From: an uncultured Granulosicoccaceae bacterium
GTDB lineage: Bacteria > Pseudomonadota > Gammaproteobacteria > Granulosicoccales > Granulosicoccaceae
Assembly: GCA_937951345.1 (NCBI GenBank)
Contig: CALFCF010000017.1
Location: 1 to 64,000, forward strand
Reading direction: 5' to 3'
Length of the DNA stretch: 64,000 bases
The translations under genes were made by a program, and so were the position numbers. Shown piece after piece: positions 1-64,000 of the stretch. Within the stretch, counting starts at the first letter, position 1. Each line of letters begins with the position of its first letter. The notes under the pieces were generated by a model. That model saw only the letters and a list, made by a program, of their open reading frames with translations, made no database searches and was not told where the DNA came from.

Positions 1-237
1 GCAGCCCTGGCAACGCAGGCAATAAATCAGAAGTTCCTTAAGCTTTACGCGCTAAAAAGAGCTAACTCAGGCTCATTTGTGAAGCAGTCGACCTATCTTT
101 TTATCTTCCAATCAAAACATCAAATCCATAACCACTATTACTAACGACATTAAGGCCATGTAATCAAAAGCTCATTAACGTATGCGGATTGATGCCGTTA
201 TCAGCTACTCATCCTCATCAATTCGTGGTTGTACTAT

Positions 238-741
238 ATGAAAACTGTTGCTGTACTGAAAATTTCCGCTTTTGTCTTATTAAGTAGTTCTATTGCTGCA
301 TGTGCAAATTCCAAAAAAGATATTCCAGCACCGCAAGCACCTGTAGCTGCATTGCCAGCACCTAAACCGGCACCGCAGATTGTAGAAACGCCACGCGGCC
401 CAAGCTTGACTCTAAGTAATGTGTTATTCGACTTTGATGAATCCAGTCTACGCCCGGAAGCACAGGGTACGATTGAAAAAGCTGCCGAATACCTGGACGC
501 AAATCCTCAGCGGACGGCACTAATTGAGGGCCACACCGACCATACCGGGCCTGACGAGTACAATCGAGGTCTGTCGTTGTCGCGCTCAGAGTCCATTAAA
601 GATGCATTGGTTCAGCTTGGTATCGATGAAAACCGAATTACCACTAACGGACTGGGCGAAAGCCAGCCGATTGCTGACAACAGCGATAATGAAGGACGAC
701 AAGCCAATCGCCGAAGCGAGATAATCTTCCTGGCGAAGTAA
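238..741 (+). CDS. OmpA-family (Pal-like) outer membrane lipoprotein
   Basis: This is a peptidoglycan-associated lipoprotein-like protein of 167 residues that should tether the outer membrane to the wall. The N-terminus is a lipoprotein signal with lipobox SIAAC (lipidated Cys22). A Pro/Ala-rich linker follows, then a C-terminal OmpA domain from about residue 60 with the family signatures FDFDESSL, GHTDHTG, SLSRSESI and NRRSE. I chose ATG 238 because an upstream TTG at 229 would add only MYY ahead of a normal signal peptide. No tol genes adjoin it, so it is more likely a stand-alone OmpA-domain lipoprotein than the tol-pal Pal. Domain assignment is firm; the specific role is inferred. Confidence 0.88.
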   Translation: MKTVAVLKISAFVLLSSSIAACANSKKDIPAPQAPVAALPAPKPAPQIVETPRGPSLTLSNVLFDFDESSLRPEAQGTIEKAAEYLDANPQRTALIEGHTDHTGPDEYNRGLSLSRSESIKDALVQLGIDENRITTNGLGESQPIADNSDNEGRQANRRSEIIFLAK

Positions 742-794
742 TAATACCCGTTAAAAATAAACGACTATCAGTCAGTTTATTTTCCTCTTAAATC

Positions 795-823
795 AAGAGC
801 AGTTGCATTCTGTAACTGCTCTT
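795..823. terminator. Inverted repeat after the OmpA-type gene
   Basis: A perfect 10-bp stem (AAGAGCAGTT / AACTGCTCTT) with a 9-base loop lies about 55 bp past the stop codon. There is no clear T-run after it, so it may be a weak or factor-assisted terminator between this gene and the convergent acyl-CoA dehydrogenase gene. Confidence 0.4.
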
Positions 824-937
824 GACCTATCACCAAAAAACTGAAGCAGTGTGAGAGATCCCGGGTATGTTTTTGCCTAAAAACCCCCATAACCCGGTAC
901 AGCGAAACGATTATTTGACGCCCCTTGCCTTACACAC

Positions 938-2161
938 TTATTCTTCGGTGTATCGCTTGATAATCATTTTACCCAGCGCCATTTGATGAACCTGATCAGG
1001 CCCGTCCGCCTGTCGACACCAGCGTGCATAGTTAAAACCTTCCGCCATGCAGTAATCTTCTGTCAGACCACCTGCGCCATGAATCTGCATACAGCGATCA
1101 ATCAGGTTCTGAATCATAATGGGCACAGTGGTTTTACTGGCTGCGATTAAATCCATTGCGCCTTTTGGGCCTACTTCGTCCATTTTTTTACAGGTTTTCA
1201 TCACCAGCAATCGCGCCATCTCAAGCTCGGAATAGCATTTGGAAATATCTTCTCGAACGCTTTGGTGGCTACTCAGCGTACGGCCGAAAGTCGAGCGCGA
1301 TACTGTACGTTTACAGGTGATTTCTAGCGAACGCTGCCCAATACCGATAAGGCGCATACAATGATGAATACGGCCCGGTCCAAGGCGGCCCTGAGCAATT
1401 TCGAACCCTCGTCCCTCACCCAGTAGAACATTGCTCAGCGGAACACGCACGTTGTCGAAATGCACCTCTGCATGCCCCTGAGGCGCATCATCGTAGCCGA
1501 GCGTTGTTAATGGACGAACCAATTCAACGCCCGGTGTGCTTTTAGGCACAAGTACCTGTGTCTGCTGTTTGTGCCGATCAGCGTTGTCAGGGTCGGATTT
1601 ACCCATCACAATGAATATCGTCGTGCGCTCATACATGGCGTTAGTGATAAACCATTTACGGCCATTGAGCACCCAATGATCGCCGTCTTGAACAATACTG
1701 AGCTCCACATTGGTAGCATCCGAGCTTGCAACCTGGGGTTCTGTCATACAATAACTTGATCGAATTTCGCCGTTAAGTAACGGCGTAAGCCATTGTTCCT
1801 GTTGCTCAGCGTTGCCGTACTTCATAAACACTTCCATATTGCCAGTGTCAGGAGCACTGCAGTTGAACACTTCCGGCGCCCACAGCACACGCCCCATGGC
1901 TTCCGCAAGCGGGGCGTATTCAAAATTGCTTAACCCATCGTGATCAACAAATTCAGCAAGGTCCGGTGGAACAAAGAGGTTCCAGAGGCCGGCTTGCCTT
2001 GCCTTTTCCTTGAGCTCGTCTATCAGCGCAAGAGGAGCCCATCGATTTTCCACATGATGCAAATGCTCTGCGTAGGCTGTTTCATTGGGGTAGATGTGTT
2101 CATCCATGAAGCTCTGCAACTGCGCTTGCAGTTGTAGAGATTTCTCACTGAATTCAAGCAC
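938..2161 (-). CDS. Acyl-CoA dehydrogenase, ACAD10/11-like
   Basis: This is an FAD-dependent acyl-CoA dehydrogenase of about 407 residues, expected to introduce the alpha-beta double bond in acyl-CoA beta-oxidation. The middle domain shows the family signature YCMTEPQVASSDATN and the core RKWFITNA. The C-terminal helical domain has RSTFGRTLSSHQ and IHGAGGLTEDY, typical of the ACAD10/11 branch. The frame stays open upstream to a TTG at 2236. I prefer GTG 2161 because it is preceded by GGAG at 7-nt spacing and begins VLEFSEKS, as acyl-CoA dehydrogenases usually do. The substrate chain length cannot be read from sequence. The gene stands alone, convergent with the OmpA-type gene. Confidence 0.88.
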   Translation of the reverse strand: MLEFSEKSLQLQAQLQSFMDEHIYPNETAYAEHLHHVENRWAPLALIDELKEKARQAGLWNLFVPPDLAEFVDHDGLSNFEYAPLAEAMGRVLWAPEVFNCSAPDTGNMEVFMKYGNAEQQEQWLTPLLNGEIRSSYCMTEPQVASSDATNVELSIVQDGDHWVLNGRKWFITNAMYERTTIFIVMGKSDPDNADRHKQQTQVLVPKSTPGVELVRPLTTLGYDDAPQGHAEVHFDNVRVPLSNVLLGEGRGFEIAQGRLGPGRIHHCMRLIGIGQRSLEITCKRTVSRSTFGRTLSSHQSVREDISKCYSELEMARLLVMKTCKKMDEVGPKGAMDLIAASKTTVPIMIQNLIDRCMQIHGAGGLTEDYCMAEGFNYARWCRQADGPDQVHQMALGKMIIKRYTEE

Positions 2162-2723
2162 TGAAGGACTCCGGGTAGATTCAGGTAACGGTTCGTTGCA
2201 CCAGTATAGAAAGATGAACGAGATCACTCCAGTCAATTATTACGATGCATGTCTATTTCCTCAGTAAACAGCATGTGGTGAAAGGTGTAGCGATATTTAA
2301 CGATGGGCGGTGTATACGCGAAACGTCTAAAGATGCTTTATGAGCCCAGGCTAGCAAAATAGCAGCGGATACTTAAAGATCGGCTAGAGGCTGGTCAGCG
2401 GCAAAACCTAGTCACCCGCTGCGTCTGTGGAGTGACAAGTTCACTGTAGAGGCTCTGGAGCACCAGCGCGTGGCACAGACTCAGCATGGAACCGAGGTAA
2501 ACGGTTCGTGAATGCAAATGACCGACAAGTATTTGGAGCCCCCGTTATTTGGGTAGAACTATGAAGCGACAGTGCGAATCAATACACTGATGTTCGAGCC
2601 CGCAAGAATATCAATTGTCTGAACAGTACTAGTATCCCACCGTGGGGTAAAGGTAGGCTCAAATAAGCAGCCTCAGGTTGAAAGCCGAAATCTACCCAAC
2701 GCATGACGCATTTTCCGAACACA
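2162..2723. other. Intergenic region, no gene seen
   Basis: About 560 bp lie between the acyl-CoA dehydrogenase start and the terminator of the giant repeat gene. I see no convincing coding frame, RNA or repeat here. Open frames entering from the giant gene's antisense strand are coding shadows. The upstream part must hold the dehydrogenase promoter. Confidence 0.5.
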
Positions 2724-2751
2724 AAAAACGCCGGCTCATACCGGCGTTTTT
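2724..2751 (-). terminator. Rho-independent terminator of the giant repeat gene
   Basis: A perfect 11-bp stem (AAAAACGCCGG / CCGGCGTTTTT) with a 6-base loop lies 25 bp past the stop codon of the giant gene. GC-rich pairing followed by a U-run in the transcript makes it a strong intrinsic terminator. By symmetry it could also act on the other strand. Confidence 0.9.
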
Positions 2752-2775
2752 CTGTTTAATTGCCTCAACCAGATA

Positions 2776-5700
2776 TCAGGTGGGCTGCGTTCGCAGTCGA
2801 TGCCGCCGTAGCAATCCAGCCAGTGCAAAAACTCCCAGTAGTGGCAGCATTGGGTCGATCGGCGAGCGTTCGGTATTGTGTATCGGCGGTACAATTGCAC
2901 AACCGCTTCCTGCAAGACCTGTACGGACACTACCAAGTGACGGGACCTCCAGCACATCAGATACACCGTTTCCATCAATATCCGGTAGTGCCGCAGCGAT
3001 AAGCGGTTCGTCTGCCCGGCCGTCGCCATCAACATCAATTCCACCGGCCTCAATTACATCCGACACACCATCACCGTCACTGTCCAGATCGAGATGATTG
3101 GGTACACCGTCACCATCCAGATCACTGACCATAGCCGGGATAACAGCGAAAGCATCATCAAAACCATCACCATCCACGTCGCTGAATCCGTCCACCATGC
3201 CATCGTTGTCAGCATCCGTAGCGCCGGTTTCAAACAAGTCGCTTAGACCATCACCATCAGAATCCAATGCTATAGCATCCAGCACACCATTCCCGTCCGT
3301 GTCGATCGGTGCCGTAGGTGACGCAGCATAGCCGTCATCAACCCCGTCACCGTTGGTATCAACGAAGTCGTCAAACCTGCCATCATTGTCACTATCAGCA
3401 TCAGGCCCGAGACCCTCATAGGAATCTGACAGTCCATCATTGTCACTATCAAGGTCTCTGAAATCTGCAAGTCCGTCAACATCAGTGTTGCGCGGAGCAC
3501 CACCAGCACCCTGGACCAAGCCATTCTGATCAACACCTGAAACCAACAGTGACGATTCATCATTAAGCACAACCGGCACGTCTATGCGACCATCAAGATT
3601 CTCATCTCGATGATCAGACTCGATCGTGTCAAGCAAACCATCATTGTCGCTGTCAAGATCCCGGTAATCGTGTATACCGTCTCCATCAATATCTATCAGC
3701 GAATAGTTTTCAATACCTGACTCGGGTATTTCCTCAACAAAATCGGCCATACCGTTCGCACCGAATTCAAACGATGGATCTATAACGCCGTCGAGATCAG
3801 CGTCCAGCAGCAATACACCTAACATGCCTAGACGCACTTCGATGATGTCAAAGATTCCGTCGTTATCCACATCGAGATCGCGGAAATCCCTTACACCATC
3901 ACCATCGGAATCGAGATTGCCCTCAGTCAGATCACTGATACCGTCGTTATCCGCATCAATATCAATGTAGTCAAACGTCGCGTCGTTGTCCCTGTCTGCC
4001 GGAAACTGGCCTTCAAACTCCGCCTCGATAGCATCACTGACACCATCGTTATCGGAATCAAGATCCTGAAAATCAGGCGTACCATCACCGTCAGTATCCA
4101 CAGTACCTTCAATTGCATCGCTCAACCCATCACCATCGGCATCTGACGCCGGATCAATGTAGTCGGCAACTCCGTCGCCATCAGCGTCCGCGACACCTTC
4201 AGTACTGTCAGCAATACCATCGTTGTCTGAATCCGTGTCAACGTAGTTCGGTGCACCGTCAGCATCTGTATCTACAGGTGTAGCGCTATTGTCACCGAGT
4301 TCGACTGCATCAGGTATACCGTCATCGTCTGAATCATCATCCAGGAAGTCGGGGGTGCCATCTGCATCGGTATCAACTGGATTGGTTGGGTCATCGCCTG
4401 CCTCTAGCGCATCGGCAATACCATCACCATCCGAATCCGTGTCGAGGTAGTTTGGTGTACCGTCACTGTTGGAATCTGCAACACCTTCCAGTTCGTCCGG
4501 AATACCATCTCCATCTGAATCGCTATCAAGTGTATCCGCGATACCATCATTATCAGTATCAGCTTGGCCTTCAACAGCATCCGGGATTCCGTCATTATCG
4601 GAATCTACATCGAGCGCATCCGGCGTACCGTCACCGTCTGTGTCGGTGACACCTTCAGTCGCATCGGGAATTCCATCACCATCTGCGTCAGTATCAAGCG
4701 CATCCGGTACCGAGTCACCATCAGTATCAGCAACACCTTCAACTGCATCGTCGATCCCGTCGTTATCGGAATCCTCGTCCAGATAATCGGCTATTCCATC
4801 AGCGTCTGTGTCAACCCCACCCTCGATTGCATCCGGTATACCGTCAGCATCTGAATCGTCGTCCAGATAATCCGGTGTGCTGTCGGCATCGGTATCAACA
4901 GAGCCTTCCACCGCGTCTTCGATACCATCACCATCTGAATCATCATCGAGAAAATCCGGTGTGTTGTCAGCATCGCTATCAACAGATCCCTCTACCAAAT
5001 CTGATATGCCGTCACCGTCGGCATCATCATCGAGAAAATCCGCGACACCATCGGCGTCGGTATCCATGGCCGTTATCGCATCATCTGTACCGTCGCCATC
5101 AGCATCCGTACCACCGGTTACATCCACATCAAAGGTATCGTCAATACCATCCAGGTCACTATCCACACCACTGACTGGTGCTTCGACACTATCAGGAATG
5201 TTGTCATTATCGGCATCGACATCCAGGTAATCCGGAGATCCGTCTGCATCGGTATCAGGTGTTGCGATAGCATCATCAACTCCATCACCGTTGTCATCCG
5301 TGCCGCCAGTGACATCAACATCATAACTATCATCAATACCGTCACCATCAGTGTCTTCGCCACTCGACGGTGCTTCGATGCTATCCGGAATACCGTCATT
5401 GTCGGAATCCGGATCCTGCCAGTCAGCAATACCGTCGTTATCGGCATCTGTGTTGTTTGGCGCGCCGGACGCTTCGACTGCGTCTGGGGTACCGTCATTA
5501 TCAGAATCAGTATCCTGGAAATCTGGCACACTATCGCCATCGGTATCAGTAACAGCTATCAGAGTGGTATCGTCTGAACCATCACCATCTGCGTCTGTAA
5601 AATCATCTACAGTACCGTCATTGTCTACATCCGGCAGACCCGCTTCGACTATGTCGTTGATGCCATCATTATCTGAATCCGGATCAAGGTAATCCGGCAG

Positions 5701-8700
5701 AGCGTCGGCATCGGTATCAAGGACAACTGCGTTATCGTCAACACCATCGCCATTGGAGTCGGGACCTCCTGTCGCATCGCTATCGTAGGCATCATCAATG
5801 CCGTCGCCATCAGTATCGACACCGGCAAGTTCTGATTCTTCAGCATCGGGAATACCATCATTTTCCGAATCAAGATCCAGCCAATCGGGTACACCGTCAC
5901 CATCGGTATCGACTGAACCCGGGGCTCCGCTGGCTTCCACTGCATCGGGTAAACCATCTCCGTCAGCATCCACATCCACTGCATCAGGGATACCATCACC
6001 GTCGGTATCCGGGTTGGGCGCTACTACTGAATCGCCGAGACCATCGCCGTCGATATCAACAAAGTCATCGAGCACGCCATCATCATCATTGTCAGGTAGA
6101 CCCGCTTCAACGATGTCTGGAATGCCATCATTGTCTGAATCAGGATCAAGGTAATTGGGTACACCGTCACCATCCGTATCTTCGATGCCCTCGACCACAT
6201 CCGGGATGCCATCGTTATCCGAATCGGCGTCAGCAAAATCAACCACGCCGTCACCGTCGGTATCTATCTCCGGTGAACCGACCGGTTCGTCGTGCAGACC
6301 ATTGCCATCAGCGTCGGTAAAGCCGTCAACCATTCCGTCACCGTCCGCGTCCGTACCACCTGATTCAATAATGTCAGATATACCGTCGTCATCTGAATCC
6401 AGATCCAGATAATCCGGCTCGCCATCACCATCGGTATCAATCGCACCTTCTGTCGCATCAGTGACACCATCACCATCAGAATCCAGATCAAGGTGATCAG
6501 CCACACCGTCATTATCAGTGTCCACGGTTCCAGCATTACCAGCAGCTTCTACAACATCGGGGATGCCATCGCCATCTGAATCATCATCAAGATAATCCGG
6601 CGCACCATCACCGTCACTGTCTACGTCACCTTCGACAGCATCCGCAATGCCATCATTATCCGAATCTCCATCAAGATAATCCGGCGTTGCGTCAGCGTCG
6701 CTGTCAACAGTGCTCTCGACATTATCCGGAATGCCATCATCATCCGAGTCAGCATCGAGATAATCCGGTGCGCCATCGCCGTCACTGTCTACATCACCTT
6801 CGGTTGCATCGGGGATTCCATCGCTATCTGAATCTTCATCGAGATAATCCGGCGCATTATCACCGTCACTGTCTACGTCACCTTCGACAGCATCCGCAAT
6901 GCCATCATTATCCGAATCTTCATCGAGATAATCCGGTGTAGCATCAGCGTCGCTGTCAACAGTGCTCTCAACATTATCCGGAATGCCATCATCATCCGAG
7001 TCACCATCAAGATAATCTGGTGTGCCATCGCCGTCACTGTCTACATCACCTTCGGTTGCATCCGGAATTCCATCGCTATCTGAATCTTCATCAAGATAAT
7101 CCGGTGCACCATCACTGTCGCTGTCAATGGCGCTCTCAACACTATCCGGGATACCGTCGTTATCCGAATCACTTTCGAGATAATCCGGAGCGCCATCGCC
7201 ATCACTGTCTATATCACCTTCGGTAGCATCCGGGATTCCATCGTTATCCGAATCTTCATCAACGTAGTCCGCTGCACCATCGGCATCAGTGTCAAGCGTA
7301 ATGACCGCATCATCTACACCGTCATCGTCAGCATCGTCACCACCGGTAACATCCACGTCGTAAAGGTCGTCAATACCATCACCATCTGTATCCACACCGC
7401 TGACCGATGCTTCAACACTGTCCGGGATACCATCGTTATCCGAATCTGTATCCTGCCAGTCGGCAACGCCGTTGCCATCTGTATCGATACTGCCTTCAAC
7501 AGCATCCGGAATACCGTCATTGTCTGCATCGTTCTCCTGGAAATCTGGTACACCATCACCATCCGTGTCAGTGACAGGTGCTGTAACCACATCATCTGAA
7601 CCGTCGCCATTCACATCACTAAAATTATCAACCAGGCCATCGGCATCGGTATCAGGCAAACCCGCTTCATAGATGTCGTTAATGCCGTCATTGTCGGAAT
7701 CCAGGTCGAGGTAATCAGGCGTGCCATCTCCATCTGTATCCAACGTGGTCGCTGTATCGTCAAGACCGTCGCCATCGATATCTTCACCGCCGGAGGCATC
7801 AGCATCATAAGCGTCATCGATACCATCACCGTCGCTGTCACTATCCGAGAGCAAGGATTCGAGATTGTCAGGAATGCCATCATTGTCTGAATCAAGATCA
7901 AGCCAATCAGCAATGCCATCGCCGTCGGTATCCGCAGAACCTTCGATTGCGTCAGGCAACCCATCGCCATCAGCGTCAACATCGAGTGCGTCAGGGGTGC
8001 CATCTGCGTCAGTATCCGGATACGGTGCTACCGTATTGTCAGCAAGACCGTCACCGTCGCTATCGGTAAATTCATCTACCAACCCATCGGCATCAACATC
8101 CGGCAATCCAGCTTCGTATATGTCATTGATACCGTCATTGTCAGAATCAAGATCCTGGTAATTTGGCACGCCGTCACCATCGGTATCTGCTAGTCCCGAC
8201 CCGTCAGCAGCCGCCTCAACGATATCCGGTATACCGTCGTTGTCAGAGTCAGCATCTGCAAAATCAACAACGCCGTCACCGTCTGTGTCTGTGTTCGGTG
8301 AGCCAACCGGTTCGTCATGCAAACCGTTGTTATCGGCATCGGTAAATTCGTCAACCGTGCCATCGCCATCTGCATCGTCACCACCTGATTCGAGAATGTC
8401 ATTAATGCCATCACTATCTGAATCCAGATCAACGTAGTCAGGTGCACCATCGCCATCAGAGTCAATCACAGAAGCCGCATCATCAACGCCGTCGCCGTTG
8501 GCATCAATGCCACCGGTAGCATCGACGTCAAAGCTATCGTCAATGCCGTCGCCGTCCGAATCATTACCCGAAACTGATGCTTCTTCAGCATCGATTAGTC
8601 CATCGTTATCAGAGTCGAGGTCGAGATAGTCCGGGATACCATCACCGTCCGTATCAACATTGCCTTCTAACGCATCCGGCAGACCGTCGTTGTCAGAATC

Positions 8701-11700
8701 TGTATCCAGATGATCAACCACGCCATCAACATCGGAGTCATTGTCGGGCAGTGGAATAAGTGCAACTGCGTCATCAACACCGTCACCATTCGCATCGACC
8801 AGCTCATCAATGACACCATCGTTATCTACATCGGAGCCACCGGCTTCAGTTGCATCGCTAATGCCGTCGTTATCTGAATCCACATCCAGATAGTCGGGTA
8901 AACCGTCGACATCGGAATCAATGGGAGTGATCGCATCATCGACACCATCGCCATCAGTGTCGATTCCACCGGTTTGATCAACATCAAACAAGTCATCTAT
9001 TCCATCTGCATCAGAGTCAGTACCGGAAATCGGCGATTCCTCTGCATCCGGCAGACCGTCGTTATCTGAATCGAGGTCCAGCCAATCGGCCAGTCCGTCA
9101 CCATCGGTATCAGGACTTCCCTCTAACGCGTCCGGAATGCCATCGGCATCAGCATCTATATCCTGAAAGTCCGGCGACCCGTCATTGTCAGTATCCGGGA
9201 CCGGTGCAAGAACACCATCAGCCGACCCATCGGTATCCGTATCAGTAAAGTCATCAACAACGCCGTCAGCATCCAGATCTGGCAGACCAGCTTCATAGAT
9301 ATCGTTGATGCCATCGTTGTCGGCGTCCAGATCAAGATAGTCCGGCGTTCCATCAGCGTCAGTATCGAGAGTCTGAATAGCGTCGTCTACGCCATTGCCA
9401 TCAGCATCTTCGCCTTCGGTCTGATCAACATCGAAATCATCGTCAATACCATCACCATCCGTATCAACACCTGATACCGGAGACTCCTGGTTATCGGGAA
9501 TGCCATCGTTGTCGGAATCAAGATCAAGCCAATTGGCGATACCGTCTGCGTCGGTATCGGCGCTGCCTTCAACAACATCCGGAATGCCATCGTTATCCGC
9601 GTCGACATCCAGTTGATCAGGTGTGCCATCGCCATCAGTATCGGGGATGATCGGGTTAACCCCGTCGGCCTGACCGTCACCATCATCGTCGACAAAGTTA
9701 TCGGTCGTGCCGTCTGCATCAGCGTCAGATAAACCGGCTTCATTGATATCATTGATGCCATCGTTATCGGAATCGAGATCAAGATAGTCCGGCGTACCGT
9801 CCGCATCGCTATCAAGTGCCGAACTGCTATCTGCCACACCATCGCTGTCGGTATCAAGCGCGTCAGGCAGCGAGTCAACATCAAATGCATCGTCAATACC
9901 GTCAGCGTCCGTGTCTACCCCTGAAACACCACCTTCGGTACTGTCTGACAATCCGTCATTATCCGAATCAAGATCAAGGTAATCCGGTACGCTGTCACCA
10001 TCACTGTCACCATTACCTGCCGTACCGACTGCCTCTATCGCATCGGGTATGCGGTCCGCATCAGAATCAAGATCCAGTACATCGGGAATCGCATCCCCGT
10101 CTGTGTCCGGCCCGGATAAACCGGAACTACCGTCATGCAGACCGTTTCCATCCGTATCAGTGAAGTCGTCTACCTGAGCATCACCATCTGCATCACTGCC
10201 ACCGGATTCAATGACATCATTGATGCCATCGTTATCGCTATCCGAATCCAGATGATCAGGCGTACCGTCAGCATCTGTGTCGTCAAGCGGCAATGGATTT
10301 ACGGCGGCTGCATCATCCAGCCCGTCAGCATTGGCATCGATGAAATCATCCACAACACCGTTACCATCTGTGTCACTGCCACCGCCTTCGTTAGCATCGG
10401 TTATTCCGTCGTTGTCTGAATCAGCATCCAGGTGATCGGGTATGCCATCGTTATCGCTATCCGTTTGACCCGCAGGCGTACCCTTGCTGTCCGGGTCGAA
10501 GGCATCGTCAATACCATCGCCGTCACTGTCATTACCCGACAACGGTACGTTACTGCCTTCCTGCACATCCGGAATACCGTCATTGTCGCTATCAAGATCC
10601 AGGTGATCAGGTACCCCGTCAGCATCTGTGTCCTGTTGGACAACCGCATCATCAATACCATCAGTGTTAAGATCTTCACCGCCAGTCTGATCCGGATCAT
10701 AGGTATCATCGATACCGTCACCATCGCTATCCAGACCCGATGTCGCAGCTTCCTGACTGTCGGTTATACCGTCGTTGTCTGAATCAGTATCCTGAAAATC
10801 CGGGATGCCATCAGCGTCACGATCTTGCGGAAAGGTCGGATTATCCCCTGCCTCTATCGCGTCCGGGATGCCATCTGCGTCGGAATCAAGATCATACGCA
10901 TCTGAGGTGCCATCTCCATCGGTATCCACTCCAGCAGTACCCGGATGATTATCATGAAATCCGTCGCCATCAGAATCCGTGAATCCATCAATAATGCCAT
11001 CACCGTCCGCGTCGTTAAAACCGGATTCGACCAGATCAGGAATACCATCGTTGTCACTGTCGATATCATTCAGATCAAGGATGCCATCACCATCAGTGTC
11101 TCTATAGGTAGCACCAAAACGCCCAAATGCAGCAAACCCGACTGCACCAATAACATCTCTATCTTCAACAATAAAACGCACCGTGTTTGATCCTTGTTTC
11201 AACACACTCGGATCGAGTTCGGTGCGAATCATCTCGCCGGGGTCAAGGTACCAGGTAATGTTACTGGTGCTGCCGGGTTGTGTGATGTCCACGACACTAG
11301 TGCCATTGACAAGAATTTCAATTTTTGCAGCATCTGCGTATTCACGATGCTCCAGAAAAAAATCACCGTATCGAGCAGGATCATCGACGGTAAAGCTAGT
11401 TGTAAACTCCAGATGCAACAGGTCAGCTTCAAAATCGAGTATCTCGGGGATATCCACATTGGTGAAAAATTGCTGACCGTCATCAGGGTCAATACGTGAA
11501 GAACTGAAATCACCGAGTACATTGGAAGACGTGAATAGCGCGTCATTACCGATGAAATCGGGAAACGCATCATCAATGGTAAACGCAGATGTTGTATAGC
11601 CGGGAGGGTTGAATACAGCGGCACCGCCTTCCAGGGTGTGCAATGCGTCCGGGTAAACCACCAGATCAGTGGGTTGCTTAGCCGTCAGATTTCCGGCTAG

Positions 11701-12339
11701 CTGCATAAAACTATTAGCCGTATCTAATGTGAATGCGTTTATGCCAGTCGAAGACGTTGAATAGGAATTGATGTTTTCAGATTCAGTTGCTTCAGACGGC
11801 GTGAAATATACAGGTGTTCCACCTGCAACTTCATAAATATCCAGAATACCGTCATTATCTTGATCCAGATCCTCATTATCCGGCACACCATCATTGTCGC
11901 TATCAAGATTGACATCTTCGCCGTCGGGAATGCCGTCATTGTCGGTATCGGTGGGTTGTTCTACAGTGACACTTTTTTGCTTGCTCGGAATGCCGTCTGC
12001 ATCTGAATCCATGTCGAGATAGATAGAAACAGCATCATCGTCATGATCTAGCGTTGAAAGAACATCGTTAACACCAGTAGAGAACGTGCCACTATCAGTT
12101 GTAATACTCAGGAGATTGTGTGCGGAATCCGGTCTTGTTTTGGAAACCGAGCTACTACTCGATTGAAAGAAACCGCCATAGTCAGTACTGAGACCAGTGA
12201 TTGATTCGGCTGCATTTGCCACCGAAATAGCGACTGCCGAAAGCACACCAGAGAGCAATGTCAGGTGTATTTGCCTGCTGATTGAAGATATTTTTTTTGA
12301 ATATTTTCGCAGTTTTAGAACAATAAAATCCTTTTTCAT
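2776..12339 (-). CDS. Giant secreted Asp-rich calcium-binding (TSP3-like) repeat protein
   Basis: About 3,187 residues. ATG 12339 (MKKDF) is preferred over GTG 12393 because it gives a signal peptide: a long basic n-region, then LLSGVLSAVAISVANA. Residues about 97-170 hold the first DxDxDG repeats. About 171-413 is a non-repetitive, probably beta-sandwich domain. About 413-3116 is an almost unbroken array of thrombospondin type 3-like units such as DTDGDGIPDYLDLDSDND. The tail has a Cys in GSGCAIVPP, a DPMLPLLGVFALAGLL membrane segment and an Arg-rich end. By eye about a third of residues are Asp; the Cys near the C-terminus is the only one I noticed. Such repeats bind calcium in the TSP3 family, so a calcium-stiffened cell-surface rod, adhesin or matrix protein is inferred. 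The frame is intact throughout and the gene is monocistronic. Confidence 0.9.
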   Translation of the reverse strand: MKKDFIVLKLRKYSKKISSISRQIHLTLLSGVLSAVAISVANAAESITGLSTDYGGFFQSSSSSVSKTRPDSAHNLLSITTDSGTFSTGVNDVLSTLDHDDDAVSIYLDMDSDADGIPSKQKSVTVEQPTDTDNDGIPDGEDVNLDSDNDGVPDNEDLDQDNDGILDIYEVAGGTPVYFTPSEATESENINSYSTSSTGINAFTLDTANSFMQLAGNLTAKQPTDLVVYPDALHTLEGGAAVFNPPGYTTSAFTIDDAFPDFIGNDALFTSSNVLGDFSSSRIDPDDGQQFFTNVDIPEILDFEADLLHLEFTTSFTVDDPARYGDFFLEHREYADAAKIEILVNGTSVVDITQPGSTSNITWYLDPGEMIRTELDPSVLKQGSNTVRFIVEDRDVIGAVGFAAFGRFGATYRDTDGDGILDLNDIDSDNDGIPDLVESGFNDADGDGIIDGFTDSDGDGFHDNHPGTAGVDTDGDGTSDAYDLDSDADGIPDAIEAGDNPTFPQDRDADGIPDFQDTDSDNDGITDSQEAATSGLDSDGDGIDDTYDPDQTGGEDLNTDGIDDAVVQQDTDADGVPDHLDLDSDNDGIPDVQEGSNVPLSGNDSDGDGIDDAFDPDSKGTPAGQTDSDNDGIPDHLDADSDNDGITDANEGGGSDTDGNGVVDDFIDANADGLDDAAAVNPLPLDDTDADGTPDHLDSDSDNDGINDVIESGGSDADGDAQVDDFTDTDGNGLHDGSSGLSGPDTDGDAIPDVLDLDSDADRIPDAIEAVGTAGNGDSDGDSVPDYLDLDSDNDGLSDSTEGGVSGVDTDADGIDDAFDVDSLPDALDTDSDGVADSSSALDSDADGTPDYLDLDSDNDGINDINEAGLSDADADGTTDNFVDDDGDGQADGVNPIIPDTDGDGTPDQLDVDADNDGIPDVVEGSADTDADGIANWLDLDSDNDGIPDNQESPVSGVDTDGDGIDDDFDVDQTEGEDADGNGVDDAIQTLDTDADGTPDYLDLDADNDGINDIYEAGLPDLDADGVVDDFTDTDTDGSADGVLAPVPDTDNDGSPDFQDIDADADGIPDALEGSPDTDGDGLADWLDLDSDNDGLPDAEESPISGTDSDADGIDDLFDVDQTGGIDTDGDGVDDAITPIDSDVDGLPDYLDVDSDNDGISDATEAGGSDVDNDGVIDELVDANGDGVDDAVALIPLPDNDSDVDGVVDHLDTDSDNDGLPDALEGNVDTDGDGIPDYLDLDSDNDGLIDAEEASVSGNDSDGDGIDDSFDVDATGGIDANGDGVDDAASVIDSDGDGAPDYVDLDSDSDGINDILESGGDDADGDGTVDEFTDADNNGLHDEPVGSPNTDTDGDGVVDFADADSDNDGIPDIVEAAADGSGLADTDGDGVPNYQDLDSDNDGINDIYEAGLPDVDADGLVDEFTDSDGDGLADNTVAPYPDTDADGTPDALDVDADGDGLPDAIEGSADTDGDGIADWLDLDSDNDGIPDNLESLLSDSDSDGDGIDDAYDADASGGEDIDGDGLDDTATTLDTDGDGTPDYLDLDSDNDGINDIYEAGLPDTDADGLVDNFSDVNGDGSDDVVTAPVTDTDGDGVPDFQENDADNDGIPDAVEGSIDTDGNGVADWQDTDSDNDGIPDSVEASVSGVDTDGDGIDDLYDVDVTGGDDADDDGVDDAVITLDTDADGAADYVDEDSDNDGIPDATEGDIDSDGDGAPDYLESDSDNDGIPDSVESAIDSDSDGAPDYLDEDSDSDGIPDATEGDVDSDGDGTPDYLDGDSDDDGIPDNVESTVDSDADATPDYLDEDSDNDGIADAVEGDVDSDGDNAPDYLDEDSDSDGIPDATEGDVDSDGDGAPDYLDADSDDDGIPDNVESTVDSDADATPDYLDGDSDNDGIADAVEGDVDSDGDGAPDYLDDDSDGDGIPDVVEAAGNAGTVDTDNDGVADHLDLDSDGDGVTDATEGAIDTDGDGEPDYLDLDSDDDGISDIIESGGTDADGDGMVDGFTDADGNGLHDEPVGSPEIDTDGDGVVDFADADSDNDGIPDVVEGIEDTDGDGVPNYLDPDSDNDGIPDIVEAGLPDNDDDGVLDDFVDIDGDGLGDSVVAPNPDTDGDGIPDAVDVDADGDGLPDAVEASGAPGSVDTDGDGVPDWLDLDSENDGIPDAEESELAGVDTDGDGIDDAYDSDATGGPDSNGDGVDDNAVVLDTDADALPDYLDPDSDNDGINDIVEAGLPDVDNDGTVDDFTDADGDGSDDTTLIAVTDTDGDSVPDFQDTDSDNDGTPDAVEASGAPNNTDADNDGIADWQDPDSDNDGIPDSIEAPSSGEDTDGDGIDDSYDVDVTGGTDDNGDGVDDAIATPDTDADGSPDYLDVDADNDNIPDSVEAPVSGVDSDLDGIDDTFDVDVTGGTDADGDGTDDAITAMDTDADGVADFLDDDADGDGISDLVEGSVDSDADNTPDFLDDDSDGDGIEDAVEGSVDTDADSTPDYLDDDSDADGIPDAIEGGVDTDADGIADYLDEDSDNDGIDDAVEGVADTDGDSVPDALDTDADGDGIPDATEGVTDTDGDGTPDALDVDSDNDGIPDAVEGQADTDNDGIADTLDSDSDGDGIPDELEGVADSNSDGTPNYLDTDSDGDGIADALEAGDDPTNPVDTDADGTPDFLDDDSDDDGIPDAVELGDNSATPVDTDADGAPNYVDTDSDNDGIADSTEGVADADGDGVADYIDPASDADGDGLSDAIEGTVDTDGDGTPDFQDLDSDNDGVSDAIEAEFEGQFPADRDNDATFDYIDIDADNDGISDLTEGNLDSDGDGVRDFRDLDVDNDGIFDIIEVRLGMLGVLLLDADLDGVIDPSFEFGANGMADFVEEIPESGIENYSLIDIDGDGIHDYRDLDSDNDGLLDTIESDHRDENLDGRIDVPVVLNDESSLLVSGVDQNGLVQGAGGAPRNTDVDGLADFRDLDSDNDGLSDSYEGLGPDADSDNDGRFDDFVDTNGDGVDDGYAASPTAPIDTDGNGVLDAIALDSDGDGLSDLFETGATDADNDGMVDGFSDVDGDGFDDAFAVIPAMVSDLDGDGVPNHLDLDSDGDGVSDVIEAGGIDVDGDGRADEPLIAAALPDIDGNGVSDVLEVPSLGSVRTGLAGSGCAIVPPIHNTERSPIDPMLPLLGVFALAGLLRRHRLRTQPT
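6601..7104. repeat. Tandem near-identical 252-bp duplication inside the giant gene
   Basis: Bases about 6601-6852 and 6853-7104 are two copies, each made of three 84-bp (28-residue) units, that differ at only a small fraction of positions by eye. Elsewhere in the gene the repeats are much more diverged at DNA level. This points to a recent in-frame tandem duplication by slippage or unequal recombination. Confidence 0.75.
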
Positions 12340-13089
12340 CGCTGAATCCATATCAGTTAAAACCGTGTATGGCGAACCGTATTCGCCATGCACATCATGT
12401 GCTTAGTTCGTTTCAAACAACAATCTCTCGACAACTGAAAGAAACTATTGCATGTTGCTTAAGTAAGATTCCGGAAAACAGATGTATAGACTGTTAACCA
12501 GAATGGTATGATTCAGGAATAGACAAATGAGGGATTTCGGAGTGGCAACGGCACCTTGACTTTTATTCGCAAGGTTAATGTTGATAACACGGTGAAATCA
12601 TCCATGATCAATACTATAGATCGTAGCTTCCCTGTATCTACCTGATGTTTATGGTCACAGGTTGACCAACTATGCTTGCAAAAAAACGCAAGCACAATAA
12701 ACTCAAACTTATCTAAACATCCTGATTAGCGGCGATCAAAACCTAAAAAACAGCCTCGCAACAATGAGTGGATCACAGTTTGACTTTATTTTAGATGCAA
12801 ATACCAGCACCTCTACAAACTGAATGGCAACAGCCTGTGTCTGTTGGATGCTAATTTCGCCCACCGCAGACGTTGGATCGAACACCCTATCCTGTGCCTA
12901 TCACAGGTCTTTTATATCGATGTGCCGGTTATCCGTTATGCACAATCACAATCATGTCGTGCTGCACTAAATTTTCGTTGTCAAAATAGGGCCTTAACCC
13001 CCTTGCAAAGAATAAGAGACTGTCCAACCAAATAGGTTGCTGTAACATTCGTCAAAGAACTATTTCAATCACCACCGAAGGACATTCCC
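12340..13089. other. Intergenic region, promoters only
   Basis: About 750 bp separate the divergent giant-repeat and deacetylase genes. The stretch is fairly AT-rich. Short open frames in it (for example 12844-13035 on + and 12513-12695 on -) have no recognisable product or good ribosome site. It should contain both promoters, but I could not define them. Confidence 0.5.
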
Positions 13090-13944
13090 ATGTTTCTACA
13101 CCCGATGACGTGGCCAGACAACACAAAGTGCGCAGCTGCAATTACCTTCGATATAGACGCAGATTCACTGATTCGTGATGCGAGGCGCGAAGACGGAGAA
13201 CTGCGTCTGCAGGCCATATCAATGGGGCAATATGGTCCTACGGTGGGCGTGCCACGGATTCTGGAATCTTATAAACGTTATGGCTTAACTCAAACTTTCT
13301 TCATGCCGGGTTGGGTTATGGAAAATTACCCCGGCACTGTTGAGTCGATATTAAAGGCCGGCCACGAGATCGGTCATCATTCATGGCGCCATGAAGACCC
13401 GATGAACCACAGCGATGAGGTAGAGGCAGAGCTGTTCGGCAAAGCAATGGATGTTCATATGAAGCTCACCGGACGCCACCCGCGCGGTTATCGTGCACCC
13501 GTCTACAGCATCACTCCCGCTATTCTAAAAAGACTGATCGAACACAACTTTCTGTACGACAGTTCAATGATGGCTGATGATCTACCCTATCTTGTTGAAA
13601 CCAGCGTGGGTAATCTGATTGAACTGCCCCCACACTGGGGCACTGATGACTGGCCACCTTTTGCACACTTTGCAGAAATCAATTACATGATGCCGGTGCG
13701 CGGACCATCAGCCGGTATTGCACCTTTTTTTGAAGAGTTTAATGCAATGTATGAAGCCGGAGGATTCTGGATGCCGGTGCTGCACCCTTTTCTGACCGGT
13801 CGGCTTGCGCGCTGGCGCGAGGTAGAACGTTATCTCGAACCGATACTGGAAAAAGGCGATGTTTGGTTTGCGACGCTTGAAGACATCGCCAACCACGCGC
13901 TGAAAGACATCGACACTATGCGGCGGGTTGAGATTCAGGTCTAG
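13090..13944 (+). CDS. Polysaccharide (peptidoglycan-type) deacetylase, CE4 / NodB family
   Basis: This is a 284-residue carbohydrate esterase family 4 protein that should remove N-acetyl or related acyl groups from a sugar polymer, using a metal ion. Motif 1 is TFDIDAD (residues 19-25, catalytic and metal Asp). Motif 2 is HSWRH (H97 and H101, metal ligands), and RGYRAP matches motif 3. Overall it resembles the cytoplasmic HpPgdA-like subgroup, which also includes amidase-like enzymes. No signal peptide is visible, so a non-polymer or cytoplasmic substrate is possible. The start is supported by GAAGGA seven bases upstream. It stands alone between the giant gene and tRNA-Leu. Confidence 0.85.
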   Translation: MFLHPMTWPDNTKCAAAITFDIDADSLIRDARREDGELRLQAISMGQYGPTVGVPRILESYKRYGLTQTFFMPGWVMENYPGTVESILKAGHEIGHHSWRHEDPMNHSDEVEAELFGKAMDVHMKLTGRHPRGYRAPVYSITPAILKRLIEHNFLYDSSMMADDLPYLVETSVGNLIELPPHWGTDDWPPFAHFAEINYMMPVRGPSAGIAPFFEEFNAMYEAGGFWMPVLHPFLTGRLARWREVERYLEPILEKGDVWFATLEDIANHALKDIDTMRRVEIQV

Positions 13945-14064
13945 ACCGGGTATGCGCTTACATATACGTGAGGAAAAGCACACCCAGATGTATGCATAGT
14001 GTCTACGGCAATTAAAATTGATGATAGGTTAGGATGCAGTGCGCTTATAAGCCTTTGCTTTCAC

Positions 14065-14151
14065 TGGTGCCCGGGGCCGGACTCGAACCGGCACGGTGTT
14101 TCCACCGAGGGATTTTAAGTCCCTTGCGTCTACCAATTTCGCCACCCGGGC
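14065..14151 (-). tRNA. tRNA-Leu (anticodon TAA)
   Basis: An 87-nt class II tRNA with encoded CCA. The acceptor stem GCCCGGG pairs with CCCGGGC, the anticodon loop CTTAAAA gives TAA, there is a long variable arm, and the T-loop is GGTTCGAGTCC. It is the last of the Gly-Cys-Leu series that follows pgsA in many gammaproteobacteria, here split by two protein genes. Confidence 0.97.
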
Positions 14152-14356
14152 TTTAGGTGGGAGGACAAGAATATCACACAAGCGGAGCGATTATTCTGCC
14201 TCTTAGGTTTAGCTGATATCAGCTGTATTTGCCAGAAGAAAATACCCGGGTACTTGTGGATATCTAAAATAACTTGTATTGCCATAGTGAGTGTATGACG
14301 TTAAACATAACCCACCAGGGTCTGCTGGGGAATTCTTGTGTAGAACATCCGAAACT

Positions 14357-15367
14357 TCAGTCAGCATGAACGAAGCTATATTCAGCGTCATTCCAGAGCC
14401 AGAGCGATGTGCCTGTTTTTAGATGCACACCGCCAAGCCATTCGTCCCTTTCTAGAAACTTCCAGCTATTTGTACGATTTGATAATTGCTTTGTTGCATG
14501 GCCAGTCAGTTCCAGTCGTTGTGACGTGGCAAGCCCTGCATTCGGGTCGTTGTAATGATGCTTAAATGGCTCGCCGTCAGTAGTTTTCAGTAGCGGGGTA
14601 TCGGCGAAGCATAGCGATTCGATAATCGAATAAGTTCTGGCATCACCCAGATACAAGCATTGCTCCAGTGCCATATTGTCTACAAACAGCTGAAAGGGTG
14701 CGTCGATCCCAGAATCTACCAGTGACAGTATTTGCCGTTCAGTCCGGGTAAGCCCATCCGTATGCCACGGGTATTCCTGACAATGACGCAATAGCGCAGC
14801 AGGTAGATACGGCAACGGTGACCTGGTTTCAGCTTGATGGGACACAAATTCAAGCAATGCGCCGGGATCGGCTTGCCTGAAAGCCTTCCATGCACGGAAG
14901 GCGTAAGCAATTTCACTTTGCAGAACACCCTTGCGCTGCGGAAAAAGTGTTGCGATTTGATCAGCCGATAACTGCCCCAACCCGCGGAAATCTTCGATGC
15001 CGGGAAAGGTGTTTATACATATCATCGATAACCGGCACTTACGATTCTCTGTTTGCCCGAACCAGTCCAACAACTGCAAAATTTGTAGCTGATCGAGCAA
15101 ATCGTGCTCAAACCAGAACACAACTTCATCTTCATCGATACTCTGTCGCAGAGTGTCGTCTCGGTGGTTAAAAGAGTGTTTGGAATCGGTTTGCCCATCA
15201 CTGCCACCCGTTAAATACCTAATTCGTAGTCGGCTGAGTGCGTCGAGTTCAAGATCATCGGGAAACGGGCCATGATGCATCGGATCACGCCACGGCAGAA
15301 CATCACCTCCGATACCACTGGCGCGGATCAGGTCAGCAGCACTGTCGCCGTTAGTGATGTGTAACAT
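14357..15367 (-). CDS. DUF1835 domain protein
   Basis: A 336-residue protein starting MLHITNGDSAADLIR, the signature of the DUF1835 family. The N-terminal half contains WRDPMHHGPFP and VVFWFEHDLLDQLQILQLLDW. The C-terminal half, with FLERDEWLGGVHL near the end, fits the companion domain often found with DUF1835. The biochemical role is unknown; no catalytic motif can be named. It lies about 30 bp downstream of the DUF188 gene on the same strand, so the two may be co-transcribed. No signal peptide or membrane segment is visible. Confidence 0.75.
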   Translation of the reverse strand: MLHITNGDSAADLIRASGIGGDVLPWRDPMHHGPFPDDLELDALSRLRIRYLTGGSDGQTDSKHSFNHRDDTLRQSIDEDEVVFWFEHDLLDQLQILQLLDWFGQTENRKCRLSMICINTFPGIEDFRGLGQLSADQIATLFPQRKGVLQSEIAYAFRAWKAFRQADPGALLEFVSHQAETRSPLPYLPAALLRHCQEYPWHTDGLTRTERQILSLVDSGIDAPFQLFVDNMALEQCLYLGDARTYSIIESLCFADTPLLKTTDGEPFKHHYNDPNAGLATSQRLELTGHATKQLSNRTNSWKFLERDEWLGGVHLKTGTSLWLWNDAEYSFVHAD

Positions 15368-15397
15368 GTCGATCTATCCGGATGACGCAACCTGTGA

Positions 15398-15850
15398 TCA
15401 ACCCTGATGATGTTTAGCCAGGAAGCGATCCAGGTGATTGGCAAAATTCATTCGGTCACGTTGATTCATCGGAGGTGGTCCACCCGTCTGCACTCCACTG
15501 CTGCGCATGGATTCCATAAAATCACGCATATTGAGTTTCTGACGTATCGTATCTTCAGAATACAACTCGCCGCGCGGGTTGAGCGCATGAGCGCCCTTTT
15601 CCATCACCTCGGCCGCTAGAGGAATATCTCCGGTAATAACAAGATCGCCGGGCAGGACGTGCTGTGTAATATGGTTGTCAGCAACGTCAAACCCCTGCGG
15701 CACCTGAACAGCACGAATGTTCTTTGTTGACGGTGTCTTGATGTACTGGTTTGCTACCAGTGTCAAAGGAACACCGGTACGACGGGCCGCTTTGAACAAA
15801 ATCACCCGTATAGCAACCGGGCAGGCATCAGCATCAACCCACAGGTTCAT
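15398..15850 (-). CDS. YaiI/YqxD family protein (DUF188, UPF0178)
   Basis: A 150-residue protein beginning [15 protein letters not shown], the highly conserved N-terminus of the UPF0178/YaiI family. The family has a PIN-like fold and acidic residues ([17 protein letters not shown]), so nuclease activity has been suspected but is not established. The tail [24 protein letters not shown] is also typical. Length matches the family. It sits between tRNA-Cys and the DUF1835 gene on the same strand. Confidence 0.9.
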
Positions 15851-15934
15851 CGGAAAAACCCGCTATTACGCAACAGGACCAAAAACACGTAACGAGAAAG
15901 TAACAACCTGAGAGACCAGGGGAGCAAAATTAGA

Positions 15935-16008
15935 TGGAGGCTGAGCCCGGAATCGAACCGAGGTACACGGCTTTGCAGGCCGCTGCATAACCACTCTGCC
16001 ACTCAGCC
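15935..16008 (-). tRNA. tRNA-Cys (anticodon GCA)
   Basis: A 74-nt tRNA with encoded CCA. The acceptor stem is GGCTGAG/CTCAGCC, the anticodon loop CTGCAAA gives GCA, and the T-loop is GGTTCGATTCC. It follows tRNA-Gly in the conserved pgsA-tRNA cluster. Confidence 0.97.
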
Positions 16009-16127
16009 TGTGCAGAACGACAGGATTATATACTATCCACGATGGTTTGCCTGCGTGCAGGAAAAGCACTCACGAAAACTACCGGCCACTGACTACCTGA
16101 TCCCCGGACGGGATGCAGGTTTGAGAA

Positions 16128-16203
16128 TGGAGCGGGAAATCGGGTTCGAACCGACGACCTGCACGTTGGCAACGTGCCGCTCTACCAACTGAGCTACTCC
16201 CGC
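16128..16203 (-). tRNA. tRNA-Gly (anticodon GCC)
   Basis: A 76-nt tRNA with encoded CCA. The acceptor stem is GCGGGAG paired with the 3' strand TTCCCGC, the anticodon loop TTGCCAA gives GCC, and the T-loop is GGTTCGAACCC. First of the three tRNAs in this cluster, separated from pgsA by the DUF368 gene. Confidence 0.97.
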
Positions 16204-16381
16204 TTAACAACAGACCAGTATTTTGGTCGGCAAATGTTGGCCTGTCAAGATCAGCCTCTCATTTACCGGTTCTGGCCACCCAAATATTTACCTGAAACCT
16301 TAATGACGATTCGATTTGGCTGCTTGCCATCGTCAGATTGCCGCTAAACCTGCGTTGCAGAAGTGCCCAAATTAGGCATTC

Positions 16382-17320
16382 TTACGCTTTCGCGGTCCGG
16401 CTGCCGCCGGAGAATCGCTCCATTAGATAGATCGCCAGTCCACCTAAAATTATGAGTCCGATGGCCAGCCAATTAACAGATTCCAACAGCGATGGCAGGT
16501 ACCAGTCATACCCTGTAACGACGTTTTTATCCGGCTTGCCTTCACGCGCAATCATCTGCGTCAAGGTATGTTTCCACGGCCAGATAATGGCTAGTGAGCC
16601 CAGGATAAACCCGGTCATCAAAGCAATCGTCTGGTCATGAAAGTGCTTGAACACCCAGGCAAGAAAATGACTAAAAGCAATCAGGCCAACAACGCAGCCG
16701 AGCAACAGTGGTAAAAGAATACCTACATCGCCACGTCCAATAGCGCCCAGTATCAGCGCATAATTGCCCATGATGATCAAAATAAAAGAGCCGGATAATC
16801 CGGGCAAAATCATGCTGCAGATCGCAACAATACCGCACAGAAATACATAAAAGAACGATGCGTTTTCCGTCGCCGGCGCAAGTAGCGCAATCGATACCGC
16901 CACTGCGGTACCTGCCAACAGCATGACGAATGTAACAGCGTTCCACTGGCGTACGGTTTTTCCGACGAAATACACGGATAACAAAATCAACCCGAAGAAA
17001 AATGCCATCGTGAGTGTCTCATAGCGCTCAAGTAGAAATTCCAGAATGCGCGCCAGTGACACAATGCTGATTGCAACACCTGCCAGTACCGGGACTAAAA
17101 AACTCCCGTCAACCTGTTGCCATGCGGACTTTATATCCCGTTGCAGAATCAGTTTTAAAACTCTGTGATCGAACGACTTAATGGCGTTTATCAAGCGCTC
17201 GTAAATACCGGTTATAAGTGCGATTGTGCCACCGGATACTCCCGGAATGACGTTAGCAGCGCCCATGGCGAGGCCCTTGGCAAACAATGCAAACGCTTCA
17301 GTTAAATTCACTGCAGACAT
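16382..17320 (-). CDS. DUF368 membrane protein, probable polyprenyl-phosphate translocase (PopT-type)
   Basis: A 312-residue polytopic inner-membrane protein with about eight to ten hydrophobic segments. The N-terminal signature GLAMGAANVIPGVSGGTIALITGIYERLI is diagnostic of DUF368, and a second related motif, MILPGLSGSFILIIMGNY, lies mid-protein. Members of this family (PopT) have been shown to recycle undecaprenyl phosphate across the membrane for envelope synthesis, so that role is expected here. It is placed between pgsA and tRNA-Gly on the same strand, separated from pgsA by about 220 bp. The product family is clear; the transport role is inferred from homologues. Confidence 0.88.
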   Translation of the reverse strand: MSAVNLTEAFALFAKGLAMGAANVIPGVSGGTIALITGIYERLINAIKSFDHRVLKLILQRDIKSAWQQVDGSFLVPVLAGVAISIVSLARILEFLLERYETLTMAFFFGLILLSVYFVGKTVRQWNAVTFVMLLAGTAVAVSIALLAPATENASFFYVFLCGIVAICSMILPGLSGSFILIIMGNYALILGAIGRGDVGILLPLLLGCVVGLIAFSHFLAWVFKHFHDQTIALMTGFILGSLAIIWPWKHTLTQMIAREGKPDKNVVTGYDWYLPSLLESVNWLAIGLIILGGLAIYLMERFSGGSRTAKA

Positions 17321-17540
17321 GATCGAAAATGATACCAGCGGTATCGCCGGATTAATTATTCAGAATGTACAGGTTGGCTGTTAACTAAAAATACCTGTCC
17401 GGAGTGCAACAAAATCCAGGCCACAACACCCGAAAAACATTTCAGGCGCGATATTGCAGAAAATGGCGAATTTCTCTTGCTTGAAAAAACGCTGTATTTA
17501 ACGCGAGCCGATCGATTCGAGAAGAATCGATTAAATCACT

Positions 17541-18170
17541 TCACGGTATTTTTGGATTTACGCTGTTGTTCGCGTTGTTGTTAGCACTGTTGCTTGCGCT
17601 GTTGTTAGTTTTCGCGGGCAATGAATCCGACGCGAAGGCGGCTCGAATGTAACCAACCATCGACCATATAGTCAGAATGGTTGCCACATACAAAGCAATC
17701 ATACCGATCCGGTAGGTAGGCAGTCCTGCGATATCGTGGTGCCACAACAGCAGGGCGAGCGCGACGATTTGCAAAGTGGTTTTTAATTTACCGAGGTAGC
17801 TAACAGCCACCTTGCCACGTTGCCCCATATCAGCCATCCACTCACGCAGTGCACTGATGGTTATCTCACGCCCGATCACGATAATAGCGGGTATGGTCAA
17901 CCAAGGACTGTTGTCGAATTCAACGATCAGGATCAGAACCGAAGCAACCATCAGTTTATCGGCAACCGGATCAAGGAAAGCGCCAAATCGCGACTCCTGT
18001 CCCAGACGACGAGCCAGGTACCCGTCAAGCCAGTCTGTAATGCCCGCCAGTATAAAAATCACGCAACTGGCCGGGCGTGCCCAACTGTAGTCCAGGTAAA
18101 ACACCACAACGATGACAGGCAGCAGCAAGATGCGCAGCAACGTCAATAAAACAGGAACGTTAAATATCAT
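17541..18170 (-). CDS. pgsA: CDP-diacylglycerol--glycerol-3-phosphate 3-phosphatidyltransferase
   Basis: This membrane enzyme makes phosphatidylglycerophosphate, the committed step to phosphatidylglycerol. The CDP-alcohol phosphatidyltransferase motif DG-x2-AR-x8-G-x3-D-x3-D is complete at residues 49-71 (DGYLARRLGQESRFGAFLDP). Several hydrophobic segments flank it. The last 30 or so residues are a low-complexity Ser/Asn tail (SASNSANNNANNS) not usual in the family. It is downstream of uvrC by about 45 bp, in the conserved gacA-uvrC-pgsA order. The enzyme acting next in the pathway, PgpA, is also encoded in this window at 25513. Confidence 0.95.
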   Translation of the reverse strand: MIFNVPVLLTLLRILLLPVIVVVFYLDYSWARPASCVIFILAGITDWLDGYLARRLGQESRFGAFLDPVADKLMVASVLILIVEFDNSPWLTIPAIIVIGREITISALREWMADMGQRGKVAVSYLGKLKTTLQIVALALLLWHHDIAGLPTYRIGMIALYVATILTIWSMVGYIRAAFASDSLPAKTNNSASNSANNNANNSVNPKIP

Positions 18171-18214
18171 GACTAACTCTGATTCTTAAGCCTGCGCGGC
18201 CCAAACAAACAATT

Positions 18215-20209
18215 TTAACCCTGTGAACCTGTCGGTTGAGTCGGGTGCAACGTTTCATATACAGCATCTGCCAACTGCAAACTGATGCCCGGGACCGCGG
18301 CGATATCATCAACACCAGCATGTTCAAGACCCCGTAGTCCACCAAAATGGGTCAATAGCTGTTTCCGGCGTTTGGGTCCCAAACCGGGAATCTCTTCGAG
18401 CACTGATTGCTTACGTGCTTTTGCGCGCTTGCTGCGATGTCCAGCTATTGCAAAACGATGCGCCTCATCACGAATCTGTTGCACCAGCAACAAGGCCGGA
18501 GATTCCGCACCCAACTGCGCCTCTATATTCGCGTGGTGCAGGATCAAGGTTTCATCGCCGGCTCGTCTGTCCGGCCCCTTAGCCACACCAACCAGTGTGA
18601 TGTCATCAATCTGCAATTCGCGCATCACATCGACCGCAACACCCAGCTGCCCTTTGCCACCATCAATAAACAAAATATCGGGCAGCGGTCTGCTCTCTTT
18701 TAATGCACGCGTGTAGCGTCGTGTCAGCGCTTGTCGCATCGCCGCATAATCATCACCGGCGGTAATATCCTCGATGTTAAAGCGCCTGTATTCAGCTTTT
18801 ACGGGGCCTTCAGCGTTGAATACCACACAAGATGCCACCGTCGCCTCACCCATAGTGTGGCTAATATCAAAGCATTCCATGCGATTCGGTATATCCTCGT
18901 GACCAACAAAACTGCGTAAATCGTCGATCCGTGCTGCCATCCCCGAACGAGACGACAGCCGCGTATTCAACGCGATTTCTGCATTGGTGAGCGCAAGTTT
19001 TTGTAATTTTGCACGTTCACCGCGAACACGCCAGGCAATAGAGACCGCGGCACCTGCCCGTTCTCGCAGTACTTGCTCTGTTAACTCATGATCCTCAACC
19101 GGTTCGCTGACGATTATCTCACGCGGCACTTCGTGCTCGAAGTAAAACTGTGTGATAAACGCATTCAGAATATCGCCCGCAGAACTACCTTCGGGTGTCG
19201 CCGGGTAGAACGCATTGTTACCCAGATTGACACCGTTTCTGACATGAAACACCTGTACACAACTCTGTCCGGCTTTCGTCAATGCAGCGACATAATCACA
19301 ATTGCCACTATCGTTCATGCTGGTACCACGATCACCAGTCATTTTTAACGTCGCCAGCTGGTCACGCAATTTCGCCGCACGCTCGAAATTCAGATCTGAG
19401 GCGGCATCGTCCATCTGCACGGCAAGATTATCCAGAACCTCCTGATCCTTGCCCTCAAGTAGCTTGATCGTCATATCCACATCCTGGCGATATTCCTGTT
19501 CATCGACCAAACCAACGCAGGGTGCAGTACATCGCTTTATCTGGTACTGCAGACACGGGCGTGACCGATTACGAAAATAGGAATCCTCGCACTGGCGGAC
19601 ACGAAACAATTTCTGTACGAGTCGCAACGATCGCTTTACCGCACCGGCATTTGGATAGGGTCCGATATATTTGCCCTGACGTTTGCGCGAACCCCGCTGA
19701 TAACTGACTCGCGGAAAGTCTTCGCGTGTTGAAATAAACACATACGGGTAACTTTTGTCATCACGCAACAAGACGTTATAGCGTGGACGATGTTCCTTGA
19801 TCAGATTGTGCTCAAGGACCAGAGCGTCACCCGGACTGGATGTCACCGTGAATTCCACCCGGGCTATCTGTGCCACCAGCACACGGGTTTTCGGGCTGTC
19901 GTGCGTTTTGGTGAAATAGCTGGAGAGCCGGTTCTTGAGATTTTTCGCTTTCCCGATATAAATAATATCGTCATGCACGTTGTACATGCGATAAACGCCG
20001 GGCCGGGTCGTTACAGTTTTCAGGAAGGCTTTGGCATCAAACTCAGCAGCTTTTGCTGTTTTAGCCGCACTTGCAGCAACCGGTGTTGCACCGTCGCCTG
20101 GCTCAGCAGCAGTATCAGCCGAATTTTTTACACCGTCCGCAGACCCTGCCTGCACCGGCAGTGCCTCGGGCGCATCACGAAGATCATTCGGTGGCATTTT
20201 GCGTGACAT
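18215..20209 (-). CDS. uvrC: Excinuclease ABC subunit C
   Basis: UvrC makes both incisions in nucleotide excision repair. The N-terminal GIY-YIG nuclease domain is seen as GVYRMYN followed by IIYIGKAKNLKNRL. A Cys-containing segment (RPCLQYQIKRCTAPC), a UVR region (FERAAKLRDQLATLK), the RNase H-like C-terminal nuclease (FDISHTMGEATVAS, FIDGGKGQL) and a helix-hairpin-helix end (IPGLGPKRRKQLL) follow. At 664 residues it is about 55 longer than usual, owing to an Ala/Gly-rich extension before the nuclease domain at about residue 57. ATG 20209 is preferred over TTG 20212. It lies 43 bp downstream of the gacA-like gene. Confidence 0.96.
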   Translation of the reverse strand: MSRKMPPNDLRDAPEALPVQAGSADGVKNSADTAAEPGDGATPVAASAAKTAKAAEFDAKAFLKTVTTRPGVYRMYNVHDDIIYIGKAKNLKNRLSSYFTKTHDSPKTRVLVAQIARVEFTVTSSPGDALVLEHNLIKEHRPRYNVLLRDDKSYPYVFISTREDFPRVSYQRGSRKRQGKYIGPYPNAGAVKRSLRLVQKLFRVRQCEDSYFRNRSRPCLQYQIKRCTAPCVGLVDEQEYRQDVDMTIKLLEGKDQEVLDNLAVQMDDAASDLNFERAAKLRDQLATLKMTGDRGTSMNDSGNCDYVAALTKAGQSCVQVFHVRNGVNLGNNAFYPATPEGSSAGDILNAFITQFYFEHEVPREIIVSEPVEDHELTEQVLRERAGAAVSIAWRVRGERAKLQKLALTNAEIALNTRLSSRSGMAARIDDLRSFVGHEDIPNRMECFDISHTMGEATVASCVVFNAEGPVKAEYRRFNIEDITAGDDYAAMRQALTRRYTRALKESRPLPDILFIDGGKGQLGVAVDVMRELQIDDITLVGVAKGPDRRAGDETLILHHANIEAQLGAESPALLLVQQIRDEAHRFAIAGHRSKRAKARKQSVLEEIPGLGPKRRKQLLTHFGGLRGLEHAGVDDIAAVPGISLQLADAVYETLHPTQPTGSQG

Positions 20210-20252
20210 CAATCAGGAGCCTAGCGGCTACATCAGATTGACGCAAGAATTG

Positions 20253-21014
20253 TTATAAACCGGTCAGCTGATCCCACGCATCGAGTTTGTGCAACAGCCG
20301 TGTCAGCTCTGCGGTGCTTTTAACTTCGAGCTTCTCCAGCGCCTTCATACGGTGTGTGCTGACTGTTTTCTCGCTAATGAACAAACGTTCGGCAATCTGA
20401 CGGTTTCGCAACCCGCGAAACGTCAGCAAGACGATTTCAGTTTCCCTCGCAGTCAGAGTTCTGAACAGTTTTTCAACCGGATCCGGCAATCCTACAGCCA
20501 GCTGTTGCGCGACCTGGGGCGCCAGATACACCCGGCCAGCCATTACGTCGTAAATAGCCTTCTCCATTTGCTCCGGATCGCAATCCTTGGTCAGGTAGCC
20601 TTTGACACCCAGATCAACCAGCTGGCGCGTAAAAGTGAATTCACGGACCGCAGTCAACACAATAATGCGCACCTCCGGCCAGCGACGCAGCAGTTCCATG
20701 GCAGTCTCAAGCCCGCTTATACCGGGCAGACTTAGATCGAGAAAAATAAGGTCAAATCGATCATGCCGGGCAAGCTCAAGAGCACGCTCACCATTGGCAG
20801 CTTCGACAAACCGTCCGATTGACTCAACATCTTCGAGTATGCGTCGCATGCCGACACGGACCAACTCATGATCATCAACAATCAGCACCGACCATTGCGG
20901 ATTACCCCGACAAACCCGGCCAGGCCTCATCGCAGATTCGTAGCCGGAGTTTGCGGGTACAGCACGGTCGGAGTTTTGATTGGTTTCAGTGGCTGATACA
21001 TCACCTGGATTCAT
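20253..21014 (-). CDS. LuxR-type response regulator, GacA/UvrY-like
   Basis: This is a two-component response regulator of 253 residues. The receiver domain carries VLIVDDHELVRVGMRRIL with the acidic pocket, phosphoacceptor Asp in FLDLSLPG, and Lys in YLTKD. The C-terminal helix-turn-helix of the LuxR/FixJ type is LTARETEIVLLTFRGLRNRQIAERLFIS. It lies directly upstream of uvrC, as gacA/uvrY does in gammaproteobacteria, where it activates small RNAs of the Csr/Rsm pathway. ATG 21014 is chosen because GGAG lies seven bases upstream; the alternative GTG 21056 has no such site. About 30 residues precede the receiver domain, more than in E. coli UvrY. Confidence 0.88.
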   Translation of the reverse strand: MNPGDVSATETNQNSDRAVPANSGYESAMRPGRVCRGNPQWSVLIVDDHELVRVGMRRILEDVESIGRFVEAANGERALELARHDRFDLIFLDLSLPGISGLETAMELLRRWPEVRIIVLTAVREFTFTRQLVDLGVKGYLTKDCDPEQMEKAIYDVMAGRVYLAPQVAQQLAVGLPDPVEKLFRTLTARETEIVLLTFRGLRNRQIAERLFISEKTVSTHRMKALEKLEVKSTAELTRLLHKLDAWDQLTGL

Positions 21015-21233
21015 AAACGCACTCCGCGGGACGCAGTTCAGGAATGATCGCGTCACCGGATGAAGACGCTAATCCTTAGAATCGGGTGAGAGCAAGCGCT
21101 GAGAGGACACAGGACAGGAAAATGAGATATCGCACGCAGGATGAGTGTGTTACGGGTGCTCTAAGTGGGTGAACACAAAGCGGCCAAGGCCAGACAGCTG
21201 AGCGGTTATCTTTAGGTTCTCTTTAGGTTATCT

Positions 21234-22223
21234 TTAATAACGCAACAGGGCTGAACCCCAGGTAAAGCCACCACCAAAACCTTCAATCATCACGGTTTCA
21301 CCCCGTTGAATATTGCCATTGGTAATACCCTCATGTAACGCCAAAGGTATAGACGCAGCCGAAGTATTGCCCTGTTGAGCCACTGTCAGGATAACCTTCT
21401 CCATGGGCAGATTCAGCTTTTTGGCAATGGCGTTGATGATTCGAAGGTTGGCTTGATGAGGAACCAGCCAATCAACATCGTCACGCGTCATCTGATTAGC
21501 CTCAAGCGTTTCGTCGACAATACGACCCAGGGTGTTGACGGCCATCTTGAAAACTTCAGTGCCTGACATCTCGACGTAGGCGCGTCCTTCCTGGACAGCA
21601 GCAAGGTTGTTGGAGACACCACTGGGTACATGCAGCAGGCTGGCATAATCACCATCGGCATGCAGATGCGTCGAATAGACTCCGGGGGCGTCGTGGGCCT
21701 GTATCACAACTGCTCCGGCACCGTCACCAAACAACACACAGGTGTTTCTATCGGTCCAGTCAATAATGCGGGAAAAGGTTTCTGCACCCACGACGAGCGC
21801 ACAGCGCGAGGTCCCGGTTCGGATAAATTTATCCGCCACCGAAAATGCATAAACAAAACCGGTGCACACCGCCTGCACGTCAAATGCCGGACAACCATGG
21901 ATATCGAGCCGACTCTGCAGCAGACAGGCAGTGCTCGGAAAAACCTGATCGGGTGTAGTTGTTGCCACCACAATCAAATCAATATCACTGGTCTGCAAAC
22001 CGGCATTGCTGATGGCCTGCCGAGAAGCGTGCTCGGCCAGATCCAGCGTAAATTCATTATCTGCCGCAATATGACGTTGCTGGATTCCTGTGCGCGAGGT
22101 AATCCACTCATCACTGGTATCGACCATCGCCTCAAGTTCCTGGTTCGTCAGGATACGTTCGGGCAGATAACCACCGGTGCCGGCAATACGGGAGTAAACA
22201 GTGTTGGATTCTCTGTTACTCAT
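21234..22223 (-). CDS. fabH: 3-oxoacyl-ACP synthase III
   Basis: FabH (329 residues) starts fatty acid synthesis by condensing acetyl-CoA with malonyl-ACP. The Cys-His-Asn triad is visible: C120 in QAVCTGF, H256 in VPHQANLRI and N286 in QQGNTSAAS. The N-terminal signature [17 protein letters not shown] and the C-terminal [15 protein letters not shown] are typical. The start codon overlaps the plsX stop by four bases (ATGA), so translation is probably coupled. The usual fabD-fabG-acpP-fabF genes do not follow downstream; instead about 180 bp of non-coding sequence separates it from gacA. Confidence 0.97.
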
Positions 22224-23293
22224 AACGTCTGAGTGAGCTTTGTTGGCGCCTGGTCGGATGTCGGGCTACCTGCCAGATCAAGCTGTGCTGCAATAGCTTC
22301 GCCGATCTTTGCCGGTACATTCTTTTCTGCTTCCAGTCGAGCTATATCGACTGCATTGGCGAATGCCAAAGCATCTGCTCCGCCATGACTTTTTATAACC
22401 ACACCCTGCAATCCCAGCAAACTGGCACCGTTATAGCGGCGCGGGTCAATCCGCCGGCCGAACCGTTTCAATACCGGTCTGGCGATGGCCGCGGCCAGTT
22501 TAGTCAGCGGTGAACGCGAAAATTCTTCGCGCATAAATACACGAATCATCCGCGCGACACCCTCGACAGATTTCAGTGAGACATTGCCAGCAAAACCATC
22601 GCAAACCACAACATCGCACTCACCTGTGTAGATACCATCTCCTTCCACAAATCCAGTGTAATCCAGACTACCGCGCTCGCGCATCTGGTCAAGTAAAAGA
22701 GCTGCTTCCTTTACCTGTTCATTGCCTTTGATATTTTCGCTACCGATATTGAGCAAACCAACACGCGGGTTCGCATTGCTGTCGACCGCAGAGGCAAGCA
22801 CAGAACCCATTACTGCAAATTGAAGTAAATGATCAGGTGTGCAGTCCACGTTAGCACCTAGATCCAGCATATGGGTATGACCGTTGATCGTTGGTAACGT
22901 GGTGCAGATAGCCGGCCGAGCTATCCCAGGGAGGGTTTTAAGCACAAATTTACTGATGGCGAGCAACGCACCGGTATTCCCGGCACTGACACAAGCGGTG
23001 GCCTGCCCGGATTTAACGCAATTGATAGCAACACGCATCGACGAGTCTTTTTTGTTGCGTAACGCATCGCGGGTCGAATCGTGCATCTCGACGACTTCAC
23101 TGGCGGGAATGATTTCGCAACGCGTAACGGTTGCTCGCGCGGGCTCGGCCAGTTTGGCGATCTCATCAGTCAGTACAGCCGGGTCACCGACCAATGCCAG
23201 GCGTGTATCCGGATGATCAGTCAGGAACGCGCTAACGGCGGCCACCGTTACTGGCGCGCCACCATCACCACTCATCGCATCGATAGCGATCAT
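22220..23293 (-). CDS. plsX: Phosphate acyltransferase PlsX
   Basis: PlsX converts acyl-ACP to acyl-phosphate, the donor for the first acylation of glycerol-3-phosphate by PlsY. The start [16 protein letters not shown] is the family hallmark, as are [26 protein letters not shown] and [16 protein letters not shown] 23293 ([11 protein letters not shown]) matches homologues; the frame is open upstream to GTG 23347, which would add 18 non-conserved residues. Neither has a strong ribosome site. Length is 357 residues, close to the family norm. It lies between rpmF and fabH, the standard order. Confidence 0.96.
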
Positions 23294-23469
23294 GCGGGGA
23301 CAGTCGCTGGCGCAGCGCAAGGCCTGGAAAGCAGGCAGCCACACCACCCGAGCGCACCTGTGGTGCTGCGTATCCGTAACACGCTCGGTTGCTGCCTAAA
23401 TTTTTTCCTCACGTGTTGTGAGAGCTTCCTGCCTGAGTGATAAATTGGAGTCACGTCCTAATGGGACGT

Positions 23470-23673
23470 CTACTCCTCATCATCCTCGTCTTCATCTTCT
23501 TCGGGCTGCTCGACGACAAGTTGACCTTTATAGAACCCGTCTTTTGTGACGTGATGACGCCGGTGCAATTCACCGGTTGTCGGGTCCGTCGATAAGGTAG
23601 CGCCACGCAACCGATCGTGAGAGCGACGCATACCGCGTCTGGATGGAGTTTTTCTACTTTGTTGTACTGCCAT
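23470..23673 (-). CDS. rpmF: 50S ribosomal protein L32
   Basis: A 67-residue L32 beginning [22 protein letters not shown], as in all bacterial L32 proteins, with [11 protein letters not shown] in the second half. The four zinc-binding Cys of some L32 proteins are absent, as is normal in proteobacteria. The C-terminus is an unusual run of acidic residues ([11 protein letters not shown]) on an otherwise basic ribosomal protein. It lies between yceD and plsX in the conserved lipid/ribosome cluster. Confidence 0.96.
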
Positions 23674-23903
23674 AACCTGTCACCCCGACTGCTAATTCAG
23701 TCTGTAAGTAATCTCTGATTCACGTTAAAGGTTAAAAACCCGGTACTCAATAAGCGTAGGTTCAAACCCTGTACTCTGCAGCAACATTCCGGCTGCCTGT
23801 ATTTCGGCAACTGCTGCTTCCAGAGCATAATCTGTATTTAATCGGTATCAATACCTGCAAGTGCCGGTATCGGGTAAAACTGTCATCAACTGTCAGGCTG
23901 TCA
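23674..23903. other. Spacer between yceD and rpmF
   Basis: About 230 bp, longer than the short yceD-rpmF spacer usual in gammaproteobacteria. It contains two close direct repeats of a TGTCAG-type motif around 23880-23915 but no gene. An rpmF promoter could lie here. Confidence 0.35.
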
Positions 23904-24659
23904 TTAATTGTCAGGAAAGGACAGGCCTTTCAATGCCGCAAACGGATTTTCAGGCTTTGCTTCTGAGGGGTCAATTACATGCTCCTCGTAAGGCACGCCC
24001 GTATTATCACAATCTGCTGAATCTTCATGCATTGCATGAGTGGGTAATCGCAGCAGCAACTCATCTTCAAACATTTCGACGACGGTGAGATATCCGTCTT
24101 CACCCAACAAGACCGGGTCATAGCTGTCAGGCAGTAAATCAGCCGTTAGTTCGTTTGCCGCAAAGGCAAACTTGAACTGGGTGGCGACGTCATGCTGATA
24201 GGTCCCAAGACAACGCTGACATTGCAGTTCCAGTGTAGCCTGCAATTCGCCCGATGCGGTGATCATCGGAGTCGCTGCTGCCCGCTCATCCTTGCTGCCC
24301 TGAACACCATTGGCTGAATTAGCAAGTACACCTGAACTACTGCCGGACTCATGGCCGGATTCATTGCTAAAAAAACTGCTTTCTGCAAACTTACCCAGCG
24401 TGAATTTCGCCGAGAACACCCCGCCAACGTGTTCGTCACCAGCACCAGCGGCCACAGCTCCGGTTTTCAATGACGTCACAGACTGATTGGCGGCGACGAG
24501 ACGATAATCACGGATCAGCTGGTTGAGGCGCTGGAAAGCCGCTACCGGCACTTCCGCACGAAACAAACATTGGTTCTCGGAAGCTGACTTGTAGAGCTGA
24601 GCCGGACTGAATCGTTCACCAGCCGGTATATCTGTCACCATTTGAACCTGCCAACCCAC
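23904..24659 (-). CDS. yceD: YceD / DUF177 family, 23S rRNA accumulation protein
   Basis: A YceD-family protein, which in E. coli and plants is needed for normal 23S rRNA accumulation. The conserved Cys pair is present in LQCQRCLGTY, followed by DLLPDSYDPVLLGEDGYLTVVEMFEDELLLRLP and the C-terminal NPFAALKGL. At 251 residues it is some 75 longer than the usual 170-180. The surplus is a Ser/Gly/Ala-rich insertion around residues 66-135 between the N-terminal region and the Cys domain. It lies upstream of rpmF and divergent from maf, which is the standard arrangement. Confidence 0.9.
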   Translation of the reverse strand: MGWQVQMVTDIPAGERFSPAQLYKSASENQCLFRAEVPVAAFQRLNQLIRDYRLVAANQSVTSLKTGAVAAGAGDEHVGGVFSAKFTLGKFAESSFFSNESGHESGSSSGVLANSANGVQGSKDERAAATPMITASGELQATLELQCQRCLGTYQHDVATQFKFAFAANELTADLLPDSYDPVLLGEDGYLTVVEMFEDELLLRLPTHAMHEDSADCDNTGVPYEEHVIDPSEAKPENPFAALKGLSFPDN

Positions 24660-24847
24660 TCTCGAGGCGATTACTGCCCGAACCGGTCTTAAAAACCACT
24701 CTTTATCTTTATACGAATGGCTACTTACAGCCGCAGCTGATTACAATCGCGTCAAACAGTCAAAAATAACAAATTGCGTTAAATCTGTCAAAATGGACGT
24801 CAAATCTATAGAGTGCGACCACAGGTCGAAACCCATCACCAGCAAGC

Positions 24848-25474
24848 ATGATTGCAGAGGATACAGATAATACCCGCTTCCGCCTGATATTGGCGTCAAC
24901 GTCGCCTTACCGACGCGAGCTCCTGGCTCGGTTGGGTTTGCCATTTGAGCAAATGGCACCCGAGTGCGATGAATCGCCCGAGCCGGGTGAAACACCGGCA
25001 CGGCTCGTTGAGCGGCTAGCGCAAATTAAGGCCCGTAGTATCCTCAGCCGGCTGGCAGCAGAGTCGACGGGATCGACAGTTACACTTGTCATCGGATCAG
25101 ATCAGGTAGCTGATTGTTCGGGCAGAATTCTTGGCAAACCGAAGAGCGTTGAAAATGCCGAGTTACAGCTGGCAGCGATGAGTGGCCGGACCGTGGTATT
25201 CAGGACGGCGATGTGCGTGGTCAGTACCGGTGACCAGCCTGCAAGTGTTGACAGTGTTAACGTCACAGCGCGGTTTCGAGAGCTCTCAACGGATGAAATC
25301 AAACGCTACGTCGCGCATGATCAGCCACTCGATTGCGCCGGTGCGTTTCGTTCGGAGGCGCGCGGTATCGCGCTACTGGAATCACTGAGCGGCGATGATC
25401 CAAACGCGCTGATCGGACTGCCGCTAATCCGTCTTGCTGCGCGCCTGCGTGAGCACGGTGTCGCTTTGCCGTAA
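24848..25474 (+). CDS. Maf-family nucleotide pyrophosphatase (YceF type)
   Basis: Maf proteins hydrolyse non-canonical nucleoside triphosphates; the YceF branch prefers m7GTP. The N-terminal motif LILASTSPYRRELLARLGLPF carries the substrate-binding SxSPxR loop in the YceF form, and VIGSDQVADCSG is the second conserved motif. The end region IGLPLIRLAARLREHG is typical. Length (208) is slightly above the E. coli protein (194). The gene is divergent from yceD with about 190 bp between them, the same arrangement as E. coli yceF-yceD. Confidence 0.92.
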   Translation: MIAEDTDNTRFRLILASTSPYRRELLARLGLPFEQMAPECDESPEPGETPARLVERLAQIKARSILSRLAAESTGSTVTLVIGSDQVADCSGRILGKPKSVENAELQLAAMSGRTVVFRTAMCVVSTGDQPASVDSVNVTARFRELSTDEIKRYVAHDQPLDCAGAFRSEARGIALLESLSGDDPNALIGLPLIRLAARLREHGVALP

Positions 25475-25512
25475 AGCCACAGTACAAGTTGCCACAGTAC
25501 AGCTTGCGTTAT

Positions 25513-26013
25513 TTAGCCGGCACTCAGCATGGGTACTATCCAGCGGTACAGCCACTGCAACACCAGCCAGGCCATCAGTCCCGCGAGAATATCGTCCAGC
25601 ATGATACCCATGCCGCCGTCGACACGCTTGTCCACCCATCCGATTGGCCATGGCTTTACGATGTCGAAGAACCGGAATAGCAGAAACGCCAGCAGCAACC
25701 AGGCGGGCGAAGCAGGCAGCAGGAAAACCGCCAGCAACATGCCAACGATCTCGTCATAGACAATCGACGGGTGATCATGCGCACCGAGTAGTCCGGCGCT
25801 GTATCCACAAACCCAGACACCGATGATAAACATCAGTATTAACACACCCAGATAGAACATCGGGTTGGCTTTAGGCATGACCATGAACAACGGCAAAGCT
25901 ACCAGCGTACCAACCGTGCCCGGTGCATAGCGCGACAACCCGGCACCACAGCCCAGAGCCAGAAAATTTGCTGGATGTGCAAACAATTGACGATGGTCAA
26001 CGTTGGCCTGCAT
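25513..26013 (-). CDS. pgpA: Phosphatidylglycerophosphatase A
   Basis: PgpA dephosphorylates phosphatidylglycerophosphate to phosphatidylglycerol. The 166-residue membrane protein has the family core FLALGCGAGLSRYAPGTVGTL, IVYDEIVGM and FFDIVKPWPIGWVD, with three to four hydrophobic segments. In most gammaproteobacteria the order is nusB-thiL-pgpA. Here thiL is missing and a 249-bp repeat element lies between nusB and pgpA, ending 10 bp upstream of the pgpA ATG. An AGGGG ribosome-site candidate spans the element edge. Confidence 0.94.
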   Translation of the reverse strand: MQANVDHRQLFAHPANFLALGCGAGLSRYAPGTVGTLVALPLFMVMPKANPMFYLGVLILMFIIGVWVCGYSAGLLGAHDHPSIVYDEIVGMLLAVFLLPASPAWLLLAFLLFRFFDIVKPWPIGWVDKRVDGGMGIMLDDILAGLMAWLVLQWLYRWIVPMLSAG

Positions 26014-26023
26014 CGGCTAACCC

Positions 26024-26272
26024 CTAGCCTGCTCGATTCATGAAGGGTTCGCCACCAGAGTCTGGCTACCTAAGCAGGTCGCTCGATTCAGCGAAACTCG
26101 TAGAAATCTACGGGTTGAGCTCAATCGAGTGAGCTGCGACGGCAGACGGGCACTGGTGATGAATAGAAAACAGTGTGCGAACACCCGCAGCGACGCTAAA
26201 ACTGCTTTTCTAACTGGAAATGGCTTAGTTTTCATTGTCACTGTTTTCGCCTTCGTGAATTGAGCAGGCTAG
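26024..26272. mobile_element. MITE-like 249-bp element, copy 1
   Basis: The element is bounded by CTAG and imperfect terminal inverted repeats of about 21 bp starting CCTGCTCGATTCATGAAGG (right end reads CCTGCTCAATTCACGAAGG). A second, nearly identical copy of the same length lies at 35810-36058. An internal palindrome at about 26092-26133 centres on CGTAGAAATCTACG. No transposase is encoded, so it would be non-autonomous. CTAG occurs at both ends of both copies; because it is a palindrome it could be the tip of the inverted repeat or a 4-bp target duplication. The right end supplies the TAG stop of nusB. Confidence 0.8.
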
Positions 26273-26766
26273 ACTTTCTTGTTATCCGAGTTTACCGCAG
26301 ATTGATCGACACCGATCTGTCCGACCTCGAATGAGCGCTCGGCCAGCGCCAGTTTATCCATCACACCGTTAATATATTTGTAGCCGTGATCCGACCCGAA
26401 ACGCTTGGCAATTTCTACCCATTCATTAATCACGACCCGCACCGGCACGTCCAGCCGTCGGACCAGCTCGTAGGCCCCCAGCCGACAGATGGATCGTTCT
26501 ATCGGATCAAGTTCGTCGACTGCCCGATCAAGTGACGACGTCAGTTTGGCATCCAAATCCGACAAACTCCGGATGGTTTGATTCAGGAGTTCGAGGAAAT
26601 ACTCGTCATCCACACCCTTCATGTCCTGATGGGCATGAAATTGACTGGCAATCTGATCCCCTCCGGATTCGTTACCTGCCGCCTGATTCAAGTCCCATTG
26701 ATAAAGACCTTGAAGCGCTTTAACGCGTGCTTTGCGTCGGCCGGCCTGTTTGCTTGAAGAGGCCAT
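26269..26766 (-). CDS. nusB: Transcription antitermination factor NusB
   Basis: NusB binds boxA RNA with S10 (NusE) in rRNA antitermination. The 165-residue protein starts with the Arg-rich family N-terminus KQAGRRKARVKALQGLYQWDLN and contains ELDPIERSICRLGAYEL, VPVRVVINEWVEIAKRFGSDHGYKYINGVMDKLA, the signature C-terminal region. The tail after this (about 25 residues) is longer than usual, and its TAG stop lies in the right-hand CTAG of the MITE-like element, so the end of the protein may have been set by the insertion. It lies 34 bp downstream of cysS on the same strand. Confidence 0.95.
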   Translation of the reverse strand: MASSSKQAGRRKARVKALQGLYQWDLNQAAGNESGGDQIASQFHAHQDMKGVDDEYFLELLNQTIRSLSDLDAKLTSSLDRAVDELDPIERSICRLGAYELVRRLDVPVRVVINEWVEIAKRFGSDHGYKYINGVMDKLALAERSFEVGQIGVDQSAVNSDNKKV

Positions 26767-26800
26767 TACCGAAGAATGCAGCAGGATGAAAGAATATCGA

Positions 26801-28234
26801 TCATTGTCGACGCCATGTGGTTTTCCCGTTCTTGTCTTCTAATACGACACCAGCGTCAGCCAGTTCGTCACGAATGCGATCACTGGCGGCCCAATCTTTC
26901 TGCTCCCTGGCCTCGGATCGCTGAGCAATCAAAGCGTCGATTTCTGAATCTGAAGGCCCGGCATCGGCAGATTCGCCACCTGCCTGTTTTAGCCAATCAT
27001 CAGGGTTTTGCTGCAGGATACCCAGTCGCTGTCCCAACGTTTTCAAATTCACTGCGAGTGTGTACGCACTGTCCGGCCCGCTGGATTGAGCATCAGTTGA
27101 ATCGGAGGCCTTGTTAAGCGCGGTAGCGAGTGCAAATAACACAGCAATAGCCTCGGGCGTATTGAAGTCATCATCCAAAGCCGCGATGAAATCAGTCGTC
27201 CAACGGGACTCTGGAGCTGACCTGCTCTGCGTTTGAGCATCATCGTTAGACAAACCTGCCTGGGCAAGAGCTGTGTACAGCCTGCGTAGTCCGGCACGCG
27301 CTTGCTGCATTTGATCTGTCGAGTAATTCAGTGGACTTCTGTAGTGACTGGACAGAATAAAGAAACGGATTTCTTCCCCGTGATAGAGCTGCAGCACATC
27401 GCGGATGGTGAAGAAATTACCAAGCGATTTAGACATCTTCTCGTCATCGAGCCTGACCAGACCATTGTGCATCCAGTAGTTCGCGAACGTTTCGCGATTA
27501 GCGCATTCACTTTGTGCAATTTCATTCTCGTGATGAGGAAACTGCAGGTCCATACCGCCACCATGGATATCAAAATGATTACCCAGATTTTCTGCAGCCA
27601 TTGCGGAACACTCAATATGCCACCCGGGTCGACCCGGTCCCCACGGGGAATCCCAGTGAGGCTCATCCCTCTTGGCTGCTTTCCAGAGCACAAAATCGAG
27701 TGGGTCCTGTTTATTTTTGTCCACCGCAATACGCTCGCCAGCACGCAACTCTTCCGGTCGTCTGCCGCTGAGCTTGCCATAGTCCGGGCATGTGTTGATC
27801 GCGAAGTACACATCGCTACCTGGTACATGATAAGCGTGACCGGCGTCGATCAGTTGGTTTATCAAGTTGAGTATCTGCGGTATGTTTTCGGTAGCCCGGG
27901 GTTCCAGATCAGGGCTGAGATTACCCAGTGCCTTTTCATCCTCATGCATCGCCACCACATAGCGTTCAGCTAGCTCTGTGAACGTTTCATTGTTGGTCAG
28001 TGCGCGATTGATAATCTTGTCATCAACATCCGTTATGTTGCGCACATACATGACGTCATAACCGCTGGCACGTAAATGACGGGCCACCGTGTCAAAAACC
28101 ACCAGCACCCGGGCATGACCAATGTGACAGTGGTCGTAAACCGTCATGCCGCAGACATACATGCCGATTTTTTCGGGGTTTATCGGTGTAAAAACCTGTT
28201 TCTTCTTACTCAGCGTGTTGTAAATCGTTAGCAT
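26801..28234 (-). CDS. cysS: Cysteinyl-tRNA synthetase
   Basis: Class I synthetase of 477 residues that charges tRNA-Cys (the cognate tRNA gene is at 15935). The HIGH motif is H37-H40 in [11 protein letters not shown] and [10 protein letters not shown] is the second ATP-binding signature. Zinc ligands are visible as C28 ([10 protein letters not shown]), a Cys in WHIECSAMA and the His pair in FPHHENE. The C-terminal anticodon-binding part contains [20 protein letters not shown]. It is divergent from the cyclophilin gene pair, as cysS and ppiB are in E. coli. Confidence 0.97.
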
Positions 28235-28353
28235 GGGACGGGAAGATTGATAAAACCGTAGGCGGCTTCAAATGTCTTGCAGCCGCACAAGACAGGGTTT
28301 GACAGCTCAGCTGCCTGCAAATACCAAGTGTTTTAAAGGTAGCAGAATTAGTA
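28235..28353. other. cysS upstream region
   Basis: Short AT-mixed stretch between cysS and the 182-bp element; it should hold the cysS promoter. The bases TAGTA at 28349-28353 are repeated at 28536-28540 and look like a target-site duplication. No coding sequence is seen. Confidence 0.4.
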
Positions 28354-28535
28354 GAAGCCATCTCAAAATTGATCGGGGACGCCCAGTCGGGGACGCCGAG
28401 TCGGGGTCGCCGAGTCCTGCCCCCCTGATCCTTCGTTGTGTGCCGTTCTGAGCTGCGCATTTACTGCATGTAAACTGCGCTAATCAAGCGCCACACACCT
28501 TGCCTGAGCGTACAATCTCAATTTGAGATGGCTTC
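28354..28535. mobile_element. 182-bp MITE/REP-like element with 5-bp target duplication
   Basis: The ends are inverted repeats starting GAAGCCATCTCAAA (left 28354-28372, right ending 28535), flanked on both sides by a direct repeat TAGTA (28349-28353 and 28536-28540). Inside are three tandem 14-bp GC-rich units of the type CGGGGACGCCGAGT at 28374-28415. No coding capacity. It resembles a non-autonomous transposable element mobilised in trans. It lies in the divergent cysS / cyclophilin promoter region. It is unrelated in sequence to the two 249-bp elements. Confidence 0.75.
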
Positions 28536-28786
28536 TAGTAAAATTGTCGTACGTATCACCTGACAGGCGATTTCAAGACGCAATCTTACTACGCTGTTTG
28601 CCACGCGTGTGCGTTGACTGCCCCCAATTCTTCAGGCTGTGCACCAATACCCCTATAATGCGATTGCCCGACTATCTGTTACTGATTGGATATTCGCCCG
28701 GCCTGAGACCTCGTCAAGCGGTAAAATGGCATGGTTTCGGCAATAATAGACCCGTGCCAGACATCCCTGAGAACCGATAAAGATCG
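28536..28786. other. Upstream region of the periplasmic cyclophilin gene
   Basis: About 250 bp between the 182-bp element and the cyclophilin ATG. No gene or clear repeat is seen. The promoter of the ppiA-type gene should lie here, so the mobile element may have replaced or separated older upstream control sites. Confidence 0.35.
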
Positions 28787-29461
28787 ATGAAGATTGCAAA
28801 CTTAGCTTCTGTGTTTCAGTTTCCCCAAATCCGAGGATTGACCGGTGTCCTGCTGACGGCATTCCTGGCAGCGACCATCTCAGCTGTAACCGCTCAGGCT
28901 GACGAGTCCGCCTCCGACAGCAGTGTACAGCTTGTCGAAATGAGTACATCAGCCGGACGAATCGTAATCGAAGTCGACGGTAAAAAGGCCCCTGCAACAG
29001 TCGAAAATTTTCTAACCTATGTCAGCGACGGGTTCTACGACGGTACTATTTTCCACCGGGTTATCGATGGGTTCATGATTCAGGGTGGAGGTTTTACCGC
29101 AGACTTTCAGCGCAAGGAAACGCGTGCCCCTATTCGCAATGAAGCAAACAACGGATTGAAAAACAACCGCTTTACGATTGCCATGGCCCGAACCAATGCA
29201 CCACATTCTGCAACAGCGCAATTTTTTATCAACACCGTCGATAACACCCCGCTTGACTACACTGCTTCAACACAACGTGGTTGGGGTTACGCCGTGTTCG
29301 GTCGCGTGATTGAGGGATTTGACGTAGTGGAATCTATCAGCGGCACCGTTACAGGACCCGGGGGTCCGTTCCCGCGTGATACACCAAAAGAGACGATAAA
29401 AATAGAAAAGGTTGTCGTCATGCTACCCGCAGAGTCTGACTCAACAAAAACCACTGATTGA
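28787..29461 (+). CDS. ppiA: Periplasmic peptidyl-prolyl cis-trans isomerase, cyclophilin type
   Basis: This is an exported cyclophilin that should catalyse proline isomerisation during periplasmic protein folding. The first 40 residues form a signal peptide with hydrophobic core GVLLTAFLAATISAVTAQA. The cyclophilin core is complete: [15 protein letters not shown] (catalytic Arg), SATAQFFINTVDN and GYAVFGRVIEG. The 224-residue length fits a signal peptide plus a standard domain and a short linker. It lies upstream of the cytoplasmic paralogue ppiB, from which it is separated by 240 bp. The ppiA symbol is by location and family. Confidence 0.92.
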   Translation: MKIANLASVFQFPQIRGLTGVLLTAFLAATISAVTAQADESASDSSVQLVEMSTSAGRIVIEVDGKKAPATVENFLTYVSDGFYDGTIFHRVIDGFMIQGGGFTADFQRKETRAPIRNEANNGLKNNRFTIAMARTNAPHSATAQFFINTVDNTPLDYTASTQRGWGYAVFGRVIEGFDVVESISGTVTGPGGPFPRDTPKETIKIEKVVVMLPAESDSTKTTD

Positions 29462-29504
29462 TACCCGCAAAACGTCGTTTGCCTGCTCCGGAAATACACA
29501 TTTT

Positions 29505-29532
29505 GCGATGTTGAGGTGTATCACCTCATCGC
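29505..29532. terminator. Stem-loop after ppiA
   Basis: GCGATG and GAGGTG pair with CACCTC and ATCGC around a TAT loop, with a two-base bulge. It lies about 45 bp past the ppiA stop. No T-run follows, so it may be an attenuating or mRNA-stabilising structure rather than a true terminator. Confidence 0.4.
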
Positions 29533-29700
29533 CAATATAACGTCACTCTTGACCCCATGATTCAGTCGCTGCAATCCTGGCGCAAATAGCTGGCAGCGAA
29601 CAGCGGGTCTCTGCTACAGTTATCGTGTTGCGACAAGAAGCCATGATTCACAACCAATGCAACACACCTGACCCCAACCTGTACCGACAAAAGTCCTATC

Positions 29701-30201
29701 ATGATTGCAAAAATTAAAACCAGCCATGGTTTGATTTCGATTGCGCTCGACGCAACTGCTGCCCCGGAAACTGTTGCTAACTTCAAACGCTATGCTGATG
29801 AAGGTTTTTACGACAATACTATCTTCCATCGTGTGATCCCCGGCTTTATGATCCAGGGCGGTGGATTTGACAGCAACATGCAGCAGAAAACCACGCACGC
29901 CAACATCAAAAATGAAGCCAATAACAATCTTACAAACCTGACTGGCACAATCGCAATGGCGCGCACCCCTGATCCGCATTCTGCGAGTTCGCAGTTTTTC
30001 ATTAATCTTCAAGATAATGCTTTTCTTGACTTCAAATCAGAAACCCCTGACGGCTGGGGTTATTGCGTGTTCGGGAAAACTGTTGATGGTATGGATTCTG
30101 TTGAGGCTATTGCCAAAGTACCGACCGGCAACCAGGGTCACCATGGTGATGTACCACTGGAGACAGTAACTATCGAATCTGTCGTCGTTGAAGAGGCTTA
30201 G
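29701..30201 (+). CDS. ppiB: Cytoplasmic peptidyl-prolyl cis-trans isomerase B
   Basis: A 166-residue cyclophilin without signal peptide, hence cytoplasmic. The start [16 protein letters not shown] matches PpiB proteins. [16 protein letters not shown] contains the catalytic Arg; [13 protein letters not shown] and [13 protein letters not shown] complete the active-site motifs. The order ppiB-lpxH with divergent cysS is conserved in gammaproteobacteria. It ends 95 bp before lpxH and may share its transcript. Confidence 0.96.
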
Positions 30202-30296
30202 CTTCGCGCATCGAAAACACCCTGCAAAATCACACGACATTGTGCAGATCTTGTAAAAACTATTTTTTTACACCGTAAGTCACAGGTTTTGAGGCC

Positions 30297-31139
30297 ATGC
30301 CGCAAGCCGTATTTATCGCCGATTTACATTTGAAGGTTCAGGATGAAAGGACCTTGCGGCACGCCGCGGCATTCTTTGAATCCATGATCGATTCAACAGA
30401 TCAGCTATTCATACTCGGCGATCTGGTCGAGTACTGGATAGGCGATGATGCCTATGATGGCAGCCTTGATCGTGTATTCACACCGTTATCCAAACTAAGC
30501 GCGAGCGGTTGTAAAATCTTTCTAATGCATGGCAATAGAGATTTTTTACTCGGTGAGAATTTTGCAAATTCCGTTGGGTTAACACTGATAAGTGATGATC
30601 AGTTTATTCTCGATCTGGATGGTAGAAAAATACTGCTAATGCATGGCGACACACTCTGCACAGATGATATTGATTATCAGGCGATGCGCAGGCAACTACG
30701 ATCAAGACACTGGCAACAGGATTTTCTTACCAAATCCGTTGAAGAGCGCCTTATAAAAGCACGGCAATTACGCGACCAGAGTCTGGCGGAGAACAGCCGT
30801 AAAACGGCTGAGATTTGCGATGTCAACCAGCAAACCGTTGAACAAACAATGATCGCCTCGGATGTCACCCTGTTATTGCACGGACACACGCACCGACCCG
30901 CTCATCACCGTTTAACATTAAATAAACAGGTAGCCCATGAGGCTTTGACAGGAGTCGTCGACCACAAAATTGACGACTCAAGCACAGGCATTGAAGGTAT
31001 GGGATCGTCAGGGATGGAAGCTAACCGCTGGGTTGTGGGTGATTGGCAAGCGGCTGATATTATTTATGCAGAGTCTACTGACGAGCGCAACGATAACACC
31101 GGGTTACCATTACGTTTAACAAAATGGATTGTTGAATGA
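30297..31139 (+). CDS. lpxH: UDP-2,3-diacylglucosamine diphosphatase
   Basis: LpxH cleaves UDP-2,3-diacylglucosamine to lipid X in lipid A synthesis, at the inner membrane surface. It is a calcineurin-like metallophosphatase with all metal-binding blocks: FIADLHL, LGDLVEYWIGDD, HGNRDFLLG, LMHGDTLCTDD and LLHGHTHRP. The insertion-lid segment YQAMRRQLRSRHWQQDFL is the LpxH type. At 280 residues it is about 40 longer than E. coli LpxH. The extra length is a Gly/Ser-containing insert (about residues 219-243) just before the conserved end RWVVGDW. It is the last gene of the ppiA-ppiB-lpxH series and converges on the DUF455 gene. Confidence 0.94.
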   Translation: MPQAVFIADLHLKVQDERTLRHAAAFFESMIDSTDQLFILGDLVEYWIGDDAYDGSLDRVFTPLSKLSASGCKIFLMHGNRDFLLGENFANSVGLTLISDDQFILDLDGRKILLMHGDTLCTDDIDYQAMRRQLRSRHWQQDFLTKSVEERLIKARQLRDQSLAENSRKTAEICDVNQQTVEQTMIASDVTLLLHGHTHRPAHHRLTLNKQVAHEALTGVVDHKIDDSSTGIEGMGSSGMEANRWVVGDWQAADIIYAESTDERNDNTGLPLRLTKWIVE

Positions 31140-31155
31140 TCGATTGATCGGTTGA

Positions 31156-32067
31156 TCAATCACTCCACTCTGCCTCGATCTCTCGCAAGGCATCCAGCTC
31201 ATCCAACGAAAATCCAGCCTGCACCCGTGCTTCGGCATTATACGGTCCGCGTAAATAGCCGCGCGAATGCTGCCGTAACAACTGCGCGAACACATCCGAT
31301 GGTTTCAGACTACGCCCATCACAGCAATAGCGAAACCAGTGGTTTCCGATTTGCACATGCCTGATCTCGTCGTTGAATATTCTTTGTAAAATATCAGCAC
31401 TAATGTGATCTTCACGTTGACGAAATTTCTCTATCATTGGAGGCGCCACATCAAGACCACGTGCCTCCAATACGCGCGGCACCAATGCCATCCGTACCAT
31501 CACATCATGATCGGTCTTTAGCGCCATATTCCAGAGCCCGGCATGCGCATCAAATGCGCCATAACGCGTATCCAGTTGCCGGAGTCGCTCAGCGACGAGT
31601 AAGAAATGTATTGATTCCTCCGCAGCTACCAGCAACCAGTTTTCTGCAAATTGCTCCGGCATATCACGAAATCGATAAGCTGCATCGAGCGCAAGATTAA
31701 TCGCATTAAACTCTATATGAGCAAGCGCATGAAGCAGCGATAGTCGTCCGGCATCAGAACCGAACCCCCGTTTGCTGACCTGGCGGGGATCGACAAGGCG
31801 TGGAGTTTCTGGGATGCCGGGCGTTTCTATTCGTCGCGGCGCTTCACTAGGGCAATTTCGCTCGAATGTGTGCAATCCCTTAAACAAAGCGACAACCATA
31901 TCAGCCTTACTAAAAGGATCAGGTTGCATGAGGCAGGCAAAACACGCAGAGTAGATGTTGTTATTTTCCGGCAACAGACTGGCACCGCGCTCAGTATCCA
32001 AACCGGGCGCGGTCAAATCGGATGGCTCCCAGCGATCAACACCGCTATTGTCACTTAGCCTATCCAT
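31156..32067 (-). CDS. DUF455 family ferritin-like protein
   Basis: A 303-residue DUF455 protein with a ferritin-like helical bundle. The likely di-metal ligands are in LAHIEFNAINLALDA, AAEESIHFLLVAERL, EARGLD and NDEIRHVQIGNHWFRY, the E-x2-H pattern of di-iron carboxylate proteins. The family's reaction is not established. It lies three bases downstream of recO, so it is probably co-transcribed at the end of the rnc-era-recO operon. In enteric relatives pdxJ occupies this position. No signal peptide or membrane segment is visible. Confidence 0.82.
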   Translation of the reverse strand: MDRLSDNSGVDRWEPSDLTAPGLDTERGASLLPENNNIYSACFACLMQPDPFSKADMVVALFKGLHTFERNCPSEAPRRIETPGIPETPRLVDPRQVSKRGFGSDAGRLSLLHALAHIEFNAINLALDAAYRFRDMPEQFAENWLLVAAEESIHFLLVAERLRQLDTRYGAFDAHAGLWNMALKTDHDVMVRMALVPRVLEARGLDVAPPMIEKFRQREDHISADILQRIFNDEIRHVQIGNHWFRYCCDGRSLKPSDVFAQLLRQHSRGYLRGPYNAEARVQAGFSLDELDALREIEAEWSD

Positions 32068-32070
32068 GAG

Positions 32071-32916
32071 TTAGTCAGCCTTTGTATAAAAAGCAATCAT
32101 CTCTCGTGTCTTGAGTGGTCGGGTACCCAAATGTAAAGCCAGAAGAGAACGCATCACGTTCTTGGCCTCCTGTAGCGACTTGTCATCAAATTGTCTCTCT
32201 GCAAGTGCTAGCAAGGTACTGCCACTGACCTTAATCACCGGAGACGAGAAACCTTCGTTAATAACATTCGTACCCTTTTCAGCTGATAACGCAGGTCGTT
32301 GTGCAAAGTCCACCCCGTCCGTTTGCCGGTCATCTTCGATAGCGTAACCTTGCTCGGGGTAAAAATTATAGATGGCAGTCGCTGACACCGGTGAGAATCT
32401 TTGGCTGTTCGCACCTTCGCTTGCCTGTGGCGCAGACTGAACACGCACACAGTGCGCGAAATTCGGCAATAAGCCCATACTGTCCAAAAGCTCTATTTCA
32501 AAATGTCTGAGAATAGATTCAATCGTCGCACCCGCAGATTTAACGGTGGACAGCTCGGCTAACGACGCTGCATAACGTGCAAACACCGTCGCGCAGGGCT
32601 GGTCCGGGGGCAATAGCCGCAGCAGCAACTCATTGAGGTAATAAGCACAGGCGAGATTGATTTTCTCGAGTGCATAAGATCGTCCCTGCTCTTCCAGAGC
32701 GGTTAGCGTTTTTAGTTCGTGGGCACCGCTCCACGACACCAGCAACGGTTGAAATGGCTGCGCAAGCGGTCGAATGCGTGATCGGGAGCTGCGCGCTCCG
32801 CGCGCGACAAGACGCGTAACCCCGTAGTCCGGCGTCAATACGTCAACAAGCAGACTGGTTTCCCGCAAGGCGCGGGTATGCAGTACAAATCCGGCTAAAA
32901 ACTGAACCCGTTGCAA
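32071..32916 (-). CDS. recO: DNA repair protein RecO
   Basis: RecO works with RecR (encoded at 47887) to load RecA on SSB-coated DNA. The 281-residue protein has an N-terminal OB-fold with FVLHTRALRETSLLVDVLTPDYG, then RLVARGARSSRSRIRPLAQPFQPLLVSW, and the helical middle part with CAYYLNELLLRLLPPDQP. The zinc Cys cluster of some RecO proteins is not evident, as in E. coli. It is 83 bp downstream of era in the standard rnc-era-recO order. Confidence 0.94.
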   Translation of the reverse strand: MQRVQFLAGFVLHTRALRETSLLVDVLTPDYGVTRLVARGARSSRSRIRPLAQPFQPLLVSWSGAHELKTLTALEEQGRSYALEKINLACAYYLNELLLRLLPPDQPCATVFARYAASLAELSTVKSAGATIESILRHFEIELLDSMGLLPNFAHCVRVQSAPQASEGANSQRFSPVSATAIYNFYPEQGYAIEDDRQTDGVDFAQRPALSAEKGTNVINEGFSSPVIKVSGSTLLALAERQFDDKSLQEAKNVMRSLLALHLGTRPLKTREMIAFYTKAD

Positions 32917-32999
32917 AGTAGCAGATCAGTTAGTCTGAAAAAACGGAAATCCGTGTGTGTCTGTGCGCACACAAACAGCAGGATAAAACTCCAGGGCGA

Positions 33000-33980
33000 T
33001 CACTTCGCAGGCCCATCCGTGTAACTTTCCGAATGATCTGTGTATCCGAGGCTTTGTAGCGCACGCTCATCATCCGCCCACCCAGTCTTGACCCGCACCC
33101 ATAGCTGCAGGAACACCTTGCGCTCGAACAATTCCTGCAAAGATTGGCGCGCCCGCGTACCAACCGATTTGAGCCGCTCTCCTTTGCGACCGATAACGAT
33201 CCCCTTTTGACTGTCTTTATCAACCCAAATCACGGCACCGATGCGGAGCATCTCCGGTGATTCATTGAATTGTTCAATCTCTACGGTCAGTGCATACGGC
33301 AATTCATCCGATAGCTGACGGGTCAACTGCTCACGCACATGTTCCGAAGCCAGAAATCGTGATGAGCGATCCGTTAAATCGTCCTCTGCAAACCTGAACG
33401 GCGACTCCGGTAAGGCTTCGAATATTTGTGACTGGAGAACATAGACAGCCGTACCTTTTAACGCAGAACCCGGGATTATTTCAACACGAGAAAAACACTG
33501 TGCTTTTTCACTCAATGCGTCTGCAGAAGGTACAGGCAAGGAATCCAGAAAAGGCAACAGTCTGCTGCGAGGCTCGACCCGGTCAACCTTGTTAACGAAG
33601 ACAAACAAAGGCACTTTTACGTCAGCTGCCGCTTCAATAAGCGAACGTGCACGCTCGTCGTGCTCGTCCCAGGCCAGCGACTGAATGACCCAGACAATCA
33701 CGTCGACATCATGCAGCGTATTGGCGGCAGTGCGATTGAGCACCTGATTCAACGCACGCTTTCCCTGCTGGTGAATACCGGGTGTATCGACGTAGATCGC
33801 CTGACGATCATCAATGGTACTGACACCGACGATAGCATGGCGTGTCGTTTGTGGTTTGCGCGCAGTAATGCTGAGCTTTTGCCCGACCAACCGGTTAAGA
33901 AGTGTTGACTTGCCTACATTCGGACGGCCAACGATTGCGACATTACCGCAATATTGCGTTTTTTCTGGAATCTTAGACAA
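33000..33980 (-). CDS. era: GTPase Era
   Basis: Era is an essential GTPase that binds 16S rRNA during 30S maturation. The GTPase motifs are complete: GRPNVGKSTLLN (G1), DTPGIHQ (G3) and NKVDRV (G4), with the Era-specific KPQTTRHAIVG switch. The C-terminal KH domain has IVIGRKGERLKSVGTRARQSLQELF. At 326 residues it is about 25 longer than E. coli Era, the excess being around residues 170-200 between G5 and the KH domain. It usually overlaps or abuts rnc; here a cyclase-family gene of 270 codons separates the two. Confidence 0.97.
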   Translation of the reverse strand: MSKIPEKTQYCGNVAIVGRPNVGKSTLLNRLVGQKLSITARKPQTTRHAIVGVSTIDDRQAIYVDTPGIHQQGKRALNQVLNRTAANTLHDVDVIVWVIQSLAWDEHDERARSLIEAAADVKVPLFVFVNKVDRVEPRSRLLPFLDSLPVPSADALSEKAQCFSRVEIIPGSALKGTAVYVLQSQIFEALPESPFRFAEDDLTDRSSRFLASEHVREQLTRQLSDELPYALTVEIEQFNESPEMLRIGAVIWVDKDSQKGIVIGRKGERLKSVGTRARQSLQELFERKVFLQLWVRVKTGWADDERALQSLGYTDHSESYTDGPAK

Positions 33981-34021
33981 GGGTTGCAGTTGTTGTTTGA
34001 GTAAACGGGAAATGTCAGTGC

Positions 34022-34834
34022 TCAGACCAGAGCAAAAATGCGCGCTGGCCCACCGGTTCCACCTCGAAACTTTGGTGCTCCAACGACCAATGTGGCGCCG
34101 CTTTGCGGTACGTTATCGAGGTTAGCCAGATTTTCAATGGCAAAACGTCCTGTCGGCAGCCATGCATAGTGAGTTGCGAAGTCAGCCGAAATACCGTGAT
34201 CGATAGACAAGGTATCTGATGCGATAGACATAGCTCCTGTCTCCTCCATCAACATCATGGCTGCTTCAACATGAAAACCCGGGTAGTGTTGCTTCCCTTC
34301 TGCGTCGGCATTTCGAAACCCGTCAGTGTCAACTTTCTCAGACCAACCCGAATTCATCGCAACACAGGCATTTTGTGGAATATCGCCATTTGCAGAAATC
34401 CATTGGCGGATGTCATCAGGAGTGACAAGTGTATCCGCGTCTTGTGCGGCTCTTGCCCGGATATCGATAACGCACAGTGGTACGACCAGATTAGACAAAG
34501 GAATTTCCGCTACCGACTGACCATCGGCTGAGAAGTGCAACGGCGCATCAATGTGTGTCCCGGTGTGCTCGTTTATCGAGAGTTCAAACAGGTTGAACTT
34601 GTGTTCATCCCAGTTAAACTTCTGCGTCATCTTAAATTGAGGGGTACCAAAATAGGTTGGAAAATTTTCATGTAACTCATGCGTCATGTCTTCGACCGAA
34701 CCGTGGCCATCAGCGAGAGCCAGACTGGATGAAGACATCGCAGTAGCCGCGACAACCGCAGCAGATGTCGTGAAAAAATCTCGTCGGGATAACATTTTTT
34801 CTTTTACAGCGTTCATTACACAAGCATCACACAT
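34022..34834 (-). CDS. Cyclase-family metal hydrolase (kynurenine formamidase fold), Tat-exported
   Basis: A 270-residue PF04199 (cyclase) family protein. The metal-binding signature HTGTHIDAPLHF is intact, and the second conserved region is ACVAMNSGWSEKV. The N-terminus carries a twin-arginine signal, SRRDFFTTSAAVVAATA, after the segment MCDACVMNAVKEKML, so it should be exported folded. Members hydrolyse N-formylkynurenine or other amides and lactones; the substrate here is unknown. It interrupts the conserved rnc-era pair: its end is 41 bp before era and its start lies 224 bp from the rnc end, leaving room for its own promoter. Recent acquisition is inferred from position only. Confidence 0.85.
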   Translation of the reverse strand: MCDACVMNAVKEKMLSRRDFFTTSAAVVAATAMSSSSLALADGHGSVEDMTHELHENFPTYFGTPQFKMTQKFNWDEHKFNLFELSINEHTGTHIDAPLHFSADGQSVAEIPLSNLVVPLCVIDIRARAAQDADTLVTPDDIRQWISANGDIPQNACVAMNSGWSEKVDTDGFRNADAEGKQHYPGFHVEAAMMLMEETGAMSIASDTLSIDHGISADFATHYAWLPTGRFAIENLANLDNVPQSGATLVVGAPKFRGGTGGPARIFALV

Positions 34835-35058
34835 AGTCTTCCCCTCACGTAATCAATTTGAATTCATAACTTTTCAGTTCGCCACAACTTCGCTTATCAC
34901 AAACTCGATGCTCAGATATACCGACGCGCGAATTCCAACACCAGCAACAACCTGGCACCTGATAGCACAGCACCTTACCAGACAATGGGTAGCTCGACAC
35001 AGACCAAGAAGGCAGCAATGAGGATATCTACGGTTGAACTGCACTGAATGACAGCGGA

Positions 35059-35742
35059 TTAAGAATTGCGCGATTCTGCCAGCTGAAGCGCGGCATCTGC
35101 GGCCTGCTGCTCGGCTCTGCGCCGACTGCCGGCTGTAGCAACGGCGGCCTGATCGGTACCGATAATTCGGCATTCAACCGTGAACTGCCGCTGGTGTGGC
35201 ATGCCTTCGGTCTTCAGCAGTGTATATTCCGGTAAAGACTGTCCGCGCGCCTGCAAATATTCCTGCAATCGAGATTTTGGATCTTTGAGCTCCTGCACAT
35301 CGACAGATACGTTAGCGAGTTTTTCCGCGAATACCCGTTCGATAAAGGCCCGGGCATACGGCATACCTCGGTCCAGGTAAATGGCGCCAATAAGCGATTC
35401 AACAACATCCGCCAGAACCGAGTCACGATCAAAGACACCGCTGCGCAATTCGCTGCTGCCCAGATTCAACCAATCCCCAAGACCCTGGTCACGCGCAATG
35501 GACGCCAAAGACTCACCGCGTACCAGACTGGCACGCATGCGACTTAATGCGCCTTCATTTACCGTCGTATGTGCTTTGTAAAGTAATTCAGAAATAACAA
35601 GCTGTAATACCGCGTCACCAAGAAATTCAAGACGCTCATAGTTGCGCTTACCGAGACTACGATGCGTGAATGCTTCCTCGTAAAAGTCCGCTTCAGTTAT
35701 TTCGAAACCGAGCAGGTGATTGAGTTTATCTTTTTTGATCAC
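35059..35742 (-). CDS. rnc: Ribonuclease III
   Basis: RNase III cleaves double-stranded RNA in rRNA maturation and mRNA turnover. The catalytic signature ERLEFLGDAVLQLVISELL lies near residues 37-55, and DVVESLIGAIYLD carries the second set of metal ligands. The C-terminal dsRNA-binding domain contains DPKSRLQEYLQARGQ and GSRRRAEQQAADAALQ. At 227 residues it has family length. A 249-bp repeat element lies immediately upstream, between rnc and the DUF4845 gene, which is where an rnc promoter or leader would sit. Confidence 0.97.
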   Translation of the reverse strand: MIKKDKLNHLLGFEITEADFYEEAFTHRSLGKRNYERLEFLGDAVLQLVISELLYKAHTTVNEGALSRMRASLVRGESLASIARDQGLGDWLNLGSSELRSGVFDRDSVLADVVESLIGAIYLDRGMPYARAFIERVFAEKLANVSVDVQELKDPKSRLQEYLQARGQSLPEYTLLKTEGMPHQRQFTVECRIIGTDQAAVATAGSRRRAEQQAADAALQLAESRNS

Positions 35743-35809
35743 ACGTGTAAGAGATCGTGGGCCACGACCCTATTGTGCACTAAACGGTGCAAGATTTGCG
35801 TTTTAGACG

Positions 35810-36058
35810 CTAGCCTGCTCTATTCATGAAGGGTTCGCCACCAGAGTCTGGCTACCTAAGCAGGTCGCTCGATTCAGCGAAATTCGTAGAAATCTACGGG
35901 TTGAGCTGAATCGAGTGAGCTGCGACGGCAGACGGGCACTGGTGGTGAATAGAAAACAGTGTGCGAACACCCAAAGCGACGCTAAAACTGCTTTTCTAAC
36001 TGGAAATGGCTTAGTTTTCAATGTCACTGTTTTCGCCTTCGTGAATAGAGCAGGCTAG
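35810..36058. mobile_element. MITE-like 249-bp element, copy 2
   Basis: Same length and layout as the copy at 26024-26272, differing at about ten positions by eye. The terminal inverted repeats start CCTGCTCTATTCATGAAGG and CCTGCTCTATTCACGAAGG. Relative to copy 1, both ends changed at the same position in a matching way, which suggests that the ends pair. CTAG flanks both ends. It separates DUF4845 from rnc in the lepB-rnc-era operon. A 67-codon frame is open in both copies but is probably not a gene. Confidence 0.8.
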
Positions 36059-36180
36059 GTACGGGAAAGATCTGGAGCCACTCAGTTATTCATGAGGGCT
36101 GAACAAACATGGCAGACTTGGGAACGAGGAGGTAGCCGCGAAGATTTCGCAAAGCCAGAGCGCGAGAGTCTGAAGCAGCG

Positions 36181-36203
36181 GGTACCGGCAATTGACCGGT
36201 ACC
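36181..36203. terminator. Stem-loop after the DUF4845 gene
   Basis: A perfect 8-bp stem (GGTACCGG / CCGGTACC) with a 7-base loop, 12 bp past the DUF4845 stop. No T-run is adjacent. It may reduce read-through from lepB-DUF4845 into the repeat element and rnc. Confidence 0.4.
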
Positions 36204-36214
36204 GCCGAGGTTCC

Positions 36215-36637
36215 CTAGATATCGTCGTAGGTATGATTGAATCGCGTTACAACGTCAATATTGCTGAACAGGGTGGCGCGTTTTTCATAGTCAATTTGCA
36301 CCAGAAAGCCTCTTGCGCCGTCTTTTTTCAGTACAAACGATTCTTCAGGCTTGAGTTCATAAAGACTGTTTGCACGGTAGGCCTGATTGATCGCCTGCAT
36401 CACTTTTGACTTGGGTTTTTTCAGTAACTCGGCATTCGTCGCGATGTCGTTACCGATAGACTTGACCGTCAGAAACTCCAGGTAGCTAGGCACTACTTTA
36501 AACGCAAACATACCGAAAAAGGCGGCGACGCTAAGTACAATAAGCAATACAACCAAGGACATACCATTTTGCTTACGGGCAAATGCACTACGGTGGTTTT
36601 TTTTCTTTGCGCCGTTTGATACTGCTAGCTGAGTCAT
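36215..36637 (-). CDS. DUF4845 domain protein
   Basis: A 140-residue protein with one N-terminal membrane helix (MSLVVLLIVLSVAAFFGMFAF, about residues 25-45) after a basic Lys/Arg stretch, and a small periplasmic or soluble domain. DUF4845 proteins are regularly encoded between lepB and rnc in gamma- and betaproteobacteria, and their function is unknown. The start overlaps the lepB stop by four bases (ATGA), so translation is coupled. The N-terminus looks loosely like a type IV pilin-like leader, but no clear cleavage motif is present. Confidence 0.85.
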   Translation of the reverse strand: MTQLAVSNGAKKKNHRSAFARKQNGMSLVVLLIVLSVAAFFGMFAFKVVPSYLEFLTVKSIGNDIATNAELLKKPKSKVMQAINQAYRANSLYELKPEESFVLKKDGARGFLVQIDYEKRATLFSNIDVVTRFNHTYDDI

Positions 36638-37404
36638 CTAATTCGATCTCCGATTCGATCCCACTCGACTCCCCCGCTCCAGTGCATCCAGATCAGAAAA
36701 GCCTTACCCACAAGATTCTCCTCCGGTACAAATCCCCACATGCGACTGTCATTGCTGTTGTCGCGATTGTCGCCGACCAAAAAATAGTGCCCTTCGGGCA
36801 CTTGCCAACTACCCGCAGTGAAACCGGCCGGAGCCAGCGGATTGACAAGTATTTGATGGTCGCTCGAGCCGAGGCTCTCACTTTGTACCAGACTCCTTGG
36901 ATAACTAGCGTCCGATTTGATGTCGCTATAAAGCGTTTCACCTGAAATGAGAACTTCTTCACCGTTGACGTAGAACGTTTTATCCCGGTACTCGACACTA
37001 TCCCCCGGAACACCAACAACACGCTTGATGTAATCCAGGCGCGGATTATCCGGAAATCGGAATACCGCGACATCGCCGGTTTCCGGCTCACCTGTATGTA
37101 GTATTTTTTTATGTATTACCGGCAGACGTACGCCATAGGAGAATTTACTTACCAGGATGAAGTCACCGACCAGCAAGGTTGGGATCATAGATCCCGATGG
37201 AATCCGAAAAGGCTCGAAAATAAAGGAACGCAGCACCAGTACGATAAACAGAACCGGAAAAAACGAGGCGGCATACTCAACAATTGTTGGTGGCGGTTTG
37301 CCAGCCTCTCTACCCGAGAGACGCCCAAACAATACATAACCCAACCAGATAATGCCGCAAACAAATGTCGCGACAACCAGCCAGAGTGGAAAATTAATAG
37401 TCAT
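36634..37404 (-). CDS. lepB: Signal peptidase I
   Basis: LepB removes signal peptides from exported proteins. Two N-terminal hydrophobic segments anchor it. The catalytic Ser72 is in IPSGSMIPTL and the general-base Lys127 in DYIKRVVGVPGD. The box GDNRDNSNDSRMWGFVPEENLVGKA is the last family motif. It is 256 residues long, shorter than E. coli LepB (324), mainly in the periplasmic domain. It follows lepA by 84 bp in the conserved lepA-lepB-rnc order. Confidence 0.97.
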   Translation of the reverse strand: MTINFPLWLVVATFVCGIIWLGYVLFGRLSGREAGKPPPTIVEYAASFFPVLFIVLVLRSFIFEPFRIPSGSMIPTLLVGDFILVSKFSYGVRLPVIHKKILHTGEPETGDVAVFRFPDNPRLDYIKRVVGVPGDSVEYRDKTFYVNGEEVLISGETLYSDIKSDASYPRSLVQSESLGSSDHQILVNPLAPAGFTAGSWQVPEGHYFLVGDNRDNSNDSRMWGFVPEENLVGKAFLIWMHWSGGVEWDRIGDRIR

Positions 37405-37488
37405 AATCGAAGTGTCGATTCGGAGTGCCCGTCAGGCCGGGGCAACAAGTTACCTGTATTTTTATCTACGTTCGGGGCCGGATTGCAA

Positions 37489-39285
37489 TTACCCACGATC
37501 AACCTGTAATACCGCAAGAAATGCTTCCTGAGGAATTTCCACGCGACCCACCTGCTTCATACGCCGCTTACCGGCTTTCTGCTTTTCGAGGAGTTTGCGT
37601 TTGCGTGTAATATCCCCACCATAGCACTTGGCCGTTACATTCTTGCGTAATGCTTTGATATTGGTGCGCGCAATAATATGTCCACCGATTGCCGCCTGAA
37701 CCGCAACTTCGAACATTTGCCGCGGAATAATCTCTTTCATTTTTTCTGTCAACTCGCGGCCACGACTCTGAGAGCGGTCTTTGTGAATAATGCTAGCCAG
37801 CGCATCTACTTTGTCCCCGTTTATCAGTATATCGACTTTAACCAGATCAGCCGCCTGGAAACGCAGAAACTCATAGTCAAAAGACGCATAACCTTTGCTG
37901 ACCGATTTAAGCCGGTCAAAGAAGTCCAGCACAACCTCACTCAACGGTAACTCATAGGACAGTGACACCTGTCGCCCCATGTACTGCATGTTCTTCTGCA
38001 CACCCCGCTTTTCTATACAGAGTTTAATCACATCACCCACATAGTCTTGAGGCATCAATATGTTGGCTTGAATAATCGGCTCACGGATTTCAGCTAATGT
38101 ATTAACCGCTGGTAAATCCGAAGGGTTATGGATATAAGCAATTTCGCCATTGGTTTGTTCAAGTTCATAGATAACTGTAGGCGCCGTGGTTATCAGGTCC
38201 AGATTGTATTCACGCTCCAGCCTTTCCTGCACAATTTCCATATGTAACATGCCAAGAAAACCACACCGGAAACCAAACCCGAGAGCCGAGCTGGTCTCTG
38301 GTTCAAAGGCAAGTGCCGCATCGTTGAGTCGTAATTTTTGTAACGCCTCACGGAACATTTCATAATCATCCGCGTTGATCGGGTACATACCGGCAAATAC
38401 GCGGGGCTGCACTTCCTCAAAACCCGGCAACGCCTCTTCTGCCGGTTGGTGTGCCAGCGTGATCGTATCTCCAACCCGTGCCGCCTCGATCTCTTTGATG
38501 CCGGCAATGATGAAACCGACTTCACCGGTCGACAGTTCTTCCTTTGGTGTGCGCTTGGGAGTAAACACACCCACAGTGTCAGCCTGAAAGGATCGGCCTG
38601 TCGACATTATCTGAATCTTATCGCGCTTGCGTATCCGCCCCTCCTTGACCCGAACCAGCGTAATAACACCGACATAAGGATCGAACCAGGAATCGATGAT
38701 TAAAGCTTTGGTCGGATTATCTGATGAACCTTCTGGCGCTGGTATCAGTTGCACCAGTTGCTCAAGCACGTCGTTAATGCCAATACCGGTTTTCGCACTG
38801 ACTCTGACGGCATCCATCGCCTCAAGACCGATAACTTCCTCTATTTCATCAATGACCCGCTCAGGCTCGGCTGCCGGTAAATCAATTTTGTTCAAAACCG
38901 GTATAACTTCAAGATCCTGCTCGATCGCCGTGTAGCAATTGGCGACACTTTGAGCCTCAACACCCTGCGATGCATCGACAACCAACAAGGCACCCTCGCA
39001 GGCTGACAGCGAACGCGAAACCTCATACGAGAAATCCACGTGGCCCGGGGTGTCAATAAAATTCAGGTGATAGGTGTTGCCGTCAGCTGCCGTGTAGTCA
39101 AGCGAGACAGCCTGCGCTTTTATCGTAATGCCGCGCTCCTGCTCGAGATCCATGGAATCGAGCACCTGCTCGGTCATTTCACGATCTGTCAGCCCGCCAC
39201 AGACCTGGATAAACCGATCAGCGAGTGTCGATTTGCCATGGTCTATATGCGCGATAATCGAAAAATTGCGTATGTTTTCCTGCAT
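37489..39285 (-). CDS. lepA: Elongation factor 4 (LepA)
   Basis: LepA/EF4 is a ribosome-associated translational GTPase. It starts [25 protein letters not shown] (G1), and has [16 protein letters not shown] (G3) and [11 protein letters not shown] (G4). The LepA-specific C-terminal domain includes [28 protein letters not shown] and [22 protein letters not shown]. Length (598) matches E. coli. It lies between the mucD-type protease gene and lepB. Confidence 0.98.
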
Positions 39286-39516
39286 CAGGAATTTGGCTGC
39301 TCTTGGCGTGGGTTGAATCGCTTATGCCAGAGGACTATGGAAATTGGCCGCCGGCGACTTTATCGTTCAATTATAGTGTAACGTCGAATACCAAGGCATT
39401 GCTCATTGCGAGGAAGTCACAGCAAAAGACTGAATTTCATCAAATGCAGGTGATTAGCCGCCGGGAATTCCCGGTAACCGGAGTATGGCGTTATCGTCGA
39501 AGCAGCGGCACGGATG

Positions 39517-40977
39517 TCAGTTATTGTCGAGTTTCAATGCCAGAAACTGAGAGCCACCGGGACGCATCACCAAGACCGCAATAGTTGTCTCATCTGTCAG
39601 CGATTCGATCACTGCGTTGAAGTCGTCGGTTGAGTTCATATCCTCACGATGCACCATCAACAACACATCTCCGGGCAACACACCGGCATTATCCGCCGGA
39701 CCACCGTTTATCACCTCTTCGACAAGTATCCCGTGGTCGACATCCAGTTTCGTTTTAGTCTCATCACTGACTTCGACGACTTTTATTTGTAAAGGATTAT
39801 CGCCATCAGCGGGCGAAACCTGTCTTGCAACCCGCGCAATTTCATCATCACCGGGCAATTCACCGATAGTGACAGACAACTCCAACTTGCTACCATCGCG
39901 AATCACACTCACATCAGCGGATTGATTGACAGGAACTCGTCCAACCAAAGGAGGCAGCCCGGATGATCGCTGAATTTGTGCGCCGTTAAAGTGCGTGATG
40001 ACATCGCCAACCTGAATATCTGCAGACTCAGCCGGACTACCCGGCAAGACGCGCTGAACCAGCGCACCGTAAGCCCGCGGCATACCAAAGGACTCTGCTA
40101 ACTCTCGTGTCATCTCCTGGATGACGACACCAAGCCATCCACGCGATACCCGCCCGTTACTTTTCAGCTGATTGCTGACATCCATTGCCAGCTCTATCGG
40201 GATAGCAAAGGATAGCCCCATAAACCCACCGGTGCGGCTGAATATTTGTGCGTTTACGCCAACGACCTCACCTTTCAAATTAAACAACGGTCCGCCAGAA
40301 TTACCCGGGTTTATCGCAACATCAGTCTGAATAAAAGGTACATAGCTTTCGCTTGGCAAAGCACGGCCCTTGGCAGAGACAATACCGGCCGTCACAGAGA
40401 AATCAAAACCAAACGGCGAACCGATCGCCAGCACCCACTCACCGACTTTCAACGCATCACTTTCGCCGATTGATACAAACGGCAGATCATCAGCATCAAC
40501 CTTTAATAACGCAATATCACTTCGCGGATCGGTACCGACGAGTTTAGCCACGAGCTGCCGACGATCGTGCAGACGCACAATAATCTCGTCTGCCTGGTCA
40601 ACCACATGATTGTTAGTCATTACGAAGCCGTCGGGTGAGATGATAAAACCCGAGCCCAGCGAGCTGGTTTCAGGGCGTGCACCCGATTCAGGCTGCTCAT
40701 CAAAAAAACGGCGCAGCAGATCTTCGTGCGGTGTGCCTTCCAACCCTTCAGGTATCGTGCGAGCAGCATCCTCGTCAGCAGACATACTGGTACTGATGTT
40801 CACTACCGCCTTGTAGCTATCATCGACCAGCTCAGTAAAATCCGGCAAACCCACCAGTGCCTGCGCCTGCAGGGGCACGAACAGCAAACATGACAGACAG
40901 ATGAAGAGGCCGAGCAGTCGATCAATCTGCTGCAATGCCACCGAGTTTTTATACGTGTTGCGCGTCAATCTTCGCAT
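39517..40977 (-). CDS. mucD: Periplasmic serine endoprotease, DegP/MucD type
   Basis: This is a Do-family protease of about 486 residues for envelope protein quality control. A signal peptide ends LLFVPLQAQA. The triad is visible as NNHVVDQAD (His), RSDIALLKV (Asp) and NPGNSGGPLF (Ser). Two C-terminal PDZ domains follow, starting near LGVVIQEMTRELA and DHGILVEEVINGG. It occupies the mucD position of the algU-mucABCD cluster of pseudomonads. ATG 40977 (MRRLTRN) gives the best signal peptide; in-frame starts also lie at 40992 and 41028. The start region overlaps the end of rseC by 29 bases, indicating coupling. Confidence 0.94.
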   Translation of the reverse strand: MRRLTRNTYKNSVALQQIDRLLGLFICLSCLLFVPLQAQALVGLPDFTELVDDSYKAVVNISTSMSADEDAARTIPEGLEGTPHEDLLRRFFDEQPESGARPETSSLGSGFIISPDGFVMTNNHVVDQADEIIVRLHDRRQLVAKLVGTDPRSDIALLKVDADDLPFVSIGESDALKVGEWVLAIGSPFGFDFSVTAGIVSAKGRALPSESYVPFIQTDVAINPGNSGGPLFNLKGEVVGVNAQIFSRTGGFMGLSFAIPIELAMDVSNQLKSNGRVSRGWLGVVIQEMTRELAESFGMPRAYGALVQRVLPGSPAESADIQVGDVITHFNGAQIQRSSGLPPLVGRVPVNQSADVSVIRDGSKLELSVTIGELPGDDEIARVARQVSPADGDNPLQIKVVEVSDETKTKLDVDHGILVEEVINGGPADNAGVLPGDVLLMVHREDMNSTDDFNAVIESLTDETTIAVLVMRPGGSQFLALKLDNN

Positions 40978-41455
40978 GAAATTTACTACCATCCCGTGTG
41001 TAGGCGATAACCGAAACTGCATCACCATAACGACAGGATTCAGTTAGTTTAGTACCGGCTATTCGCGCAAGAACTGCGCCGCCAGGCAATGCCAGTACCA
41101 GTCCGATAATGGCACTTAGGGACGAACTGGCGCCCAGCATCGTTCCCAGATAGCTGGCCAACAGGACTGTGACGACAATCATGACAGCCGGTACAGCTAA
41201 AGTAAGCAAAATAAAGCGCATCAATATCGGGACCGGAAGCTCAAGATCAAGCGACTCACCCACCGCAATTCCATCGAAAGCCCGATCAGACCTATCGTGT
41301 TGTAACACCAGAGTTCGAGAGGTCTCCCGACTGATAAAACCGAGTCCACATCCTTTACCACTTGCACAACGACTGCAAGCATTGCCGCCAATGGCTTCTA
41401 CGCTCAGCGTATGCTCATCGCAGTGAAGAACTTTTACTGTGAAGTCCTGCGACAT
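40949..41455 (-). CDS. rseC: RseC/MucC-family protein
   Basis: RseC is a positive modulator in the sigma-E system and an Rsx-type SoxR-reducing partner in E. coli. The N-terminal cytoplasmic part has the four-Cys cluster GNACSRCASGKGCGLG, typical of the family. Two membrane helices follow (MRFILLTLAVPAVMIVVTVLLASYLG and SLSAIIGLVLALPGGAVLARI). ATG 41455 (MSQDFTVKV) fits homologues; the frame is open to a GTG at 41545. About 350 bp separate it from rseB upstream, more than usual in this operon. Confidence 0.88.
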   Translation of the reverse strand: MSQDFTVKVLHCDEHTLSVEAIGGNACSRCASGKGCGLGFISRETSRTLVLQHDRSDRAFDGIAVGESLDLELPVPILMRFILLTLAVPAVMIVVTVLLASYLGTMLGASSSLSAIIGLVLALPGGAVLARIAGTKLTESCRYGDAVSVIAYTRDGSKFHAKIDAQHV

Positions 41456-41807
41456 GAAATTGTTTTGTGAGTTTAGGCTTTTTGTTGCCAAGGCGACTGG
41501 AAAAAGCTCATCAGCATGGGAACGATTTACCCGATTGAGCCACACGCAATTTATTGTGCTGGTGTTGAATTAACCGTACGCGATAACTACAGGTTATACC
41601 GGCCTGGCTCACCAGAGACAACCCCCGACTGTCCCAACGAGCGAGGAAAAACGCAAAAGGAAGGGCGGTACAAACAGATCGCCGGCCATATGAACTGAAA
41701 GACGCCTGTTAAACCTGAAACTATCAAAAACAGAAACTTTCGCCCGAAGTTCCCGGTATTCCGGCTACCGGCTGTTTCCAACTTTATTTAACCGGATTGC
41801 AGAACGT
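41456..41807. other. Spacer between rseB and rseC
   Basis: About 350 bp with no recognisable gene. It is long for genes of one operon, so rseC-mucD-lepA may have its own promoter here. Several short inverted repeats built on CCGG are present around 41590-41770, none followed by a T-run. Confidence 0.4.
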
Positions 41808-42902
41808 TTAATTGGTTTGTAGAACAATTGACTGACTGATGTCTTTAATGACGGCAACAGGAACTTCACCAACGACTGTCACCAGCGCTTCACCGGCCTT
41901 ACGCGTATAGGCGTTAACTGCACCCATCGACGACAAACCCATAGAAGAATCATCAAGATCCGCGTTGGCACTGTACTCGACATATACCGATACAGAGGCC
42001 ATTCCATCAGTAATGGTTACGTGGCTGACTGGTTCATCACTGATAGGCATGGGATCATAAGTTTCAGCGACTTTCCGGTATCCACCTGGAAGAGAATCAA
42101 AGGATACCGCAGGACCATCCAGCTTTAGCGATGTTTTTGTTTCTTCCACCGGTTTGCTGGCAGGCAATTCAAAAGCATTCTCGATGTGAGCTGTATCAAA
42201 CACAGTTTGATCTATTGACGACGGAAACTGTATCGATGTGAACATAAACTGATCCATCACGTCGCCGGAAGAACCAACCAATGTCATGCGAAGCAACATG
42301 TTTGATTTTGTATCGATCCAGAATCTATGTCCGTAGCGGAACTGATCTACAGGCATGATGGATATTATGTGGGCGTCTCTTCCGGCAACTCGATCGAAAC
42401 CTTCATGCATAGCGTCGTAGAATTCGCTTTGCAGAACCTCTGCATCAATGCGCGGAACGGTCTGGCGCTCTTTGGCAGAGCTGACAATGATGGAGTCACT
42501 TCCTGGTCGGATACAGATCAGCTGTTCATCGTTGCGGAAGATTTCGCGTGCCTCGCCGTTTAACGAGGTCAATCGTTCGAATTCACCCTGCTCCGTTGAA
42601 GCGTGAACTATATGCATTGCCTCAAGCTTTGATTCCATAACATGGACAAATTCACCGATGTAGTTCAACGACTCCATCGCTTTGACCATTTCCTGGAGAA
42701 GCTGCTCAGGATCGGCTTTAACAAGACTGGATGATTCAGCATCACTGCCGTTGGTTTCACCTGCCACCGCTTTCGCGGGCAGACTCAGAACACCAACAAT
42801 TGCAACGATGCTCATCAAAGTTACCGCATCAGCGGTTGCGCTCAGCAAAAGCTGGCGACACGACTGTCTCAGCCAGCGGATTAATTCACCATTAAAACTC
42901 AT
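41808..42902 (-). CDS. rseB: Sigma-E regulatory protein RseB/MucB
   Basis: RseB is the periplasmic partner that binds the RseA periplasmic domain and protects it from DegS, sensing lipopolysaccharide or mislocalised lipoproteins. The 364-residue protein has a long signal region ending near SLPAKAVA. The LolA-like N-terminal domain follows (MVKAMESLNYIGEFVHVMESKLEAMHIVHAS), then the smaller C-terminal domain (LPGGYRKVAETYDPMP, ISDEPVSHVTITDGMASVSVYVE). It is about 50 bp downstream of rseA and in the standard position. Confidence 0.93.
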   Translation of the reverse strand: MSFNGELIRWLRQSCRQLLLSATADAVTLMSIVAIVGVLSLPAKAVAGETNGSDAESSSLVKADPEQLLQEMVKAMESLNYIGEFVHVMESKLEAMHIVHASTEQGEFERLTSLNGEAREIFRNDEQLICIRPGSDSIIVSSAKERQTVPRIDAEVLQSEFYDAMHEGFDRVAGRDAHIISIMPVDQFRYGHRFWIDTKSNMLLRMTLVGSSGDVMDQFMFTSIQFPSSIDQTVFDTAHIENAFELPASKPVEETKTSLKLDGPAVSFDSLPGGYRKVAETYDPMPISDEPVSHVTITDGMASVSVYVEYSANADLDDSSMGLSSMGAVNAYTRKAGEALVTVVGEVPVAVIKDISQSIVLQTN

Positions 42903-42951
42903 GACAACCCTTTCTCCGGCGATAACCGGGATGTTCGGGACCAGTGCAATA

Positions 42952-43908
42952 TTACTGATTTTCCTCTACCTTTTCCTGACTATCATCAGAAGCTGGTTCT
43001 GTGTCATATCCTGCGATTCGTGCATAGGGAAGAAGTCCACCTATACGCGCAGTTGGTGAATTTTCAAGATGGCGTGTCAGCAATTGATTTAAACGCTTTT
43101 CATTAGCCGGGTTACGCGTAACCGGGTTGGCTGGACTCGATTGCTCATGCGCCCAGAATGTTGTTGGGTTGGAGACAAACTCAACTGGTGCGACCTGCAA
43201 GCTATTGACAAGCGTACGTCCGGCTGTTGAACCTGAAGCCGTTTCATTTGACGAGCCAACAGCAGCGATCTGGTTGGTAACAACCGGGGTTGCAGCATCA
43301 TCAGAGTCACTGTTGGTAGTTGCCACAACCTCAACACCATTTGAGGTGCTCGCGAGAGTTGCAGGGTTGTTATTTGAACCGGAATGGTCAAGCACGTTAA
43401 AGCCGACGAGCGCAATTAACGCCGCACTTGCAGCGACTGCCATGCCACCAATACCGGCACCGAACATACTGCCAGCTGTTTTTCTTGAATGTGACTTTTC
43501 CTTGCGGTAATCACCCAGCTCGACAGGAGACTGCTCGACTGGTTGTTGAATATCAACAGCAGAATGTGTTTCTACAGGTCTACTGACCGGCACTTTCGCA
43601 ATGGCATCAACGCTGCGATGTTGGTTGCGACCGCCAGCTGCGGCAGACACTATCGGTGGCTCGTTAGCTATGGCAGCAGATACACGCGCACTGAAATCAG
43701 GTGTGCAGACGGCACTTAAATCATTGTGCATCGCATCTCTGATCACATGGTATGACTCGAATTTCTCTTTGAGCTCTGCCGCCGCCGGTGATGATTGTTG
43801 CAAGCGGTCAAACAGATCTGAGAGTTCCTGCCTGTCATGGCAATTATCATCCATGGCAGCAGATAACGTCTCAAGTAATTCTTCTCGACTTCTGGTTGTT
43901 TTCGTCAT
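42952..43908 (-). CDS. rseA: Anti-sigma-E factor RseA/MucA
   Basis: RseA is a single-pass inner-membrane protein that sequesters sigma-E until cleaved by envelope proteases. The cytoplasmic N-terminal domain starts SREELLETLSAAMDDNCHDRQELSDLFDRL and includes YHVIRDAMHND and FSARVSAAIANEPP, the RseA N-domain pattern. One membrane helix lies around residues 145-172 (GIGGMAVAASAALIALVGF). At 318 residues it is about 100 longer than E. coli RseA. The periplasmic part has a long Ser/Thr/Asn/Val-rich stretch before the conserved NQLLTRHLENSPTARIGGLLPYARIAGYD end. It is between rpoE and rseB. Confidence 0.93.
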   Translation of the reverse strand: MTKTTRSREELLETLSAAMDDNCHDRQELSDLFDRLQQSSPAAAELKEKFESYHVIRDAMHNDLSAVCTPDFSARVSAAIANEPPIVSAAAGGRNQHRSVDAIAKVPVSRPVETHSAVDIQQPVEQSPVELGDYRKEKSHSRKTAGSMFGAGIGGMAVAASAALIALVGFNVLDHSGSNNNPATLASTSNGVEVVATTNSDSDDAATPVVTNQIAAVGSSNETASGSTAGRTLVNSLQVAPVEFVSNPTTFWAHEQSSPANPVTRNPANEKRLNQLLTRHLENSPTARIGGLLPYARIAGYDTEPASDDSQEKVEENQ

Positions 43909-44021
43909 TTGGCGTCTCTATCAGCAAAAGCTGATACTTATCTCTGGTAAAAATGTTCTAAAAGTTCAGTGCCTGGATAATCTGCTCAGCAACACTGTAT
44001 TGTTATCGCTGCAGTTATTCA

Positions 44022-44888
44022 CTACATCAACTTTGTACTCGACGCATCGAGTAAGGGTGATAAGCTGTTGTCTATAGCTTCTCTGGCTCTGAATATCCTC
44101 GAACGGACCGTGCCAATCGGACATTCCATAACATTGGCAATTTCTTCGTAAGATAATCCTTCGAATTCCCTCAAGGTAAGCGCGGTACGCAGATCATCCG
44201 GCAAAGCGGCGATGGACTGTTCAACGACACCGGCGATTTCCTGATTGAGTGCACTGCGCTCGGGAGATTCATAATCCCTTAGAGCATGCGCACCCTCATA
44301 TTGTTCCGCTTCCTGTGCATCGACTCCGTCAGATGAGATTTTACGGCTGGCGGTAATCAGATGATTTTTAGCTGTATTGATGGCTATCCGGTAAAGCCAG
44401 GTGTAGAAAGCGCTATCGCCGCGGAAATTCGCCAGGCCACGATAAGCTTTGATGAAAGCCTCTTGTGCAACATCCTGCGCCTCGTGCGGATCGTGCACAT
44501 AGCGAGTGATCAAGTTCAATATTTTGTTCTGGTAGCGTAGAACCAGCAGGTCAAACCCGCTCTTGTCTCCACGCTGGACTCGATGCACGAGCTCCATGTC
44601 CAGTTCTTTGTCGCTTTGTCCGGTTCCACTCACAGGCTGCTTACTCTCGATGTTGCGACTGTCGTCGACAGATGCAGCGTGGTTACCGGTCGACTTGACT
44701 TGAGACTGACTAGCAGACCCTGCCAGGCGAGCGTCAGGGATATCATCACCCTGCACTACTACATTCTGCACGACACGCAGATTTGCCCGAGTGTCAGACT
44801 GCTGTCCGGCGCTGGGCGTTTCACGATAAGCAGACGATCGACTGACGTTACGACTGACGCTACGTTTGGGTGAATTCGCGTCATTCAT
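44022..44888 (-). CDS. rpoE: ECF sigma factor sigma-E (RpoE/AlgU) with N-terminal extension
   Basis: This is the envelope-stress sigma factor. Region 2 is complete (ELVHRVQRGDKSGFDLLVLRYQNKI, DPHEAQDVAQEAFIKAYRGL, FYTWLYRIAINTAKNHL), and region 4 has LREFEGLSYEEIANVMECPIGTVRSRIFRAREAI. Usual length is about 190 residues; here 288. The extra 97 or so residues at the N-terminus are rich in Ser, Arg and Asn and of low complexity. ATG 44888 (MNDANSPKRS) is well supported by AGAGGG six bases upstream; an internal ATG just before region 2 (MELVHRVQ) has no better context that I can see. It is followed by rseA, rseB, rseC and mucD. Confidence 0.93.
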   Translation of the reverse strand: MNDANSPKRSVSRNVSRSSAYRETPSAGQQSDTRANLRVVQNVVVQGDDIPDARLAGSASQSQVKSTGNHAASVDDSRNIESKQPVSGTGQSDKELDMELVHRVQRGDKSGFDLLVLRYQNKILNLITRYVHDPHEAQDVAQEAFIKAYRGLANFRGDSAFYTWLYRIAINTAKNHLITASRKISSDGVDAQEAEQYEGAHALRDYESPERSALNQEIAGVVEQSIAALPDDLRTALTLREFEGLSYEEIANVMECPIGTVRSRIFRAREAIDNSLSPLLDASSTKLM

Positions 44889-45225
44889 GCGAAACCCTCT
44901 TCGCAAGCCGACATTCTGCTATTACATTGACGCATTATAGCACTCCAAACACAGTAAACTCTGGTTTTTGCACACATTTACTGACAGTTAATATGCAAAC
45001 AATAGTTGACACAATTAGAGAACCAGTTCAAATCGACCACGTGTGGCCGCGCCATTGGTTTCTATAAATACCGTCATTGCCGTCGCTCTTGCTGACTATT
45101 CAGGCCTTCAATTAATCCGGTATCAGTATCTACAGTGGTTCAGACAGACTTTGTGTCAATAGTTCAATAACGGCTGCATTTGTTACACTCCAGCACCACA
45201 TCCATCACGTACCGAACGATATACA
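44889..45225. other. Divergent rpoE / sseA promoter region
   Basis: About 340 AT-rich bases between divergent genes. No coding sequence is seen. A candidate sigma-E promoter for rpoE is listed separately. A TTGACA hexamer occurs on each strand, but I could not pair either with a good -10. Confidence 0.45.
45140..45165 (-). promoter_or_regulatory. Candidate sigma-E autoregulatory promoter of rpoE
   Basis: On the minus strand GAACTA is followed, after 15 bases, by TCTGA, close to the E. coli sigma-E consensus GAACTT-N15/16-TCTGA. It points toward rpoE, about 240 bp ahead of its ATG. rpoE operons are commonly self-activated from such a promoter. The match is short and the leader would be long. 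Confidence 0.35.
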
Positions 45226-46080
45226 GTGACTGATTCACTCCCACTGATCATAGATGCCGCATTGCTAGCATCGACGCTTGAAGACAAGCAAAGCTCGCAG
45301 CAAATCGCTGTCGTGGATATCGGCAAGTTTGACGATTTTGTGAACGAGCGCATACCGGGTTCACGCCATTTAAAATATTCAGCGATTGTTAAAACCGCTG
45401 GTGACACTGGTGGACTACTTCCCGATCAGGATCAATTTCAACAGGCCCTGCGTGACATAGGGATTGAAAGCAACGATTGGATAGTTGCACATGATCGCAC
45501 CAATAATCTGGCGGCAGCCCGGCTTATATGGACATTGCATGCCTTTGGCTGGATGCGTTGCAGTTTGCTTGATGGCAGCGTTGCCGGCTGGCAAGCAGCG
45601 GGACAACCGTTGGAAACAACGAACCACGAGAAAATTGCGGCGTCAGCTCTGACGCTGCATGCTCAGCCTGAGAACTCTGTTGTGATGACAACAGATCTAT
45701 TGCTCGAGCGCTTCGACCAGGGATCTGAAACACTGATCATAGACGCGCGAAGCAAAGATGAATACGAAGGCAAAGATGTCAGGGCGCGACGGGGTGGACA
45801 TATACCTGGAGCACAGTGGCTGGAATGGCAGCAATTGGTGGACAAAACACGACACGGCATGCTCAGAAGTGAATCTGAACTGCGAGAACTCTTTGCGGGT
45901 ATTGGACTCACTGACAGCGATTCGTCTCGCCCTGTCGTCGCGTATTGTCAAACGCACCAGCGCTCGTCACTAACCTACGTGGTATTGCGCCATTTAGGGT
46001 TTGAAAATATCACCGGTTTGGAAGGCGCGTGGTCAGACTGGGGTAACCGCGACGACACACCTATTGAACTACCCGCCTGA
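45226..46080 (+). CDS. sseA: Rhodanese-type sulfurtransferase (SseA-like)
   Basis: This is a two-domain thiosulfate/3-mercaptopyruvate sulfurtransferase of 284 residues. The N-terminal domain is the inactive copy, with Asp90 (VAHDRTNN) at the site equivalent to the catalytic Cys. The C-terminal domain has the active Cys241 in AYCQTHQRSS and the domain signature LIIDARSKDEYEG...GHIPGAQWLEW. The loop CQTHQRS differs from the CGSGVT loop of enteric mercaptopyruvate enzymes and is nearer the thiosulfate type, so substrate preference is uncertain. It starts at a GTG. It is divergent from rpoE and has no evident operon partner. Confidence 0.85.
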   Translation: MTDSLPLIIDAALLASTLEDKQSSQQIAVVDIGKFDDFVNERIPGSRHLKYSAIVKTAGDTGGLLPDQDQFQQALRDIGIESNDWIVAHDRTNNLAAARLIWTLHAFGWMRCSLLDGSVAGWQAAGQPLETTNHEKIAASALTLHAQPENSVVMTTDLLLERFDQGSETLIIDARSKDEYEGKDVRARRGGHIPGAQWLEWQQLVDKTRHGMLRSESELRELFAGIGLTDSDSSRPVVAYCQTHQRSSLTYVVLRHLGFENITGLEGAWSDWGNRDDTPIELPA

Positions 46081-46182
46081 AATGCAAACAGTCAAAAATG
46101 CAAATCCATTCCAATGTAACCACCATCGGCAAAAATGCCGACACACTGTCAAACTTCCCTGTGATTGAACTACTTTGCCCGT

Positions 46183-46728
46183 TTATATCGTGAACACCGT
46201 CTTTCGGTAATATCGCAGCTCATTTATTGACTCACGGATATCGTCCAATGCCAGATGGGTACCTGCTTTACTGAAACCCTGAAGAACATCCGGCTGCCAA
46301 CGTCGAATGACTTCTTTAATTGAACTGACATCCAGATTTCTGTAATGGAAAAACGCTTCCAGATCCGGCATCAGGCGTACCATAAAACGTCTATCCTGAC
46401 AAATACTGTTACCACACATGGGCGACGTCCCTGGCACACAGTGTTTTTGAAGAAACGCAATAGTTTCCTGCTCCGCCATGTTTAAATCATGTTGGCTCTC
46501 CCGGATACGAGCAACCAGACCGGATTGAGTGTGATGACTGGTGTTCCACTCATCCATCGAAGCAAGCACATCCTCGGGCTGATAAATCGCGATAACCGGT
46601 CCCTCCTCAATGACCTCAAGAGAAGCGTTGGTTACGATGGTTGCGATTTCGATGATACGGTCAGATTCGGGAAAAAGACCGGTCATCTCGAGATCTATCC
46701 ATATAAGATTCGATTCATCGATTGGCAT
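46183..46728 (-). CDS. orn: Oligoribonuclease
   Basis: Orn degrades 2-5 nt RNAs (including pGpG) to mononucleotides and is usually essential. The DEDDh exonuclease motifs are [19 protein letters not shown] (first Asp/Glu pair), [18 protein letters not shown] and [21 protein letters not shown] 46728 ([17 protein letters not shown]) has GGAAA upstream and matches homologues, giving 181 residues; the longer open frame to 46848 overlaps rsgA and is not used. Its divergence from rsgA is conserved in gammaproteobacteria. Confidence 0.97.
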
Positions 46729-46813
46729 AGACTTTCCAGATAGAAGTTTCCAACGTAAAGTATAGGCTAGCGTGTTCTTAAAACTGTAATCACCTAACAG
46801 TGTATCTCTTGTC

Positions 46814-47851
46814 TTGAAAATCAGGCTGCAAGCACGAGTTGTTGCCAACTTTGGCGAAGCTGTTGCTGCTCACGCTACAACCGCACGGGCACTACCCGAC
46901 GAGTCTAGCGATACCGCTCAGGAAAACCATCAATTTGAAGGCAGCCAAGACTATGCCATCGAGCCCCACACATTAATAAAAGCGGTTCCGCTCAAGCGCT
47001 TACCACTTCTGGTTGCCGGTGATTATATTGTCTGTGAGGGCTCCCTGGCAGAAGGTGTGACAGACCTTCAGGCGATCGACAATCCTAACCAACTATCTGC
47101 ACTACGCGTAACTGAATTGATCACCCGCAACAGCGTTCTGACCCGACCTGATCGAAAAGGAGGTCTGAAACCACTGGCGTCAAATTTGTCGCAGCTTGTC
47201 ATAGTGTGTGCCGCCAATCCACCGCCAGACCGGTTGTTGATAGATCAGTTTTGTGTGGTTGCAGGAAAAGAGCGTATCAGCGCGCTTATCGTTTTCAACA
47301 AGGCAGACCTGCTAAGCGATAACGATCCAACGCCGGCCGATGAGAACATCTGCGAAATTTATCAGCGAGCTGGACTCAACACCGTTGCGATGAGTACGTC
47401 TACCGGGCTCGGCTTTGAAAAATTTTGCGCGGCTCTGGAATCCAACACATCTGCGCTTGTGGGTCAGTCAGGCGTCGGAAAATCGTCGATCGTCAGCCGT
47501 CTCCTGCCTGATCAGGACATTCGGGTTGGAGAAATATCCAGACGCACCGGACTGGGCGCACACACAACCACCGTCAGCTTTTTGTATTCTCTCGGTGATA
47601 GCGGCACATTGATCGACTCGCCAGGCGTCAGACAGTTTTCAGTCAGTCATCTAGCCGAAGACGATATCGTATTTGGATTTCCTGAAATCGCAAGACTTGC
47701 CACCAGCTGCCGCTTTGCTAATTGTCGGCATGATCGGGAACCGGATTGCGCTGTCAAACAAGGTGTCAGCGACTGTGAAATAAGCAAAAGCCGATTTAGC
47801 AATTACAGCCGTTTACTCGGCGATGTTCGCTCTGGCAACTCAGATGGGTAA
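46814..47851 (+). CDS. rsgA: Ribosome small subunit-dependent GTPase A
   Basis: RsgA is a circularly permuted GTPase acting late in 30S assembly. An N-terminal OB-fold begins [16 protein letters not shown]4 precedes G1: NKAD at 162-165, GQSGVGKSS at 217-225, then DSPGVRQF (G3) at 268. The zinc site is C299, C304, H306 and C312 in [15 protein letters not shown]. The apparent start is TTG 46814, since I see no ATG that keeps the OB-fold. Residues about 25-48 form a small acidic insertion in the OB-fold. The gene lies divergent from orn, 85 bp away. Confidence 0.94.
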
Positions 47852-47886
47852 AAGCAAACGCCCCGGGCTTTATTAACCAGTCACTT

Positions 47887-48486
47887 TTAACCAGTCACTT
47901 CGTTGCGTTCGGAAAACGCGATGGCCAGCGTATTGCCATCTGCAAATTCGAGCTCACCGCCCATTGGAATTCCGCGAGCAATCTGAAGAACCCTTACACC
48001 ACAACGCTGCGCAATCTCAGCAAGGTAATTTGCGGTAGCCAATCCTTCAACAGTCGGATTTGTTGCTAGCGTCACTTCCTCAACAATACCTGCTTTCAGA
48101 CGCTGCTCGAACACGTCGAGCCCTAACTCCTTTGGACCGACTCCATCGAGTGGTGATAAATTCCCCATCAACACAAAGTACTGACCACCAAATGCAGTGG
48201 CTTTTTCTAACGCCATGACGTCCGCTGGTGACTCAACCACACACAGTTGCGTGTTATCGCGCTCGCTGCTGCTGCAAATACCACAGACAGTATCTTCGGT
48301 GAAGTTTCTGCATTGCGAGCAATGTCGAATGCTCTGCATGGCGAGCGTGAGGGCACTGCCGAGCCGGCTTCCTGCATCTCGCTCGTGCTGTAGTAGGTGC
48401 AGCGCCATGCGCTGGGCGGATTTTGGCCCCACACCCGGCAGGCAACGCAACCCGTCAACCAAGTCTTGCAACAGAGTGTCAGCCAT
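47887..48486 (-). CDS. recR: Recombination protein RecR
   Basis: RecR (199 residues) acts with RecO in loading RecA at gaps. It begins with a helix-hairpin-helix region (LVDGLRCLPGVGPKSAQRMALHLL). The zinc finger is CSQCRNFTEDTVCGIC, and the Toprim domain carries LCVVESPADVMALEKA and YFVLMGNLSPLDGVGP. The C-terminal ARGIPMGGELEFADGNTLAIAF is also typical. It forms the standard dnaX-ybaB-recR operon, 11 bp after ybaB. Confidence 0.98.
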   Translation of the reverse strand: MADTLLQDLVDGLRCLPGVGPKSAQRMALHLLQHERDAGSRLGSALTLAMQSIRHCSQCRNFTEDTVCGICSSSERDNTQLCVVESPADVMALEKATAFGGQYFVLMGNLSPLDGVGPKELGLDVFEQRLKAGIVEEVTLATNPTVEGLATANYLAEIAQRCGVRVLQIARGIPMGGELEFADGNTLAIAFSERNEVTG

Positions 48487-48497
48487 AATATTTGTAT

Positions 48498-48821
48498 CTA
48501 AAACGGGAGTTGCATACCGGGCGGCAAGTTCAGGCCACCGGCCAACCCACCCATTTTGTCTTTGGACGCCTGATCAACACGATGACTGGCATCGTTGACA
48601 GCAGCAGCGACCAGATCTTCCAACATATCCTTGTCGTCACCGACCAGACTATCGTCGATGGAAACCTTGAGCAGTTCGTGGCGTCCGTTCATTACAACTT
48701 TAACCAACCCGCCGCCACTGGCACCTTCGACTTCCATTTCGGCAATTTCCTGTTGCGCTTTTTGCATGTCCTCCTGCATCTTCTGGGCTTGCTTCATCAA
48801 ATTGCCAATACCACCTTTCAT
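48498..48821 (-). CDS. ybaB: YbaB/EbfC nucleoid-associated protein
   Basis: A 107-residue DNA-binding protein of the YbaB/EbfC family, which forms dimers on DNA and helps compact the nucleoid. The N-terminus [33 protein letters not shown] and the central [24 protein letters not shown] are the family pattern, and the C-terminal Gly/Leu/Pro tail is typical. It lies 70 bp downstream of dnaX and directly before recR, an almost universal arrangement. Confidence 0.97.
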
Positions 48822-48891
48822 ATCCGGTCTCCTGTGTCAGTCGGCAACGGGTCTGTGTTCACTACCGAATCGGTTGTGCAGCATCTGAGGG

Positions 48892-50691
48892 TTATGCTGT
48901 ACCGAGTGGTTGAATACTGTCTTTTTCCACCTGGCCCTCAACCCGGTCGAGTAAAGTCTGCACCAGAGGATCAGACGCAATCGACGCCTCTGCGCTCTTT
49001 AAGGCCTCCTGACGAATATGCTCTCGCTTCTCTGTCAGTGTTTCACTGTTGTGGCTGGTTGTCACTATGTCCAGACTGACAGGCATACCGGTGTACTCGG
49101 CAATCGACTGTTGTAAGCGCTTTTGCTCATTCGGACGATTCAAATCCTCATGCCGTTCGGCGATAGATAAGCTCAGGCGCCCATCGTTGAGTTCGAGGAA
49201 CCCGACATTGGCGGCCAGTTCAACAGCCATGCCGCTAAGTGATAATTGTTCAACCACATCAAGCCAGTTAGCCCGCGTGAGCGTGATTTGCGCAGCGGTA
49301 CTTCTTGTAGCGTCTTGGGCGTGATTACTAGCATCCTGATTAACCGGGGAGTTTGAAGCACTCGCCGGCACAGCAGTTACATCCACGGCTTGCGAAGGCT
49401 GCGGGTTAACGTCTGTTTTCGGTAATTTCTCACTGACAGTTTTGGCAATTTGCAGAGATTCTGCAGACTGTGGCTGCGGACTATTGGTCAACCGGTTCTG
49501 TGTTCCAGGATCATCTACAGCAGTAGCGCCGGACACACTGGAGCTAACTGATGCTTCAGACGACTCTTCGGCGTCAGGCGCTGACGGCTGCTCTGCATCG
49601 CCAACAGCCTGGCGGAAAAACAGCAGACGCAACAACGTCATCTCAAACGAATCTCTGGCAAAGGGCGCTAACGACAAATCGCGCTGCCCCTGCAAACAGA
49701 TGTCGTAATACAGTTGCACCTGTTCCGGTGTCAGCAAACCGCTGATAGCACCCAGACTATCAGCACCCCAGTTCGCATCAGTATCACGCGCACCCGGCAC
49801 TAACTGCACAATGGCAACCTGATGCAGTATCGACAGAAAATCAGCCAGCATCTGTCGGTAATCTGGAGCAAATTCATCCATAGTTGCCACCTGCTCCATG
49901 GCTGCAGCTGCCTCCCCTCTGGCGACTGTTTCAAGCAAACCAGTTATGCGTTGCGGCGACAGGATGCCGAGCATTTGCTCCACCACACTACTGGTGACGG
50001 ACCCTTCACCCATCGAAACCATTTGTTCCACCAGACTGAGACTGTCACGCACACTGCCCTCCGCAACACGGGCAACGTATTGCAACGCAGCAGGTTCAAA
50101 ATCAATGTTTTCCTGAGTAAGAATATGATCCAGATGTTTTGCCAGTAACGAGTCCGGCATCGCCTTCAAGTTGAATTGTAAGCAACGCGACAAAATAGTC
50201 GCTGGCAACTTTTTGGTTTCGGTAGTCGCCAGAATAAATTTAACGTGTGCCGGGGGTTCTTCAAGTGTCTTGAGCAGCGCATTAAAACTGCTGTTTGAGA
50301 ACATATGCACCTCGTCTATCAGGTACACCTTGTAGCGACCACTGGTTGGCGCATAGTGCGAGTTCTCGAGCAACTCGCGGGTATTGTCAACGCCATTGTT
50401 AGACGCTGCATCGACTTCGATCAAATCGAGAAAACGCCCGGCGCTAATATCCGTACAAACACTGCATTCGCCACAGGGCTCTGCCGTCACCCCGGTTTCA
50501 CAGTTCAGACTCTTGGCAAAAATGCGGGCTATTGTGGTCTTACCGACACCACGGATACCGGTAAAGAGGTAGGCATGATGCAGTCGATCATTTTGCAGGG
50601 CGTTTACCAGAGCCTTAACGACATGCTCCTGCCCGACTAGATCTGCAAATGTTTGCGGTCGCCACTTGCGGGCGAGCACCTGATAACTCAA
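48892..50691 (-). CDS. dnaX: DNA polymerase III subunit gamma/tau
   Basis: DnaX is the clamp-loader ATPase. It begins MSYQVLARKWRPQTFADLVGQEHV and has the Walker A GIRGVGKTTIARIFAKS, the zinc module CGECSVC, Walker B YLIDEVHMFS and the SRC arginine-finger region LSRCLQFNLKAM. After about residue 365 a Ser/Thr/Pro-rich linker leads to a tau-like C-terminal region (TRANWLDVVEQLSLSGMAVELAANVGFLEL). I did not see an A-run frameshift signal, so production of a separate gamma by slippage is not evident. It lies downstream of the SRP RNA gene. Confidence 0.96.
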   Translation of the reverse strand: MSYQVLARKWRPQTFADLVGQEHVVKALVNALQNDRLHHAYLFTGIRGVGKTTIARIFAKSLNCETGVTAEPCGECSVCTDISAGRFLDLIEVDAASNNGVDNTRELLENSHYAPTSGRYKVYLIDEVHMFSNSSFNALLKTLEEPPAHVKFILATTETKKLPATILSRCLQFNLKAMPDSLLAKHLDHILTQENIDFEPAALQYVARVAEGSVRDSLSLVEQMVSMGEGSVTSSVVEQMLGILSPQRITGLLETVARGEAAAAMEQVATMDEFAPDYRQMLADFLSILHQVAIVQLVPGARDTDANWGADSLGAISGLLTPEQVQLYYDICLQGQRDLSLAPFARDSFEMTLLRLLFFRQAVGDAEQPSAPDAEESSEASVSSSVSGATAVDDPGTQNRLTNSPQPQSAESLQIAKTVSEKLPKTDVNPQPSQAVDVTAVPASASNSPVNQDASNHAQDATRSTAAQITLTRANWLDVVEQLSLSGMAVELAANVGFLELNDGRLSLSIAERHEDLNRPNEQKRLQQSIAEYTGMPVSLDIVTTSHNSETLTEKREHIRQEALKSAEASIASDPLVQTLLDRVEGQVEKDSIQPLGTA

Positions 50692-51103
50692 CGTTGGCTG
50701 CCTACTTTAATCATTGGAAGACGACAGTTAAGGTATGTCTGGCCTTTGTACTTTGGCGTCATTTTACGGAATTCGAGCAGACTGCGAAGTATAAGCATGA
50801 GTACGCGGGCATACATCCCTTGATTACGAGCACATTCAACCACCTGCCGGGGAGCATTTACCCTAACGGCGATTGAATGTTGGCATAAGGATACCCTGTT
50901 TCTGCAAGCGATTCAGAATCAAAGCGGTATGACCGGGAAAACGCCGGGAAAACAATCTGTAACAATCTGAAAGTCAAAAAACGGCATCTAACGGTGGGCA
51001 AACGGCGTCAGCGGCAACCAGCGGTAATGTAACCACGGTAATCACAGCGACTTGTGGATAATTTTGGCTCGTATCAGCAGGAAAAACGGTAACAAAAAGG
51101 CGC
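50692..51103. other. Region between SRP RNA and dnaX
   Basis: About 410 bp with no recognisable gene. It contains a stretch of loosely repeated AACGGC / GGTAA motifs around 50930-51060. The dnaX promoter should be here. Confidence 0.4.
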
Positions 51104-51205
51104 TTCGCACCAGCTACATCCCGGCACCCGATTTCACTGCCGCCGCTGCTCCCTTCCGGGCCTGACGGGGTTAGCAGATGATCGTCGCGGGAGAGCCGAT
51201 GCGAA
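51104..51205 (-). ncRNA. ffs: Signal recognition particle 4.5S RNA
   Basis: The minus-strand RNA has the SRP domain IV hairpin with the conserved core CAGGCCCGGAAGGGAGCAGC, and the distal helix pairs TCTCCCGCGACG with the GGTGCCGGGATGTAGCTGG side. Its ends TTCGCATC and GGTGCGAA close the terminal stem. A T-run (CTTTTTG) follows directly, so the terminal stem also serves as terminator. The place upstream of dnaX is conserved in many proteobacteria. The RNA works with Ffh in co-translational membrane targeting. Confidence 0.95.
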
Positions 51206-51349
51206 ACACCAGCATATAAGATAGCGTCTTTCGCACGTAACGTACATGAAATATTTAGTTGGTAGTGTTTATCCGTTAACTTGATGCAAACGGACCGTTA
51301 AAAAACGCAATTCAATCCGTGTAATCGGGCTCTAACCGTCCGGCTTGGG

Positions 51350-51355
51350 TATAAT
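51350..51355 (+). promoter_or_regulatory. Candidate -10 box of the phoB promoter
   Basis: A perfect TATAAT lies about 85 bp before the phoB ATG. The sequence 17 bases upstream (GGGCTC) is a poor -35, which would fit an activator-dependent promoter, but no convincing PhoB box was seen. Confidence 0.4.
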
Positions 51356-51440
51356 CGCGGCGAAGTTCCACCCTGAGCGCTTTTCTAACCCGGTTCCATT
51401 GCATTCACATTCCCAAACCAGATGAAGAAAAGGACCAGCA

Positions 51441-52127
51441 ATGAGCAAGCGTGTATTGGTTGTCGAAGACGAACCGGCTATCGCTGAAATGCTCGTGGTA
51501 TCGCTTGAGCGCAACGGATTCGATGCGATACTTGCGCAGGACTCGTCAGAGGCGAAAGAGGTACTGGCCAACCATACTGTCGATATTGCACTGATTGACT
51601 GGATGCTACCTGGTACCAATGGCATAGAATTGATCAGACATGTACGTGCTGACGAAGTCACCCGCAGTCTACCGATCATAATGTTGACAGCCCGGGGAGA
51701 GGAATCGGACATTACCACCGGTCTGGATGCCGGTGCCGACGATTATGTGTCGAAGCCTTTTTCGCCGCAGGAGCTGAATTCACGAATAAATGCACTGCTT
51801 CGACGCAGTGAATCGCTGGGCAAAGAAATCATCACCCATGGCGAGCTCGTGTGTGACTGCACAGCTCATCGAGTCACAGCTGGATCTACAGTGCTGGAAC
51901 TGGGGCACACAGAATTCAAGCTACTCGAGTTTCTGATGCGGCATCCGGAACGGGTTTATACACGCGGACAGCTGCTCGATCATGTTTGGGGGCGTGGCAA
52001 ATACATTGAAGAGCGCACCGTTGACGTGCATATACTACGCTTGAGAAAACTTCTGAAACCCCAGGGCATGGACACACTCATTCAGACCGTGCGAGGCGCG
52101 GGCTACAGATTTTCCGGAACAGCCTGA
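51441..52127 (+). CDS. phoB: Phosphate regulon response regulator PhoB
   Basis: PhoB is the DNA-binding regulator of the phosphate-starvation response. The receiver domain has acidic pocket residues in VVEDEPAIAEML, phosphoacceptor Asp53 (LIDWMLPG) and Lys in DYVSKPFSPQEL. The winged-helix output domain ends with VYTRGQLLDHVWGRGKYIEERTVDVHILRLRKLL, the PhoB/OmpR recognition region. Length (228) is standard. AAGGA lies nine bases before the ATG. It is followed by phoR and the pst genes on the same strand. Confidence 0.96.
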   Translation: MSKRVLVVEDEPAIAEMLVVSLERNGFDAILAQDSSEAKEVLANHTVDIALIDWMLPGTNGIELIRHVRADEVTRSLPIIMLTARGEESDITTGLDAGADDYVSKPFSPQELNSRINALLRRSESLGKEIITHGELVCDCTAHRVTAGSTVLELGHTEFKLLEFLMRHPERVYTRGQLLDHVWGRGKYIEERTVDVHILRLRKLLKPQGMDTLIQTVRGAGYRFSGTA

Positions 52128-52162
52128 TAGACCATGAGATTTCAAGCAAGGACACGATTTAA

Positions 52163-53713
52163 TTGAAATCGTGGATCGAAGAATGCTGGATCTTGCTGAC
52201 GGTTATCGCGGCAGGTCTGACGGTATCGCTGCTTCTCGGATTTAAGTTGTGGGGGCTTGTGGTGGTCTTGATAGCTTATGCCGTCTGGGGTATTCACCGT
52301 CTGCACGTGCTGAAAAGCTGGTTGGAAAAAGGTGCAGAAACCGCCCTGACACCGGACACCAATGGTCTGCTGGATACGATTGTTCAGTTGGTCCACCGCA
52401 GCAAACGTAGTGAGCGACGGCATCGCGGCATGCTGCAGAGAACCATCCGTGAATTCAACACATTGGCGAGTGAGCTGCCGGACGCAACCGTGGTATTGGA
52501 TGAGCGCTGGCAAATTCGCTGGTGTAATGCCACAGCAGAAACGTTGTTCGGCCTTTCGCTCAGCCGTGATGATGGCAGTCGCATCGACAATCTGATACGC
52601 GCACCGGAATTCACCGCTTTCCTCGAATCCGCCAAAACTGATCGCGCAGAGCTGGAATTCCCGTCGCCGGTTAGTGTCCGCACCACACTTCTGATGACTT
52701 GCCTGCCTGCCAGTGAAAGTCAGTTTCTGCTTATCGGCCGTGACATCACCGAGCAAGCGCAGTTACGTGAAATGCGCAAAGCCTTTGTTGCCGATGTTTC
52801 GCATGAGCTGCGTACCCCGCTAACTGTTATCCAGGGGCATGTTGAAATGATGCTCAACGATGATACAGATGACATCAATCAAAGCAACCAGCTTGCATTG
52901 AAGCGAATTAACGAGCAAAGCGGTCGCATGAAAACCATTGTTGAAGACTTGCTGACACTTTCACGACTTGAAAGCTACAAGTTAACCAGCGAAGAAGGTG
53001 AATGGGTAAATCTTGGTTCACTGGTGCGTGGTTTGATAAACGATCTCTCCATGAGAAGTCCCGATAGTCATCATGTCTTCAATCTGTTGCTGGATGAAAA
53101 CCTGGTTGTTAAAGGCATTGAACAGGAATTACACAGCTGTTGTCAGAACCTGATACAGAATGCGATTGCGTATACGCCTGACGGTACGCAGATTGACATT
53201 GAATGGCGACGTGCACAGGCACAGGAGCAGTACCCGCAGCCAGCGGGACAGCCAGACGCGAAAAACACGGCCACCAATGAATGGCGCCCGACCAATCTTG
53301 CCGAACCCGTCAGCGAGACACTGGCTGCATGGTTGATTGTCCGGGATTATGGGCCGGGTATCGAGAAAGAACATTTACCGCGTTTGAGTGAGCGTTTCTA
53401 TCGCGCCGACAAAGCACGATCACGCTCCACCGGCGGCACAGGTCTTGGCCTTGCCATCGTCAAGCACATCGCACAACGCCACGGCGGCCAGCTGCTGATT
53501 GCCAGTCAGCTTGGCACCGGATCGCAGTTCACAGTAGGAATACCGCAGGGTAGAATAAATTCTGCTGATAGTGCGGCACCCCCTGCAGACGAAATTAAAG
53601 GGTTCGGTGCCTCAAACGACTTACATTCGACCGACCAGCTCAAGGCGGCCGAAGAGCGACCAACAACCCCGGAAACGCCAACAGACTCTGATAAATACAG
53701 TCCGTCCAGCTAG
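52163..53713 (+). CDS. phoR: Phosphate regulon sensor histidine kinase PhoR
   Basis: PhoR phosphorylates PhoB when phosphate is scarce and is held inactive by Pst/PhoU. Two N-terminal membrane segments (about 8-45) are followed by a charged linker, a PAS domain (LDERWQIRWCNATAETLFGLS), HisKA with His214 in DVSHELRTPLTVIQGH, and the ATPase boxes NAIAYTPDG, VRDYGPGIEKEHLPRLSERF and STGGTGLGLAIVKHI. It probably starts at TTG 52163, with AAGGA ten bases upstream and no in-frame ATG before the helices. A 50-residue Ser/Pro-rich tail after the kinase domain is not usual in PhoR. Confidence 0.94.
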   Translation: MKSWIEECWILLTVIAAGLTVSLLLGFKLWGLVVVLIAYAVWGIHRLHVLKSWLEKGAETALTPDTNGLLDTIVQLVHRSKRSERRHRGMLQRTIREFNTLASELPDATVVLDERWQIRWCNATAETLFGLSLSRDDGSRIDNLIRAPEFTAFLESAKTDRAELEFPSPVSVRTTLLMTCLPASESQFLLIGRDITEQAQLREMRKAFVADVSHELRTPLTVIQGHVEMMLNDDTDDINQSNQLALKRINEQSGRMKTIVEDLLTLSRLESYKLTSEEGEWVNLGSLVRGLINDLSMRSPDSHHVFNLLLDENLVVKGIEQELHSCCQNLIQNAIAYTPDGTQIDIEWRRAQAQEQYPQPAGQPDAKNTATNEWRPTNLAEPVSETLAAWLIVRDYGPGIEKEHLPRLSERFYRADKARSRSTGGTGLGLAIVKHIAQRHGGQLLIASQLGTGSQFTVGIPQGRINSADSAAPPADEIKGFGASNDLHSTDQLKAAEERPTTPETPTDSDKYSPSS

Positions 53714-53965
53714 GCCACTCCTTAACTCAAGTGACTGCATTGACTGTTGCAACTATTTTGTTAATCCACTGTTTTGCCACGAAAAGGCGGCTTTCTGCTC
53801 GGGCAGCCACACGGATCAATCTTATTTCCGATCAACAAAGGCTGACTACTCAGGGCCCCCTCAGCCATCACCCACAAGGTGCAACAGTCTATGCACCCAG
53901 TTTGAAATCTCTGATACCGAAGCGCCAAGAAGCATATATTTACTACATTTTGTGATCCTGCGATC

Positions 53966-54005
53966 ATTTCACCGAAGCTTCACGCGGCTTTAACACGGTT
54001 GTCAT
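53966..54005 (+). promoter_or_regulatory. Candidate tandem PhoB boxes of the pst promoter
   Basis: Four 7-bp units in exact 11-bp phase (ATTTCAC, GCTTCAC, CTTTAAC, TTGTCAT) resemble the PhoB half-site CTGTCAT, the last matching 6 of 7. A possible -10, CAATAT, starts about 10 bases after the last unit, as in known PhoB promoters. The first three units are degenerate. The location ahead of pstS supports the call. Confidence 0.5.
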
Positions 54006-54134
54006 ATTCGGCCCCCAATATTCACGTTGTAGGCAACGCATACAGGTGCTCGCAATCCACCCGACAACCCTTTGGTCACGGTAGCTGGCATCGAATTTTT
54101 TATAGATTTTAATTTGTCGCTACGGAGACAATCC

Positions 54135-55172
54135 ATGTTTAATCGTTTAGCCAGCTGTTCTTGTGCTGCACTTATGCTTGCATCCGCGCCGCTCATGGCG
54201 CGCGACAACATAAGTATTGTCGGTTCATCCACTGTATTCCCTTTCGCAACGGTAGTTGCCGAACGATTTGGAAAAATAACTGATTTCAAAACACCGACAA
54301 TCGAGTCAACTGGCTCTGGTGGTGGCATGAAGTTATTTTGTAAAGGGCTCGGTGTTGATACACCTGACGTTACAAATTCCTCCAGACGCATCAAGAAAAG
54401 TGAATTTGATCAATGTCAAACAAATGGTGTTACAGACATAGTCGAAGCGCTGATAGGTTACGACGGTATAGCCGTAGCTAACTCAAACAAATCAGAACAA
54501 CTAACGCTTACTCGTAAAGATCTGTTTCTTGCACTTGCCAAAGACGTTCCTGATCCAGCCGGTGGCGATTCAACAGTCGCTAATCCGTACAAAACCTGGA
54601 AGGACGTCAATCCTGAACTACCCGATCTTGCAATTGAAGTACTGGGTCCACCACCCACGTCAGGTACCCGCGATGCTTTCGTAGAATTGGCTATGGAAGG
54701 CGGTTGCAAGACGTTCGATTTCATCAAAGCGATGAAAAACAGCGATAAGAATGCTTATAAAGGACTTTGCCACACCATTCGTGAAGACGGAGCTTACGTC
54801 GAAGCAGGTGAAAACGATAATCTAATTGTGCAGAAGCTGGAAGCTAATCCGGATGCATTGGGTATTTTCGGTTTCAGTTTTCTGGAGCAAAATTCTGACA
54901 AAGTACAAAGCTCAGTAATCGAGGGTTTTGAGGCAGATTTCGATGCAATCGCCGATGGTGACTACCCGATCTCCCGTCCACTGTACTTCTACGTCAAGAA
55001 GCAACACATCGGTACGGTTCCGGGCATAAAGGAATATCTGGATGAATTCACCAGCGACGGTGCATGGGGTGAAGATGGATATCTTGCAGATAAAGGTATG
55101 ATTCCATTAAGCGACGACGAGCGTTCTGCGATGAGCGCGTCCGTTAAGGGTCTGGAATCATTGTCACTGTAG
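54135..55172 (+). CDS. pstS: Phosphate ABC transporter substrate-binding protein PstS
   Basis: PstS is the periplasmic phosphate-binding protein of the high-affinity Pst system. The signal peptide is MFNRLASCSCAALMLASAPLMA. The binding-site motifs are IVGSSTVFPFA, ESTGSGGGMKLFC and PPPTSGTRDAFVELA. ATG 54135 has GGAG seven bases upstream; the frame is open to 54072 but that would spoil the signal peptide. It belongs to the larger PstS branch with a family length near 345 residues. A strong terminator lies about 130 bp downstream, so pstS can be expressed above pstCAB. Confidence 0.95.
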   Translation: MFNRLASCSCAALMLASAPLMARDNISIVGSSTVFPFATVVAERFGKITDFKTPTIESTGSGGGMKLFCKGLGVDTPDVTNSSRRIKKSEFDQCQTNGVTDIVEALIGYDGIAVANSNKSEQLTLTRKDLFLALAKDVPDPAGGDSTVANPYKTWKDVNPELPDLAIEVLGPPPTSGTRDAFVELAMEGGCKTFDFIKAMKNSDKNAYKGLCHTIREDGAYVEAGENDNLIVQKLEANPDALGIFGFSFLEQNSDKVQSSVIEGFEADFDAIADGDYPISRPLYFYVKKQHIGTVPGIKEYLDEFTSDGAWGEDGYLADKGMIPLSDDERSAMSASVKGLESLSL

Positions 55173-55672
55173 TTATCGCTGAAGTTATCGCTGACGTATA
55201 ACGTTTGAAATAGTTTTGCTTTGCGCAGCGCTGGCAGTATCGATGTACAGAAGGCCTGTTCTGCCGCCAGAGGATGCCGCAAAGCAGATCTTTAATTAAA
55301 AAAGAGGTGGTTCAATAAGAACCTCCTCTTTTCGTTTACTATAAATTGCAGAATTTTTGATGTTTGTTGGTATGTTTGTCGGTATAAATGAGCGACATAA
55401 GCCCCGACCATCAACAAACCTGTCGCAAACAAAATTTCTGCAGCAGCCCGATCAAGCTGTTCGAGATTTACCACAGTCATATAAGCGAGATATCCGCGAG
55501 CGGTTACTGTGTAGAATACAGGGTCAATGACATCGATCGATTGAATTGCAAATCAATTGGCTAAATCGATCACCGGAAAAAGTTTGCCTAAATCGCTGTG
55601 CCGGCACGACAATGATGAAACCGGCCTGGCTATACTCGATCTTGCTGTTGTTTTACTGACATTTTCTAAGGT
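55173..55672. other. pstS-pstC spacer
   Basis: About 500 bp. It contains the terminator listed separately. A 62-codon minus-strand frame (55292-55480) with one hydrophobic segment runs through that hairpin and has no good ribosome site, so I do not call it a gene. A second promoter for pstC may lie here, but I could not define it. Confidence 0.45.
55300..55332 (+). terminator. Rho-independent terminator after pstS
   Basis: AAAAGAGG-T-GGTTC pairs with GAACC-T-CCTCTTTT around a 5-base loop, followed by CGTTT. The strong stem and T-run fit an intrinsic terminator between pstS and pstC. Partial read-through would set a high PstS to PstCAB ratio. Confidence 0.85.
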
Positions 55673-57061
55673 ATGTCACTCAATACGCTTTTTCTGATTA
55701 TCCTGCTTCTGAGCATCGCCAGCTACGTTTACGCACGCCGGCGCGCGTTCGTCAATGCGTTCGGGCAAACCGACAATAAGCGGCGCCATTCACTACCCGC
55801 CCACTACGGGTACTTGCTTGCGATGTGGTGTGCATTACCAGCGCTGGCCTTGCTTATCAGCTGGAAGCTCATCGAACCGGGCATCATAAGCAACATGCTA
55901 TCGAGCTCCGCACCGACAGAAGTTAAAGCAGCTGGTGAAACTGCTGTCGGTCTGTATAACAATGAAATATTTTATCTTGCAGATGCTGACTCCATTAGCC
56001 AGGATCTACCTGCACATAAAACCGCAGCTATCCAGCGACTACAAAGCCTGCGCACCGCCAGCAAAATTTTACTGACATTGATTTTATCCGGCGTGATCGG
56101 TTTAAGCCTTCTACTTGGACTGCGACACGTAAACAGAGAACCACGCGCTCGCGTAATTGTTGAATCTTTTATACAAGTATTCCTGGTTGTGTGCGCAAGC
56201 ATTGCGATACTCACGACCATTGGTATCGTTCTGTCGGTATTGTTTGAATCACTGCGGTTTTTCCAGCAAGTCGGGTTTATCGATTTTATCACCGGTACCA
56301 GCTGGAGCCCGCAGACCGCCATTCGCAGCGACCAGGTCGGTTCTTCCGGATCGTTTGGCGCGATACCCCTGTTTACCGGAACCTTGTTGATTTCCGCCAT
56401 TGCGTTGATTGTGGCAGTGCCACTGGGTCTTATGTCAGCAATTTATCTGGCTGAGTATGCATCAAGCAGAGCGCGCTCAACGATTAAACCATTGCTGGAA
56501 ATTCTGGCAGGAATCCCGACTGTTGTTTACGGATTTTTTGCCGCGTTGACCGTCGCACCTGCAATGCGCTCGTTTGGGCAATCCATCGGCTTATCAGTAT
56601 CAAGTGAAAGCGCACTGGCGGCCGGCGTTGTTATGGGAATCATGATTATTCCGTTCGTGTCCTCACTATCCGACGACGTCATTACAGCCGTACCCCAGTC
56701 CATGCGTGACGCCTCTTTTGGTCTGGGCGCAACACAGTCAGAGACCATACGGAAAGTGGTATTTCCAGCGGCTCTGCCCGGCATAGTCAGCAGTGTTTTG
56801 TTGGCTGCGTCACGCGCAATTGGTGAAACCATGATTGTGGTTATGGCAGCCGGCCTTGCGGCAAAACTCACGGCAAATCCCCTTGAGGCAGTAACCACGG
56901 TTACTGTGCAGATAGTGACGCTGCTAACCGGTGACCAGGAATTTGACAGCGCTAAAACACTGGCTGCATTTGCACTCGGTTTGATGTTGTTTGTGACGAC
57001 TCTATTGCTGAATGTTATTGCGCTTTATACGGTAAGGCGTTACCGCGAGCAATACGAATAA
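55673..57061 (+). CDS. pstC: Phosphate ABC transporter permease PstC
   Basis: This is an inner-membrane permease of the Pst system, 462 residues. It belongs to the long PstC branch, with an N-terminal extension of about 150 residues carrying two or three additional membrane segments (LFLIILLLSIASYVYA near the start). The transport core begins with GFIDFITGTSWSPQ and contains the coupling loop SMRDASFGLGATQSETIRKVVFPAALPGIVS that contacts PstB. It is followed by pstA after 83 bp. The companion PstA here is also of the extended type. Confidence 0.95.
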   Translation: MSLNTLFLIILLLSIASYVYARRRAFVNAFGQTDNKRRHSLPAHYGYLLAMWCALPALALLISWKLIEPGIISNMLSSSAPTEVKAAGETAVGLYNNEIFYLADADSISQDLPAHKTAAIQRLQSLRTASKILLTLILSGVIGLSLLLGLRHVNREPRARVIVESFIQVFLVVCASIAILTTIGIVLSVLFESLRFFQQVGFIDFITGTSWSPQTAIRSDQVGSSGSFGAIPLFTGTLLISAIALIVAVPLGLMSAIYLAEYASSRARSTIKPLLEILAGIPTVVYGFFAALTVAPAMRSFGQSIGLSVSSESALAAGVVMGIMIIPFVSSLSDDVITAVPQSMRDASFGLGATQSETIRKVVFPAALPGIVSSVLLAASRAIGETMIVVMAAGLAAKLTANPLEAVTTVTVQIVTLLTGDQEFDSAKTLAAFALGLMLFVTTLLLNVIALYTVRRYREQYE

Positions 57062-57144
57062 ACTCGAATTAAGTCATCGATCTAATTAAGCCATCATTTA
57101 ACTGTCGAATGCTATTCTCGGAAATCACTTAAACAGCTTACCTC

Positions 57145-58425
57145 ATGAGTTCGACCACAGAAATAGTCCAGGCGTCACTTGCCAGACGCTATAAAGCTGA
57201 ATCACGATTCAGGCTATACGGCATTGTAGCGATCAGCATCAGCTTGTCGTTTCTGGCGTTCTTATTGATTAGCATTACCTATAAATCTATTCCTGCGTTT
57301 TACGAAACTCAGGTGCAACTGACTGTCAATCTGGACGCTGAGAAACTCGGTGTCGGTGCATCACCTGACATCAAGGCAATAAAAACCGCGAATTACAGTG
57401 GTGTGATCAAAGGCGCGTTGCGCGAACAATTTCCGGATGTCAAGAAACGAAAAGCCAAAAAAGAGTTGTATTCACTCGTTAGTGTCGGAGCGCAATACCA
57501 ACTTCGTGATTTTATTCTTGAGGACCCGTCGGTCATTGGCACGGAGCAAACCATCTGGCTTATCGCAGATGATGAACTAAACGGGTTGGTTACCGCAGTG
57601 TCTGATGTCACAGACATTGGTGATACGCCGACACGTTTATCCGAACAACAACGCGGCTGGATAAATACACTGCAGCAGCAGGATCAGGTTAAAACCGGTT
57701 TCAACTACACGTTCTTTTCCGCGGGCGACTCACGAGAACCGGAACTAGCCGGTATAAAAGCAGCGCTCATAGGCTCGGCATGGGTGTTATTGGTCACGTT
57801 CCTGGTGTCGTTTCCCGTTGCTGTAGCTGCCGCAATTTACCTGGAAGAATTTGCGCCCACTAATCGCTGGACAGACGTGATCGAAGTCAACATCAACAAT
57901 CTTGCAGCCGTACCGTCCATTGTATTCGGGCTACTTGGACTCGCTGTATTTATCAATTTCTTTGCGCTACCCCGATCCGCGCCTTTGATCGGCGGTATCG
58001 TATTGTCATTAATGACCTTGCCCACGATCATTATATCGAGCCGGGCGGCTTTAAAAGCGGTACCCCCCTCGATTCGTGAGGCAGCACAAGGGCTCGGTGC
58101 GTCGAAAGTACAAGTAGTCTTTCATCATGTTTTACCGCTTGCCATGCCAGGTATTCTCACCGGCACAATCATCGGATTAGCGCAGGCACTCGGCGAGACC
58201 GCACCGCTGTTGATGATTGGCATGGTCGCTTTTATCGTCGACATACCCCAGAGCATCGTCGACCCGGCAACCGCGCTGCCTGTTCAGGTTTTTCTGTGGT
58301 CCGACAGCCCTGAGCGTGCATTTGTCGCTAAAACCTCAGCAGCCATTGTTGTATTGTTGGGTTTTCTCGTCGTTATGAATGCCGTGGCAGTGTTTTTACG
58401 CAAACGCTTTGAACGTCGCTGGTAA
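57145..58425 (+). CDS. pstA: Phosphate ABC transporter permease PstA (DUF3333 N-terminus)
   Basis: The second Pst permease, 426 residues. The N-terminal 180 or so residues form the extra domain (DUF3333) found in long PstA proteins: one membrane segment, then a soluble part ([16 protein letters not shown]). The permease core has [41 protein letters not shown] and the coupling loop [32 protein letters not shown]. It lies between pstC and pstB with short spacers, so it is probably part of one transcript. Confidence 0.95.
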
Positions 58426-58451
58426 TTCTCGGATATAAGGAACACACAGAG

Positions 58452-59336
58452 ATGAGTACTAGCACAACCCTAAACGATATAATCCCCGGATCGCCGGCAA
58501 TACAGGAATCGACTAAAGTGGATGATGTCACAGCGATGCTCGACAGCATTGAAGGCACGGTTGGCACTACCCGTGTTGAAAATCCGAAAATGGAGATGCG
58601 TGAAGTAGATGTTTTCTATGCTGATAAGCAAGCCATCTACGATGTTGATCTGGATGTGGCGCGCAATGAAGTCATCGCCATGATTGGCCCGTCCGGTTGC
58701 GGTAAGTCTACATTTTTACGCTGTCTGAATCGGATGAACGACACTATTCCGATCTGTCGCGTTACCGGCAGCATCACACTCGACGGTGTTGACATTAACA
58801 CCCGCGAGCAGGATCCGGTATTGCTCAGAGCCCGTGTCGGTATGGTTTTCCAGAAGCCCAATCCTTTTGCGAAAAGTATTTTCGACAATGTGGCTTATGG
58901 ACCTCGCATACATGGTTTGGCCGCCAATCGGGCTGAGCTTGATGAGATTGTTATCTCCAGTCTGAAACGCGCCGGGCTTTACGACGAAGTTAAATCACGA
59001 CTTGATGCGCCAGGTACCAGCCTGTCGGGTGGGCAGCAGCAACGTTTATGCATTGCAAGAACGATCGCTGTTAATCCGGAAGTCATTCTTATGGATGAAC
59101 CCTGCTCTGCGTTGGACCCTATCGCCACTGCTCGAATAGAAGAATTGATTGATGAATTGCGTGAGAATTACGCAATAGCTATCGTTACCCATTCAATGCA
59201 GCAAGCGGCGCGCGTATCTCAGCGTACGGCTTACTTTCATCTTGGCAAACTGGTCGAAGTTGGCAAGACCAACGATATATTCACCAACCCGCAACACGAT
59301 TTGACCGAAAACTACATAACAGGCAGATTTGGTTAA
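58452..59336 (+). CDS. pstB: Phosphate ABC transporter ATP-binding protein PstB
   Basis: PstB (294 residues) powers phosphate import. Walker [10 protein letters not shown] is at residues 79-87, the Q-loop is [16 protein letters not shown], the signature is [16 protein letters not shown] and Walker B is [16 protein letters not shown]. The C-terminal region [23 protein letters not shown] is the PstB ending. About 45 residues precede the ABC domain, more than in E. coli. It starts 26 bp after pstA, with AAGGA upstream of the ATG. Confidence 0.98.
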
Positions 59337-59546
59337 GTGCGTTTTTCGCTATCTGATTGCTATTAAATGATTGTTGTTGTTCGGTGTGCGACTTATGCCA
59401 GATGATTTAAAGCAAGTATAAAATTTACCTGTTACCAACTCCGATGAATTCGCAACGAGAGAACGATCGAGTTAATTCGATACCCAGGTTAGAAACAACT
59501 GACGCTAATCGACATACTTATAAGTTCTACCTCATGGAAAATCCCT

Positions 59547-60263
59547 ATGGCTGACAAACTGCACCTCGATCAACATATCTCGCAGAAATTCAACGACGAA
59601 CTTGAAGACATCCGCAACCGAGCGCTGTTGATGGGAGGACTGGTTGAAAAGCAAGTGTCAGGCGGCCTTCAGGCGTTACTCGAAGGTGATAGCGAGTTAG
59701 GCAATCAGGTTGTTCACACAGATCATGAAGTCAACTCTATGGAGATTGAAATAGATGAAATGTGTAATGGAATACTTGCCAGGCGCCAACCTGCAGCAAG
59801 TGACCTGCGCTTGATCGTGACGGTAATCAAAGTCATTACCGATCTTGAGAGAATTGGCGACGAGGCAGAAAAACTGGGCAGATTCGCAGTTGATCTCGCC
59901 AATTCCAGCGAATTGCCAGCCTACCGTAAAGAACTACGCCACCTGGGTGATCTTGTCGAATCAATGCTTCGCGATGCGTTGCACTGTTTTGCCCGCATGG
60001 ACTACGAAGCAGCATTAAAAACCGCAGCGCGCGATGACGATATCAATGCAGAGTATGAGACCCTGTCACGATTGCTTATTACACATGTCATGGAAGACCC
60101 GCGACAAGTTAAAAACGTATTCAATATAACCTGGTGCGCACGGGCGCTGGAACGCATCGCCGATCACTCGGTGAATATCTGCGAATATGTTGTGTTTCTG
60201 GTGAAAGGCAAGGATATCCGACACACTAACCCGAAGGATATCAGCAAGTCACTTTTTTCCTAA
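59547..60263 (+). CDS. phoU: Phosphate signalling protein PhoU
   Basis: PhoU (238 residues) links the Pst transporter to PhoR and dampens the Pho response. It is all helical with two copies of the PhoU repeat, marked by the metal-binding E/DxxxD patterns VIKVITDLERIGDEAEKLG and NITWCARALERIADHSVNICEYVVFLVKG. The N-terminal LHLDQHISQKFNDELEDIRNRALLMGGLVE is typical. It lies 210 bp downstream of pstB, a longer spacer than elsewhere in the cluster. Confidence 0.97.
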   Translation: MADKLHLDQHISQKFNDELEDIRNRALLMGGLVEKQVSGGLQALLEGDSELGNQVVHTDHEVNSMEIEIDEMCNGILARRQPAASDLRLIVTVIKVITDLERIGDEAEKLGRFAVDLANSSELPAYRKELRHLGDLVESMLRDALHCFARMDYEAALKTAARDDDINAEYETLSRLLITHVMEDPRQVKNVFNITWCARALERIADHSVNICEYVVFLVKGKDIRHTNPKDISKSLFS

Positions 60264-60310
60264 ACAGACCGTTGACCAGAAAATCTGGCCAACAAACGAC
60301 CGTTGTACGG

Positions 60311-61039
60311 CTAGTTAGGCATCGTTATCACGAGAGGTGTTAAACGCGCATCTGAAATTTTCAGAGCAGTAAGATCACTTCCCGTTTGTTGCAATGTAAT
60401 CTGATCTTGCTCCACGCGCCATTCGTTTGCTTCGCCTGAAGAAAGATTCAGAGACGGAGGCGGTAAGTCAAGGTCCCGGCTCAAACGGGAGTGCAAGGTT
60501 TCTGCCCCGTGACTGCTTATCATTTTTCGATCGAACACGAGTTTCATCTGCAACAGCCGGTCATCAAGAAAGCGGTAACGAATACTGTCTATAGGTGCAC
60601 CAGCATAAGCAAGCTTTTGCTCAGGCAATACAAACACGCAGTCTTCCAGTGTCGATGCTTTTCGCGAGTTAACTAAACCGGTTTTGGCTGATACACAGGT
60701 TGGATTTCCGAATCGTGCTGTTGCCTGTGCCAGAACCTGTGCGCGTTGGTCACTTACAGCGTTGTTTTCAAACTGCACCCGCCCCTGGTGTGTGTTGATC
60801 GTCACGTCAACAGTATGCAAATCCTCGTTCTTATAGTCACTCAGCGTCTTATAACCCGATGGCACTACCGAAGTAGTGTTAGCGTCAAGGGTAGAATCCG
60901 GCGGGTTAACGGTTTGCTGCACAGGAGCAGCACATGCTGTAACAAGCCCTAGCAGTATTGCTCCCGGAATCAACGTCAGAAAGCGACGCGTTTCACCGGT
61001 ATGGCAATCAGTATTTGTGTTCAATTCAGGCTGATTCAT
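60311..61039 (-). CDS. Hypothetical lipoprotein
   Basis: I do not recognise the family. From ATG 61039 the protein has 242 residues with a lipoprotein signal: basic GETRRF, hydrophobic LTLIPGAILLGL, lipobox VTAC with lipidated Cys36. The mature part is soluble and mixed alpha/beta, with two Cys (NPTCVS and LEDCVF) about 20 residues apart that may form a disulfide. The pattern LAYAGAPIDSIRYRFLDDRLLQMKLVFD suggests a small beta-sheet domain. It overlaps the stop region of the trypsin-like protease gene by 14 bases, so the two are probably translated from one message and may act together at the envelope. Confidence 0.7.
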   Translation of the reverse strand: MNQPELNTNTDCHTGETRRFLTLIPGAILLGLVTACAAPVQQTVNPPDSTLDANTTSVVPSGYKTLSDYKNEDLHTVDVTINTHQGRVQFENNAVSDQRAQVLAQATARFGNPTCVSAKTGLVNSRKASTLEDCVFVLPEQKLAYAGAPIDSIRYRFLDDRLLQMKLVFDRKMISSHGAETLHSRLSRDLDLPPPSLNLSSGEANEWRVEQDQITLQQTGSDLTALKISDARLTPLVITMPN

Positions 61040-62168
61040 CAGTGGCTCCCTGCTTGGCGCTGAATCCCCTGTCAAAGCGAATTCGTCCGTTCCACACAAT
61101 CATTGCGAGCAGTAATGAAAACAGTGGTAACAGCACACCCATACTGCCAGCCCCACCGGACTCACCGGTGCCTGCACCGCCGGGACGCGACTGCGGTTGA
61201 ATACCTCCACCACCAGCGAGTAAATTGTCACTGTCAGGGTTTTCGAAGTCTGTAATTCCGGTGATATCGCTGATCCAGGTTTTAAAAGATTCCAGACGCG
61301 TATAAACACCGTAGAAATTCGGTTCAGCGCAGCCGCGACCGAAACTCACCACACCTGCATGCCGGAATTCGCCGTCCTGCCTGACCATCAACGGACCACC
61401 ACTGTCGCCTAGACAACTGTCCCGGCCGCCTTGTGCGAGACCAGCACAGATCTGACTATCAACGATCAAACCATTGTAAGACTGCGGTAGATTACAGACT
61501 GCCATGCTGACAAGGGGTACCGAAACCTGTTGTAACGCTGTCGGGAATAATGGCCGTGCAGGATTGGAAAAATCAACAACCCCCCAACCGGCAACAATAG
61601 ACTGCTCGCCTACAAGCGCCCTGACGTCACCGTCAAATAGTCGCATAAAAGGCTGTTCGGTTGGTTGCGCCAACTCAATCAAAGCAATGTCATTTGGTGA
61701 TGATGCATCGCCACTGTTATAACCGGGGTGGACAAACAGGTTAGTAATAACCGCTTCATCTGCCTGCTCTTCATCCGCGAGATCAGTAAAACCCGTGGCC
61801 AGTCGAACATCAGCGACAGAGATAACACCGCCGAAACTGTCAAATAGACAGTGTGCTGCAGTTACCGCCCAACGCGAGCTGATTATGTTCGCAGCGCAAA
61901 ACTGACGCTGGAATAGCGATTGATCATTTACCCTGACAAGAGCAGACAAAGACGGCCAGGCCCCTTCAGCAGCAGGTTGTCCGCCAATGATACGTGGTGA
62001 TAATTGCGATAAAACGTCAGCCTTGCTGTTATCCAACTGACTGTTACTCAAACCATTATCTGCAACGGTAACGGCAGAGAACAACACCGTTCCGGCAAAC
62101 ATGACATGCAACAGTACTTTCAGGGGTGACGGGCACATAGGTGCAATCGCGCGCTTTATTATTTTCAT
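61026..62168 (-). CDS. Secreted trypsin-like serine protease with GlyGly-CTERM-type tail
   Basis: A 380-residue S1 family protease. The signal peptide ends near ADNG (residues 36-39), and a propeptide runs to R59, where cleavage before IIGGQPAAEG would activate it. The triad is H106 (VTAAHC), D160 (NDIALIEL) and S256 (GDSGGPL). After the catalytic domain comes a Gly-rich stretch (LLAGGGG, GGAGTGESGGAGS), a membrane segment VLLPLFSLLLAMIVW and basic residues, the plan of GlyGly-CTERM signals processed by rhombosortase. The tail of about 20 residues after the membrane segment is longer than usual in that class. The trypsin-like specificity is inferred. Confidence 0.87.
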   Translation of the reverse strand: MKIIKRAIAPMCPSPLKVLLHVMFAGTVLFSAVTVADNGLSNSQLDNSKADVLSQLSPRIIGGQPAAEGAWPSLSALVRVNDQSLFQRQFCAANIISSRWAVTAAHCLFDSFGGVISVADVRLATGFTDLADEEQADEAVITNLFVHPGYNSGDASSPNDIALIELAQPTEQPFMRLFDGDVRALVGEQSIVAGWGVVDFSNPARPLFPTALQQVSVPLVSMAVCNLPQSYNGLIVDSQICAGLAQGGRDSCLGDSGGPLMVRQDGEFRHAGVVSFGRGCAEPNFYGVYTRLESFKTWISDITGITDFENPDSDNLLAGGGGIQPQSRPGGAGTGESGGAGSMGVLLPLFSLLLAMIVWNGRIRFDRGFSAKQGATDESA

Positions 62169-62397
62169 TATTGAGTCTTATGTGACTTCGCGACAATGCT
62201 TTTGTCGGCCGCGATATATTGCCGTTTTAACAAACAGCAACAATTCACCATAATTTGCGATCGCTTTCCGCCCCTTTTTGTGCACGGGTACTCATTTAAT
62301 GTTTGATACACGAAGCCAGCATACAGCCCCCAGGTGAATACAATCTGAAGGTATTACGTCCTGTAATAAAGAGATACGGGCTTATTGCGGGAGATGC

Positions 62398-63909
62398 TTA
62401 CACTGCTCGGCCAGGACGCAGTCGCCATCTCAGGCCGAATACCCAATGACGTGCAGTCGTACTCAGCATAAGAGGTATACCGATCAAAATGGGTACAGCG
62501 AGACAAAATTTAACCATGCCACTGAGAAGCCCGGGTTGCAGCGGCAACAACATCAGTACTGCAACTACCGGTACGGTGCAAAGTAGTATCATCGGGATAT
62601 AGCGATTACTGATTTTTATTTGCATCCTGCGCGCTGCCGCCGCTAGCAAGCCACCAGCGAGTACCAGATGTGCAATCAGAGTAGCTGCGGCTGCACCCTG
62701 CAATTCATACAATGGAATCAAAATATAGTTGCCGATTAAATTCAGAGCCGCTGCGATTACACCCCAGATAACAAACATGCGCGTGTTATTCGTTAAATGT
62801 AACCCGGCAAGTAGAAATATAAGCAACCCGTCAATCAGTACGATGAAAGCAAAGTAAGGCAGGATCTGCGTTCCTTCCAGATAGCGGGATCCGGCAAGCA
62901 CAACCAAAAGATCGGGTGCCATCAATATGAACAATCCAGTGAACGGGATACCCAACAGTAAATAAATCTCGGCACCCTTTCTGAGAAACTCAATCGTGCT
63001 GTCGCGTCCCGCCCTGACCCAGAGTTTGTTGTAACGCGGTTTAACCGCTGCTGCTACCGTACCGATTATTATAAGATCTGCATAAACTATCAGACTGCTC
63101 GAAGCGGCGAATTGACCCAGTTCGAATTCACCCAGAAACGATCCGATCATGTAACGGTCAATGAGCCGCATCAACAACCCCACCGCTTCCATCATCATCA
63201 GCGGCAAACCGAACAACAGTAAGTTACCCGCTAATGAGAAACGAAAACTAGACAGCTGCAATCGCGCATGATCACGATATGCCCAAAAACACAGATATAC
63301 TGCGAAGCACTCAGCCAATACGGTTACAACCAATACAAATGCAATGCTAAAGCCGTACACTAATCCCATTGCATAAAGCAGTATCAGATACATCACTCTG
63401 CCGGCCATCACACTTCGACCAAGCGATTTACTGTACTCTAGTGAGCGCAGCATGCTGCCGGTGACACTACCGGCCATACGCGCGATGACGAAAATCGCCA
63501 GGATGGTGAAGTAAGCCGGGATCTGCGGATTCGACAGCCACATCGGGACAACGAACCAGCCACTGACCATCCACACAACCAGAGTGAAGAAGGTCATTCC
63601 AGCAAATAACAGGTAAGCAGTCGTGTGCAGGCTATCGAGATCCATCCCGTCGCTGCCCGACTGAGCGAGCGGATAAAATCGCAGAATGGAGTGCTGCAAA
63701 CCGAGTTTGCCAAAAGCAACGAGCAGTGTGGCACTGGTTGTAATAAGGCCGAGCAGACCGTATTCGCTGATGTCCAGATTACGGGCTAACAGGGGAAATG
63801 TTGCAAAACCCACAAGCATAGACAGCATATTGGCAGATGCATAATGCTTGAAGTGCGTATGTAACGGGCTATCGCTCACCGGATTTGAATTTCCGCCAAG
63901 CCAACGCAT
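62398..63909 (-). CDS. Polysaccharide / O-antigen flippase (Wzx, MOP superfamily)
   Basis: An inner-membrane protein of 503 residues with about 12-14 membrane segments, of the polysaccharide biosynthesis (PST/Wzx) family. The N-terminal pattern LVGFATFPLLARNLDISEYGLLGL is typical, as is DRYMIGSFLGEFELGQFAASSSLI near the middle. Such proteins flip lipid-linked oligosaccharides to the periplasm. It may belong to an exopolysaccharide or O-antigen cluster extending past the right edge of the window; nothing else of such a cluster is visible here. The ATG at 63909 gives a normal N-terminus. Confidence 0.85.
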   Translation of the reverse strand: MRWLGGNSNPVSDSPLHTHFKHYASANMLSMLVGFATFPLLARNLDISEYGLLGLITTSATLLVAFGKLGLQHSILRFYPLAQSGSDGMDLDSLHTTAYLLFAGMTFFTLVVWMVSGWFVVPMWLSNPQIPAYFTILAIFVIARMAGSVTGSMLRSLEYSKSLGRSVMAGRVMYLILLYAMGLVYGFSIAFVLVVTVLAECFAVYLCFWAYRDHARLQLSSFRFSLAGNLLLFGLPLMMMEAVGLLMRLIDRYMIGSFLGEFELGQFAASSSLIVYADLIIIGTVAAAVKPRYNKLWVRAGRDSTIEFLRKGAEIYLLLGIPFTGLFILMAPDLLVVLAGSRYLEGTQILPYFAFIVLIDGLLIFLLAGLHLTNNTRMFVIWGVIAAALNLIGNYILIPLYELQGAAAATLIAHLVLAGGLLAAAARRMQIKISNRYIPMILLCTVPVVAVLMLLPLQPGLLSGMVKFCLAVPILIGIPLMLSTTARHWVFGLRWRLRPGRAV

Positions 63910-64000
63910 CCTTTGTCAGACTGCAACTACAGTTTCGCTGGCTTTAAGTTTTAATGATTTGCTGATTACCTCGTTCAGTTACACAGCCTCTCGATACAGG
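63910..64000. other. Window edge
   Basis: The last 91 bases are upstream of the flippase gene and show no feature I can identify; promoter sequence is likely. Confidence 0.3.

Follow-up and report, generated by a model that had tools for sequence, protein, structure and literature searches.

TSP3 calcium loops have been seen chiefly in short linkers, and JDVT-CTERM is known as a system with one target. JDVT-CTERM/MrtJ (NF033191/NF033192) has been described as a two-gene pair with a single target that occurs sporadically in beta- and gammaproteobacteria (PMC11980579). Its myxobacterial counterpart is MYXO-CTERM/MrtX: MYXO-CTERM proteins are cut by MrtX, are proposed to be lipidated on Cys, and move outward by type II secretion (PMC11980579). 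In Myxococcus xanthus, TraB combines a barrel, TSP3 and OmpA in this order (PMC12045341), and MXAN_5598 carries an internal MYXO-CTERM followed by a barrel and OmpA in one frame, an arrangement called atypical (PMC11980579). The window analyzed here, 64,000 nucleotides of a contig from an uncultured Granulosicoccaceae bacterium, contains a giant gene whose product resembles the JDVT-CTERM/MrtJ system in its C-terminal GxGC signature, transmembrane helix and Arg cluster; a MrtJ above cut-off is encoded in the same genome, and several relatives score above the JDVT-CTERM cut-off. The likeness to TraA/TraB is that of a head-stalk-sorting signal protein accompanied by a barrel-TSP3-OmpA protein. 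In contrast, the TraA stalk is a Cys-rich repeat, whereas the stalk found here is a giant TSP3 array with a JDVT-type signal.

A sequence-only reading of this DNA had proposed a single intact giant gene, and the 3,187-aa frame without internal stop bears this out; the position range had been given without a strand, and the gene lies on the minus strand (Table 1). The frame is open from 12402. A chance origin is excluded, because the open frame runs for 3,208 codons and because ten-spacing words recur in it far above shuffled expectation. Exact DNA repeats within the gene reach at most 61 nt, and every 77-mer is unique, so that ordinary-length short reads could span every repeat. Since exact repeats are this short and synonymous sites are saturated between repeat copies, assembly collapse or recent expansion of the array is unlikely.

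Table 1. Features of the giant gene and its 3' flank, in window coordinates
Feature	Position	Strand	Details
Giant gene, 3,187 aa	2776..12339	-	ATG start 12339, stop 2776
Signal peptide, residues 1-43	12211..12339	-	basic n-region, hydrophobic LTLLSGVLSAVAISVA; cleavage site ANA|A by inspection
First TSP3 loops, residues 131-173, preceding head	11821..11949	-	
Head domain, residues 174-420, 247 aa, non-repetitive	11080..11820	-	
TSP3 loop array, residues 414-3125	2965..11100	-	
Zone of higher-order repeats (10-loop super-repeat, ~149 aa)	7294..11100	-	loop-spacing analysis
Simple double loops of 28 aa (13+15)	6442..7293	-	
C-terminal module, conserved, residues 2710-3140; contains loops and conserved insertions	2920..4212	-	
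JDVT-CTERM-like sorting signal, residues 3134-3187	2779..2940	-	TGLAGSGCAI, DPMLPLLGVFALAGL transmembrane helix, RRHRLR
Hairpin resembling a terminator, with 11 pairs and runs of T on both strands	2724..2751	.	25 bp past stop codon

Counted without overlap, 178 DxDxDGxxD loops span residues 131 to 3120, and 138 of them are full 12-residue loops ending in D, E or N. Position 1 is D in 178/178, as the search pattern demands, position 9 is D in 172/178, and position 12 is D or E in 135/178; judged by sequence, these positions match the ligand positions of the 12-residue calcium loop. The array region covers 2,720 residues (about 406-3125), with 2,298 residues inside 13-residue units. Thus, TSP3-type calcium loops do form most of the protein, as had been claimed. 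The extreme acidity also stands, with a computed charge of about -955 at pH 7, while the estimate that about a third of residues are Asp was slightly high (27.7% of the whole protein and 30.5% of the array). The program pI of 4.05 is the lowest value that the calculating program returns.

A Pfam scan with the whole window protein gave zero matches, probably due to the HMMER composition correction, and fragments were run after this empty scan. The fragment of residues 1600-1850 was the best match to PF02412 (TSP_3; 37.9 bits, gathering cut-off 25), and PF18884 (TSP3_bac) reached 23.8 bits on its best fragment, below its cut-off of 25. The HMM search of the translation that the sequence-only reading had suggested is therefore positive for fragments with PF02412. 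A PF02412 search of the genome itself did not list the window gene among its matches, so the number of arrays of this kind comes out too low in family searches. Profiles built on the head-plus-array part and on the C-terminal part match the structures of COMP, thrombospondin-1 and -2 and bacterial OmpA (3fby, COMP; 5wtl; 1ux6; 1yo8; E 1e-8 to 1e-3). By fragment score and by these profile matches, the loops are TSP3-type. Thrombospondins, COMP and the Capnocytophaga OmpA (5WTL) have the DxDxDGxxD loops in common with this protein, but their arrays are short in comparison with the roughly 178 loops here. The eukaryotic and solved Capnocytophaga repeats also contain intra-repeat disulphides, which the models do not require; inspection of the whole protein found no Cys in the window array, which thus lacks them. 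The myxobacterial cohesion and gliding proteins MtsC, MtsD and CglD (NCBIfam names) share TSP3 content, and the MtsC model is named as a MYXO-CTERM cohesion protein; the CglD model gave 48.4 bits on the whole window protein. However, the scores of these models are far below their curated cut-offs (350-800), and the likeness is one of repeat composition. Lanmodulin and calmodulin-like EF-hands were weak matches in the PDB searches. Lanthanide binding, which the lanmodulin match brought to mind, was set aside, as loop position 2 is S, T or A and not Pro as in lanmodulin.

The loop spacing is non-random: 49 repeated ten-spacing words were observed versus 0 in 1,000 shuffles. The super-repeat has spacings of 13-16-12-16-13-15-13-18-19-14 residues, and this word is exact at residues 843, 992, 1385 and 1534, with slightly changed variants at 414, 687 and 1141 and, further downstream, at 2054 and 2208. 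The protein sequences of the super-repeat copies are 68-72% identical; pN is 0.18-0.22, and pS, at 0.80-0.86, is saturated. The array is old, and purifying selection has kept its protein sequence.

The description "almost pure" repeat protein has to be modified, since a signal peptide, a 247-aa head, a conserved C-terminal module and a sorting signal are also present. The hydrophobic LTLLSGVLSAVAISVA of the signal peptide is the most hydrophobic stretch of the window protein, and the last few residues of the head form the first loop of the array. Orthologues of the head, 66-70% identical, occur in three other uncultured Granulosicoccaceae MAGs (pS 0.84-0.86 against pN 0.22); at the sensitivity used, the genome collection gave no match beyond these three, and the family models gave none to the head. 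An AlphaFold2 model of the head from four sequences had a pLDDT of 43.7 and was left out of the fold search for this reason. The loop-spacing order differs between the head orthologues, while the head itself is conserved; the contigs of these orthologues end within the array. No synteny was found with the three orthologues, the genes around the window gene not being common to them, and the neighbour genes in the window gave no functional hint.

Aligned with the C-terminal parts of 23 other proteins of the family, the final 480 aa of the ORF show 33-58% identity. The heads differ among family proteins whose C-terminal modules are homologous, suggesting an adhesin-like modularity. The structure prediction for the C-terminal module was confident for about the first 200 residues (pLDDT about 80-93), and its fold search returned TSP3 proteins only (best E 6e-4) with low global TM-scores. 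The scores are low because the prediction does not fix the course of the chain, and we therefore make no claim about stalk shape and length.

The sole Cys of the 3,187 residues, Cys3147 (2899-2901), lies within TGLAGSGCAI, and the helix of the sorting signal is at residues 3164-3183 in the predicted model. NF033191 (JDVT-CTERM) gave 25.5 bits on the window tail, 1.5 under the curated cut-off of 27; because of this score, we describe the protein as JDVT-CTERM-like by sequence and do not file it as a member. Six relatives, namely five giants and one 2,260-aa protein, were scored on the same model. Four of the giants and the 2,260-aa protein passed (45.6, 32, 30.7, 28.5 and 28 bits for the five), and the 5,493-aa giant gave 23.6 bits. 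The genome encodes MrtJ as a single CPBP protease (85-91 bits with NF033192, cut-off 75), which carries EExxxR and HxxxN motifs and an insertion of ~30 residues between the two halves matching the model. Its gene is on a different contig from the giant gene and adjoins a barrel/OmpA gene, so that the giant target does not stand beside mrtJ. A type II secretin is also encoded (595 bits). Across the family, mrtJ is present in 44/48 genomes and in 28/28 of the good ones. Another protein of the window genome, 793 aa long (G000:C83, L112:2196-4574), has a JDVT-like sorting signal but lacks TSP3 loops, so the signal is not confined to proteins with calcium arrays.

The family-wide counts rest on a sorting-signal model built from seven sequences. 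It matched 48/48 Granulosicoccaceae genomes, with up to 12 matches per genome. When 369 genomes were drawn evenly from the class and the threshold was tightened to E 1e-7, only 15 genomes from outside the family matched, nearly always once each, and none of the matching frames exceeded 1,816 aa. This differs from the described JDVT pair: here, a single MrtJ goes with dispersed matches, many of them giant, and mrtJ is paired with a barrel gene. Homologues of similar length, which the sequence-only reading had proposed to look for, were found in the family at up to 5,493 aa; giants of 3,869, 3,997, 5,309 and 5,493 aa carry 166 to 275 loops, and the 5,309-aa protein shares one 7.78-Mb single-contig genome of the family with a 3,569-aa relative. 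The statement that TSP3 repeats usually serve as short spacers thus fails within Granulosicoccaceae, where arrays of 146-275 loops recur. Four further giants with sorting signals (G043:C94, G004:C64, G008:C83 and G058:C155; 4,438 to over 6,400 aa) carry 15 to 84 TSP3 loops, comparatively few for proteins of this size, and their remainder resembles other extracellular repeats.

We catalogued 44 frames with a sorting signal, these being the best-scoring and the largest of the fetched matches, several of them cut by contig or locus ends. Fifteen of the 44 run on in frame for 90 to 405 residues past the signal, a proportion that is not a frequency, as the frames were not sampled at random. All 15 then have another stretch that resembles a signal peptide and closes with a lipobox or an AxA-like site, and behind it the same barrel/OmpA protein (E of at most 1e-7), with the domains shown by Pfam in three of the 15. 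The example from the window genome, its second giant (G000:C72:30699-35885, L027:2700-7886; 1,729 aa), consists of a TSP3 array, an internal JDVT-like signal, a lipobox-like second signal peptide, a barrel, TSP3 and OmpA. The fusion called atypical in MXAN_5598 is recurrent here. A barrel/OmpA homologue also stands beside mrtJ in 11/11 loci, that is, in the window genome and in 10/10 others, in two of which the match covers the OmpA end of the barrel gene only. In the window genome, mrtJ and the barrel-TSP3-OmpA gene are on the same strand (L050:8823-10592, G000:C4). The partner barrel scored above cut-off with PF13505 (40 bits) and PF00691 (50.7 bits) and below it with TSP_3 (17.1). The TraB model NF033763 gave 54.6 and 105.4 bits on barrel proteins, with matches in the TSP3/OmpA part only. 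Because these scores are far below the cut-off of 700, the resemblance to TraB is a likeness of plan and not membership. The window protein itself is neither fused to nor adjoining a barrel.

We consider it reasonably probable that the window protein is a lipid-anchored, calcium-folded surface stalk with a head, probably for adhesion. The parts read directly from the sequence are the Sec-type signal peptide, the N-terminal head, the ~178 TSP3 loops, the C-terminal module and the Cys-helix-Arg sorting signal; export, lipidation, the part played by calcium and adhesion are inferred from homology. Surrounding calcium would fold the array into a long, stiff and highly acidic stalk holding the head off the cell, the stiffness and the calcium binding both being predicted from homology to TSP3 proteins. 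The head, or the array itself, would then bind a partner cell, matrix or surface, and the TraB-like barrel/OmpA protein encoded beside mrtJ would be a likely partner in the outer membrane and at the peptidoglycan. A surface stalk is supported by the sorting signal, MrtJ, the type II secretin and the position of the sole Cys inside the signal. Purifying selection on the super-repeats and the link to the barrel (11/11 loci, 15/15 frames) argue in the same direction, as do the published parallels of MYXO-CTERM/MrtX (PMC11980579) and TraA/TraB (PMC12045341). Against the stalk we count the tail score of 1.5 bits under cut-off, the head without family match or confident model, the absence of the disulphides of structurally known TSP3 arrays, and the uninformative neighbour genes. 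Among the roles that the sequence-only reading had offered, the surface rod or adhesin is the best supported, whereas ion sink and matrix fibre rank as rivals.

One such rival takes the array as the function, a store of calcium or another metal or a mineral-nucleating matrix, with the head as a mere localiser. The 178 loops and the charge would give a very high ion capacity, loop order and number vary between head orthologues, as bulk binding would predict, and the weak lanmodulin and EF-hand matches point the same way. We nevertheless give it little credence, as the higher-order spacing words and a C-terminal module with specific non-loop insertions are conserved, different heads sit on the same type of stalk, and each chain has one sorting-signal anchor. 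A space-filling polymer, periplasmic or secreted, that forms a matrix fibre or hydrophilic brush and binds nothing specifically could likewise account for the extreme acidity, the repeat content and the variation of array length and order between orthologues; the conservation of the head, at 66-70% identity and with pN far below pS, leaves this very little chance. An assembly or annotation artefact, in the form of a collapsed or chimeric array or a pseudogene, is hardly credible. The source is a MAG of 115 contigs, and the contigs of all three head orthologues end inside their arrays, but exact repeats in the giant gene never exceed 61 nt, its stop, terminator and sorting signal are all intact, and giant relatives are present in the 7.78-Mb single-contig genome.

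The barrel bears on another alternative, a TraAB-like contact machine in which the giant is the recognition half and the barrel the membrane half, acting in recognition or envelope fusion and not in plain adhesion. The barrel-TSP3-OmpA gene adjoining mrtJ in all 11 loci, the 15 frames in which a sorting signal is fused to a barrel, the TraB model matches of 54-105 bits and the same order of parts in M. xanthus MXAN_5598 (PMC11980579) favor such a machine. It is rather unlikely for the window protein, which is unfused and has no barrel gene next to it; in addition, the TraB scores are far below 700 and confined to the TSP3/OmpA part, and a TraA-like variable domain and Cys-rich stalk are absent. 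For the family as a whole, we tentatively suggest that Granulosicoccaceae may run an expanded TraAB-like system outside myxobacteria, in which one MrtJ would process many JDVT-CTERM giants that have stalks of calcium loops and interchangeable heads. In several cases the product would be a polyprotein, from which MrtJ and signal peptidase would release a stalk with a lipid anchor and a TraB-like barrel connecting this stalk to the peptidoglycan; the system would serve cell-cell contact or recognition. This is possible but doubtful.

Giant RTX/Bap adhesins (LapA, MpAFP and BapP) share with the window protein the giant size and the idea of a calcium-dependent extender. They have beta-sandwich extenders and type 1 secretion, in contrast to the Sec signal peptide, TSP3 loops and C-terminal lipid anchor predicted here. 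No GGxGxD nonapeptides were found in the window protein. RTX/type 1 secreted adhesins lack a Sec signal peptide and end in a type 1 secretion signal, whereas the window protein has a clear N-terminal signal peptide and a C-terminal sorting helix.

A head-bearing surface stalk of this kind would mean that one sorting protease serves several surface proteins throughout the family, including calcium-loop stalks of 1,500 to 5,500 residues, and that a recurring barrel partner accompanies them. A cultivable lineage would allow testing of whether internal sorting signals turn one gene into two surface proteins. The array may also provide a naturally occurring stalk that responds to calcium and contains no disulphides.

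Near the giant gene, a small OmpA-family lipoprotein-like ORF lies at 229-741 of the window (+); between the two is an acyl-CoA dehydrogenase gene on the opposite strand. About 700 bp upstream of the giant gene (12400-13090) are without an annotated gene, and no promoter-like site above chance was found in this region. The Rfam scan of the window returned tRNA and SRP RNA only, the latter being a bacterial small SRP RNA at 51105-51201 (-).
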